Origin: Candidatus Parcubacteria bacterium
GTDB lineage: Bacteria > Patescibacteriota > Minisyncoccia > Phycocordibacterales > UBA2100
Direction: 5' to 3'
Assembly (NCBI GenBank): GCA_003599175.1
Contig: QZIY01000023.1
Span: forward strand, 1-48,065
DNA length: 48,065 nucleotides
In this document: positions 1 through 48,065 of the stretch, one piece after another
Layout: the number at the start of each line of letters is the position of its first letter
How positions within the stretch are numbered: position 1 is the first letter of the stretch
Position numbers and translations under genes: made by a program
Notes under the pieces: model-generated
Seen by the model: the letters and a program-made list of their open reading frames with translations, nothing else
What the model was told of the DNA's origin: nothing
The model's database searches: none

Positions 1-219
1 GGTCACGGAACTTCGTCTCGACCTCATCGTGCCGGGAGGCACGCTTCGGTCTCCGACTTGTCCCGCGCCTCGAAAATTCCGGCTCTCGACTTGGGCACCA
101 GGGTTATTTGATGGGCTCTAAGAGCCAAGGGGCAGGTTGTCCACATGAACATCCTTGTTGACCTCGCCTTAATATGGAATACACTCACCTCATATTCATA
201 AGTCGCGTGCATTAATTGT

Positions 220-741
220 ATGAGTGAACGTATATATCAAGTTGTTATTGGCGTTCTGGTTCTCGTCGTCCTTGTCGGTGGATGGATGATGATCGCGGGC
301 AAGCGAGCGAAGCCGTCGACCACGATGGCTCCTGTCTCGACGACCGAAGAGAAGGAAGAAGTTTCGGGCGAAGAAAAGTCCGATGCAAAGCCTTCTGAAG
401 CTGCGTCTCCAGCTGCGCCTTCAAAGCCAGCATCCGGCGAAGCAGTCAAAGTCGTTGATCAGACAGCAGGAAAGATGGTCGCTGTTGAATCCGTCACGCT
501 TAAGAATCGTGGATGGGTCGCGATCGAAGATGATAAGGAGTGGATCTTGGGTGCCGCTCGTCTCGAGGCAGGTACACATGAAGATGTCGAAGTCGAACTT
601 CTCCGCGCAACGGTGAAAGGGGGAACCTACAAGGCGATTCTCTTTGTCGATGACGGCGATGGCAAATTCGACATGCACAAGGACACGGTGATTAAAAACT
701 CTGATGGAAGCACCCTCAGCGCTGCATTCATCACTAAATAA
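220..741 (+). CDS. Membrane-anchored hypothetical protein (N-terminal TM, Lys/Glu/Ala-rich linker, DUF7282-like C-terminal domain)
   Basis: ORF 173 aa; N-terminal hydrophobic helix VVIGVLVLVVLVGGWMMI; charged linker; C-terminal 'AVESVTLKNRGWVAIEDDKEWILGAARLEAGTHEDVEVEL...'. Confidence 0.7.
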   Translation: MSERIYQVVIGVLVLVVLVGGWMMIAGKRAKPSTTMAPVSTTEEKEEVSGEEKSDAKPSEAASPAAPSKPASGEAVKVVDQTAGKMVAVESVTLKNRGWVAIEDDKEWILGAARLEAGTHEDVEVELLRATVKGGTYKAILFVDDGDGKFDMHKDTVIKNSDGSTLSAAFITK

Positions 742-749
742 AAAAGCTT

Positions 750-1184
750 ATGTTGAGCAGATCTTTTACCGCTGGCGCGGTAGTAGGTCTCCTCGCTGCG
801 CTTGCCTTCGCCCTTCCGGCGGCGGCAAGCGCCAGCGTTTGGGACTACAGCGGCCCCAGCGTCTTTGACGGCGGATCGTACTGCGTCAATTACGGATATT
901 CCAACTTCGGCGGCTGCGGAGGCGGTTACAGCTATCCGTACATACAGCAGAATTACGGCGGATACGGCAGCTATGGGTATAGCAGCAGCGGCTACAGTAG
1001 CTACGGCTATTCATCCTACGGCTACGATTACTACCCGCAACCGGGCTACTATTATCAGCCGCAGTACTATCAACCCATTGGCTATTACCCACAGCCTGAC
1101 TATTCGTACAGCTACGGCAACTACGGCGGACCGATCGTGATGGTAAACAGTGGTGTGTACTACGGTGACCCGTTTTGGTACTAA
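750..1184 (+). CDS. Secreted Tyr/Gly-rich low-complexity protein
   Basis: ORF 144 aa; signal-peptide-like N-terminus (LLAALAFALPAAASA) then YGYSS/YYPQP-rich repeats. Confidence 0.7.
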   Translation: MLSRSFTAGAVVGLLAALAFALPAAASASVWDYSGPSVFDGGSYCVNYGYSNFGGCGGGYSYPYIQQNYGGYGSYGYSSSGYSSYGYSSYGYDYYPQPGYYYQPQYYQPIGYYPQPDYSYSYGNYGGPIVMVNSGVYYGDPFWY

Positions 1185-1735
1185 GTTTTAGACCCAAAAC
1201 CGATCCCGCGATCTTGTTGCTCTAGCGGCAATTTCTCGACGATGGAATGACAGAGGCCAAAGTCTTTGGCCTCTGTTGTTTTCATAATCTTGGATCGACG
1301 GAGCATACCGGCAACGACCTCTGTGTCGTTGCCCGTTTCGCGCGCGATGATGTAGATCATGTCGTGTAGCTCGCGTTTGAAGACGGCGATCGCTTCCTCG
1401 TGCGCATGGATCGGCGCGGTGGGATCGGTGATCGTATAGCGGCCTTCGTGGAAGAAAAACTGGCATCCCTCGATAATGGTGCGCTTTTGCCCACCTAGAA
1501 AAGCGAGAATCGCCGCCGCATCGACTTCGCCGAATCCGATAGTCTCGACCTCGAAGGGAAGTGCCTTGAGATAGGTATGCAAATTGATACCCGCGCCGAT
1601 ATCGCCGCCGCCTGCGGCGATCAGAAAACGCAGTCGATCAATCGGCTTTGAATACAGCTCGCCGTTGAGCCACCTGATCGCGTCCTGTACCTCGCGTTTG
1701 TCGACATTGCCCGTGAGCGCGTACCAAATTTCCAT
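1181..1735 (-). CDS. ClpP/crotonase-fold serine protease-like protein (catalytic Ser apparently replaced)
   Basis: 184 aa; ClpP-like layout 'FLIAAGGGDIGAGINLHTYLKAL...TIGFGEVDAAAILAFLGGQKR...CQFFFHEG...EAKDFGL'. Confidence 0.7.
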   Translation of the reverse strand: MEIWYALTGNVDKREVQDAIRWLNGELYSKPIDRLRFLIAAGGGDIGAGINLHTYLKALPFEVETIGFGEVDAAAILAFLGGQKRTIIEGCQFFFHEGRYTITDPTAPIHAHEEAIAVFKRELHDMIYIIARETGNDTEVVAGMLRRSKIMKTTEAKDFGLCHSIVEKLPLEQQDRGIGFGSKT

Positions 1736-1802
1736 TCAAATAATTCAGCCATTCGCGAGCTGAATATTTGGTTAAGAAGTTATACACATATGTTCTTCAT
1801 AG

Positions 1803-1822
1803 AGGTGAACTATAGTTCACCT
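1803..1822. promoter_or_regulatory. Putative SOS/LexA operator, 20-bp perfect palindrome AGGTGAACTATAGTTCACCT
   Basis: Perfect palindrome containing GAAC-N4-GTTC, adjacent to a TATACT -10-like box, 12 bp upstream of the lexA-like ATG. Confidence 0.75.
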
Positions 1823-1833
1823 ATACTATCCGT

Positions 1834-2406
1834 ATGTCGCGCGCGCATAGAGATAAGATCATTTCCTTTTATAAGCGGCATCGGAGAATGCCAGGGTACG
1901 TAGAGATCATGGAGCTCACGGGCTTCCGCTCCAAAAATGCGGTTTTTAAGCTCCTGGAGCGCATGGTAGACGACGGACTCATCGCCAAGGACTCACGGGG
2001 CCGTATAAGCCCCAAACAGCTCCATACGGGCGTTCCGCTCCTCGGCCTCGTCGAGGCAGGGTTTCCGTCGGCTGCCGAGGAAGAACTCCTCGATGTGATG
2101 GATTTTGATGAGTACCTCGTGCCCAATAAAGAGTCGACCTACATCCTCAAGGTCAAGGGCGATTCAATGATCGACGCGGGCATTCATCCGGGCGATATGG
2201 TCGTGGTCGAACGGCGGGCGCAGTACAAGCCGGGACAAATCGTGGTTGCCATGGTCGACGGCGAGTACACGATGAAATACCTGCGCCGCGATAGAAAGAC
2301 AGGACAACACTATCTCGAGCCGGGCAATCCAAAATACAAGCCTATCTATCCGCGGGAGAGTTTTCGCGTTGAGGCACTGGTTACTGCCGTTGTGCGCAAA
2401 TATTGA
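1834..2406 (+). CDS. lexA: LexA/UmuD-family (S24) repressor/autoprotease
   Basis: N-terminal winged-helix; Ala-Gly cleavage context 'VEAG'; catalytic 'KGDSM' and 'YTMKYLRR'. Confidence 0.85.
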   Translation: MSRAHRDKIISFYKRHRRMPGYVEIMELTGFRSKNAVFKLLERMVDDGLIAKDSRGRISPKQLHTGVPLLGLVEAGFPSAAEEELLDVMDFDEYLVPNKESTYILKVKGDSMIDAGIHPGDMVVVERRAQYKPGQIVVAMVDGEYTMKYLRRDRKTGQHYLEPGNPKYKPIYPRESFRVEALVTAVVRKY

Positions 2407-2407
2407 T

Positions 2408-3715
2408 ATGACCTGGGGTTACTCGAGATCATTCCCGCGCGCAATTCTTCACGTCGATGGCGATTCTTTTTTTGCGGGCGTGGAAGTGGCCAAAAACCCG
2501 CACTTACGCGGAAAGCCGGTGATTACCGGCAAGGAGCGAGGCATTGTCTCCGCGATGACGCCAGAGGTGAAGAAGGCGGGCGTGAAGCGCGGGATGAAAT
2601 TGCACGAAGCGCAGAAGCTCTGTCCGGATGCGGTCATCTTGCCGTCGGATTATGAGACGTACTCACTCTTTTCGGAGCGCATGTATCGAATAGTGCGGCG
2701 CTACACGCCCGATGTGGAGGAATATTCGATCGATGAGTGTTTCGCCGATCTCACGGGCCTTCGCCGCGCACTCAATATGAGCTATCCGCAGATGGCGGAG
2801 CGGATTCAAGAAGATCTCAATCGCGAGCTCGGGATGACTTTCTCGGTCGGGCTTTCCGCCACCAAGACGCTCGCAAAGATGGGGTCGCGATGGAAGAAGC
2901 CCGCCGGGCTTACGATCATCTCGCTTTCTGATAGCGCAAAATTCCTGAAGCAACTCCCCATCAAAGAAGTGTGGGGCATTGGGCCCAACACGGCCGCCTA
3001 TCTCCAGAAATATGGCATCAGAACAGCGCTCGATTTTGCGGAGAAAGACCAAGTGTGGGTCCGCAAGTTGCTTAGTAAGCCATATCTCGAGATTTGGAAG
3101 GAATTGAATGGAGAAGTGGCGCTCGAACTCGATGCAAAGGGACGAGAATCGTACCAATCGATCAGCAAAACGAAAACCTTTACCCCGCCCTCGACCGATC
3201 CCGCATTTGTCTACTCGCAGCTTTCGAAAAATGTCGAGAATGCGTGCATCAAGGCGCGCAGGTGGAAGCTCGCGACACCTGCGGTATTCTTTTTCCTCAA
3301 AACGCAGGATTTCAAATATCATGGGTACGAGATCAAGCTTCCGCACGCCACGTGCGTACCGCAAGATATTTTGCGGGAAATTGAAAAATATTATCCGCTT
3401 GTATTCAAAAAGGGGACGCAGTATCGCGCGACCGGCATCGTGCTTCTCAAGCTTTCCGATAATACATCGGCGCAGCTCGATCTTTTTGGAGCAGTAGAGG
3501 AGTCGGAGGGATTTAAGCGCGTGTTTGAAAGTGTGGACGCGATTTCAGAGAAATATGGCAAGCATTCGATCTTCCTCGGATCGAGTTTTAGGGCGATGCG
3601 CTTCGGCGCGCACCTTGGTGCACGGGGAGATACACCCTACCGTACGAAGGAGCTTTTCAAGGGCGAAACTTTCCGCCGTCGGCTCAATATCCCGATGATG
3701 GGAGAGGTCAGTTGA
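2408..3715 (+). CDS. umuC: Y-family DNA polymerase (UmuC/DinB-like)
   Basis: 'ILHVDGDSFFAGVEVAKNPHLRGKPVITG', 'EEYSIDECFADLTG', 'SVGLSATKTLAKMGSRWKKPAG', 'VWGIGPNTAAYLQKYGI'; 1 bp after the lexA-like stop. Confidence 0.9.
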   Translation: MTWGYSRSFPRAILHVDGDSFFAGVEVAKNPHLRGKPVITGKERGIVSAMTPEVKKAGVKRGMKLHEAQKLCPDAVILPSDYETYSLFSERMYRIVRRYTPDVEEYSIDECFADLTGLRRALNMSYPQMAERIQEDLNRELGMTFSVGLSATKTLAKMGSRWKKPAGLTIISLSDSAKFLKQLPIKEVWGIGPNTAAYLQKYGIRTALDFAEKDQVWVRKLLSKPYLEIWKELNGEVALELDAKGRESYQSISKTKTFTPPSTDPAFVYSQLSKNVENACIKARRWKLATPAVFFFLKTQDFKYHGYEIKLPHATCVPQDILREIEKYYPLVFKKGTQYRATGIVLLKLSDNTSAQLDLFGAVEESEGFKRVFESVDAISEKYGKHSIFLGSSFRAMRFGAHLGARGDTPYRTKELFKGETFRRRLNIPMMGEVS

Positions 3716-4715
3716 TCTCGATATCGATGTGGCGGATGGAAGGGAAGGTGGCGCGGATGTTTTTCTCGATCTCGTCGATCTTGCGGCCCATGAGGCGCGG
3801 TACGCGATCAGCATATTCGGCGGCGAAACGCTTGAAGAGTTCGAAATCGTTTTTTACCTCGTCGTACTGATCACGCATCGCGGTACCGCCATATGCCGCT
3901 CGCGCCAGGGAGTCGCCATTAAACTCCACTTCGCAGGTAATTCGGTACGAATTCCATCCCACCGCAGCCGACTTAAGTTCGGTGACGCGCTCGATAGCGG
4001 GATCTGCATTGAGGAATTCGATCACCGCGTCCTGCATTTCTTGAGGCATTGAGCGTCCAACGAGATACCCACGATTTCTGATAATAAGGACGATCGCGCT
4101 TCCACCAAGTAACGCAGCGATCACGAGTGAGCCGAGAGCGTCCCAGACCGTGTTGTTCGTAATATACGCGAGCACAATCGCTACAATCGCGACGGCAACG
4201 CCCAAGATGGCTACTAAATCTTCGAGAAGTACAGCGAGCGTGGTTGAGTCAGCCGCTTTCAATTGTTCTCTGACGGACAAGCCAGCGAACTGCCATCGAA
4301 TCTCACGCACGGCAATATAAAATGTGTAGCATTCAGCGATGCTGGCGAACACCAACACCGCGACGACAATCCAGTTGAACTCAATGGGCTCCGGGTGGAT
4401 AAATGACATGAAACCGTGATAGGCGGTAAAGCCAGCACCTAAAAAGAAAATACCGCATGCTGAAATGAGCGCCCAGAAAAAGCGCTCGTTACCGTAACCG
4501 TACTCGAATTTGTCATCAGCCTTTTTGAGAGAGCGCCGCAAGCCAATGAGAAGCAGCACTTGGTTCAGGGTGTCGGCAGTGCTGTGGATCGCTTCGGAGA
4601 GTAAAACGCTTGAGCCGGACACAGCGGCAGCAATAAATTTGGCGATTGTTACGAGCGTGTTGCCCACGATCGCGGTTGCTACCGGAAGGAATCCGGAGGT
4701 GTTCTGAAGACTCAT
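3708..4715 (-). CDS. Cation diffusion facilitator (CDF) transporter
   Basis: 'AIVGNTLVTIAKFIAAAVSGSSVLLSEAIHSTADTLNQVLLLIGLRRS'; multiple TMs; start placed at MSLQNTSG. Confidence 0.85.
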   Translation of the reverse strand: MSLQNTSGFLPVATAIVGNTLVTIAKFIAAAVSGSSVLLSEAIHSTADTLNQVLLLIGLRRSLKKADDKFEYGYGNERFFWALISACGIFFLGAGFTAYHGFMSFIHPEPIEFNWIVVAVLVFASIAECYTFYIAVREIRWQFAGLSVREQLKAADSTTLAVLLEDLVAILGVAVAIVAIVLAYITNNTVWDALGSLVIAALLGGSAIVLIIRNRGYLVGRSMPQEMQDAVIEFLNADPAIERVTELKSAAVGWNSYRITCEVEFNGDSLARAAYGGTAMRDQYDEVKNDFELFKRFAAEYADRVPRLMGRKIDEIEKNIRATFPSIRHIDIEIN

Positions 4716-4998
4716 AGGGACAGTATACAAAAATGGTTGCGCCGCGCTGGCCGGCAACAATGAATGCTGTTCCGGTCGGAGGCATTGTGCAGTGTTCTTT
4801 TGCTTGCCGAAGCCTTTTTCGCATATCCATGAAAAAAGTCAAAGCGTCCGCTTTTGTCGGGATACAGTAGGCCCGAAATCGCCCACCTGGAAGGCCTCGG
4901 CATCGGTACGCGTGACCTTCATGTACGAAGCATCGCGGGTCAGCATGAATGATGAATGAATCGCCGTGTAGAAAACGGTGATGCAGCGCCTCAGATCG

Positions 4999-7884
4999 TT
5001 AGCGCTGCCTGCGGCGTGATCTGCAGGCCACTATGAGCGCGTACCCAATCAAAAAGATGATACCCAAGAGTGTCAGCGTGCGGCTTACGGCTTGTTCCGA
5101 GCCTGCTGCGGCCGCCGCCTGCGTCTTGGAGTCTGTGATCGGCTTCCCGTTCACGCGAATGTTGTTCCACTGGATATTTTGGAATTTGTCCGCATTGGGA
5201 AGCACGACGCATCTGCCTGCGGGCTTGCCTGCGGAATCTTTGACAGCGCGAATGACCGGCAGATCGGTCGCGGCGAGGACCGCATAGTCAAACGTGCCAC
5301 TTCCGGTGATGTTGTTGAAAAAAATGTCCTTGAGCTTCACGACGCCTGTCGTGGGACCCGTCGCGCCGCCCGTCAGGTTGAATACCGCGCGCGCTTTGCC
5401 GTTGAAGGTAACATCTGAGATGGAAATGTTGGACCCCGATTCTCCGCGGACGAGCGCTCCTATCTTGGGATAAGATGAGTCATTGTCGATCGTTACATTG
5501 CGTACGGTTATATTGCGCGGCGCGGAGAGGTAGAAAATGCCGGAGGAAAGCGGCCCGTAGTATTCGGAAAGATCATAGAGCTTGGCAATGGCGATCTGAT
5601 CGTAGCACCACACACGAGCGGTCGTAGTGGGCGAGATGTAGGAGAAAGCATCAATACCACGATTCTTGACACGCGCGCGATTCAGGGCGCCGCTGTTGGT
5701 GATGCGTGCACCGTCAACGTCGACTGATTGCCGGTCTGGTTCGGAAGACGCGTCTGCCTTGGTGTTCGAGAATACAAACGGAACTTCGACATCGTCCATC
5801 ACCACGTCGCGGACGATCATACTCGATTGCATCATGTTCGGATCGGCAATAATGTAATGATGATTGGCTTCTATCGAATTTGACGAAATGCCAAATGTGC
5901 TATGCCGCACCGTCAGTCCTTCGATCCTGAGGGCCTCGCACCCCTGCTCGCATTGCACGCCGCGCCCGCCCTGAGTTACCGTATCGAAGACTAGGTTCTT
6001 GATCTCACCGCCGGTGATCTTGTTGTTGCGGGCACCGCGTCCGAAACTGATGCCGTTTTCACCCGGGATATTGCGTCCATCGATGCGCGGATTGTCGTAC
6101 CATACGTTCTCCACCATGATTGGCGCGACGGTCGGCGTGACGTAGAGATTATAGGGGTTCATATTGCCGAATATCGTGCCGTTGTCGCTGTTGCCGGTCA
6201 TGGCAATGTATGAGAAGTTACCGCTGCTGTCTGCGATCCAGCGCAGATGTAGACCAGAGGGCACAGAAAGCACCTGATTGACCGCATAGGATCCCGATTG
6301 CTTCGGAAGATCGAGAATGAATTGTTTGCCGCTCTCGACGCTGCGGCGGATCGCAATCTGGATGACGAGCCAGTCGAGCGTGTCGCTCGCGTCTATGCAT
6401 CGGCTTTTTTTGTAAAAGAGGCTGGAAGGACCATTGAGGTCCCGCGTACCGCAGACGCGCAGCGCTCGCGCCCAGCTGGGAGTACTCGGTGCCGTGATGC
6501 TCGCGATCGGCAGTGCGTCGAGCGGCGGCACGAGGTCCCCGATATCGAAATCATCGATGATCGCGCTGCGAAGCGTGTCGGGCGATGTTGTCTTGTAGAA
6601 TGATCCGAGCGTAATGGGGGAACCGCTGCCGCTATATGTGCCAATGAGCGGGGCGATGGCCTGATAGCGATCCTGCGGCATGACGTGCTCGAGAAACTCG
6701 TGAATGGTCATCTCGGGCGGCCATGACGTATCTATGACGATCGTCATGCGCGCGGTCGCCTCTCCTCTCGGCCCTACGCACGTGACGACATATGTGGTGT
6801 CCGTTTGAGGCGCAACATTGGCCGACCCGGAGGTCGAACCGTTGGTTTGGAAATTGTTGCCCGTGCACATGGTAGCATTGCTCGAAGTCCAAATAAGCGT
6901 TGCCGTTTGGCCGGGCACAACTGACGAAGGAGATGCCGATAGACTTGCGGCGGGTGCTTGCGTATCAGGTACTACCGTCACGCGTTTGCTTGCGCGTTTG
7001 GTACCGCCGGTACCCGTGCATGCGATAGAATATGTGGTCGTTTCGACCGGGTAGACCGACATCGCGCCCTGTGTCGCGCGCGCCGTATTGAAATTGGTCC
7101 CGGTGCATCCGGTAGCATTGATCGCATTCCATGAGATCGTCACGTACTGGCCTTCTGTTATAGAAGGCGGAGTGACGTCAAAGGAAACCACAGGAGATCC
7201 ATCATCGGGTACCAGCGACGGTTCTTGCGGCCTTTGTGCGAGCGCACTGGGCGGAGCCGCATACGTGGCTATCGCGTTTCGCGTGCGGGGACCGACGGCA
7301 CCGAAGCCCGTTGTATCGGGGGATCCGTACGAAGCGATGCCCTGCTCTATCTGGAATTGTTGCACGGCACCTTCCGTGAGCGGGCCGAAGAAGCCGGTGG
7401 CTGCCGTTATGGGTAGGAATGAGTTTATGATGAGAAATGCCTGCAGCTGCAACACATCGGTGCCGCTCATGCCGCGCACGAGCGTGCGTGGTCCCGCCGA
7501 GGCAGGAGAAAAATATTGCGGCGTCGGCTGCGGGATGTATGAAGACGGGTCGGGAGGGCAGATCGCGGCAATGGCGGCGCGTGTTCGCGGTCCCACGGCA
7601 CCGTACCCTGATGTCTCCGGCAAACCCGAAGACACAATGCCCTTCTTTGCTTGAAATTGTCGTACCGCTTGCTCCGTAAAATATCCATAGTAGTTACTGA
7701 TGTATGCCTTATCCAAGAGTCCCTGCGCGGCAAGAAAACGATTGAGCTGCATCACATCGGTGCCCTGCGAGCCGCTTTGGAGCGTCCGGTAAAGATACGG
7801 ACATGTCGTTTGCGCATATGCAGAAGGTACGATACCTGCCATCGTGACCAACGCGAGCGCGATGAAGAGAAATTGCTGAAACAC
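4999..7884 (-). CDS. Large secreted protein: two peptidoglycan-binding-like domains, two Ig-like modules, beta-helix-like region, C-terminal TM
   Basis: 961 aa; signal peptide; repeats 'LQSGSQGTDVMQLNRFLAAQGLL...YFTEQAVRQFQAKKGI...GYGAVGPRTRAAI' and 'LVRGMSGTDVLQLQAFLI...FFGPLTEGAVQQFQIEQGI...GFGAVGPRTRNAI'; C-terminal hydrophobic helix plus RSRRRQR. Confidence 0.8.
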   Translation of the reverse strand: MFQQFLFIALALVTMAGIVPSAYAQTTCPYLYRTLQSGSQGTDVMQLNRFLAAQGLLDKAYISNYYGYFTEQAVRQFQAKKGIVSSGLPETSGYGAVGPRTRAAIAAICPPDPSSYIPQPTPQYFSPASAGPRTLVRGMSGTDVLQLQAFLIINSFLPITAATGFFGPLTEGAVQQFQIEQGIASYGSPDTTGFGAVGPRTRNAIATYAAPPSALAQRPQEPSLVPDDGSPVVSFDVTPPSITEGQYVTISWNAINATGCTGTNFNTARATQGAMSVYPVETTTYSIACTGTGGTKRASKRVTVVPDTQAPAASLSASPSSVVPGQTATLIWTSSNATMCTGNNFQTNGSTSGSANVAPQTDTTYVVTCVGPRGEATARMTIVIDTSWPPEMTIHEFLEHVMPQDRYQAIAPLIGTYSGSGSPITLGSFYKTTSPDTLRSAIIDDFDIGDLVPPLDALPIASITAPSTPSWARALRVCGTRDLNGPSSLFYKKSRCIDASDTLDWLVIQIAIRRSVESGKQFILDLPKQSGSYAVNQVLSVPSGLHLRWIADSSGNFSYIAMTGNSDNGTIFGNMNPYNLYVTPTVAPIMVENVWYDNPRIDGRNIPGENGISFGRGARNNKITGGEIKNLVFDTVTQGGRGVQCEQGCEALRIEGLTVRHSTFGISSNSIEANHHYIIADPNMMQSSMIVRDVVMDDVEVPFVFSNTKADASSEPDRQSVDVDGARITNSGALNRARVKNRGIDAFSYISPTTTARVWCYDQIAIAKLYDLSEYYGPLSSGIFYLSAPRNITVRNVTIDNDSSYPKIGALVRGESGSNISISDVTFNGKARAVFNLTGGATGPTTGVVKLKDIFFNNITGSGTFDYAVLAATDLPVIRAVKDSAGKPAGRCVVLPNADKFQNIQWNNIRVNGKPITDSKTQAAAAAGSEQAVSRTLTLLGIIFLIGYALIVACRSRRRQR

Positions 7885-7964
7885 AAAAAAATGGTACCAC
7901 GAGATACGTCATTTTCGGACGCTTTCAGCCCCATGTGTTGGTATCGCGGGGAGCGGCAGCGGAT

Positions 7965-8906
7965 TCATTTTAGCCGGCAGACGCGATTGAGTTCCGCGGC
8001 GTCCGCGTCGGTCGCCGTCAGCGAAGTGCCTTTGTTGATCTTGTACATGATCGCCGCCGCGTCACCGACGTGATCCATGCCGAGCGCGTGGCCGAACTCG
8101 TGTGCGAGCACGCGGATGAGTTTTGCGTCGCTTGCGAATTCATAGATCGTGATCGTGGCGATGCCGCTTTTGACTTCGTAGAGCCCTTCTTCGAATTCGC
8201 CGCTACGCGCACCGGTCTGGTTGTATTGGTCGACATTGAGATTGAGCTGCACGATGAGTTGATTGAGCCGCGTCGCGAGTGCATTCAAAGTATCGATATC
8301 GCGATTGAGCCGGCTTTCCATGGCGCGGATATCGCGAAGATCGTCCTCAAGTGCCACTTTTTCGGCATTGAGCTTGGCGTATTCCGCAGGTGGCGCGCCG
8401 CCCTCTCTGTTCCACTTTCGTACCTCTGCATTGTATGCGGCTTCGCGCTCTTCGTATGCTGCGACGCTCCTCTCGTACGTCGCTTTGTCTTGCTCGACCT
8501 CAATCGAAAGATCATCGTATTTTGCGCGGAGTGAATCATAGGTCGCCTTACTCTCATCAATCCGTATGCCGAGTGAGGAGAGTTTGTCCGTTGCTTGCTG
8601 ACGCTCATCATAGACGAGCGCGACACTCACTTCGCCGCCCTCCGGCTTGTACTCGAAAAGATCTTTGCCGCTCGGTTCTTCCCAAATCTCTTCTGCTTGC
8701 TTCAGGTTGGACAGTACGGTGCTCGTGGAAATATCGAAGCGTGGGTCCACCGCAATCAAGGAGTACGTGCGAGGCGAGGAGCATGGCGCGACGGTATCTT
8801 GTGCCAAGCGCATCAAATGCCGTACTTGAGCGGGGTGCGTATAGGCCAAGTACGCTCCGCCGCCGATGACGGCGCTAAGTATGATCACATCAAGCAATCT
8901 GCGCAT
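7965..8906 (-). CDS. Matrixin-like zinc metalloprotease with N-terminal TM and coiled coil
   Basis: Zn-binding HEFGHALGMDH, Met-turn-like 'AAIMYKI'; long charged heptad-like region upstream. Confidence 0.85.
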   Translation of the reverse strand: MRRLLDVIILSAVIGGGAYLAYTHPAQVRHLMRLAQDTVAPCSSPRTYSLIAVDPRFDISTSTVLSNLKQAEEIWEEPSGKDLFEYKPEGGEVSVALVYDERQQATDKLSSLGIRIDESKATYDSLRAKYDDLSIEVEQDKATYERSVAAYEEREAAYNAEVRKWNREGGAPPAEYAKLNAEKVALEDDLRDIRAMESRLNRDIDTLNALATRLNQLIVQLNLNVDQYNQTGARSGEFEEGLYEVKSGIATITIYEFASDAKLIRVLAHEFGHALGMDHVGDAAAIMYKINKGTSLTATDADAAELNRVCRLK

Positions 8907-8991
8907 GCCTGATTATACAAAACCGCGCCGCCCTAATCCGTAGGGTGCGCGAATTCATTGCATACTTTTTGAGCGGGTCTATCATGAAGCC

Positions 8992-10131
8992 ATGAACAAC
9001 CTATCACGGGTCTCTTTAGCAGCTCTTATTGGACTTATCGCGCTCCCCGTACTCACGAGCGCAGCGGAAGTGCGCACGGGCGATCAACCCTCGCTCGCTA
9101 CAGGCACTGCACTCACCGATGATCTCTACATGGCAGGCGGCAGCGTGACGAGCGCCGGCACCATACAGGGCGATCTCATTTCCGCGGGCGGCAATGTGCT
9201 CGTCTCAGGAGGTGTCTCGGAAGATGTGGTGGTCGCAGGTGGCACGATCACGATCGTAGCGCCTGTCGGCGATGATCTGCGCGCGGCAGGCGGCACGATC
9301 ACAATCCAAAGCACGATTGCGGATGATGTCTTGCTGGGAGGCGGCACGATTACGCTTGCAGGAGAAGGCGTTGGTGGAGATGCGATCATTGGTGGCGGGC
9401 AAGTGCGTGTGGATGCGCCGATCCGCGGCAGCGCCCGAATCATGGGTGGCGATATCTATATCAACGCGCCGGTAGCGGGCGATCTGAGGGTGCGCGCGGA
9501 CAAACTCACCCTCGGACCTTCAGCGCGCATCGAGGGCGATCTTATCTACACCTCACCCCGCGAAGCGGTACTCGAAGAGGGTGCGATGGTCGCGGGTGAG
9601 ACGACGTACGAGCCCTCGCGCGACATGAAGCGTGCCGCAGCGGTCGGATTCTTCGCCTTCCTTACGATCGCATTCCTCGTCAAATTCCTTGCCGTCCTCT
9701 TCTCGGCGCTCGTCTTCGGGTACGTATTCAAACGCTTCGCGCACGAGCTCTCGGCGCGCACGCTCGCAACTCCGTGGAGCTACTTGGGTTGGGGACTCGT
9801 CTTTATGATCGTATTGCCGATTATCTCAATCGCACTCTTCTTTACACTCGTCGGTATTCCCTTCGGCATCATCGGCTTGCTCACGTTCGTTGCATCCATG
9901 ATCTTCGGCGTCATCCTCGCACCTATCGTGATCGGCAGCGTCGTGCACAAGTGGCTCTGGAAGCGAGGAGAACACGAAGTCTCATGGAAAACGATTTTGC
10001 TTGGTACAGTGATCTACTTCATTCTTGGACTCATTCCGTTCGTCGGTGGTCTTATCAAGCTCGTGGTATCGCTCATCGCAATCGGCGTCGCGATTACTCT
10101 CAAAAAAGAAGAATTGAGCAAGTGGCGCTAA
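8992..10131 (+). CDS. Bactofilin/polymer-forming-like beta-helix domain membrane protein
   Basis: Signal peptide; repeats 'DDLYMAGGSVTSAGTIQGDLISAGGNVLVSGGVSEDVVVAGGTITI'; C-terminal TM helices. Confidence 0.75.
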   Translation: MNNLSRVSLAALIGLIALPVLTSAAEVRTGDQPSLATGTALTDDLYMAGGSVTSAGTIQGDLISAGGNVLVSGGVSEDVVVAGGTITIVAPVGDDLRAAGGTITIQSTIADDVLLGGGTITLAGEGVGGDAIIGGGQVRVDAPIRGSARIMGGDIYINAPVAGDLRVRADKLTLGPSARIEGDLIYTSPREAVLEEGAMVAGETTYEPSRDMKRAAAVGFFAFLTIAFLVKFLAVLFSALVFGYVFKRFAHELSARTLATPWSYLGWGLVFMIVLPIISIALFFTLVGIPFGIIGLLTFVASMIFGVILAPIVIGSVVHKWLWKRGEHEVSWKTILLGTVIYFILGLIPFVGGLIKLVVSLIAIGVAITLKKEELSKWR

Positions 10132-10139
10132 AATTAATC

Positions 10140-10688
10140 ATGAAGCGATATCAAATATTTGCGGGACTAGCTCTAGGAGTTTTTGTTGTGGTCTTGATTG
10201 CTGTCAGCCGTCCTACAGAAGTTGAACACCTACCACAACAAAGAGTCATGCAGGTAATGCAAGATTCAACACAAACAGACGAGTGTTCCGGAACGATAGA
10301 ACATCCCAATCCATCGTTGTGTCCTTCCGGAAAAATAGACGAACATCTTACGATCGATAATACATATCGCAATGTTACTTTTTGTGGCTACACATTTAAA
10401 AGCGTACAGGTCATTATCGACGGCGTGGACGTGATTCAACGTCTCGCTGAGCTGGCAAATACCGAGAAGCCATCAGAGGGTCAAGATATGTCATCTACAT
10501 GCTTCAATATCGTGTTCAACAATCCCGAGCGTGATTCTGGTGCGATCTTGGATGTATCGTATGCGGGTGGAGAGTATCCCTCATACGGGATACAAATATC
10601 AGCGACAGGGTATGATATTGACCTAAGCGATGGCAACATATACGACTTTAGTTTTATTGGCAGTAGGTTGTTAGGTAGTCTCAGGTGA
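10140..10688 (+). CDS. Hypothetical exported protein
   Basis: Internal ATG of the 9774..10688 frame: MKRYQIFAGLALGVFVVVLIAVS...; N-terminal TM/signal anchor. Confidence 0.55.
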   Translation: MKRYQIFAGLALGVFVVVLIAVSRPTEVEHLPQQRVMQVMQDSTQTDECSGTIEHPNPSLCPSGKIDEHLTIDNTYRNVTFCGYTFKSVQVIIDGVDVIQRLAELANTEKPSEGQDMSSTCFNIVFNNPERDSGAILDVSYAGGEYPSYGIQISATGYDIDLSDGNIYDFSFIGSRLLGSLR

Positions 10689-10752
10689 TCACTGAGTTCA
10701 GAGTGTCCCACGCATTCATGACATTCCCGGAAAAAGGATTCATACTTGCGGT

Positions 10753-12009
10753 ATGCGAACACGATCACTTCTTTTAATTCTTATTATCTTGGTTCTTTTG
10801 GGCGCCGTCGTGTATTACGGATACAGGTACATTAAAGAACGGCCTCCGCGCTTTCTCATCTCGCTTGTTACCCGCACAGAACCGCCTCCACCGCTGCCGC
10901 AAGGCGACTTCGCGCCGCTCATGGTACCAGAAGGATTTACCGCGACGATTTTCGCGCGTGATATCGCGGGCGCACGCGTGATGACGCGCGATCCAAAAGG
11001 GACGCTCGTCGTGTCGCAGACGCGGCAGGGGAATGTCGTTGCGCTGCCGGATGTGGATACCGACGACAAGGCCGACCGCACGGTCACGATTCTCTCGGAT
11101 CTCGATGAGCCGCACGGGCTCTATTTCCATTGTCCTGATACGGGTTTTGCGAGCGCAGACCAAGATGCATGCAAGCTCTATGTCGCGGAAACAGGGGCAG
11201 TGAAAGCGTACACCTATGATGCGGATACTTACACCGCAAGCAATCCGCAGACGATCACCGCGCTCCCGAAAGGCAGTGGTCACTCCACGCGTACACTCTT
11301 GCTGCATCCCGATGGCGTGCATCTTCTCGTATCGATCGGCTCGTCGTGCAATGTGTGCGAAGAGGGGAATGCAATGCGCGCGAGCGTACAATCGATCGAT
11401 CTTGCGACCAGTGCGGTCGCGCCTTTCGCGAGCGGACTTCGCAACACCGTCTTTATGGCCATTGACCCGGTGACCGGTGCAGTATGGGGCACTGACAATG
11501 GGCGCGATTTGATCGGCGATGATATTCCGCCGGATGAAGTCAACATCATCGAAAAAGGAGCAAACTACGGCTGGCCGATCTGCTACGGCAACAACGTGCA
11601 CGATACGGATTTCGACAACAAACAATACATTCGCGATCCGTGCGCTGATATGACACCGCCGCACATCGAATTGCAGGCGCACTCCGCCGCGCTCGGCATC
11701 GGCTTTATTCCGGAAGAAGGTTGGCCGGAGGAGATGGGCAACGATGCGTTGATTGCGTACCACGGCTCATGGAACCGCTCTGTGCCGACAGGGTACAAAG
11801 TCGTCCGCATTAATCTCGATCCGCGCACCCGTAAGGCGATAGGTGAGCCGATTGATTTCCTCACGGGCTTTCTACCGGAGGGGAGCAATGATACGGGAGA
11901 CGCGATTGGCCGACCCGTAGGCATCCTCGCGGAGCCAGGCGGCACCGTATATATCTCCGATGACCGTGCGGGTGCGATCTACAAAATCGTGCGCAATTCG
12001 CTCGAGTAG
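10753..12009 (+). CDS. PQQ-dependent sugar dehydrogenase-like (sorbosone/glucose dehydrogenase beta-propeller)
   Basis: 'MVPEGFTATIFARDIAGARVMTRDPKGTLVVSQ', 'GLRNTVFMAIDPVTGAVWGTDNGRDLIGDDIPPDEVNIIEKGANYGWPICYG', 'IAYHGSWNRS'. Confidence 0.85.
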   Translation: MRTRSLLLILIILVLLGAVVYYGYRYIKERPPRFLISLVTRTEPPPPLPQGDFAPLMVPEGFTATIFARDIAGARVMTRDPKGTLVVSQTRQGNVVALPDVDTDDKADRTVTILSDLDEPHGLYFHCPDTGFASADQDACKLYVAETGAVKAYTYDADTYTASNPQTITALPKGSGHSTRTLLLHPDGVHLLVSIGSSCNVCEEGNAMRASVQSIDLATSAVAPFASGLRNTVFMAIDPVTGAVWGTDNGRDLIGDDIPPDEVNIIEKGANYGWPICYGNNVHDTDFDNKQYIRDPCADMTPPHIELQAHSAALGIGFIPEEGWPEEMGNDALIAYHGSWNRSVPTGYKVVRINLDPRTRKAIGEPIDFLTGFLPEGSNDTGDAIGRPVGILAEPGGTVYISDDRAGAIYKIVRNSLE

Positions 12010-12011
12010 AT

Positions 12012-12800
12012 TCAGATTTCTTCGATCATCGTCGCGCGGATGATGCCGTCGATGTCATACTTTTGGATACTGCTTAATTGGTTGACAGGGGTAACGATAC
12101 CGCTGATGCGGACTTTGGTGCCGACTGCGTAGTCGACGGGGTAGGTCGACATAAGCGAGGTATCAACCGCCATGTGGCCGTCGCTCTGATCGAGGGCGAT
12201 ACCAAATGCGCACTCCATCGTCTGGGGACCCTCCGTATCTTTATGCGGCAGGCACTCCCAGAAACCGACGAGTGATTGCTGCTGCGGTAGCGGGCTGTAT
12301 GCGCCTTTTTCCATCTTTACGATCATCCATGTACCATCGCGCTCTTCGAGCGAAAGCGTGACGGGGTACACCGCTGCAGGCACGACGCCTTCATCACTCT
12401 GCGCGACTTCGAGTACATTGCCCTCCACTACAAAATTCGGACCGGTCTGTCGTACCTCCACGATATCGATGCTATCGGGCCACGGGCTTGAGGTGTAGCG
12501 GCCGAGCGCGTCGGCGCCTTCGGGGTACCACTCGGCGAGAAGCTCGGGTGCGACGTATTGCGCATATGCGGCATCCATCGCTGCTTTGCGATCGTCGGTC
12601 GATGCGAGGAGTGAGACTTGCTGCAACTGTCGGCCGAAATCCATGACGACTTGTCGCACTGCCTGATCGTTTTCCAATGAGACCGTCGCCTCATTCGGCG
12701 CAGGATCTTCACTCATCTGCGGCGAGTACTGCCCGAATGCGACTATCCCTATCACGAGCGCGAGTAACACGATGACGCTAAAAATAGTTTTTTGATTCAT
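12012..12800 (-). CDS. Hypothetical exported protein
   Basis: MNQKTIFSVIVLLALVIGIVAFGQ...; start placed at the internal Met at 12800. Confidence 0.6.
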   Translation of the reverse strand: MNQKTIFSVIVLLALVIGIVAFGQYSPQMSEDPAPNEATVSLENDQAVRQVVMDFGRQLQQVSLLASTDDRKAAMDAAYAQYVAPELLAEWYPEGADALGRYTSSPWPDSIDIVEVRQTGPNFVVEGNVLEVAQSDEGVVPAAVYPVTLSLEERDGTWMIVKMEKGAYSPLPQQQSLVGFWECLPHKDTEGPQTMECAFGIALDQSDGHMAVDTSLMSTYPVDYAVGTKVRISGIVTPVNQLSSIQKYDIDGIIRATMIEEI

Positions 12801-12901
12801 ACAACAACTATAGCAAATCTGGAAAAACGAACATGAAAAAGAGAAGCACTGTGCAATCATGCGATCGCACAGTGCTCTTGCAAGGTTCAGTTTGAAATAT
12901 G

Positions 12902-13345
12902 TTATTTGCCGATGCGGTTCTCGCCGACGACATTGAAATCAATGTCGCGGGTATAGAACATTGGTCGTCGCCCGCGGCCAGGCGGAACTGGTGTTGCCTG
13001 CGTGTAGCCGTCGCGGCTGCCGCCATTGGTTGCGCCATTGACCGGTGGGCTTGCAGGAGGACTGAACTTCCATCCGGTGCCGCGGTCTCGCGTCCACAGG
13101 TAGCCGCTGCCGATTTCGGTGAACGTATCCCGCAGCTGCGCCATTGCCTCTTTCACGGTGTCCTTGGAATGTGCGAACCCATGTTGTTCGAGCACGCCGG
13201 CGATCTTCTCATCGGTGACGAGCTGCCCGCGGTGCGTATTGAAGTGGGCGAACAGGGCGACGCTTCGAGGCGGGAGCGGCCGTCTGATTGAGCCGTTAAC
13301 CACGAGCGTTGTGCCTTCGAGCGCGAACGTAGTAATAGACGCCAT
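12902..13345 (-). CDS. Small winged-helix-like protein (OmpR/PhoB C-terminal-like fold suspected)
   Basis: MASITTFALEGTTLVVNGSIRRPLPPRSVALFAHFNTHRGQLVTDEKIAGVLEQHG...WTRDRGTGWKF; start placed at MASITT within the 12902..13387 ORF. Confidence 0.45.
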   Translation of the reverse strand: MASITTFALEGTTLVVNGSIRRPLPPRSVALFAHFNTHRGQLVTDEKIAGVLEQHGFAHSKDTVKEAMAQLRDTFTEIGSGYLWTRDRGTGWKFSPPASPPVNGATNGGSRDGYTQATPVPPGRGRRPMFYTRDIDFNVVGENRIGK

Positions 13346-13417
13346 CAAAATGTCCTCCAAAGAGCGGCCCATTTCACTATGAACCACCGAGACTATACAC
13401 CCGTTTAAATATGTTTT

Positions 13418-13693
13418 CTAGTATTCCTTGTGGTAGAGCGCGCGGAGCTCGCTCTTCGCCCTGGTCAGCACCTTTTTGCGCGATTCCGGCAACTGTTTTC
13501 CCGCGCGATTGATATAGAAATTGAGCATCGACATCGCCGACTGGTAGGGAGTGCCTTTGCGCTTCGTGCTGGTATCTGACGATCGTTTCAATGATTTCGC
13601 AATTTTCTTGGGGTCATCATTCGTAAACACGCCGTTCTCGAGCTCAAGCGCTCGGCTCTGTGTCGTTACTCGTGCCGACCATTTTCTCACCAT
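13418..13693 (-). CDS. DUF3175-like protein
   Basis: MVRKWSARVTTQSRALELENGVFTNDDPKKIAKSLKRSSDTSTKRKGTPYQSAMSMLNFYINRAGKQLP... Confidence 0.65.
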   Translation of the reverse strand: MVRKWSARVTTQSRALELENGVFTNDDPKKIAKSLKRSSDTSTKRKGTPYQSAMSMLNFYINRAGKQLPESRKKVLTRAKSELRALYHKEY

Positions 13694-13835
13694 GTTATTT
13701 CCATCGCGCCTCTTGCGCTTTCTTGATGTTGCGTACTCGCGCTTTTTTCTGTGCGCCTGTCGGCTTCGCGCGCTCCGGGACATTTTTTCTCGGGTGTGCC
13801 GTAAATATGTCACCCTTTTTGTGAGTGATCGTACC

Positions 13836-14199
13836 TCATATTTGCTTGAGTGCCGTTTTGACGCGTCGTGTATCGATCACGAGCGTATTACCACTTCGGT
13901 GCGCATCATCTTTTGAAATAAGCCATGTCGCGGTATCCCAGCTGCCGCTTGAGCGCTTGCCCGCGACGCGTTCGAGATGACCTTCTTCGCCGACATCCTG
14001 CGTCCGAAATGTGACAAACTCGCTCTCGGGTCGGACTTCGATTCGATAAAATTTCCCTGCTCCGCCCGTGCCCGGGCGCTTGCGGGGAGGCCCCTGCGGC
14101 TGGGCACTCGCATGCTGGCGCGACGACATGCTGCGCCACGTTTGCTGCGCCTTTTTGATATTCCGCCGCGCGGCCCCCCTTTTGTTTTGTGGTCGCCAT
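13836..14199 (-). pseudogene. Hypothetical small basic protein, apparently split by a frameshift at a C6/G6 homopolymer
   Basis: Frame 14199 gives MATTKQKG..., frame 13836..14129 gives MSSRQHASAQPQG...; removing one base at C6 (14174-14179) yields the continuous MATTKQKGAARRNIKKAQQTWRSMSSRQHASAQPQG...KTALKQI. Confidence 0.5.
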
Positions 14200-14275
14200 G
14201 CACCAATGCTAGGCGATGCAGCTGAAGAAAAGATTAACTCACTGTCGTTTTATCGGAGTCTGATACCATGGGAAT

Positions 14276-14878
14276 ATGAGAAAAATAATTGTCCAAGAAT
14301 TTATTACTCTCGACGGCGTCATGCAGGCACCGGGCGGGCCCGATGAAGATACATCGAGCGGTTTCAAGTACGGCGGCTGGACTGCGCCGTATTTTCACTC
14401 GGCCGACGCAGAGGCAGGGGATTTGATGCAGAAATGGATGAAATCTACAGATCTTCTTTTGGGCAGGACCACATTCGAAATTTTTGCCGCGTACTGGCCC
14501 AAGCACGCGGATATGTGGCCCGGCATTATGGATGTCACCAAGTACTGTGTGAGTACTACTTTAGAAAAGTCGGATTGGAGCAATTCTGTGTTCCTCAAGA
14601 CCGTTGATGACATCAAAAAGCTTAAAGAGTCAGGAGACGCTGATCTCCAAGTCATCGGCAGCGGCAACCTTTGCCAGACGCTTTTCAAACACGATCTCGT
14701 CGACGAAATGCGGCTGATGACATTTCCCATCACACTCGGCACAGGCAAGCGCCTCTTCGGTGAGGGCACCATTCCTTCTGCATTCAAAATGACGAGCAAT
14801 TTGATTTCGACAAACGGCGTAATCTTCGCGAGCTACGAGCGCGCTGGGGAAGTGAAGACGGGGACCGTCGGGGCGTAA
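14276..14878 (+). CDS. Dihydrofolate reductase-like (RibD C-terminal) family protein
   Basis: 'MRKIIVQEFITLDGVMQAPGGPDED...LLLGRTTFEIFAAYWP...LQVIGSGNLCQTLFKHDLVDEMRLMTFPITLGTGKRLF'. Confidence 0.85.
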   Translation: MRKIIVQEFITLDGVMQAPGGPDEDTSSGFKYGGWTAPYFHSADAEAGDLMQKWMKSTDLLLGRTTFEIFAAYWPKHADMWPGIMDVTKYCVSTTLEKSDWSNSVFLKTVDDIKKLKESGDADLQVIGSGNLCQTLFKHDLVDEMRLMTFPITLGTGKRLFGEGTIPSAFKMTSNLISTNGVIFASYERAGEVKTGTVGA

Positions 14879-14906
14879 TCAGGCGAATATGATATAATGC
14901 TCTAGT

Positions 14907-15110
14907 ATGAATACAGGTAGCCTCAAAAACGTCGTATGGAGAGAGGGCAAGCATTACGTTGCCCAATCTTTAAATGTTGATGTTTCGAGCTTTGGCGGCG
15001 ATAGAGATGAGGCACTCGCCAATCTCAAAGAGGCGCTTGAACTTTATTTCGAAGATACACCAAGCGGTGATTTTTCATCAGTTGAAGAACCTGAAATAGT
15101 TTCGATGTAG
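14907..15110 (+). CDS. hicB: HicB-family antitoxin
   Basis: 'VVWREGKHYVAQSLNVDVSSFGGDRDEALANLKEALELYFED', adjacent to HicA. Confidence 0.8.
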   Translation: MNTGSLKNVVWREGKHYVAQSLNVDVSSFGGDRDEALANLKEALELYFEDTPSGDFSSVEEPEIVSM

Positions 15111-15116
15111 GTCCCT

Positions 15117-15332
15117 ATGCCGAGGCTCCATTCGTCGAGCCATATCATTTCAGTACTCAGCAAAAATGGTTTTACCTTTGTTTCCCAAAAAGGGAGCCAC
15201 ATGAAATATCGCAAGAAAAGCGGCAGCAAAACACTGACTGTTATCGTCCCTGCAAACAAGCGTGAAATTCCGCACGGCACATTTCGTTCGATACTACGAC
15301 AATCGCAGCTTCCATCAGAAGCGTTTAGCTAA
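15117..15332 (+). CDS. hicA: HicA-family mRNA interferase toxin
   Basis: 'VLSKNGFTFVSQKGSHMKYRKKSGSKTLTVIVPANKREIPHGTFRSILRQ' (dsRBD-like fold with catalytic GSH). Confidence 0.85.
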   Translation: MPRLHSSSHIISVLSKNGFTFVSQKGSHMKYRKKSGSKTLTVIVPANKREIPHGTFRSILRQSQLPSEAFS

Positions 15333-15354
15333 CGGGAAAAACGGGGTAAAGGGA

Positions 15355-15837
15355 CTATCCACGACGCGCGGCTTCGATAGCAGCGACGTCGATTTTTTGC
15401 ATAGTCATCATCGCGTCGAAGGCGCGTTTTGCCTCGGCGCCTCCTGCCGCCATGGCATCCAAGAGCGTGCGCGGCGTGATCTGCCACGATACTCCCCACT
15501 TGTCCTTGCACCAGCCGCATTGGCTTTCCTCACCGCCGTTCCCGACAATCGCGTTCCAGTAACGATCTGTTTCTTCTTGGTCTTCGGTCGCGATCTGAAA
15601 GGAAAATGCCTCGCTCTGCTTGAATGTCGGACCGCCATTGATGCCGATACAGGGAATTCCGCAGACAGTAAACTCTACCGTCAACACGTCACCTTTCTGT
15701 CCATCGGGAAAATCAGACGGGGCATGTGTAATGGCACCGACTTTGCTATCCGGAAACGTAGCAGCATAAAATTCTGCTGCCGCTTGCGCGTCCTTTTCGT
15801 ACCAGAGACAAATTGTGTTCTTGGGTTGTTTGTTCAT
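15355..15837 (-). CDS. VOC/PhnB-like (3-demethylubiquinone-9 3-methyltransferase domain) protein
   Basis: 'NTICLWYEKDAQAAAEFYAATFPDSKVGAI...FTVCGIPCIGINGGPTFKQSEAFSFQIATEDQEETDRYWNAIVGNGGEESQCGWCKDKWGVSWQI'. Confidence 0.85.
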   Translation of the reverse strand: MNKQPKNTICLWYEKDAQAAAEFYAATFPDSKVGAITHAPSDFPDGQKGDVLTVEFTVCGIPCIGINGGPTFKQSEAFSFQIATEDQEETDRYWNAIVGNGGEESQCGWCKDKWGVSWQITPRTLLDAMAAGGAEAKRAFDAMMTMQKIDVAAIEAARRG

Positions 15838-15992
15838 GTGTTCAGTATACCAAATCAGCCATTGTGGGATCGAGTCCAGCACCGAGTAATCAATGAGCCA
15901 CAATAATTTCTTCGCCGTCGCTCAGAAATTTTCCAGCCCCGGACTCGGCCGTTTTGCTTACTGGTAAAACATGCCTCCGTCTTCAAAAACCA

Positions 15993-16022
15993 ACAAAGAC
16001 ATTTCGCAGGGAATGTCTTTGT
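15993..16022 (-). terminator. Intrinsic terminator downstream of tRNA-Glu
   Basis: ACAAAGACATT/AATGTCTTTGT 11-bp stem, followed on the minus strand by GGTTTTTG. Confidence 0.6.
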
Positions 16023-16030
16023 GTCGTTTT

Positions 16031-16102
16031 TGACCCCACGGGGAATCGAACCCCGATTTGATCCGTGAAAGGGATCTGTCCTAGCCGTTAGACGATGAGG
16101 CC
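16031..16102 (-). tRNA. tRNA-Glu (UUC)
   Basis: Reverse complement GGCCTCATCGTCTAACGGCTAGGACAGATCCCTTTCACGGATCAAATCGGGGTTCGATTCCCCGTGGGGTCA; cloverleaf with TTC anticodon. Confidence 0.93.
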
Positions 16103-16167
16103 TCACTAACGGCGAAATCATACGATTTTTTTGGGAAAATGGCAAAAAGTGCTACATTTTCCCAATT

Positions 16168-16252
16168 GGAGGGGTCGCATAGAGGTCTAGTGCAGTGGTT
16201 TCGAAAACCACCGTGCCGCAAGGCACCGAGAGTTCGAATCTCTCCCCCTCCG
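16168..16252 (+). tRNA. tRNA-Ser (CGA)
   Basis: GGAGGGGTCGCATAGAGGTCTAGTGCAGTGGTTTCGAAAACCACCGTGCCGCAAGGCACCGAGAGTTCGAATCTCTCCCCCTCCG; long variable arm, anticodon CGA. Confidence 0.93.
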
Positions 16253-16375
16253 CCCGAAGTATTTTTTATCGGAGGTATGCCGACGGGTATACCCCTGAGA
16301 GGCGTCGCGGACGCCCCGTCATTCATTCGGACGATGTAATGTAGAAAACCAAAATGTGTGGTATACTCGTACGGT

Positions 16376-16468
16376 ATGAATCGGAAGAATTATTTCCTTT
16401 TTAAGAACTTCGAAGGCTTTAAGGCTGGGGGTGGTTTTGCTATTGGGAAATTTTTCTTCAACTCCTAA
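16376..16468 (+). CDS. Putative regulatory leader peptide upstream of ABC-F
   Basis: 30-aa ORF MNRKNYFLFKNFEGFKAGGGFAIGKFFFNS directly preceding a strong intrinsic terminator and the ABC-F gene. Confidence 0.55.
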   Translation: MNRKNYFLFKNFEGFKAGGGFAIGKFFFNS

Positions 16469-16520
16469 CGAACAAAGTTGTAAAGAAAAAGGCCCAATAG
16501 AAATTATTGGGCCTTTTTCT
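16440..16520 (+). promoter_or_regulatory. Putative transcription attenuator (terminator 16486-16518 versus antiterminator 16440-16458:16483-16500)
   Basis: Terminator AAAAAGGCCCAATA-GAAAT-TATTGGGCCTTTTT; alternative pairing CTATTGGG aaa TTTTTCTT with AAGAAAAA gg CCCAATAG. Confidence 0.7.
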
Positions 16521-16530
16521 TATCTTCACT

Positions 16531-17982
16531 ATGATAATAATCAAAAACTTAAGCGCAAATATCCTCGGCGAGCCTCTCTTTGAAGGGGTTGCTGCGACTG
16601 TCCGATCCGGAGATAGGATTGGTATTGTTGGTGCGAATGGAAGTGGCAAGACAACATTCATGCGCATACTCGCCGGTCTCTTAGAGCCCGACATAGGTAC
16701 TATAAAAGTGGAGCACGAGCGAGTAGGATATCTGCCGCAAGATATTGAATATACCGACAACGATACCGTTGAATCTTTTCTCGCGTCCGTACCAATACAG
16801 AAAAGAGATGCAGTTATCAAAGAGGTTGGTTTAGAAGGGATTGATATGGGAACGTTGGTATCAAAGTTGAGCGGCGGTCAAAAGCGCCGACTTGCTCTTG
16901 CACGTGTTCTCGGAATAAAGCCAACGTTCCTTTTACTCGACGAACCGACAAATCACCTTGACCGTGCGACTATCAATTGGCTCGAAGAGTTCATTCGAGA
17001 CTTTCGTGGAGGCGTCGTACTCATCTCTCACGATAGAAGTCTACTGGATGGCACAGTTCAAAAGATATTCGAAATAGATCCGCGGGCACAAATAGTCAAA
17101 GAGTACACAGGTAATTACAGTTCATATCTCATCGAGCGCGAGAAACGCGACCAGCTTCAGAATGAAGCTTATGACCGACAACAGCGCGAAAAGAAGCGCC
17201 TTGAAGCATGGCTCGCTCGCAAACGAGAAGAGTCTTCGGTGCATGCCGATCCGAGCAAGGGAAAGATGATTCGCGCAAAGGAGAAATATCTCCAGCGCGA
17301 AATTCTCGACAAAGAAATAGTCCGAGCAGGGCCACACAAGAGAATTAGAGGAGCAAATCTCAAGGGTGAAGTTGCAAGTGCAAAGCTCATATGCAGACTC
17401 ACCGCGATTGCTAAAAAGTTTGGTGATACAAATGTGCTTAGAAATGTATCTTTTGAAGTGAGGGGAAAAGAACGAGTTCTACTCACCGGAGTAAATGGTT
17501 CCGGCAAAACAACCTTGCTCAAAATACTTATGGGTAAAATGGAGCCAGACAGTGGTGTTGTTAAAGTTGGTGATAATGTTTCCATTGGCTACTTTGCTCA
17601 AGAGCAAGAATCGCTCGATCTGAAAAAGACTGTACTCGATGAGTTTTTGGATACACCAAACCTTGTCAGTAAAAAAGACCCTAGAGCCATTCTCGGTGGG
17701 TTTCTATTTTCAGATCACGATGTATTCAAGAAAGTCTCCTCTCTTAGTCTCGGAGAGCGTGTTCGTCTTGTCTTCGCGAAACTAACAAATCAGCGAAACG
17801 AGCTCCTTGTTCTTGATGAACCGACAAATCATCTTGACATACCTTCACGAGAAGTAATCGAATCCGCTCTAATGGAATATGAGGGGTCGATTATTGCTGT
17901 GTCCCATGATCGTTTCTTCGTTGATAAGCTGGGCTTCGATAAGACATTAGAACTGAAAAGTGGTTTGATTCAATACGTATAA
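16531..17982 (+). CDS. ABC-F family ATP-binding protein
   Basis: Two ABC cassettes: GANGSGKTT, LSGGQKRRLALARVL, LLLDEPTNHLD; then GVNGSGKTT, LSLGERVRLVFAKL, LVLDEPTNHLD; no TM; linker between domains. Confidence 0.92.
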   Translation: MIIIKNLSANILGEPLFEGVAATVRSGDRIGIVGANGSGKTTFMRILAGLLEPDIGTIKVEHERVGYLPQDIEYTDNDTVESFLASVPIQKRDAVIKEVGLEGIDMGTLVSKLSGGQKRRLALARVLGIKPTFLLLDEPTNHLDRATINWLEEFIRDFRGGVVLISHDRSLLDGTVQKIFEIDPRAQIVKEYTGNYSSYLIEREKRDQLQNEAYDRQQREKKRLEAWLARKREESSVHADPSKGKMIRAKEKYLQREILDKEIVRAGPHKRIRGANLKGEVASAKLICRLTAIAKKFGDTNVLRNVSFEVRGKERVLLTGVNGSGKTTLLKILMGKMEPDSGVVKVGDNVSIGYFAQEQESLDLKKTVLDEFLDTPNLVSKKDPRAILGGFLFSDHDVFKKVSSLSLGERVRLVFAKLTNQRNELLVLDEPTNHLDIPSREVIESALMEYEGSIIAVSHDRFFVDKLGFDKTLELKSGLIQYV

Positions 17983-18181
17983 TCCAGCCGTCGAGGCCTC
18001 GACTTTCGACCTGAAAAGCAGCTAAAATACCCTTATGGTTACTAGCCTCTGGGGTACTAACTGCTGACTGCCCGCAATTTTCTAAGGATTACCCTGAAGT
18101 TTATCTTGTATATCGACTGCTGGTCCGCGCGGTGTTTCGCGGGACCTGGAGGTAGATAAATATGCATGGTTTACTGTTCCC

Positions 18182-19399
18182 ATGGGAAGGGAAAATCCAT
18201 TCAACTATACGTCTATAGTTACCCCCACTCTGTTTGCAGGACGCCATAGCCAGGTCGACGACATTTGCGCAAAGTTAGCTCAATTAAGCCGCGGAGCGTC
18301 GGCTAGCTTTTTCGTCTGTGGGGAACGGGGTATAGGAAAAACAGCACTCTTAAAACTCATCCGGCACGTGAGCAAAGCGAAAGACGCCGATGTTTACGAT
18401 CTAGATTTATTGACATCTTACTATTCGGTAGACGATGGGCAGAATATCGGAAATGTTCTGCAGGAGGTCATCTACAGTCTGAGAGCTGATATGGACAATA
18501 AATTACTTAAGGCTTTCAAAGATCATAATTTTCACATCGACTTTACCACTCCTGCGGGCGGTGTCTCGATCGGTATGGAAACAGGGAAGGCAGATGCAGC
18601 GACGAAGGAAAAGAATGTTAGAGATCAAGCGGTAGCCATTCTTTCGGACATAATCGTTAAAATGCAGGCGACTCCCGGTGGTAAACGGGGTATTTTGATA
18701 ATCATCGACGAGGTGCATAACCTTAAAGAGAACCTAAAGGCCTCGGCGTCGCTTTTAAGAAGCATTGTCACAACTCTTGATGTCAACAATCTTGGTCATG
18801 TCGCGTTTTTACTCGCGGGCTATGAAGACAGCGTTGGCATTTTTTTCTCAGAAGATACTTCGGCGAGAAGAGTATTTGACGTAGTTAAATTGGACGTAAT
18901 GCCAGATCACGAGGCATTTGAAGTGTGGAAGAAGGGTTTTGAAAAATCGCAGATAAGATATGACGAGACATTCCTCAGAGAAAATATACGTGTAGCACGT
19001 GGATATCCGTACCACATACAGAAGATTGGTCACCACCTGGTTAAAGCTGATACAGATAACAATGTTGATCAAGAGGATTGGAATAATGCGATCGAGAGTG
19101 TCCTGGGGGATTTCAATACGCAACATCCCGAAGCCCGGGAGGGAGAAATATGGATTGCAAACGTGCCTGAAAACAGATTCGGGGCGGTAAAGTGGGATAC
19201 AAAACGTTTGGGGACTATAGCTTATAACAATAAGGGTGAACCCGTATCGGGACATCGCCCAGTCTTCGCTGAAAAGAAAGAATTGGAAAAAGTGGGTCAT
19301 CCTGTTCTCAGCTATCGCATAAAAACACAAGCGGGTTCTGAAGACGCGGCAAGAGAACGAATAGGGAAGTACGAAAAACAAATTAGTTCTCAAGGATGA
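18182..19399 (+). CDS. AAA+ / STAND-like ATPase (ORC/Cdc6-like architecture)
   Basis: Walker A 'GERGIGKTAL', Walker B 'GILIIIDEVHNL', 'LAGYEDS' sensor-like segment. Confidence 0.75.
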   Translation: MGRENPFNYTSIVTPTLFAGRHSQVDDICAKLAQLSRGASASFFVCGERGIGKTALLKLIRHVSKAKDADVYDLDLLTSYYSVDDGQNIGNVLQEVIYSLRADMDNKLLKAFKDHNFHIDFTTPAGGVSIGMETGKADAATKEKNVRDQAVAILSDIIVKMQATPGGKRGILIIIDEVHNLKENLKASASLLRSIVTTLDVNNLGHVAFLLAGYEDSVGIFFSEDTSARRVFDVVKLDVMPDHEAFEVWKKGFEKSQIRYDETFLRENIRVARGYPYHIQKIGHHLVKADTDNNVDQEDWNNAIESVLGDFNTQHPEAREGEIWIANVPENRFGAVKWDTKRLGTIAYNNKGEPVSGHRPVFAEKKELEKVGHPVLSYRIKTQAGSEDAARERIGKYEKQISSQG

Positions 19400-20232
19400 C
19401 TCTTGGATTTCGCAATGTTATGTACAAGCGTTTAATCTCAACAATCATTTTCATTGCCTATAGCGCCATCCTGATCAAGGTAATGGTCTTCAAGGACATG
19501 CCGACCATTAGGATAGGTCATGTCATGTTGAATTTTGGCGGAGCGGAAGCAGGCCATGCGCCCAATTTTGTGCCGTTCACGACCATCGTGCCGTATCTTT
19601 TGGGTTATAAGGGATTGATTATCGCGGGCGTGAATTTGGTCGGGAACATTGCCCTACTTGTGCCGATAGGATTTCTCGCGCCTCTCGTGTACCCGAACAT
19701 GACCTGGAAGAAATCTCTTGCGCTCGCAGTCGTCGCCCCGCTCGCTATCGAGATCATGCAAACGGTGTTGCGCGTGGGCATCTTCGATATCGACGACGTG
19801 ATACTCAACGCACTCGGCGTCATGATCGGCTATGGAACGTTTACGATTCTTGCGAAGTGCGTGCGCGAGAGAAAATATATTCATATGCTTACTGCGGCAA
19901 TTCTGTTTATTGGTGCAGTGGCGGGCGCATTTTATGTTGTGTATCCGTGGGGTCAGTCAGTGGTGAATCCCGGAGTTGGCACTGGCATCGATCTCTGTGG
20001 TGGTACCGGCGGCAACGGACAGATCATTGGTGTAGCAGGCGACTCATTTACTCTTGAGCACAATGATGGCAGAAACCTGATGGTTAATCTCACTGACCGA
20101 GCAACAATCGAAGCTTCTACAGGTCTTGTCTCTCTATCCGATTTGAAAATTGGAAATAGGGTGACGCTCGTCGGAGACGATAACCGCGATGACAGCTTTA
20201 TTGCAGAGGCTGTTTTTGTCTGCAGCGGTTGA
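19396..20232 (+). CDS. VanZ-family membrane protein with C-terminal small beta domain
   Basis: 'NFVPFTTIVPYLL...NLVGNIALLVPIGFLAPLVYP...EIMQTVLRVGIFDIDDVILNALGVMIGY'; overlaps the upstream stop by 4 bp. Confidence 0.85.
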   Translation: MTLGFRNVMYKRLISTIIFIAYSAILIKVMVFKDMPTIRIGHVMLNFGGAEAGHAPNFVPFTTIVPYLLGYKGLIIAGVNLVGNIALLVPIGFLAPLVYPNMTWKKSLALAVVAPLAIEIMQTVLRVGIFDIDDVILNALGVMIGYGTFTILAKCVRERKYIHMLTAAILFIGAVAGAFYVVYPWGQSVVNPGVGTGIDLCGGTGGNGQIIGVAGDSFTLEHNDGRNLMVNLTDRATIEASTGLVSLSDLKIGNRVTLVGDDNRDDSFIAEAVFVCSG

Positions 20233-20293
20233 ACTATTTGGAGCATAGGTCGTCCATCCAGGCGTCGCCTCGAGATACGTCGCCGCAAACATT

Positions 20294-20321
20294 GAAAAAA
20301 GCGGGTGCCTATGGCACCCGC
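20294..20321 (-). terminator. Intrinsic terminator downstream of uppS
   Basis: GCGGGTGCC-TAT-GGCACCCGC (9-bp stem) with TTTTTT on the minus strand. Confidence 0.8.
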
Positions 20322-20338
20322 ACGAGGATCACTATTGG

Positions 20339-21037
20339 CTACTGACCTAATCGTCGTTCGCGCCGGCTGAAATCTTTGATAGCCGACTCGAAATGTTCCG
20401 ACGTGAAATCAGGTGCCAAGATCTCACTGAAAACGACCTGGCTGTTGCGCGTGCGAAGAGGGATATGATAATCAGAATAGTGGGGATCGCCTTCAACGCC
20501 GGTACGGATGATCAGATCGATCGGTGGGATCATCGGAGTCATCGAATGACTTATAAGAGATTCTTCAGAGATCGATACGCGGGCGGCTCCGAGATTTTTT
20601 GCGGCGTACAATACATCCGCAGCTTCGCTGTAACCAAACAGCAGTGTCACTGCAAAGCTTTCGAAGCGACTTTTCGCACGCTCGGCTTTGTCTACCAGCG
20701 CCTGCAGTCGCTTATTCTCATGCGAATCAATATAGTCCGCCCAGTTGCCGCACACTCGGAAACGTGCACAGCGACCTCGACCACAGGTTTGGTAAAGTAG
20801 TTCTTGGTTGAACAAGTTGAGAAGGTGCGGAACCTCGCTCTGGCGCTTCTGAAAATTGGCCTCGGTGGCCCACAAGAACACCATGTGCTTGATGCCAAGA
20901 TTATAAGCGGCGTTAGCGAGCTGCCTCGTATTCACCAAGAGGCCTTGCGTATGCCCTTCGACAACAGAGAGACCATTGGCACGTGCCCAGCGCCTGTTAC
21001 CGTCGGGCACGATAAGTACACAGGACGGTACATCCAT
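20339..21037 (-). CDS. uppS: Isoprenyl transferase / undecaprenyl diphosphate synthase-like
   Basis: 'VLIVPDGNRRWARANGLSVVEGHTQG', 'DLIIRTGVEGDPHYSDYHIPLRTRNSQVVFSEILAPDFT'. Confidence 0.85.
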   Translation of the reverse strand: MDVPSCVLIVPDGNRRWARANGLSVVEGHTQGLLVNTRQLANAAYNLGIKHMVFLWATEANFQKRQSEVPHLLNLFNQELLYQTCGRGRCARFRVCGNWADYIDSHENKRLQALVDKAERAKSRFESFAVTLLFGYSEAADVLYAAKNLGAARVSISEESLISHSMTPMIPPIDLIIRTGVEGDPHYSDYHIPLRTRNSQVVFSEILAPDFTSEHFESAIKDFSRRERRLGQ

Positions 21038-21138
21038 GGTTACAACCCCCTTTTTAAGAACTGGCTTACAAGAGTATACACATATGTATATCAATAACAA
21101 TTTATTGACAAACGATAAATAGGATATAGAGTGGGGGA

Positions 21139-21600
21139 ATGAAAAACGGCTCAACCTTATTTTTGAAGGCGGTTATTTATTTGATCGGTCTTTTGGTACT
21201 CGGAATCTGCATCCTCTTGATAGGCGGCATGGTGAGCGGTAATGCGGGCATGTTTCTTCCGCTGATGCTTGGAATGCTCGTCAGTGCTGTCCCATTCTTC
21301 TACGCGCTTTATCAGGGATTACTCTTGCTTCGATATATCGATACAAACACTGCGTTTTCAGAAAGTTCGGTTCGCGCTATCAAGACGATCAAACTCTGCG
21401 CCGGCGGCATCAGCGCGCTCTATGCGCTCCTCATGCCTTACCTCGCATACGTCGCGGAGATAGACGATGCACCTGGCGTGGTTCTCCTCGGGCTGGTGTT
21501 TATTTTTGCGACGCTCGTCACGTCGGTCTTCGCAGCGGTCCTTGAAAAGCTCCTCCGCAATGCAATCGACATTAAATCCGAAAACGACCTCACTGTATGA
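21139..21600 (+). CDS. DUF2975-like membrane protein
   Basis: Four TM helices, overlapping a downstream HTH gene as in known DUF2975-HTH pairs. Confidence 0.7.
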   Translation: MKNGSTLFLKAVIYLIGLLVLGICILLIGGMVSGNAGMFLPLMLGMLVSAVPFFYALYQGLLLLRYIDTNTAFSESSVRAIKTIKLCAGGISALYALLMPYLAYVAEIDDAPGVVLLGLVFIFATLVTSVFAAVLEKLLRNAIDIKSENDLTV

Positions 21601-21797
21601 TCAACATCAATCTCGACGTAATGCTCGCAAAGCGGAAAATGAGTGTGACCGAGCTCACCGAAAAAGTGGGGATTACCATGGCCAATATCTCCATCTTAAA
21701 AAATGGAAAAGCACGTGCGATCCGATTTTCGACTCTCGAAGCAATCTGCAGGGCCCTGGATTGTCAGCCGGGAGACATTATTGAGTTTAAAAAATAA
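21597..21797 (+). CDS. Cro/CI-type HTH regulator
   Basis: 'MININLDVMLAKRKMSVTELTEKVGITMANISILKNGKARAIRFSTLEAICRALDCQPGDIIEFKK'. Confidence 0.9.
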   Translation: MININLDVMLAKRKMSVTELTEKVGITMANISILKNGKARAIRFSTLEAICRALDCQPGDIIEFKK

Positions 21798-21939
21798 GCG
21801 TATGCCCAGCAGGACAATTTGACATGGCCTTGTTCAAGCAAAAATTATGAAAAGTAACAAAGATATACGTATGGAAAAGAAGGTTGCTCGAGTCGAAGTT
21901 ATCAGCGGCATGAACTATGCCAAATTGTACTAGCTGGGT

Positions 21940-22473
21940 ATGAACAAAACACTCCAAATCTTTTTCGTCCTCATCATTGCAGTCGGACTCTACGCCGGCG
22001 TGCGCTTTATCGGCTCCGCCATCCACTACGGCTGCCATCCCGACAGAATCGTCAACATCGAAGATGGGGATGATTGTGCACCGCCTTTTGTAGGTGTGGG
22101 TGAAATGAGCTTCTATGTGACAGGTGGCCCCCTCGTGCCTTTTTTCAATCGCGATGCCACGACGGTGCGCAGGGTAAGCTGGGACATTGAAACGACAAAT
22201 GCTGAAATGAATGAGCAGAAGATCGGTGCCAATGTCACCACCTACGACGGCAAGACCGTAGCGTACGATCTCGGCACTGCTCATGGATGCACCGGCACCG
22301 CCACGAGCGAACTCCATGACCACACGATCGTGATCGGCAAAGTAGAGTGCTACTACGCACTCTCCAGCACGTCATTCTCCGCATTCAAGCATGGCAAAGG
22401 CTTCAGCATCGAACGCTACGACGAATCCGCCGAAGACGGCAGCATCGCGACCACTACACTGGTAGAGATCTAG
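21940..22473 (+). CDS. Hypothetical exported protein
   Basis: 177 aa with N-terminal hydrophobic anchor. Confidence 0.6.
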   Translation: MNKTLQIFFVLIIAVGLYAGVRFIGSAIHYGCHPDRIVNIEDGDDCAPPFVGVGEMSFYVTGGPLVPFFNRDATTVRRVSWDIETTNAEMNEQKIGANVTTYDGKTVAYDLGTAHGCTGTATSELHDHTIVIGKVECYYALSSTSFSAFKHGKGFSIERYDESAEDGSIATTTLVEI

Positions 22474-22514
22474 AAAAGTGGTCAACATGAAGAAGCTATG
22501 GCAAGCTGTCGGTA

Positions 22515-23195
22515 ATGACAAAAACCTATAAGCACCTCGGCACGATTTCGGTCTTTTTTGTGGCCGTTTTATTGATTTCAAATATCGCATCGACCAAGAT
22601 CGTGCAGTTTGGCCCCTTGACCTTCGACGGCGGCACGCTCCTCTTTCCCTTGAGCTACATTTTCGCCGACATCCTTACGGAGGTATATGGATTTAGTCGC
22701 GCACGTCGTGTGATCTGGCTCGGATTCATTTGTGCCGCAGTGATGTCGATCCTTCTCTATATCGTGCAGATCTTGCCGCCTGCGGCCGATTGGCCGAATC
22801 AAGATGCATACAACGCGATCCTCGGCCAAGCGCCGCGCATCGTGCTCGCGAGCTTGATCGCATACCTCTGCGGTGAATTCCTCAATTCATTCGTGCTCGC
22901 CAAGATGAAAGTGTGGACGGCAGGGAAGTCGCTCTGGACGCGCACGATCGGATCGACGCTGGTGGGAGAACTCGTCGATAGCACACTCTTTATCTTGATC
23001 GCGTTTGCGGGCGTTTTGCCGGGCGCGCTTCTCGTCACGCTCATCATCTCCAACTACGTCTTCAAGACATTCATCGAAGTCGTATTCACACCGATGACCT
23101 ATGCGATCGTGCGCTACCTCAAGCGAAGCGAAGGGGAGGATTATTTCGATCGCAATACCAACTTTAACCCTTTCCTCATACGCAATGCGGAATAG
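22515..23195 (+). CDS. yhhQ: Queuosine precursor transporter (YhhQ family)
   Basis: 'ISNIASTKIVQFGPLTFDGGTLLFPLSYIFADILTEVYGFSRARRVIWLGF'. Confidence 0.88.
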   Translation: MTKTYKHLGTISVFFVAVLLISNIASTKIVQFGPLTFDGGTLLFPLSYIFADILTEVYGFSRARRVIWLGFICAAVMSILLYIVQILPPAADWPNQDAYNAILGQAPRIVLASLIAYLCGEFLNSFVLAKMKVWTAGKSLWTRTIGSTLVGELVDSTLFILIAFAGVLPGALLVTLIISNYVFKTFIEVVFTPMTYAIVRYLKRSEGEDYFDRNTNFNPFLIRNAE

Positions 23196-23644
23196 TGGGC
23201 GGAATGCTCGCGAAGAAAAAATCAAAAAAGACATCTATGATCACCGTCGAAGTATTCGTACACGCACCGATTGAGGTGGTGTGGGCCTCATGGACCGATC
23301 CGCGCCATATCGTGAAGTGGGCATTTGCGCAGAGTGATTGGGAAGCTCCGAACGCGGAAAACGATCTACGCGTCGGCGGGAAATTCAAAACGAGAATGCA
23401 ATCCAAAGATGGGAGCCAGGGCTTTGATTTTGAGGGTGTGTATACGGCAGTAGAAGAACATGCACTCATCGAATACGACATGAGCGATGGACGCCATGTG
23501 AAAGCTACCTTTACGCCGGAGGGCGAGGGTGTGAAGATCGTGCAGCCATTTGATCCCGAACACGAAAATCCGGAGGAAATGCAGCGAGCGGGGTGGCAAG
23601 CGATTCTCGATAATTTCAAAAAGTATACGGAAGGCCTGGCCTAA
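23195..23644 (+). CDS. SRPBCC/AHSA1-family protein
   Basis: 'ITVEVFVHAPIEVVWASWTDPRHIVKWAFAQSDWEAPNAENDLRVGGKFKTRM...GWQAILDNFKKYTE'. Confidence 0.88.
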   Translation: MGGMLAKKKSKKTSMITVEVFVHAPIEVVWASWTDPRHIVKWAFAQSDWEAPNAENDLRVGGKFKTRMQSKDGSQGFDFEGVYTAVEEHALIEYDMSDGRHVKATFTPEGEGVKIVQPFDPEHENPEEMQRAGWQAILDNFKKYTEGLA

Positions 23645-23649
23645 TAATG

Positions 23650-24267
23650 TCAACTAAAAAGCCCGCGAAGTGACCAGAAAATCTGGTCGCCGAAATATGC
23701 GATCATCGAACAAAAGACGATCGTGCCGAGCCAGAGCGGGGTCATCAATTTGAAAAAAGGATAGCGTGCAATGCCGAAGGAAATCGTAAGCACGTCATTT
23801 GAAAGCGGCACAAAGGCGCCCCATCCAAAAAAGATAAGTGGCAAGAGACGCGGCTGCGTTGCGGCGAGATGCTGAATTTTTTGTTGAATCCATGCGCCCT
23901 TTTCCGGTATCAGGGCGCGTCCGTAGTAGCCAAGATGGTACGAGAGCGTGTCGCCGATCGCGACACCACTCGCAGCGATGATACCGAGAAGGAGGGGATT
24001 GAGGCCGCTCGCGGCGAGCGTTACTAAGACCACTTGGTACGGCACGGTCGTAAATGTCGATAGGCCCGAAAGGAAGGCTATGATAAAGAGGAATAGGTAA
24101 CCGTTTCCGATTCCAATATATTCGACGACTCGTTCAGGCGACGTAAAAGCAAAAATGAGCGACATTGAAACTATAAAAAGCGCAATCGATATCAACGGTG
24201 CCCATTGAATGTTTCTTTTTCGCATAGAGAACCTCTCCCATAGTACACCGTAAAGTGGTATCAGCAC
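23650..24267 (-). CDS. DedA/VTT-domain membrane protein
   Basis: 'GIIAASGVAIGDTLSYHLGYYGRALIPEK...' with multiple TM helices. Confidence 0.65.
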   Translation of the reverse strand: MLIPLYGVLWERFSMRKRNIQWAPLISIALFIVSMSLIFAFTSPERVVEYIGIGNGYLFLFIIAFLSGLSTFTTVPYQVVLVTLAASGLNPLLLGIIAASGVAIGDTLSYHLGYYGRALIPEKGAWIQQKIQHLAATQPRLLPLIFFGWGAFVPLSNDVLTISFGIARYPFFKLMTPLWLGTIVFCSMIAYFGDQIFWSLRGLFS

Positions 24268-24302
24268 TTTTCTATAAGAGTCTCATGTGCGCGATTAAGC
24301 GC

Positions 24303-24734
24303 TCATGCGGGCACGAGCATGTTTTGGATGCCTTCCGGCAGTGTCTTCTTTATCTTCCGCATTTCATTGGGATCCGTATAATCCTGCACGATCGCGACTA
24401 CGCCCTTGATCATCTCCTCGGTCTCCATATCGTACGTCATCGGGTTGATCTGCCGCTCGACTTCGCCCACAAATTCATCTTTGTTCATTTTGAGTGGCGT
24501 TTGCTGCGGCCGCCACCCTTCGTAATAAAAGCCACGGACGATCATGGGGAGCTGTGCGCCGAGGCCGAGCGCGTGCTCGGGCGTCAGGCGGTCGCGCAGC
24601 GTAGTGAGTACCGCCCGAAGCGCGAGGTATGCCTTGTTGCGGTCGTGCCAGCCGAAGCGGTCCTCGACGGCTTTCAGCATGATATTGGTTTTTTGGATGC
24701 TTGCGTCAAATGTATCCAGTGTCGTCTTTGGCAT
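24303..24734 (-). CDS. DUF2267-like protein
   Basis: 'TFDASIQKTNIMLKAVEDRFGWHDRNKAYLALRAVLTTLRDRLTPEHALGLGAQLPMIVRGFYYEGWRP'. Confidence 0.8.
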   Translation of the reverse strand: MPKTTLDTFDASIQKTNIMLKAVEDRFGWHDRNKAYLALRAVLTTLRDRLTPEHALGLGAQLPMIVRGFYYEGWRPQQTPLKMNKDEFVGEVERQINPMTYDMETEEMIKGVVAIVQDYTDPNEMRKIKKTLPEGIQNMLVPA

Positions 24735-24820
24735 CTCCCAAGAATAGTTCTATGGGTATTAATCCGAAGTGAAGTAATTGTTCATCTGTCGTTAATTGCG
24801 CAGATCCACAATGAAGATCA

Positions 24821-25483
24821 ATGGATATGCGTCAGAGATTCGTGTTCGACGACAGGTCCGCCGCCGGTGTGTTGCTTGCGGAGAAACTCTTAGAATACAA
24901 GTCCGCTCGCCCTTTGATCCTCGCGCTGCCGCGCGGAGGAGTCCCTGTGGCGTACGAGGTGGCAGTGCGTCTCGACGCACCGCTCGACACGGTCGTCGTT
25001 TGCAAAATCGGTGCACCCTTCAATCCCGAGATGGGTGTGGGCGCCGTGGCGCCTGGATCTTTGGTCTTAGACGATCCGGCTATCATGCAGCTTGGTCTTT
25101 CAAAAAGGGATCTCGATCCGATTATCGTGCGAGAGACTGAGGAAATGCAGCGGCGCAAAGCGTTGTATCGAAGCGGCGCATATGTGGATGTCGCAGCATA
25201 CGACACGATCATACTCGTCGACGATGGGCTCGCGACCGGCGTCTCCGCTCGTGTAGCGATCGAATCTCTTAGGAAGAATTCGCCGTCAAAGCGACTTATC
25301 TTTGCCACGCCGGTATGTTCGAGCGATGGCGTCGATATGATACGAAATTCTGTGGAGCGCGTGATCTGCGTGCATGAAGTTGATAACTTTATTGCGGTCG
25401 GGTATTGGTACCGCGAATTCGAGCAGACATCCGACGAAGAAGTAATCGCGCTGCTTGAGCGGGTCAACATGCTGCGCAGTTGA
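24821..25483 (+). CDS. Phosphoribosyltransferase-family protein
   Basis: 'LILALPRGGVPVAYEVAVRLDAPLDTVVVCKIG...TIILVDDGLATGVSARVAIESLRK'. Confidence 0.85.
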   Translation: MDMRQRFVFDDRSAAGVLLAEKLLEYKSARPLILALPRGGVPVAYEVAVRLDAPLDTVVVCKIGAPFNPEMGVGAVAPGSLVLDDPAIMQLGLSKRDLDPIIVRETEEMQRRKALYRSGAYVDVAAYDTIILVDDGLATGVSARVAIESLRKNSPSKRLIFATPVCSSDGVDMIRNSVERVICVHEVDNFIAVGYWYREFEQTSDEEVIALLERVNMLRS

Positions 25484-25589
25484 AGATACATTGCATAGTT
25501 TAAGGGTGAGTAGTGGATACTGCGAGATAGAAATACTGATACCATATATGCAAAGAGCCGCTCGAGACCGGAGGGCTGATTTTGTAGCT

Positions 25590-28250
25590 ATGCGCACACC
25601 TTGGCACGCGATTGCACTTCCCGAATTGTTTTCGCAGGTCAAAAGTTCGGCCGAAGGACTTTCGCAGACGGAGGCCGAAAAGCGCTTGTCGCAATTTGGC
25701 CCCAATGTATTGCCCGAAGAGCGCGGCCACTCGGCGCTCTGGCTTTTTGTCATGCAGTTCGCGAGCCCTCTCATGTACATCATGATCGCGGCGACTGCCG
25801 TATCTTTCGTACTTGGCAACACGACCGAAGCGATATTCATTTTTGTCGTTATGACAAGTAACGCGATCGTCGGGTTCTACCAAGAGCACAAGGCCAATCA
25901 ATCGCTCAAAATGCTCAAGTCTGTCCTCAAGCTCTCCGCGCGTGTATTGCGCGATAGCAAGGAGGCGCAGATTGAGGCGGTGAGGATCGTGCCGGGCGAC
26001 ATCATCGTGCTGCGCGCGGGCGATGAGGTGCCTGCCGACGGCCGTGTGTTGCAGGCGAAGGATTTTCGTGTGTCGGAAGCGACGCTTACGGGCGAGTCGC
26101 AGCCCGTTTTGAAGGTTGTGGGAGTTGTCGATGAGAAATCAGAAGTCGGAGATCGCACCAATATGGTCTTTATGGGCACGATCGTCGAGAGTGGATCGGC
26201 GACGGCGATTGTGACCGCAACAGGTGCTGACACCGAATACGGCGATATTGTCGCGCTCCTCAAAGAAACACCCGAAGAAAATACGCCGCTTCAGAAAATG
26301 GTCGTGTGGCTGTCGAAATTTATCGGCCTCTTTATCACGGTCGTCGTCACATTTATTGCGCTGCAAGGTTACCTTGCCGGTCATGATTTCAAAACGATTT
26401 TCGAGAGCGCACTCGCGCTGTTCGTCTCCGCAATTCCGGAAGGTCTCTTACCCGGTATCACGATCGTCCTCGTTCTCGGCATGCGCCGCATTTTGCATGA
26501 ACGTGGCTTGGTGCGCCGCTTGGCAGCTACAGAGACGCTCGGAGGTGTCACCGTCATCTGCACCGACAAAACAGGTACGCTCACGCTCGGTAATATGGCG
26601 GCCTCGATTGTGCTCACGGGCGAGGGCCCTCATATCTTCGAGCAAACGGACGGCACAGCGCTTTCGGAATCCGTACGGATGAGTGCAAAAATCGCTGTGA
26701 TGGCGACGGATGCGTTTGTCGAAAATCCGGGTGCATCGTACGACCAGATCGTCATCCGCGGCTCCATGACTGAGCAGGCGCTCCTCAAGATGGCGGTGCG
26801 CAGCGGGATTGATCCGTACGCGATCACACAGGAAGAGCATGTCGTGGATTCTTTACTATTCTCATCCGATCGCAAGTATGCGGCGTGGCTCCGTAAGGCT
26901 GGGACAGGTAATGTGCTCTATGTGCTGGGTGCACCGGAAGTGATCGTCGAGCGGGTCACCTCGTTTATGACCCCAAAGGGCGAACAAAAGGCGGAAGGTG
27001 CCGCGTATAAAGCACTCCTGGCGCAGAAAGACGGACTGGTGGCGAAGGGTTATCGCGTGGTTGCGTGTGCGTATAAAACGGTAGGTGAGAATGGCGCGCA
27101 GGATCTTGAAAAAGCGTCGCATCACCTCACGCTTGCGGGCTTTATCGCGATCTCCGATCCGGTGCGAAGCGACGTACCCGCCGCATTCGAAAAAACGAAA
27201 CGCGCGGGTATCCGCACCGTGATCATTACCGGCGATCACTACAAAACCGCCGTTTCGGTCGCAGAGAAAATCGGCATGCACATCCACAAAGATGCGGTCT
27301 TGGAAGGTCACCAGATCGAGGCGATGTCCGACAAAGAATTACAGGAGAAAACGCGTACGATACTCCTCTATGCGCGTGTATCGCCGCGCCACAAGCTTCG
27401 CATCGTGCAGGCACTGCAGCGCGAAGGGGAAGTCGTGGCGATGCTGGGTGATGGTGTCAACGACGCGCCGGCCTTGAAGACGGCCGACATCGGCGTCGCT
27501 GTCGATACTCGTGTCTCTGCCGCGCGCGAGGTTGCCGACATCGTGCTTCTCGATGGCGGCTTTGGCACGATCATCCGCGCGATCGAACAGGGCCGTATTA
27601 TTTTCCAAAACATTCGCAAAGTCTTTCTTTACCTTATCACCCAGGATTTTTCGCAGTTCTTTGTCTTTATCACAGCGATCTTCCTGGGGCTGCCGCTCCC
27701 GGTCATTGCGGCGCAGCTTCTTTTGGTCAATCTCGTTGAGAGCGGCCTTCCTGACCTTGCGCTTACGACAGAGCAGGAGAAAGAAGGGATCATGGACGAG
27801 CCGCCGCGCAATCCAAAAGAATCAATCCTCAATCAGGTGTCGCGCTGGTGGATGCTCTCGGTCTTTTTGATCAGTGGCGGCATTGCGCTCATCTTCTATA
27901 TCACCTCACTCCAATTTTTCGACATCGAGACGACACGCACCATGCTCATGGTCTTCCTCTGCGTCGAATCGCTCCTCTTGGTCTTTTCGATGCGCTCGTT
28001 TGCGCGCGGCATCATTCGCCACGATATTTTCTCGAACCGTATTCTCACCTGGGCGGTCATTGTTAGCTCGATCCTGGTACTCGCGTCTGTGTATATGCCG
28101 TCGCTTCAACATATTCTTCAGACGGTGCCGCTTTCCGGTGGGCAGTGGGTGGCGATCATTGTCGCCAACGTGTGCGAAATTCTCCTGATCGATCGATTGA
28201 AGCTCCACTTCTTCCGCAGCCGTTCGACCACGGTAATGCAGGTTGCGTAA
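25590..28250 (+). CDS. Cation-translocating P-type ATPase
   Basis: 'CTDKTGTLTLGN', 'TLTGESQPV', 'MLGDGVNDAPALKTADIGVAV'; start placed at MRTPWHAIALPELF. Confidence 0.92.
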   Translation: MRTPWHAIALPELFSQVKSSAEGLSQTEAEKRLSQFGPNVLPEERGHSALWLFVMQFASPLMYIMIAATAVSFVLGNTTEAIFIFVVMTSNAIVGFYQEHKANQSLKMLKSVLKLSARVLRDSKEAQIEAVRIVPGDIIVLRAGDEVPADGRVLQAKDFRVSEATLTGESQPVLKVVGVVDEKSEVGDRTNMVFMGTIVESGSATAIVTATGADTEYGDIVALLKETPEENTPLQKMVVWLSKFIGLFITVVVTFIALQGYLAGHDFKTIFESALALFVSAIPEGLLPGITIVLVLGMRRILHERGLVRRLAATETLGGVTVICTDKTGTLTLGNMAASIVLTGEGPHIFEQTDGTALSESVRMSAKIAVMATDAFVENPGASYDQIVIRGSMTEQALLKMAVRSGIDPYAITQEEHVVDSLLFSSDRKYAAWLRKAGTGNVLYVLGAPEVIVERVTSFMTPKGEQKAEGAAYKALLAQKDGLVAKGYRVVACAYKTVGENGAQDLEKASHHLTLAGFIAISDPVRSDVPAAFEKTKRAGIRTVIITGDHYKTAVSVAEKIGMHIHKDAVLEGHQIEAMSDKELQEKTRTILLYARVSPRHKLRIVQALQREGEVVAMLGDGVNDAPALKTADIGVAVDTRVSAAREVADIVLLDGGFGTIIRAIEQGRIIFQNIRKVFLYLITQDFSQFFVFITAIFLGLPLPVIAAQLLLVNLVESGLPDLALTTEQEKEGIMDEPPRNPKESILNQVSRWWMLSVFLISGGIALIFYITSLQFFDIETTRTMLMVFLCVESLLLVFSMRSFARGIIRHDIFSNRILTWAVIVSSILVLASVYMPSLQHILQTVPLSGGQWVAIIVANVCEILLIDRLKLHFFRSRSTTVMQVA

Positions 28251-28257
28251 CACGCAT

Positions 28258-28295
28258 CCTTTATTTGTTTATTTAGCTAAATAAACAAATAAAGG
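28258..28295. repeat. 38-bp perfect palindrome CCTTTATTTGTTTATTTAGCTAAATAAACAAATAAAGG
   Basis: Exact self-complementarity over 38 bp with no spacer, 7 bp after the P-type ATPase stop. Confidence 0.95.
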
Positions 28296-28354
28296 GAGTT
28301 GTCCAATCAACGACAAGGGGAGTCCTTGTCCAACACCGATTGCGCTTGACCCTT

Positions 28355-28378
28355 GAATTCACCGGCGAATTCACCGGC
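28355..28378 (+). repeat. 12-bp tandem duplication GAATTCACCGGC x2
   Basis: Directly visible. Confidence 0.95.
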
Positions 28379-28384
28379 GTGAGC

Positions 28385-28412
28385 TTGCTTTTTCATAAAG
28401 TTATATTATAAT
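28385..28412 (+). promoter_or_regulatory. Putative sigma70-type promoter of the DGR target gene
   Basis: TTGCTT-16 bp-TATAAT upstream of the 28541 start. Confidence 0.55.
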
Positions 28413-28540
28413 TAAAAGAGGTCTTTGAGAATTGTTGCCACGGCTGAAAGCGCCCGATATTCGGGCTTTTTCCGCTGTGGCAAAACCAAATGGCAATGCC
28501 TGAAACGTCATCCCGACGACAGCAAAAAGGAGGCTGTCTT

Positions 28541-29164
28541 ATGACGGCAAATACTGTCACCGACGGCGAAATCAACGACCGGCTCGACGGCAAGTTCGCC
28601 GACCTCAAGCGCCGCATCCGCGAAGGTACGCTCCCACTCGGCCCGGTCGCCGACGCGGTGCAGAACATCATCGAAGGGCGTTTCAAGCGCTCCGATCTGC
28701 TCGTCTTCGTGGGTATCGTGAAGCTGAAGGCGGTCAAGCGCTTCGTAGTCGCCGACCACTTCAAGGAAGGCGTCGCTGCAGGCGGTCGCCCCATCGCCTG
28801 GCTCGGTAGCAACTTCCAGCACCACTTCGGCGATGTCGTCGAAGAAGACGTGCCGGGGCGCACGATCAACGTCTGGCAGCTGGCGAAGTATTCCCGCGAT
28901 CCAGCAATCATTGCCGACCTCGGCGGTGAAGAAAAACCGGAGCTGCAGATCCATCTTGCCCATATGTGGCAGATGATGGAGCTCGGCGAGAAGGCGCACT
29001 GCCGCATCGATGTCTATGCCAACTTCGGCTACAAGATCTCGCCCAAAGACGGCAAGCTGTGGGTCCCGGGCTGGGGCGTCGGCGGCGGCGGGCTCCGCGT
29101 CGAGGCGCGTTCGTCTTCCTATCCGTATGAGTGGTACGACGGCGGTCGGGTCTCCGGCGGCTGA
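28541..29164 (+). CDS. DGR target (variable) protein with C-terminal VR
   Basis: AAAAAGGAGG SD ~8 nt upstream of ATG; C-terminus LWVPGWGVGGGGLRVEARSSSYPYEWYDGGRVSGG matches the downstream TR with adenine-only differences. Confidence 0.92.
   Translation: MTANTVTDGEINDRLDGKFADLKRRIREGTLPLGPVADAVQNIIEGRFKRSDLLVFVGIVKLKAVKRFVVADHFKEGVAAGGRPIAWLGSNFQHHFGDVVEEDVPGRTINVWQLAKYSRDPAIIADLGGEEKPELQIHLAHMWQMMELGEKAHCRIDVYANFGYKISPKDGKLWVPGWGVGGGGLRVEARSSSYPYEWYDGGRVSGG
29057..29162 (+). repeat. DGR variable repeat (VR)
   Basis: 106-bp alignment to TR 29484-29589 (offset 427): 17 substitutions, all at TR adenines; 12-bp identical 5' end and 17-bp identical 3' end TCGGGTCTCCGGCGGCT (IMH-like). Confidence 0.95.
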
Positions 29165-29193
29165 TCCTTCAACCTTCTGTCCTCCTGAACCTT

Positions 29194-29238
29194 GGACCCT
29201 CTGAATCTTTGCGCTTGCGCGCAGGAAACGGAGGGTCC
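29194..29238 (+). terminator. Nested hairpin after VR (outer GGACCCTCTG/CGGAGGGTCC, inner TGCGC/GCGCA), followed by TTTTGTTTT
   Basis: 10-bp outer stem with one G.T wobble, 5-bp inner hairpin, T-rich tail: terminator and/or DGR-associated hairpin. Confidence 0.65.
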
Positions 29239-29483
29239 TTTTGTTTTGGTACAATCGAAAACGAGGATGTTGGGTCGCGGCGGCTACGGTTTCCGCGTGA
29301 CGCCTCGGGTATTCGCACTGTCAGAATCGTCTCGGGTACGCTTGAGATGAGCGCACATGCGAATGTTCAATAAAAAAAGAATAGGATCGGTACGCCGCAT
29401 CAGCGAGCTTCGATGCTCCAAATGAGATTCAGCGATGAGAGTATTCAAATCGTGGTGGCATAGAGGGCGCGGCGTACGAATGT

Positions 29484-29589
29484 CTGTGGGTCCCGAACTG
29501 GAACGTCAACGGCGGCAAGCTCAACGTCGAGGCGAATTCGTCTTCCAATCCGAATGAGTGGAACGACGGCAATCGGGTCTCCGGCGGCT
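29484..29589 (+). repeat. DGR template repeat (TR)
   Basis: Encodes LWVPNWNVNGGKLNVEANSSSNPNEWNDGNRVSGG; nine AAY codons and one AAG, all altered in VR. Confidence 0.95.
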
Positions 29590-29599
29590 ATCGGTTTTT

Positions 29600-29626
29600 C
29601 TCCCGCACTTACCGTGCGGGAGTTTT
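29600..29626 (+). terminator. Hairpin immediately 3' of TR
   Basis: CTCCCGCAC-TTACC-GTGCGGGAG (9-bp stem) followed by TTTT; 10 nt after the TR end. Confidence 0.7.
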
Positions 29627-29959
29627 CGCTTCGAGCCCCTTCTTCCATCCTCCGATCATGCGCCCGAGCTCGTCCGTCTTTTCCGAGATGAGCACATATT
29701 TTTTGTTGTCCAAAGCATGGAGTTCCCATGCGATACGGAGAAAGAATTTCAAGAGATCGGTTTTCCGCACCGCAATCAGGATTGTTGGTAGTTTGTCCTG
29801 CTTGCTCTGGTAGCTTGCGACGAACAAGCATTCCAGAATCTGAATGAACGTCGCGTCTATTTTGTCTCCCAGCGTATAGCGTGATCCTTTGGGAAAATCA
29901 TTCCGGTATCCTTGCCACAGCTTGTATACTGCAACCGTATGCTCAACGACAGGCAACAA
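29609..29959 (-). CDS. avd: DGR accessory variability determinant (bAvd-like four-helix bundle protein)
   Basis: 'LPVVEHTVAVYKLWQGYRNDFPKGSRYTLGDKIDATFIQILECLFVASYQSKQDKLPTILIAVRKTDLLKFFLRIAWELHALDNKKYVLISEKTDELGRMIGGWKKGL' matches the bAvd/four-helix-bundle pattern. Confidence 0.88.
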   Translation of the reverse strand: MLPVVEHTVAVYKLWQGYRNDFPKGSRYTLGDKIDATFIQILECLFVASYQSKQDKLPTILIAVRKTDLLKFFLRIAWELHALDNKKYVLISEKTDELGRMIGGWKKGLEAKTPAR

Positions 29960-31022
29960 CCGGATAGCAGGGGGGGGGATTCGAAGAGTTCAATTCTTTC
30001 ATCCATACGACAATATCATTTCCATCGAAAATCTGCTCGGGGCGTGGGAGGAGTTCAGAAGAGGGAAGCGCAAGAAGCAGGACGTGCAAGAATTCCAGCA
30101 TTCTCTGATGGACAACATCCTGACATTGCATCGTGAATTGAAAGAGGGAACATACAAGCACGGCTCATACAAAGCCTTCAAAATCAACGACCCCAAACCC
30201 CGCGATATCCACAAAGCGACAGTACGCGATCGGCTCGTGCATCACGCGATCTATCGGCAACTCTACCAATTCTTCGACCGCACCTTCATCGCGGACTCGT
30301 ATTCGTGCAGGCAGGGTAAGGGCACCCACAAAGCGCTGAACCGCTTCCGCGAATTCGCGTACAAAGTGTCAAGGAATCACACGAAGACGTGCTGGGTATT
30401 GAAATGCGACATAAAGAAATTTTTCGCCTCGATCGACCAGACAATTCTTCTCTCGATCATCTCTTTATACACCCCCGATCAAAGAATCAAGGATCTCATC
30501 AAAGAAATTATGAGCAGCTTTTGTTCCTGCTGTATGACCCGTACATTATGGCCGATCGGTCAAAATATACGTATGCGGCACAAGGGCTTGCCGCTCGGGA
30601 ATCTGACGAGTCAATTATTGGTCAATGTCTATATGAACGAGTTTGATCAGTACATGAAGCATAAACTAAAAGCGAAACACTATATCCGCTATGCAGACGA
30701 CTTCGTTATTCTTTCGCGCGACAAACAGGAACTGCAACGAATAGGGCGATATATCGCCCTCTTCTTGCGCCAACGCCTGAAGCTCGAATTGCATCCTGAC
30801 AAAGTATTTATCAAGACGTTCGCCTCCGGTGTCGACTTCCTCGGGTGGATTCATTTTCCGGATCATCGGGTGCTGCGGACGAGTACGAAGCGGCGGATGG
30901 TGAAGCGCACTGAAGGAGCGGACGAGGAAAGTCCGACGTTACGGTCTTATCTTGGGTTGCTCAAACATGGGAATGCGGGGAAGCTTTCGGCGTGGATGCG
31001 GAAGGCCGCGAGATTTCAATAA
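29889..31022 (+). CDS. DGR reverse transcriptase (5' end uncertain; G9 run near start)
   Basis: 'IISIENLLGAWEEFRRGKRKKQDVQEF', 'RDIHKATVRDRLVHHAIYRQLYQFFDRTFIADSYSCRQGKGTHKALNRF', 'CDIKKFFASIDQ', 'GLPLGNLTSQLLVNVYMNEFD', catalytic 'YIRYADDFVIL' (YADD codons 30690-30701), 'GVDFLGW'. Confidence 0.95.
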   Translation: MGKSFRYPCHSLYTATVCSTTGNNRIAGGGIRRVQFFHPYDNIISIENLLGAWEEFRRGKRKKQDVQEFQHSLMDNILTLHRELKEGTYKHGSYKAFKINDPKPRDIHKATVRDRLVHHAIYRQLYQFFDRTFIADSYSCRQGKGTHKALNRFREFAYKVSRNHTKTCWVLKCDIKKFFASIDQTILLSIISLYTPDQRIKDLIKEIMSSFCSCCMTRTLWPIGQNIRMRHKGLPLGNLTSQLLVNVYMNEFDQYMKHKLKAKHYIRYADDFVILSRDKQELQRIGRYIALFLRQRLKLELHPDKVFIKTFASGVDFLGWIHFPDHRVLRTSTKRRMVKRTEGADEESPTLRSYLGLLKHGNAGKLSAWMRKAARFQ

Positions 31023-31035
31023 AAGGCGTTACCTT

Positions 31036-32403
31036 TTATTTACTTACCGAAATCGTTTTGATATTCACAAATTCCTTGATTCCGTAGTGCGAAAGCTCGC
31101 GGCCGTAGCCCGATTTTTTTACGCCGCCGAAAGGGAGTCGGGGATCAGATTTAACTTGGCTGTTGATGAAGACGCAGCCGGATTCGATGTTGCTCGCGAG
31201 CTGCTGTGCGACTTCGATATTGCCGCTGAAAATCGTTGCGCCGAGACCGTACGGGCTGTCATTGGCCATCGCAATCGCCGCGTCTGTGTCAGTAAATGAG
31301 ATGACGGGAAGCACGGGGCCGAAGACTTCTTCGTCGAATACTGCCATGCCTTTTTGTACTTGCGTGAGCACGGTCGGCGGATAAAAGTATCCCTGTCGCT
31401 CGAGTCGTTTGCCGCCAGTCAGCACCTTTGCACCTTTTGCGATGGAGCTTTGCACTTGCACTTCGACATCGCGAAGCACCTGCTCGTTGACCATCGGCCC
31501 TACATCGGTCGAAGGGTCGAGCGGGTCGCCCACGTGGAGAAGTTCTACTTGCTCCTTGAGAAGCATGGCGAATTGCGCGGCGATTGATTCGTGCACGATG
31601 AAGCGCTTTGCGGCGATGCAGCTTTGGCCGACGTTGGCTTGCATACGCGCCGCGACGGCCGTTTTTGCGGCCTTCACGATGTCGGCATCAGGCAAGACGA
31701 TAAAGGGGTCGCTGCCGCCGAGTTCGAGCACCGTTTTCTTGATTTCACGTCCGGCTGCTTCTGCGACTTGGTTTCCCGCCTTCTCGCTGCCCGTGAGTGT
31801 GATCGCCTTTACGCGCGGGTCGGCGATGACCGGCGCGACCTTGCTAGCCCCGATCGCGAGATTCAAGAAGACGCCGTCGGGAAAACCGGCTGTACGAAAT
31901 ACGTCTTCAATCGCCTGCGCGCTGCCCTGCACATTGGATGCGTGTTTGAGGAGTCCGACGTTGCCGGCCATGATCGCGGGAGCAGCGAAGCGGAAGACCT
32001 GCCAGAAGGGGAAATTCCACGGCATCACCGCAAGGATGACCCCGAGGGGATCGAAGCGCACATAGCTCGCGTGTGCGTCGGTCGGGATGGTCTCGAGTTT
32101 CAAAAAGTGCTCGGCGTTGTCCGCATAGTAATCGCAGACGAGCGCGCATTTCTCCACCTCTCCCTGTGCGGCGGCAAATGTCTTCCCGACTTCGAGCGAC
32201 ATGATTTTGGCATACCTATCTTTCTCGCTGCGCAAGACTGCGGCAGCTTTTTTCATCAAGAGCGCGCGATCTGCAAAGGTCGTATGGCGCCAGTCTTGGA
32301 AGGCGGCATGTGCCTGTCCGATTTTGTGATCGATATCCTCATGCGATAGCTCCGGCGTTTCCGAAACGATCTGAAGCGTCACTGGGTTGATTGACCTAAG
32401 CAT
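31036..32403 (-). CDS. gabD: Succinate-semialdehyde/aldehyde dehydrogenase (NAD(P)+)
   Basis: 'VMPWNFPFWQVFRFAAPAIMAGNVGLLKHASNV', 'VLELGGSDPFIVLPDADI', 'NVGQSCIAAKRFIV', 'LPFGGVKKSGYGRELSHYGIKEFVNIKT'. Confidence 0.92.
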   Translation of the reverse strand: MLRSINPVTLQIVSETPELSHEDIDHKIGQAHAAFQDWRHTTFADRALLMKKAAAVLRSEKDRYAKIMSLEVGKTFAAAQGEVEKCALVCDYYADNAEHFLKLETIPTDAHASYVRFDPLGVILAVMPWNFPFWQVFRFAAPAIMAGNVGLLKHASNVQGSAQAIEDVFRTAGFPDGVFLNLAIGASKVAPVIADPRVKAITLTGSEKAGNQVAEAAGREIKKTVLELGGSDPFIVLPDADIVKAAKTAVAARMQANVGQSCIAAKRFIVHESIAAQFAMLLKEQVELLHVGDPLDPSTDVGPMVNEQVLRDVEVQVQSSIAKGAKVLTGGKRLERQGYFYPPTVLTQVQKGMAVFDEEVFGPVLPVISFTDTDAAIAMANDSPYGLGATIFSGNIEVAQQLASNIESGCVFINSQVKSDPRLPFGGVKKSGYGRELSHYGIKEFVNIKTISVSK

Positions 32404-32410
32404 ATAAAGG

Positions 32411-34039
32411 TTACTCGTCGTCCTCGGCTTTGCCGCCGAAGGCGCGTGCATTCTCAGTATAGTCTATCGGCAAGGCAATAATATGAATGCCGCCGTCTTT
32501 CAGTGCATTACGGAGCGTCGGCTCAAATTCGGCCGCCGATTCGATGCAATGGCCCGTCACTCCAAAAGCCGCCGCAAGCTGCACGAAATCGGGGTTTTCG
32601 AAGGAGAGGCCAAAATCCTTGAGTCCCATACCGCTCTGTTTCCACTTAATCATGCCGTACCCGCTATCGTCCAAGATGATAATCACGAGGTCCAGCTTCA
32701 GTCGCTTGGCCGTTTCGAGATCGGCGACGTTCATCAGAAAACCGCCGTCGCCCGCAACGACCACCACTTTCTTCCTCGGATTGATGAGCTTCGCCGCCAT
32801 GCCCACGGCAAGCCCCGCGCCCATCGTGGCGAAGGCATTGTCGAGAAGAACGGTGTTTTGCTCGTAGGCAGGGTAGTTGCGACTGATCCACAGCTTGTAC
32901 ATGCCGTTGTCGAGGGAGAGAATCGCGTCGCGCGGCAATACCTGCCTGAGATCGTGTACGAATCGCTGCGGCACGATAGGAAATCGATCGCTGCCGGTTT
33001 TCTTGCCGATATGCGCGCGCAGCTCGTCTTTGATTTTGTGGAATTTTTTGAAGTCCCACCTTTTCTGCACCTTGATGTCCTTGCTCATGACCCACAGTGC
33101 ATGCGAAATATCGCCGACGACTTCGAGGTACGGTTTGTATACGTGATCGATATCGGCAGGATAGAAATTGAGGTGCACGATTTTCTGCCCTACCCTCGGG
33201 AGGACGGGAGGCTTTTCGGTGATGTCGTGGCCGATGAGGAGAATGAGATCGGCTTTTGCGGTCGCCTTGTGCACGTGGTCGCCCCCGGAAAGCGCAGTCG
33301 TGCCGATATATTCCGCCGTACCCTCATCTTCTACGCCCTTGCCCATTTGTGTGGTTACAAAAGGAATTTTTGTCTTCGCAATAAAATTGCGCAGCTGTTT
33401 GCGGATGAGCTTTCTATTGGCACCGGCTGCTATAGCGATAAGCGGCGAGCGCGCCTTTTCTATTTCTGCAATGACAGCGATGATGCTTTTGTCATCTGGT
33501 ACCGGACGGCGCACTTTTTTCCACGGAATAGGTTTTTCATCGGAATATTCTTCCGCAATGTCTTCGGGAAATTCGAGGTGGACGGCACCGGGGCGTTCGG
33601 CTTCCGCGATGCGCACTGCTTGGATCACGGCTGCAGGAATACGGTCGGCACTCACGATTTGTTCGGCCATCTTCGTAATCGGGCGCATCATGCCGACGAC
33701 ATCGATGATTTGAAATTTACCCTGCTTGCTCTTCCTGATCGGCTTTTGGCCGGTGATGACAAGAAGCGGCATACCCCCGAGTTGTGCATACGCGACGCCG
33801 GTGACGAGATTGGTTGCCCCCGGCCCGAGCGTCGACATGGCGACGCCGACGCGCCCGGTGAGACGGCCGAGGGTGGCGGCCATAAAGACGGCGGTCTGCT
33901 CGTCGCGGGTCGTAATGAATTCGATCTTCGATCGGCGTACCGCGTCCAAAAAAGCCAAGTTTTCCTCCCCCGGTAACCCAAAGATGTACTCTATACCGGC
34001 GGCTTCCAGGCATTTCACGAATAGATCGGCGCCTTTCAT
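32411..34039 (-). CDS. Acetolactate synthase-like thiamine diphosphate enzyme
   Basis: 'MKGADLFVKCLEAAGIEYIFGLPGEENLAFLDA', 'STLGPGATNLVTGVAYAQLGGMPLLVITGQ', 'VVAGDGGFLMNVADLETAKRLKLDLVIIILDDSGYGMIKWKQ'. Confidence 0.92.
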   Translation of the reverse strand: MKGADLFVKCLEAAGIEYIFGLPGEENLAFLDAVRRSKIEFITTRDEQTAVFMAATLGRLTGRVGVAMSTLGPGATNLVTGVAYAQLGGMPLLVITGQKPIRKSKQGKFQIIDVVGMMRPITKMAEQIVSADRIPAAVIQAVRIAEAERPGAVHLEFPEDIAEEYSDEKPIPWKKVRRPVPDDKSIIAVIAEIEKARSPLIAIAAGANRKLIRKQLRNFIAKTKIPFVTTQMGKGVEDEGTAEYIGTTALSGGDHVHKATAKADLILLIGHDITEKPPVLPRVGQKIVHLNFYPADIDHVYKPYLEVVGDISHALWVMSKDIKVQKRWDFKKFHKIKDELRAHIGKKTGSDRFPIVPQRFVHDLRQVLPRDAILSLDNGMYKLWISRNYPAYEQNTVLLDNAFATMGAGLAVGMAAKLINPRKKVVVVAGDGGFLMNVADLETAKRLKLDLVIIILDDSGYGMIKWKQSGMGLKDFGLSFENPDFVQLAAAFGVTGHCIESAAEFEPTLRNALKDGGIHIIALPIDYTENARAFGGKAEDDE

Positions 34040-34060
34040 ACGTGCACTATAATACACAAG

Positions 34061-35674
34061 ATGACTCAAGAAGAGGCGCTCGCCATACTCAAAACAGGTG
34101 TCAACGTCTTCCTCACGGGAGAGCCGGGCAGCGGCAAAACGCATACCGTGAATGCGTATGTGCAGTATTTGCGCGAGCGCGGAGTCGAGCCGGCTATCAC
34201 GGCCTCGACGGGTATCGCGGCGACGCACATCGGCGGCTACACGATCCATTCGTGGAGCGGTGTCGGGGTGAGGCGCGATATTTCGGACTACGACATTGAG
34301 ATGCTCCTCTCAAAAGAAAAAACCGCAAAGCGCATTATTGATGCAAAGGTGCTGATCATCGACGAGATTTCGATGCTCGATGCGACGATTCTCGGCAGTG
34401 TCGATCGTGTATTACGTGCATTGCGCCGCCGCCCCCTCATGGAAGAGGAACCGTTCGGCGGCTTGCAGGTCGTCTTCGTCGGAGATTTCTTCCAGTTGCC
34501 GCCGGTGCCCGAGCGGGGCGAGAAATCGCGATTCGCGTTCGGCTCACAATCGTGGCGCGAGGCCAATCCGGTCGTCTGCTATCTCTCTGAGCAGCACCGT
34601 CAGGAAGATCCGGTACTCTTAGACCTTCTTCTTTCCATGCGTCGCGGCGAGCTCGATTCAGAACACTTTGACTCGCTTTCGTCGCGCATCGGTGTCGATC
34701 CGGCAAGCGATGTGGTCACGCGACTCTACACGCACAATGCGGATGTCGATCGCTTGAATCAAGATCAGCTCGCGACGCTTGATGGCGCCGAGCATCGATA
34801 TGAGATGCAATCGCAGGGCGGACGGGCGCTCGTCGAGTCGCTCAAGAATCACTGTCTCTCGCCGCAAACACTCGTACTGAAGGAAGGAGCGAAAGTCATG
34901 TTCACTCGTAATAATTTCGATGCGGGGTACGTGAATGGCACGCTCGGCACGGTGACCGGCTTCGACGATGGGGGATTGCCAATCGTTGAGACGCGCAGCG
35001 GCAGGACGCTCCTCGTCGACACGATCGACTGGACGATTCAAGATGGCAACAAGATTTTGGCAAAAATCACACAGCTGCCGCTGCGGCTCGCGTGGGCGAT
35101 CACGGTGCATAAAAGCCAGGGTATGTCACTCGACGCGGCCGTTATTGATCTTGGCGCGGCGTTTGAATACGGTCAGGGATACGTGGCGCTTTCCCGCGTG
35201 CGCTCCCTCAAAGGGCTCTACCTTGAACGCATGAGCGAGCGCGCGCTCATGCTGCACCCGGCTGTCGTAGAAAAGGATCTCGAATTTCACAAGCGCTCCC
35301 AGCTCGCCCGCACGAAATTTGCCGCGCTCGCCCCGGAACAGCGGCAAACTATGGAGCAGAATTTTCTCAAAGCTATCGGTGGCAAAGAGCCATCGCTCGT
35401 AGAAAAGGCGCTTGAGGTAGTGGAGAAAACGGTGGGTAAACTCGCGAAATTACGAGAGAAATATCCCAATGCCGGCAGAGCATGGACACCACAGGATGAC
35501 GACATATTGAAAGAGATGTTCGCACGTGACGTACCGCAAAAGGAAATTGCCGTGCATTTCGGCAGAAAACCTTCTGCCATTCATGCGCGCCTCGGTCACT
35601 TCGGACTCGTCGAAGACTTCTGGGCCAATCGCAAAAGAAAGACGTCGACGGCCGAGCGATCAGAGACGAAGTAA
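34061..35674 (+). CDS. Pif1/RecD2-like helicase with C-terminal SANT/HTH-like region
   Basis: 'GEPGSGKTHTVNAY', 'ASTGIAATHIGGYTIHSWSGVG', 'LIIDEISMLDA', 'VGDFFQLPPV', 'WAITVHKSQGMSLDAAVIDLG'; C-terminal 'RAWTPQDDDILKEMFARDVPQKEIAVHFGRKPSAIHARL'. Confidence 0.9.
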   Translation: MTQEEALAILKTGVNVFLTGEPGSGKTHTVNAYVQYLRERGVEPAITASTGIAATHIGGYTIHSWSGVGVRRDISDYDIEMLLSKEKTAKRIIDAKVLIIDEISMLDATILGSVDRVLRALRRRPLMEEEPFGGLQVVFVGDFFQLPPVPERGEKSRFAFGSQSWREANPVVCYLSEQHRQEDPVLLDLLLSMRRGELDSEHFDSLSSRIGVDPASDVVTRLYTHNADVDRLNQDQLATLDGAEHRYEMQSQGGRALVESLKNHCLSPQTLVLKEGAKVMFTRNNFDAGYVNGTLGTVTGFDDGGLPIVETRSGRTLLVDTIDWTIQDGNKILAKITQLPLRLAWAITVHKSQGMSLDAAVIDLGAAFEYGQGYVALSRVRSLKGLYLERMSERALMLHPAVVEKDLEFHKRSQLARTKFAALAPEQRQTMEQNFLKAIGGKEPSLVEKALEVVEKTVGKLAKLREKYPNAGRAWTPQDDDILKEMFARDVPQKEIAVHFGRKPSAIHARLGHFGLVEDFWANRKRKTSTAERSETK

Positions 35675-36381
35675 TGTGCGGCGCTCGATTGCTTTTTACC
35701 GACGCGAATCGTGATCCCTTTTGCAAAAGCGCGAAATGCATCTTCATCGGTAAGACTGTCGCCGATGTATATAGGTACCGTCCGCGGCGATGATCGTAAT
35801 TGCTTGAAAAGATGGAACGCGGTTACGCCTTTTGAAACCGGAAGATTGGGCATGATGTCGAGCGTATATTCGTCATCGATTACGCGAAGATGCTGTTTTC
35901 TGTTGAGTTCTACGATAAGACGTCGCGCCTCCTCAGCGAATGCGATGCCGGCGCTTCGTCGCAAGAGGCGATAGTGGAGCGCGTATGAGCGCCTCTTATC
36001 CTCAATCCGGGCTCCGTGCACCTTTGCGAGCCCTGCGAGCCGTCTTTTGATGCGTGTGAAGGTGGCGGCGTGCACGGCTGGAATTTTCCATGCATGCCGT
36101 TTTCCCTTGATGCGCCACTCAAATCCATGGCAGCCGATGTGGGCGACAGTAGGCAGCGGCACGCGCCTCACGACATCCGTGAGAGAGCGGCCGCTGACTA
36201 TGGCAAGAGGATACATACGCGCAAGACGCTGGAGTGTGTGCTTCGTCCGCGTTTTGAGCTGTGGCGCGCGAAAATCGTATTGGATGTCCACCAGGGTGCC
36301 GTCGAAATCGAGCATCAAAACGCCCCCATGTTTCTTGATGCGCGAGTACAGTTCATCGAAGTGCGCGAAGGCGTTTTGCAT
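35596..36381 (-). CDS. otsB: Trehalose-6-phosphate phosphatase
   Basis: 'GVLMLDFDGTLVDIQ', 'AIVSGRSLTDVVRRVPL', 'IYIGDSLTDEDAFRAFAKGITIRVG'; adjacent to otsA. Confidence 0.88.
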   Translation of the reverse strand: MQNAFAHFDELYSRIKKHGGVLMLDFDGTLVDIQYDFRAPQLKTRTKHTLQRLARMYPLAIVSGRSLTDVVRRVPLPTVAHIGCHGFEWRIKGKRHAWKIPAVHAATFTRIKRRLAGLAKVHGARIEDKRRSYALHYRLLRRSAGIAFAEEARRLIVELNRKQHLRVIDDEYTLDIMPNLPVSKGVTAFHLFKQLRSSPRTVPIYIGDSLTDEDAFRAFAKGITIRVGKKQSSAAHYFVSDRSAVDVFLLRLAQKSSTSPK

Positions 36382-36382
36382 G

Positions 36383-38593
36383 TCAGTCGAGCTCGGCGAG
36401 TGCTTTGATGATTTCAGCTGACCAGCGGTATACGTTGTAATCGCGCACCGATGTGCGGAGCGCTTTCATACGGCGATGTTGTTCGGTTTTCGGCATTGAA
36501 GCCGCTTTGAAGATCGCCTCGGCCGTTTCTTCTGCGCTATAAGGGTTGATCTGCAGTGCGCCTTTCATACTACGGGAAGCACCGGCGAATTGGCTCAAGA
36601 TAAGCACGCCGCTTTCGTCTCCGCGTGCGGCCGCATATTCCTTTGCAACGAGATTCATACCGTCATGGAGCGAGGTAATGAGACACATGCTGGAGAGGCG
36701 ATAGAGTGTGCGCAATTCTGCGTGCGAGAAGCTGCGGTGCTGAAAGACGATCGGTTTCCAATCGCGCGTGCCGAAACGTGCATTGATGCGCTCGACTTCC
36801 GCGAGTACGGCGTCGGCATGTTTTTTATACGTGCCGACAGAGGTACGCGTGGGAGAAGCGATTTGGAGGAGTGTCAGGTGACCGATAAATTCAGGGTGTC
36901 GCTCGAAGAAAAATTCAATGCCTTTGAGCCGTTCGGGAATTCCCTTGGTGTAATCGAGCCGGTCGACACCGAGCGCCACGTGCGTGGAGTGGATCCCGAG
37001 TCTCGAAAGCAAAGCGGGATCTGCCTTCTCTTCGCGTTCTGCAATACCGGGGAAGGCGATCGAAATGGGAAATGGCTTGACGAATGTCTGATGCTCTTCG
37101 CGAAAGATTGAGAAGTGCTCAAGATCGATGCGAGCTTCGATTTCGCTTGCCACGGTGTCTATGAAATTGTTGCAGTACTGTTGCGTCTGGAATCCGATGA
37201 TGTCGGCGCCCATCATTCCATGCAAAATTTCCTCACGCCATGGGCAGATGGAGAATTGTGCAGCCGAAGGCCACGGAATGTGCCAAAAAATGGCGACCTG
37301 CGCGTCGGGACGGCTCTTTTTGATTATCCCTGGTACGAGCGCGAGATGATAATCCTGTACGAAGACGAGCGGCCGCTCCACTCCCTGAATTTCTTTGAGG
37401 AGTGTCTTAGCGAAGAGGGCATTGGCCTTGCGGTACTCGGTCCAATCCTCTTTGCGAAAGACTGGGCGCACATGTGCCATATGGCACAGCGGCCAGAGGG
37501 CTTCGTTGGAAAACCCATTGTAATACCCGGCCACCTCCTCATCCGTAAGCCAGACGCGCTTCAGTATATAGCGCGGCTCATCGTGCGGCACGCGGACTTT
37601 GTCGTCTTTATCGACGACCGCTTTGTCTGCTTCGCCAGCTCCATGTGCGATCCACATGCCACCCGTCGCTTCCATCACAGGCTCAAGCGCGGTAACGAGG
37701 CCGCCCGCAGGCACTGTCCATTCGATGCCGCTTTTGCCCCTGGTATTCACGTAGGGTTCGCCATTTGAGACAACAAAAATCGGACGATCCTTGACGTATG
37801 CCTTGATGAATTCTTTCAATCGTTCGGCGGTCCACGGCGTATCGATTTTTTCAAGTCGCATGCGCGCCTCCTGACTCGCAGCATGCCGTGCTTGGCGCAA
37901 GCTGCCGGTCATTTTTGCGATTTCGCTCGAAAGTGGCAGCAAGAGATCGCCGCCGATCTTGTCATCGTCGACTGCCTCGCCTCGTCTCGCCGCTCTCATC
38001 GATTCGGCAAGATCGTAGAGTGGTTTAAAAAAGACCCACCGCGCAAGGGCGAAGATTGCCGCGGCAATCAGCATGGTTTGCAGTAAGAAGCGGATGATGT
38101 TGTCGCGCCAGATGCTGCCTATCGTCGCATCGATGTAATCGGCACTCTGAATCGATGCGAGCGCGCCGATGGTCTCTTGGTTTTCGCCTATAATCGGCAC
38201 GACCGAAACGTACAGGAGGCCGCTTTCGTTGCGCGCAAATCCGCCGTCCGGCTCACCCCTGCCCATGACGGCGGCGAGAAGCTCCGCGTCGATGACGTCG
38301 GGCGAATTGTCGGAGCTCAAAATCACGGTGCCTGTATTGTCGAAGACTGCAAGGCCGGAGAGTCGTTGATCGCCGACGAATTTATCGATTGTCCGCTTTA
38401 TCGACGAGGTCGCACCAGCTTCGAACGCTGGTTGAATGGATTCAACGAGACTCTCCGCCAAAACCTGCGAGCGCACCTGTATGCGCGCGGTGAGCGCGGC
38501 CTCCTCTTTGTTGACCTGATTGAAGGTGAAGATGCCGATGACGAACGCGATAGCCGCAATAACGCCGCCCGTGATGAGGAGTATCTGCCGCAT
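36383..38593 (-). CDS. otsA: Trehalose-6-phosphate synthase (GT20) fused to N-terminal membrane sensor-like module
   Basis: N-terminal TM, ~130-aa extracytoplasmic segment, second TM plus HAMP-like segment, then GT20 'VFVQDYHLALVPGIIK...IFWHIPWPS...GVDRLDYTKGIPERLKGIEFFF...HDGMNLVAKEYAA'. Confidence 0.88.
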   Translation of the reverse strand: MRQILLITGGVIAAIAFVIGIFTFNQVNKEEAALTARIQVRSQVLAESLVESIQPAFEAGATSSIKRTIDKFVGDQRLSGLAVFDNTGTVILSSDNSPDVIDAELLAAVMGRGEPDGGFARNESGLLYVSVVPIIGENQETIGALASIQSADYIDATIGSIWRDNIIRFLLQTMLIAAAIFALARWVFFKPLYDLAESMRAARRGEAVDDDKIGGDLLLPLSSEIAKMTGSLRQARHAASQEARMRLEKIDTPWTAERLKEFIKAYVKDRPIFVVSNGEPYVNTRGKSGIEWTVPAGGLVTALEPVMEATGGMWIAHGAGEADKAVVDKDDKVRVPHDEPRYILKRVWLTDEEVAGYYNGFSNEALWPLCHMAHVRPVFRKEDWTEYRKANALFAKTLLKEIQGVERPLVFVQDYHLALVPGIIKKSRPDAQVAIFWHIPWPSAAQFSICPWREEILHGMMGADIIGFQTQQYCNNFIDTVASEIEARIDLEHFSIFREEHQTFVKPFPISIAFPGIAEREEKADPALLSRLGIHSTHVALGVDRLDYTKGIPERLKGIEFFFERHPEFIGHLTLLQIASPTRTSVGTYKKHADAVLAEVERINARFGTRDWKPIVFQHRSFSHAELRTLYRLSSMCLITSLHDGMNLVAKEYAAARGDESGVLILSQFAGASRSMKGALQINPYSAEETAEAIFKAASMPKTEQHRRMKALRTSVRDYNVYRWSAEIIKALAELD

Positions 38594-38858
38594 TACGCGA
38601 TAATGGTACCGCGCGGTGAACGGTAAATCCAGCCCTGGAGCACATCATTTTGCTCGGACGGATTCATGTGGATAAAGACGTTTCCCCCGCTGTCATTTTG
38701 GTAAGGTATATGTATGATGCCTTACGTGAACTGCAACCCTTCCCATTGGCGAAAGAAAGCGATTCGAGGCGCATAAGATAAGGCCTCTCCTTATCACTAA
38801 TTCCCTTTTGTAAGGGTCTTTGTCTGTTGAGTGTCTCTCTTCAGGCACATTCACATAT

Positions 38859-39326
38859 ATGAACCATAAAAATTGCAGCGGCAGGATCGCTATTGGTTCC
38901 TGCCGTTGCCGAAGCGCATCGCACGGCTTTACGCTCATTGAGCTTTTGGTCGTGATAGCAATTATCGGCATTCTCTCTGCGGTCGTGCTTGCTTCGCTCT
39001 CCAATTCCCGCGGGAAAGCACGCATCGCCGCGGCACAGACGACGATGCGTTCGATCCATGCGGCAGCCGTTTCCTGCCTATACTTAAACGGAGTCGCCGT
39101 CACGTTGCCGACTGAGACGCAAGATGGCGGCGGCGCTGCGCGCTCCTTGTGTACCGGCGGAAGCAATTATGTCGCGCTGCCTTCCGGCTGGACGTATTGC
39201 GATCAGAATACGGGTGGCGTGTGCGGCTCGCTCGTTTCTTCCGCAAGCGTGAATGGGTTCGTCATCCGCGCACGCGGCGACGGCGTGATCATCACGTGCC
39301 AGGAGATCGCCTGCACCAAAAGTTAG
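38859..39326 (+). CDS. Type IV pilin-like protein
   Basis: Prepilin motif 'SHGFTLIELLVVIAIIGILSAVVLASLSNSR'. Confidence 0.85.
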   Translation: MNHKNCSGRIAIGSCRCRSASHGFTLIELLVVIAIIGILSAVVLASLSNSRGKARIAAAQTTMRSIHAAAVSCLYLNGVAVTLPTETQDGGGAARSLCTGGSNYVALPSGWTYCDQNTGGVCGSLVSSASVNGFVIRARGDGVIITCQEIACTKS

Positions 39327-39351
39327 CCCGCGTTTCCCGGACGCACAGACG

Positions 39352-39380
39352 AAGACCCGTGGCATGCTACGGGTCTTTTG
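39352..39380 (+). terminator. Intrinsic terminator downstream of pilin
   Basis: AAGACCCGT-GGCATGCT-ACGGGTCTTTT. Confidence 0.8.
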
Positions 39381-39464
39381 TGCGCCTTCGCGGCACCGTG
39401 CCACCGCCGCTCGCGTGTACCAGCGAGACGACGCGGCGCACGTTTTCATGATAGGATGCGGCCT

Positions 39465-40301
39465 ATGGCAGGAAGGGACTTCCGTGAACTCCTCTCGGCC
39501 CAGTGGCGAGCGGGCCGATTTTTATGCGTGGGTCTCGACAGCGATTTTGAAAAGATCCCTGAAACGGCGCGAAAAAATACCGTCGCCGATACAATCGTCA
39601 ACTTCAATCGGGCGATCATCGACGCAACCAGGGATCTTGTGTGCGCTTATAAGCCGAACAACGCTTTTTACGAAGCGCACGGCGACGAAGGGTGGCGCGC
39701 GCTGCGGGCTACCGTGCAATATATCAACGAGCAGGCACCCGAAGTGCCGGTGATCCTCGATTCGAAGCGCGCCGATATCGGCAATACCAATTTGGGCTAC
39801 GTAGATTCATTTTTTGAGCACCTCCATGTGGATGCGATCACAGTGCCACCATACCTCGGCAAAGAAGCGCTTGAGCCGTTCCTTTCACACAAGGAAAAAG
39901 GCATATTCGTGCTCTGCCGTACCTCAAATGGCGGTGCCGGCGAATTTCAGGATCTCAAAGTCGGAGATGAACCGTTCTACAAAGTTGTTGCGCAGCATGT
40001 GTCGGAAGAGTGGAATACCAACGGCAACTGTGGCCTTGTCGTCGGCGCTACCTATCCGGAAGAAATGAAGGCAATTCGCGAAATAGCGCCCGATCTACCG
40101 TTCCTCATCCCAGGCCTCGGTGCGCAAAACGGTGATCTCAAGAAGAGCGTGCAGTACGGCAAGAGCGCGAGCGGGAGGGGACTCGTCCTCGCGGCATCTC
40201 GTGCGATTATTTTTGCATCATCCGGTACTCATTTTGCCGAAGTTGCGCGCCAAAAAAGTGAGGAATTCAATAGCGAAATCGCTGCTGCTTTGATACAATG
40301 A
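39465..40301 (+). CDS. pyrF: Orotidine-5'-phosphate decarboxylase (class 2-like)
   Basis: 'FLCVGLDSDFEKIP', 'KPNNAFYEAHG', 'VILDSKRADIGNTNLGYVDSFF', 'FLIPGLGAQNGD'. Confidence 0.9.
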   Translation: MAGRDFRELLSAQWRAGRFLCVGLDSDFEKIPETARKNTVADTIVNFNRAIIDATRDLVCAYKPNNAFYEAHGDEGWRALRATVQYINEQAPEVPVILDSKRADIGNTNLGYVDSFFEHLHVDAITVPPYLGKEALEPFLSHKEKGIFVLCRTSNGGAGEFQDLKVGDEPFYKVVAQHVSEEWNTNGNCGLVVGATYPEEMKAIREIAPDLPFLIPGLGAQNGDLKKSVQYGKSASGRGLVLAASRAIIFASSGTHFAEVARQKSEEFNSEIAAALIQ

Positions 40302-40308
40302 GTGAATT

Positions 40309-40935
40309 ATGGATGAAGGTGCTGTCTTGCGAGTGCTTCAAGATGTCGGTGCATTCCGAGCAGGGCACTTCGTCTTCACCTCGGGCCTTCATGCGGACAC
40401 GTATATCAATAAGGACGCGCTCTACCCCCACGTAAAGGCGGTGAGCCAGCTCTGCAAGGAAATCGCAACGCGTTTTGCAGATGAAGATGTCGATGTCGTC
40501 ATTGGCCCCGCATACGGGGCCATCATTCTTTCTACATGGACCGCGTATCATCTTACAGAGATGCGAGGCCGCGACGTGTACGGCGTGTATGCCGACAAGG
40601 TCGAAGGCGGACTCGCAATCAGGCGCGGCTATGACAAGCTCATAGCCGGTAAGCGCACGCTCGTGGTGGAAGATCTCACCACGACCGGCGGTTCGATAAA
40701 AAAGGTCATCGAGGCAGCGCGCGCAGCAGGCGCCGATCTTGTAGGCGCAGCCGCGATTTGCAATCGTGGCGATGTGGCCAAGGAACAGATTGGAGATCCG
40801 CCACGATTTGAGGCACTCGTCAAAATTCACCTTGATCAGTGGCCGGAAGGTGAGTGCGAACTGTGTGCCAACAATATCCCCGTCAACACGGATATAGGCC
40901 ACGGCAGCGAATTTCTCAAGAATAGGGGTGCATAG
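40309..40935 (+). CDS. pyrE: Orotate phosphoribosyltransferase
   Basis: 'GAFRAGHFVFTSGLHADTYINKDALYP', 'VIGPAYGAIILSTWTAYHL', 'TLVVEDLTTTGGSIKKVIEAARAAGADLVG'. Confidence 0.93.
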   Translation: MDEGAVLRVLQDVGAFRAGHFVFTSGLHADTYINKDALYPHVKAVSQLCKEIATRFADEDVDVVIGPAYGAIILSTWTAYHLTEMRGRDVYGVYADKVEGGLAIRRGYDKLIAGKRTLVVEDLTTTGGSIKKVIEAARAAGADLVGAAAICNRGDVAKEQIGDPPRFEALVKIHLDQWPEGECELCANNIPVNTDIGHGSEFLKNRGA

Positions 40936-40982
40936 GAGTCGTGTATACTGACTCCAGTTATTCATTAGGGTATTTCTTATAT

Positions 40983-41510
40983 ATGACACGAACAGGATGG
41001 TTATTGGTAATTGTAATTATAGTCGTGCTTCTCGGGGCCTTTTTCCTCTGGTCGCAGAGCGCCAATGCTCCGACGGTAGACGAGGGCGCCTCTTCTGACG
41101 CTACGATGGGCACTGACACGCTCGGACAGAGCATTGATGAAGGCGGGGACGCTATGGACGGCCGTAATTTTGAAGAGGAGGGTACGACGGCGCCTATGAT
41201 GGCATCAGTGGGCTACGATGGTAGTGCATTTATCCCTTCGACTGTCACGGTCGCAAAAGGCGGCACGGTGACCTTCACGGACACTGCAGACGGCACGATG
41301 TGGGTCGCAGCCGACGAACACCCGACGCACATGGACTACGACGGCACTTCGCGCGCTGATCACTGTGCCGAAGGATATACGGGTGCAAAGCCGTTCGATC
41401 AGTGCACACGCGGCGCAAGCTACAGCTTCACCTTCGACAAGGCAGGTACGTTTGAGTACCACGATCACGCCAATGCGGCAGCTGTCGGCACGGTGACAGT
41501 GGTCGAATAA
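40983..41510 (+). CDS. Membrane-anchored cupredoxin-like protein
   Basis: N-terminal TM; 'FIPSTVTVAKGGTVTFTDTADGTMWVAADEHPTHMDY...FDQCTRGASYSFTFDKAGTFEYHDHANAAAVGTVTV'. Confidence 0.82.
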   Translation: MTRTGWLLVIVIIVVLLGAFFLWSQSANAPTVDEGASSDATMGTDTLGQSIDEGGDAMDGRNFEEEGTTAPMMASVGYDGSAFIPSTVTVAKGGTVTFTDTADGTMWVAADEHPTHMDYDGTSRADHCAEGYTGAKPFDQCTRGASYSFTFDKAGTFEYHDHANAAAVGTVTVVE

Positions 41511-41528
41511 AACGGCATTGAATCAACT

Positions 41529-41915
41529 ATGAATCGCGACTGGGCCAGCCTTGTTTTGAGAATAGGGTTGGCCTTCGCGTTTCTATACCCGCCATTTAAT
41601 GCGCTTTCAAATCCCGATTCGTGGATCGGATATTTTCCGGCGTTCATGCAGGGCATCGTGCCCGACGGGCTTCTCTTGCATGGCTTTGGCGTCGTCGAAG
41701 TGATTATTGCGCTCTGGCTCCTTTCAGGATGGAAGATCTTTTGGCCGTCCTCGGTTGCAGCGATCATGCTCTTGGCAATCGTCTTCTTCAATCTCTCCAA
41801 TTTCGAAGTGATTTTCCGTGATATCTCGATTGCGGCGATGGCGATCACACTTGCAATTCAGAGTTTTCGCCAGACATTCAAGAAGCGGGAAGTATACGAA
41901 CATGCAGTTTCCTGA
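41529..41915 (+). CDS. DoxX-like membrane protein
   Basis: '[27 protein letters not shown]...[24 protein letters not shown]', ~4 TM. Confidence 0.7.
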
Positions 41916-42882
41916 CGACCTACACATCGGTGCGAAGCGGAAGATTACGCTTCGCTATGGCGAAAATCCGCACCAGGAAGCGGCACTGTATTTGGATCCT
42001 ACAGTAACGCGCCCGTGTGTTGCCCGGGCCGAGCAGGTGCAGGGCAAGGAATTGAGTTTCAATAATATTGCCGATGCAGACGCGGCATTTGAGTGTGTCG
42101 CAGAATTTACAGAGCCCGCAGTGGTGATCGTAAAGCATATGAATCCATGCGGCGTCGCAGTGTATAGAGGCGACGCCTCTATACAATCGGGCTTGCTTGA
42201 AGCATATCAAAAAGCGCTTGCGTGCGATCCGGTCTCCGCCTTCGGCGGCATCGTCGCGCTCAACCGCACGCTTGATTCAAAACTCGCAGAGGAGCTCACA
42301 AAGGTTTTTCTCGAGGTCATCATCGCCCCTGCCGCCGACGAAGATGCGATCGAACTGCTCAAGAAAAAGCCCAATGTGCGTCTTTTGATAACGGGTGGCA
42401 TGCCTGATCCTCAAGAGCCAGAAATGACGATCCGCTCCGTTGCGGGCGGCATTCTTATGCAGGCGCGCGACAACACGGTTATTTCAGAAGAAATCAAAAC
42501 GGTGACGAAGCGTGCGCCGAGTGAAGAGGAGCTTGCGGACATGAAATTCGCGTTCACTGTATGCAAGCATGTGAAATCAAACGCGATCGTCTACGCCAAA
42601 GGGGGAGCGACGCTCGGCATCGGCGCGGGGCAGATGAGTCGTATCTACAGTGCGCGCATTGCGGCGATCAAAGCTGCGGATGCAAAGCTCTCACTCAAGG
42701 GTGCGGTGATGGCATCCGATGCATTCATGCCGTTCCCGGATTGCGTGGAAGCTGCGCGTGATGCGGGTGCAACTGCCATCATCCAACCAGGAGGTTCCAA
42801 AAACGATCAGGCGTCTATCGACGCAGCGGATCAAGCCAACATTGCGATGGTCTTCACCGGCACACGTCATTTCAGGCATTAA
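41902..42882 (+). CDS. purH: AICAR transformylase (PurH C-terminal domain only)
   Basis: '[15 protein letters not shown]', '[21 protein letters not shown]', '[11 protein letters not shown]', '[14 protein letters not shown]', '[16 protein letters not shown]', '[29 protein letters not shown]'; no IMP cyclohydrolase domain. Confidence 0.9.
42161..42185. repeat. 25-bp palindrome inside purH: TGTATAGAGGCG-A-CGCCTCTATACA
   Basis: 12-bp perfect arms, 1-nt centre, in coding sequence. Confidence 0.95.
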
Positions 42883-42936
42883 AAAAGAAGACCGCCTCAC
42901 CTAAAGACAGTCTCCTCGTCTTGTGGTGAGCGCGGT
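42881..42936 (-). terminator. Bulged hairpin terminator between purH and the zinc-ribbon gene
   Basis: ACCGCCTCACC.../GGTGAGCGCGGT plus inner AAGAC/GTCTT; minus-strand tail CTTCTTTTTT. Confidence 0.6.
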
Positions 42937-42939
42937 CGG

Positions 42940-43212
42940 TTAGCCGGTGGCGATAGGCCGCAGTTGGTCGATAAGCCCATTGACGTACGTCCCGAGCATC
43001 ATCCCTTCGGGACATTCGTGTGCCCACACGGTGAGTTCGATCACGCTATCGCTGATCGTAACGCGGTAGACGTACATGACTGTACCGCATCCGACGCATG
43101 TATACGTTTGTCGGCCATGCAGTATCCGATTGCATGACATGCCTCCGCCGCATCGCTTGCAATTGGCTGCGTAGTGAACACCGCGATCGTACAAGACTTC
43201 GGCTGTGGCCAT
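42940..43212 (-). CDS. Small zinc-ribbon protein
   Basis: 90 aa with CKRCGGG and CVGCGT CxxC pairs. Confidence 0.65.
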   Translation of the reverse strand: MATAEVLYDRGVHYAANCKRCGGGMSCNRILHGRQTYTCVGCGTVMYVYRVTISDSVIELTVWAHECPEGMMLGTYVNGLIDQLRPIATG

Positions 43213-43331
43213 TTCCTATTCCTCCATAGCAGAGAACTGTGATGCTGAATTGAGAATACTGTGCAACGGCGGGGCGGCAAAATTTTTGGCCCAAATTTGC
43301 TTTTTTATGACGATTTGTTATAAATATAACC

Positions 43332-43982
43332 ATGAGAACAGTCAGTCAAGTGGTAGAAGAGATCCTGCAGCGATCGCCCTTCCTTACCGAAGCGATGTAC
43401 GAAGGTGTGGCCAACAACGCGCAAATTGCGCGCCGCATTAAGCCCGATGTCGAGAAGCGGCTTATGGAAGAAGTGTCCGAGGGGTCTATCGCAATGGCAC
43501 TCCACCGGCTCTCCAAAGACATCAAACGCCCCCTTTTTGGCGAACGCTTCCTGAAGAACATGAGTGACATTACGGTCCGCTCGAATCTCGTGGAATTCGC
43601 ATGCCCGGCATCTACCGAGCTACCGCATCTCCTAGATGTCCTCTCGACATCAATGCATGCGCGTAAAGATACGTTTTTCAATTTTTCGCGCGGCGTGCAC
43701 GAATCGCTTATCATCGTCAGCAAGGAATTTGCGCACGATGTGGAGAAGATGTTGAAAAAAGAGAAGGATGTAAAGAAAGTCGAAGGGCTTTCCGCGATTA
43801 CGCTGCGTCTCCCGGAACACTCTCTGAATGTGCCGGGTCTCTACTATCCGATATTGAAGGCGCTCGCGATGGAGGGCATCAGCTTTGTCGAGGTAATGTC
43901 GGTGCGGACGGAGTTCTCGATCATTTTCGAAGAGAAAGATGTTGATAGGGCATTTAGCGTTTTGAAGAGAATCACGAGTTAA
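43332..43982 (+). CDS. Hypothetical protein with suspected ACT-like C-terminal domain
   Basis: 216 aa; C-terminal 'GLSAITLRLPEHSLNVPGLYYPILKALAMEGISFVEVMSVRTEFSIIFEEKDVDRAFSVLKRI' is ACT-like. Confidence 0.65.
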   Translation: MRTVSQVVEEILQRSPFLTEAMYEGVANNAQIARRIKPDVEKRLMEEVSEGSIAMALHRLSKDIKRPLFGERFLKNMSDITVRSNLVEFACPASTELPHLLDVLSTSMHARKDTFFNFSRGVHESLIIVSKEFAHDVEKMLKKEKDVKKVEGLSAITLRLPEHSLNVPGLYYPILKALAMEGISFVEVMSVRTEFSIIFEEKDVDRAFSVLKRITS

Positions 43983-44099
43983 GAAAATTCGGTTGACGTT
44001 ATTCGGCGGCGCAGCGCGTATCGGTTATCGGTATACAGCGAGCGTCAACGCATGCCGCGAACCGTAAGCCGCTGACGCGCGGCGCTGCCGTACAACGAA

Positions 44100-45032
44100 T
44101 TACGCTTCATTTCCACCTCGGCGCAGGAAGATATAGATGTCTTCAAGCGCAACCACCGCATCTCCCGCGGCGATATTATTTTGGTGATACAAGGCATCGG
44201 TGCAATCGCCTGCCGCCCATACCCTCTGGTGCGATGTCCGCTTCGTGCGCGGATCGACGATAACCTGCCCGATTTTATTTTTTTCAATTGAGCTGTTGAG
44301 CCAAGCGGTGTTGGGGATCAAGCCGATTTCGACGAAGATACCGTCGACGTCGAGCTTATGCTCCTCGCCCGTTTTTACATCTTTCCAGCGGAGTCCCGTG
44401 ACGAACGCGTCACCCAATACTTCAAGTGTTTCGGCATTGAGGTGCGCTTTCATTTTGGGATCGGCGAGCGCGGCGCACGTGGTGATTTCATCGGCCTTAA
44501 AGGCGTCGGTACGGTTGAGGAGCGTCACACTTTTGCAGTAGGCGAGAAGCTGGAGAGCAGTTTCAAATGCCGCATTGCCGCCGCCAATCACCGCAACATC
44601 GCGATCAGCAAACAGGGGGCCATCGCACGAGGCGCAGTACGTGAGGCCTTTGTTATCAAATTCTGCGGCACCCGGAACTTCGAGCTTGCGGCGATTGGCG
44701 CCGGTGGTGACGAGTGCTGCGCACGCCGATACGCGCGATCCATCCTTGAGCTCCACTTCGACACGATCGTCGAATGCGTGGAGCGATGTGGCACGGGTAC
44801 GTTTGATTTCGAGATATTCTCCCGCGTATTGCTCGACATGTGTTTTAAAACTCTTGGCGAGATCAGGGCCCGAAATTACGGGCGTACCGATCCAGTTTTG
44901 AATGTCGGTCGAGACGACGCTCTGACCGCCCCATTCTTCGACGATCATGATGCTCTTCAAGCGTTTACGCGCGGCATATACGGCCGCTGCGGCTCCTGCT
45001 GGCCCTCCTCCTATGATGATGAGATCGTGCAT
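44100..45032 (-). CDS. trxB: Thioredoxin reductase-like FAD/NAD(P)H oxidoreductase
   Basis: 'LIIIGGGPAGAAAAVYAARKRL', 'YCASCDGPLFADRDVAVIGGGNAAFETALQL', 'VWAAGDCTDALYHQNNIAAGDAVVAL'. Confidence 0.88.
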   Translation of the reverse strand: MHDLIIIGGGPAGAAAAVYAARKRLKSIMIVEEWGGQSVVSTDIQNWIGTPVISGPDLAKSFKTHVEQYAGEYLEIKRTRATSLHAFDDRVEVELKDGSRVSACAALVTTGANRRKLEVPGAAEFDNKGLTYCASCDGPLFADRDVAVIGGGNAAFETALQLLAYCKSVTLLNRTDAFKADEITTCAALADPKMKAHLNAETLEVLGDAFVTGLRWKDVKTGEEHKLDVDGIFVEIGLIPNTAWLNSSIEKNKIGQVIVDPRTKRTSHQRVWAAGDCTDALYHQNNIAAGDAVVALEDIYIFLRRGGNEA

Positions 45033-45118
45033 ACAATAAGTAAGTTATTAGCCACTAGGGTTTAGCCACTAGTGGCATGTGCGCGTCATTTTACTATACC
45101 CTAGACCCTATTGGCTAA

Positions 45119-46402
45119 TTACTTTCTTCTCAGAAAAGAAGGTAGTCCTCCCCAACTATCGTCATCGTCTTCTACTGGCGGCATGGGCTTGGGCGCAGGC
45201 GGCTCTGGTCGCGGTGGCGTATCTCTCATGAGGCGATCGCGTAGAGGAGGAGGCGGCGGTGGCGGAGGAGGCGGCTGCATAGCACCACTGTCGATGATTT
45301 TCTTAGGTTCCTCGCGCTTTATAGGCGGCTCGGGAGGAAGGGCGCGGTCGCGAGCGGCAATCGGCGGAACATCGCGATCGTTGACGGGCTTTGAAGGAAC
45401 GATGCGTGATCCTGGCGTAAAGAGCGGCGTGCGCGCAGTACCGCCTTCGGGAAATCCTGTCGCAATGACAGTGACACGTACTTCGCCTTTCTTGAGCGCG
45501 TGATCGACGACTGCACCGAAGATGACTTTTGCTTCCGGATCGATGGCTTCGGTGATGACATTGGCCGCATCCTGCACTTCGAGCATGCCGAGATCTTCGC
45601 CACCGGCGATCGAGAAGAGGACGCCCTTGGCACCCGTCACAGATACTTCGAGAAGCGGGGAGTTGATCGCGTTGCGTGCGGCCATTTCTGCGCGGCGCTC
45701 GCCTGCGGCAGTGCCGATACCCATGAGGGCCGATCCTGCGTTATGCATGATCGTGCGGACGTCGGCGAAGTCGACGTTGATGATACCCGTCTGCGTGATG
45801 AGGTCGGAAATTCCCTCGACCGCCTGTTTCAAAATATCGTCACACATCGCGAAGGCGTTCTTGATGCCGGTATCGCGAGAAACGATGGCGAGCAATTTGT
45901 CGTTGGGGATGACGATGAGCGCGTCGACGGCCTTGCGGAGTTCGACGAGGCCTTGCTCTGCGAGGCGCATGCGCTGCGCGCCTTCGAATCCAAATGGCTT
46001 CGTGACGACGCCGACAGTGAGCGCGCCGAGTTCGCGTGCAATTTTTGCAACGACCGGTGCTGCACCGGTGCCGGTGCCGCCACCCATACCGCAGGTGATG
46101 AAAACCATGTCGCTGCCCTTCACTGATTCCTGAATTTCTTCGCGTGTCTCATCGGCTGCTTGCTTGCCGAGATCCGCATTCATGCCGGCGCCGAGACCGC
46201 GCGTGAGCGTTTTGCCGATATGAATTTTTCGTTTTGCTTTTGATTTATGAAGATCTTGCGCATCTGTGTTGACGGCGATGAAATCGACACCTTCGACATG
46301 CGACGAGACCATGTGATTGACTGCATTTCCTCCGGATCCTCCGATTCCGATTACGCGAATTCGAGCAAATGATTCGACGTCTGATTTAACTTGCTTGGAC
46401 AT
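45119..46402 (-). CDS. ftsZ: Cell division protein FtsZ
   Basis: 'GGSGGNAVNHM', 'FITCGMGGGTGTGAAPVVA', 'NVDFADVRTIM', conserved C-terminal tail. Confidence 0.97.
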   Translation of the reverse strand: MSKQVKSDVESFARIRVIGIGGSGGNAVNHMVSSHVEGVDFIAVNTDAQDLHKSKAKRKIHIGKTLTRGLGAGMNADLGKQAADETREEIQESVKGSDMVFITCGMGGGTGTGAAPVVAKIARELGALTVGVVTKPFGFEGAQRMRLAEQGLVELRKAVDALIVIPNDKLLAIVSRDTGIKNAFAMCDDILKQAVEGISDLITQTGIINVDFADVRTIMHNAGSALMGIGTAAGERRAEMAARNAINSPLLEVSVTGAKGVLFSIAGGEDLGMLEVQDAANVITEAIDPEAKVIFGAVVDHALKKGEVRVTVIATGFPEGGTARTPLFTPGSRIVPSKPVNDRDVPPIAARDRALPPEPPIKREEPKKIIDSGAMQPPPPPPPPPPLRDRLMRDTPPRPEPPAPKPMPPVEDDDDSWGGLPSFLRRK

Positions 46403-46747
46403 GTTAGAGATTCTTAGTGAGCGGAGCGAGCTTAGAAGCTCTTACATCCAGCACCTTTATTAACGAAACATTACCCATTACTCCGATACTACGCCTTAGG
46501 CACTGTTATGCCAAGGACTTTAAAATAGCGCAGAAAGGTGCTGGGTCGTGAAAAATATACTCGCCGAAGCTCGTTATTTTTCTACGACATAGTACCACAT
46601 GGGGTAAAAGGGCAAGGTTGACGCCCGCACAAAGTTGTGCGGTTTTGAAAGGGAGAAATGGGGTTACTGGCGACGTAGGGCGAGAGAAACGCAAACATCT
46701 CATGTTTGCGTTCCCGAGCCGAGGAGCTCGAAAACCAATGCATTGGT

Positions 46748-47932
46748 TTATGGCAAAAGGGAACGAATTCCTTTTTTGATGCTTTGCCAGCCGTCTGAAA
46801 ATACTTCGCCAAGCGATGAGGTGCGCGCGACGCGGTCTTCCGCATACGCCCAGCGGCAGAGCCCTGCGGCGACGGCCCATGTAGCGTCGACGGATGAGGC
46901 GCGTGACAAGAGTCCGATTTGCGATGTCTGCGAAGGAAGCTGCAATACGCCGCGTGCGATTTCTGCGGCGGAGGTAAGGCCGGAGCCGCCGCCGGTAATG
47001 ACGATGCCCGCAGGAAGGAGTTTCTGGCGACCGATCACCTTGAGGTGGCCGTTGACGAGTGTAAACATCTCCTTCAGTTTCTTCGTGACGAGCGCATCCA
47101 TTTTGCGCTGTGGAATCTCGCTTCCTGATACGGCGCCGCGCTTCAATTGCTCGGCCTCGTGGAGCGGCACCTGGAATGAAAGTGCGATCGTATTGGTGAT
47201 ATCGGCCGCGCCCATCGGAAATACTTTTACTGAAATCGGAATATCGTTATCAAAAATCACAACGGAAATGGTCTCGGAGCCGATGTTGGCGAGACAGACG
47301 CCTGCCATCTTTTGGGATTTGTTGAGCGTCACGAGCGATGCTGCCAAAGGCGACGCCATCACACCTTCCACCTCGACTCCGGCGCCTTCGACTGCCTCGA
47401 GCATGTCGTCGTGATGTTGCACGAGCATGGTGATGATGAGCGTATCGATAGAGAGCTTTGTCCCCTGCAATCCATGTGATTGCCCGAGTACCGGGAGACC
47501 GTCGATTTTGTGCTCGAGCGGAATCGTATGGATCACGTTGCGGTTGATGAGCTTCGATGACGCTTGTTTTTCGCTTTCGCGCTTTGCGCGATCAATCGCC
47601 TGGTCGGTCACGATGCCACCGGATGCGGTGAGCGTGGTGGAGCCGGTCGAGCGGATCTCATCGAGCCCGATACCGCCGATGCCGACACGTGCCGATCGCA
47701 CACGCACCTTCGCAGCAGTCTGCGCGCGATCGAGCGCTTCGCGTATCGATTTTTTGGCCTCTTGTACGTCGACAATGTAGCCATGTCGCATACCTTTGGA
47801 GGTCGCGGTGCCAGTGCCGATGATGTGCATCGGACTGTCGGGATTTTCCGCGGGTGCGCAAATGACGACTTTCACATGGTAGGTACCGATATCGATGCCC
47901 GTGTAGACGTCACGCATCCGCGCATTGTACAA
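46748..47932 (-). CDS. ftsA: Cell division protein FtsA
   Basis: 'YTGIDIGTYHVKVVI', 'ANIGSETISVVIFDNDIPISVKVFPMGAADITNTIALSFQVPLHEAEQLKRGAVSG', 'GIVITGGGSGL'. Confidence 0.92.
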   Translation of the reverse strand: MYNARMRDVYTGIDIGTYHVKVVICAPAENPDSPMHIIGTGTATSKGMRHGYIVDVQEAKKSIREALDRAQTAAKVRVRSARVGIGGIGLDEIRSTGSTTLTASGGIVTDQAIDRAKRESEKQASSKLINRNVIHTIPLEHKIDGLPVLGQSHGLQGTKLSIDTLIITMLVQHHDDMLEAVEGAGVEVEGVMASPLAASLVTLNKSQKMAGVCLANIGSETISVVIFDNDIPISVKVFPMGAADITNTIALSFQVPLHEAEQLKRGAVSGSEIPQRKMDALVTKKLKEMFTLVNGHLKVIGRQKLLPAGIVITGGGSGLTSAAEIARGVLQLPSQTSQIGLLSRASSVDATWAVAAGLCRWAYAEDRVARTSSLGEVFSDGWQSIKKGIRSLLP

Positions 47933-48004
47933 CTTTGTTGCGCCTCCTGAAAATGAAGCGTTCGTGGATGTCAGAGCAAAGCGATTAGTGCATCTTGTGG
48001 AGTT

Positions 48005-48065
48005 TTAGCGGGCGTTGTGTGATTTTTTCGCAGTTTCTGCGGCCGCTGCCTTGCGCCACGGATGA
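48005..48065 (-). CDS. C-terminal fragment of an upstream gene (FtsQ-like by synteny)
   Basis: Minus-strand reading HPWRKAAAAETAKKSHNAR* ends at 48005; runs off the window edge. Confidence 0.35.
   Translation of the reverse strand, partial: HPWRKAAAAETAKKSHNAR

Follow-up and report, generated by a model that had tools for sequence, protein, structure and literature searches.

A conserved simple-sequence tract between head-to-head reverse transcriptase and bAvd genes as a proposed ON/OFF switch of diversity-generating retroelements in Patescibacteria

The diversity-generating retroelement (DGR) of the Bordetella phage BPP-1 is a described system to which the locus considered here can be compared. 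A structured RNA spacer, situated 3′ of the template repeat (TR) of BPP-1, recruits the enzyme and primes cDNA synthesis, and the accessory protein Avd is required for retrohoming (PMC12875486). How cells restrain a DGR from constantly mutating its target is the question at stake, and a review has suggested that DGR hypermutation is suppressed under stable conditions (PMC8867640). The DGR discussed in the following paragraphs is itself of a known kind. Its reverse transcriptase (RT) and bAvd genes lie head to head at a run of G residues, which probably serves as a random on/off switch of the mutator and is kept in most related elements of the phylum.

The window, that is, the whole stretch of 48,065 nucleotides that was analysed, contains all the DGR components that had been named within positions 28385-31022 (~2.6 kb), which is far beyond chance. 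Judged by its sequence, the element is a complete chromosomal DGR cassette of a Patescibacteria/CPR genome, from a bacterium that is uncultured and very small. The sequence-only reading had called the DGR complete, correctly, and had missed its three unusual features, namely the orientation of bAvd, a structured leader in the RNA and a conserved tract of simple sequence. The variable repeat (VR; 29057..29162, + strand) and the near-identical TR (29484..29589, + strand) are separated by an offset of 427, as had been read from the letters. They differ at 17 of 106 nt, and all 17 mismatches are located opposite TR adenines (hypergeometric P = 5e-15), with A to G in 12 cases, A to T in 3 and A to C in 2. 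Across 131 loci, 2163 of the 2234 VR/TR differences (97%) are adenine-specific, a proportion obtained with a pair finder that favours such pairs. A single VR and a single TR are present in the window’s own genome, which is 88% complete. Loci in which both repeats could be located run in the order target-VR, TR (after about 340 nt), antisense bAvd and RT.

The RT frame occupies 29889..31022 on the + strand and possesses both the YADD and the GLPLGNLTSQ motifs that had been pointed out in it. The domain starts at about 30005, and TTG codons at 29889 and 29922 are in frame at the assembled tract length of nine G residues (G9). The profile search that had been proposed as a check on the RT returned Pfam RVT_1 (5e-26) and PHROG 1423 (1e-106). 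The enzyme falls within the DGR lineage, with 8ub7 as the best PDB match (3e-43), compared with 1e-19 for a group II intron RT. In the table of PDB matches, which comprises nine entries, 8ub7 is labelled just “Reverse transcriptase”; we take it to be bRT of BPP-1, a DGR RT. The nearest named relatives are Kaiserbacteria and Adlerbacteria; the others are mostly Paceibacteria/Parcubacteria with some from other CPR groups. In a sample of 146 genomes at levels from the genus of the window to its order, 53 (about a third) carry a related RT, and the comparative set consists of 167 non-redundant loci.

The accessory ORF, described beforehand as bAvd-type, is a true bAvd by its profile matches, which are above the cut-off for Pfam bAvd (5e-12), 5e-19 for the PHROG “Avd protein of DGR” and below the profile’s own cut-off for NCBIfam DivGenRetAVD (2e-17). 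What had gone unreported is its position on the minus strand. The core reading frame (29609..29959, - strand) is antisense to both the TR RNA and RT, diverges from RT and has its 3′ end 20 nt from TR. This arrangement is not peculiar to the window: among the 167 loci, 154 (128 with a tract and 26 without) have an antisense bAvd directly before RT, and 4 have a sense bAvd. The antisense-bAvd loci form one clade on the RT tree, in which one member has no bAvd in the stretch examined. Viral RT relatives of 45-48% identity have the antisense bAvd and lack the tract. Term searches in the portions of DGR papers that were available found no description of an antisense Avd; priority on this arrangement is uncertain.

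The G9 tract, the proposed phase-variable switch, is located at 29970..29978, where the antiparallel 5′ ends of RT and bAvd overlap, and is the sole simple-sequence repeat (SSR) within the window. In 501 kb from 40 relatives, 33 G/C runs of at least 8 fall in the 130 nt that precede the RT core and 2 fall elsewhere. The 128 tract loci carry poly-G (G6-G14) in 118 cases, GA in 7, GT in 2 and GACT in 1, all at the same position and none with a unit that is a multiple of 3; mapped onto the RT tree, the tract has changed its state 14 times or more. The replacement of G by GA, GT or GACT, together with the repeated changes of state, indicates that the loci keep a repeat that is prone to slippage and whose unit length is not divisible by three. 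On the comparative sequence evidence, this pattern of conservation is that of a contingency locus and not that of a coding motif or binding site. Retention of the tract merely as Gly/Pro coding is ruled out by the same replacements and by the varying frame.

Could the tract instead be the decaying start of a dying element, or an artefact of assembly, in a plain and already described CPR DGR? The genomes are drafts, 68-76% of the loci are out of frame and RT fragments are present at some of them. This explanation is nevertheless scarcely credible, given that 128 non-redundant, independently assembled loci share a long tract at the same spot, and given the mere two long G/C runs elsewhere in the 501 kb checked, the intact bAvd core of 96 of 97 “off” loci, the strong covariation in the RNA leader and the 97% adenine specificity of the VR/TR differences, a figure that the pair finder favours. 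It should be noted that one genome per species was compared, and that homopolymer lengths in draft assemblies are possibly off by one. A search for near-identical locus pairs that differ in tract length gave none, there being no pair above about 81% identity.

A programmed transcriptional or ribosomal slippage site, at which a fixed fraction of in-frame product would arise at any genomic length, is very unlikely as well. A homopolymer within a coding frame and frames that are random across species would suit such a site, but the GA, GT and GACT repeats at the same place argue against it. To our knowledge, these units are not classical slippage sites of RNA polymerase or of the ribosome. G, GA, GT and GACT repeats are all subject to DNA slippage.

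We also note several observations on individual runs. The window’s own genome contains one other G/C run of at least 8 (G000:C35:1561-1569), which seems to lie in the coding sequence of a lytic transglycosylase motif (GWGGGAMGPAQFIPS) and is thus an ordinary coding run. One locus (L151) has an assembly N run exactly where the tract is expected, consistent with sequencing trouble. GT and G tracts are also present in L127 and L130, two antisense-bAvd loci that are further removed and form a group of their own. In RT similarity, L127 is remote from the majority of tract loci; this suggests an independent gain or an older origin of their tracts.

The reading frames across the tract carry the functional argument. 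All 128 loci have, in one or more of the three phases, an in-frame bAvd ATG beyond the tract; for the first 63 loci the count was 63, compared with 38.9 on average and 49 at most for shuffled flanks. At the assembled length, bAvd is open in 31 of the 128 tract loci versus 25 of 25 readable tract-less relatives (P 1.7e-13; since the loci share ancestry, this and the other P values that assume independence are too small). The open fraction of 24% is somewhat under one third. The bAvd ATG is the complement of an RT His codon in 93 of the 128 loci, and this codon is CAT in 95 of 95 SSR loci having His there. The preference for CAT, a synonymous constraint, is 49:0, in comparison with 631:488 at other His codons (P 2.5e-12).

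In the window, the candidate bAvd start (30000..30002, - strand) is the complement of the RT His codon CAT and is in frame with bAvd at G8, G11 etc., while a second candidate ATG (30004..30006, - strand) is in frame at G7 and G10. The candidate RT start, an ATG at 29939..29941 on the + strand, joins the RT frame only at G8, G11 etc. At G8 or G11, therefore, both genes open: RT reads from ATG 29939 to give 360 or 361 aa, and bAvd starts at the complement of 30000-30002 to give 130 or 131 aa. At G7 or G10, bAvd alone opens, from the complement of 30004-30006, and the assembled G9 leaves both genes without an in-frame ATG beyond the tract. In L076, the closest relative, the tract is G8, the RT ATG is in frame and both genes are open. 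A change in tract length thus toggles the open reading frame in silico when ATG starts are considered.

The two genes are coupled in a subset of loci. In 45 loci, the window among them, no RT ATG lies beyond the tract; 39 of these possess one on its opposite side, and RT and bAvd are in co-phase in 38 of the 45, where the null expectation is 18.3 with a maximum of 30 in 20,000. The control class comprises the 83 loci in which RT has its ATG beyond the tract, with a left ATG in 24 and co-phase in 9. For those 83 of 128 loci, it follows that bAvd alone would be frame-gated. The bAvd His codon as a marker of RT-left starts was not significant (P 0.09).

An ordinary DGR, in which bAvd (and RT) would start at a non-ATG codon such as TTG on the core side and the tract would belong to a 5′ UTR or promoter spacer that tunes expression, has to be weighed against these data. 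TTG is enriched at the “LP” leucine of bAvd left of the tract (53% versus 17%; P 1e-13), RT has its own ATG about 14 nt past the tract in many loci, and a tract between divergent starts could change promoter spacing. We regard this alternative as unlikely, though less so than the two above, because a bAvd ATG lies beyond the tract in some phase at every locus, the complementary RT codon is invariably CAT, and the in-frame ATG is used in all 25 readable tract-less relatives. Furthermore, no canonical start (ATG, GTG or TTG) remains left of the tract in 37 of the 128 loci, and co-phase of RT and bAvd is confined to the loci in which RT is without an ATG beyond the tract. Nonetheless, the left-side TTG enrichment of bAvd, the fact that no more than those 37 loci are without a left-side start, and the in-frame TTGs of the window’s RT at G9 suggest that leaky or alternative starts may bypass the switch.

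The contingency locus is the reading that we prefer for the DGR with its tract, in which slippage would toggle bAvd and, in the subclade of the window, RT too; we assign it a probability of about 0.72. According to the proposed mechanism, the TR RNA would be copied by RT together with bAvd, and the mutated cDNA would replace VR in the target gene by adenine-mutagenic retrohoming. Slippage at G9 would shift the frame of bAvd and, in this subclade, that of RT. The starts of RT and bAvd are located on opposite sides of one tract, so that one slip can toggle both genes. The ON state would correspond to G8 or G11, with both genes open from ATG, and the OFF state to G9, with neither open from ATG; switching would be random and heritable per cell. 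As Avd is needed for retrohoming in BPP-1, most cells would have the mutator switched off and a minority would have it switched on. The variant would then be frozen in most cells while diversification proceeds in a few, and the slippage-gated bAvd and RT would represent a population-level answer to the problem of restraint for one of the largest DGR reservoirs. The switch could be checked from existing metagenomes by counting tract lengths. With somewhat less assurance, we favour the broader view that in much of Patescibacteria a slippage tract gates the bAvd of DGRs, and RT in some subclades, and that these elements possess in addition a permuted, 5′-structured DGR RNA.

The structured leader of the DGR (TR) RNA is situated at 29373..29480 on the + strand, 5′ of TR. 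An alignment of 51 leader sequences displays two-sided changes in 20 of 23 pairs, and 95.8% of the cells are paired compared with 74.9% after shuffling. The covariation score is 0.692 versus 0.278 for shuffled alignments (0 of 500 shuffles), with slid controls at or below 0.23. The covariance model built from it (R1) matches the leader of the window with 89.6 bits, the sole match in its own genome, and there is no Rfam match for the RNA. A further helix, observed in 110 aligned loci, joins the start of the leader to bases just 3′ of TR and is followed by an intrinsic-terminator-like hairpin that closes the TR RNA (29600..29626, + strand; CTCCCGCACTTACCGTGCGGGAG TTTT). The hairpin proper (29600-29622 in the window) lies within about 10 nt of TR, is conserved in the same number of loci and overlaps the 3′ end of bAvd.

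R1 also matches tract-less antisense-bAvd loci, a viral one (L056) among them, and gives no match in sense-bAvd loci or in the BPP-1, ANMV-1 and BalMu-1 stretches. Among 240 genomes of the phylum, a related RT is present in all 44 that carry the leader RNA. The structured part lies 5′ of TR here and 3′ of TR in BPP-1, so the antisense-bAvd clade appears to have a permuted DGR RNA, which would imply cDNA priming and RNP assembly unlike the BPP-1 scheme. A spacer may also act from the antisense bAvd stretch. Term searches in the available parts of DGR papers gave no description of an RNA 5′ of TR, and the leader model provides a ready query for finding DGR RNAs. Five leader matches were seen without an RT on the same contig stretch (G327:C22:4330-4486, G096:C6:139213-139313, G218:C4:129141-129263, G359:C14:12776-12884 and G288:C4:38312-38435); these are possibly orphan TR RNAs that act in trans on remote targets, or DGR remnants. 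At G373:C3:80113-80708, a leader RNA adjoins bAvd with no RT reported.

The target gene (28541..29164, + strand, 207 aa) carries VR at its extreme C-terminus, in agreement with the initial description. Its best start is ATG 28541, with AAGGAGG 8 nt upstream, and VR ends 2 nt before the last base of the stop codon. Relatives of the target that are 24-35% identical occupy the VR position in other DGRs, and no viral relatives were found. The protein gave no match to a family in Pfam or to a sequence or fold in the PDB, nor to viral folds (BFVD), so a C-type lectin fold of the target is unproven; its AF model has a pLDDT of 72.7 and is weak in VR. The N-terminus (28541-28730) is a helical stretch that ends in IIEGRF and resembles those of otherwise different DGR targets (L146 and L214), which suggests a module common to several DGR targets. 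The target ends in RVSGG-stop (29155-29164), whereas relatives end in V-x-S-R, and the frame of TR runs on past the VR match as GGYRFFSRT (29582-29610); the C-terminus of the target may therefore be altered here.

The VR is GC-rich at its end and is followed, 31 nt beyond, by an inverted repeat that starts at 29194. The repeat (GGACCCTC/GAGGGTCC), a T-rich tail and then a TACAAT promoter-like box occupy 29194..29255 (+ strand), a position that is kept in relatives. It is likely the terminator of the target gene, the stem-loop of VR, or both. This function is assigned from the sequence pattern, as the consensus terminator scan missed the repeat, which has a long loop, and there is no sigma-70 match; consensus sigma-70 promoters were not detected. 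On the other side of the target gene, a perfect 38-nt palindrome (28258-28295; CCTTTATTTGTTTATTTAG/CTAAATAAACAAATAAAGG), probably a bidirectional terminator, separates it from a P-type cation ATPase (25455-28250). An aldehyde dehydrogenase (31036-32451) follows RT, and neither of these nearest neighbours is a phage gene.

The proposed SSR ON/OFF switch is, to judge from the literature consulted, not previously reported for a DGR. No SSR-gated DGR is reported among the titles listed that pair DGR or Patescibacteria with phase variation, and in PMC10053308 the phrase phase variation refers to the Bordetella host. Clade 2 of the DGRs of Roux et al. 2021 is restricted to Patescibacteria (PMC8144416), with the same host group and cellular location as the window, and its targets, like that of the window, are small and without recognisable domains. 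The element most likely belongs to this clade. Term searches in the main text of Roux et al. gave nothing on Avd, accessory genes, orientation or strand, and the text consulted has no account of an antisense bAvd, an RNA leader or a tract.

With BPP-1, the window shares the RT family (8ub7), Avd, adenine-specific TR/VR differences and a C-terminal VR. BPP-1 has mtd-avd-TR-brt on one strand, in contrast to the window, where bAvd is antisense and divergent from RT; the structured RNA spacer of BPP-1 is situated 3′ of TR (PMC12875486), while the conserved RNA of the window is 5′. The BPP-1 stretch (L254) has no R1 match, and the window adds a simple-sequence tract at the RT/bAvd junction. The DGRs of ANMV-1 and of nanoarchaea (PMC4372165) resemble the window in that they come from uncultured lineages and have an RT and targets with a C-terminal VR. 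In ANMV-1, however, target and RT run in the same direction, no antisense gene is annotated in the interval, and R1 is unmatched. The poly-G phase-variable genes of Campylobacter jejuni (PMC4965091) offer the likeness to the tract itself, with G tracts of at least 7 in the start region, a unit length not divisible by 3 and predicted toggling of the frame. In contrast to loci of the C. jejuni type, the tract of the window is known from assembled sequence at a single length. Known SSR contingency loci mostly gate surface structures, whereas the genes that would be gated here are those of a hypermutator, two antiparallel genes that share one tract.
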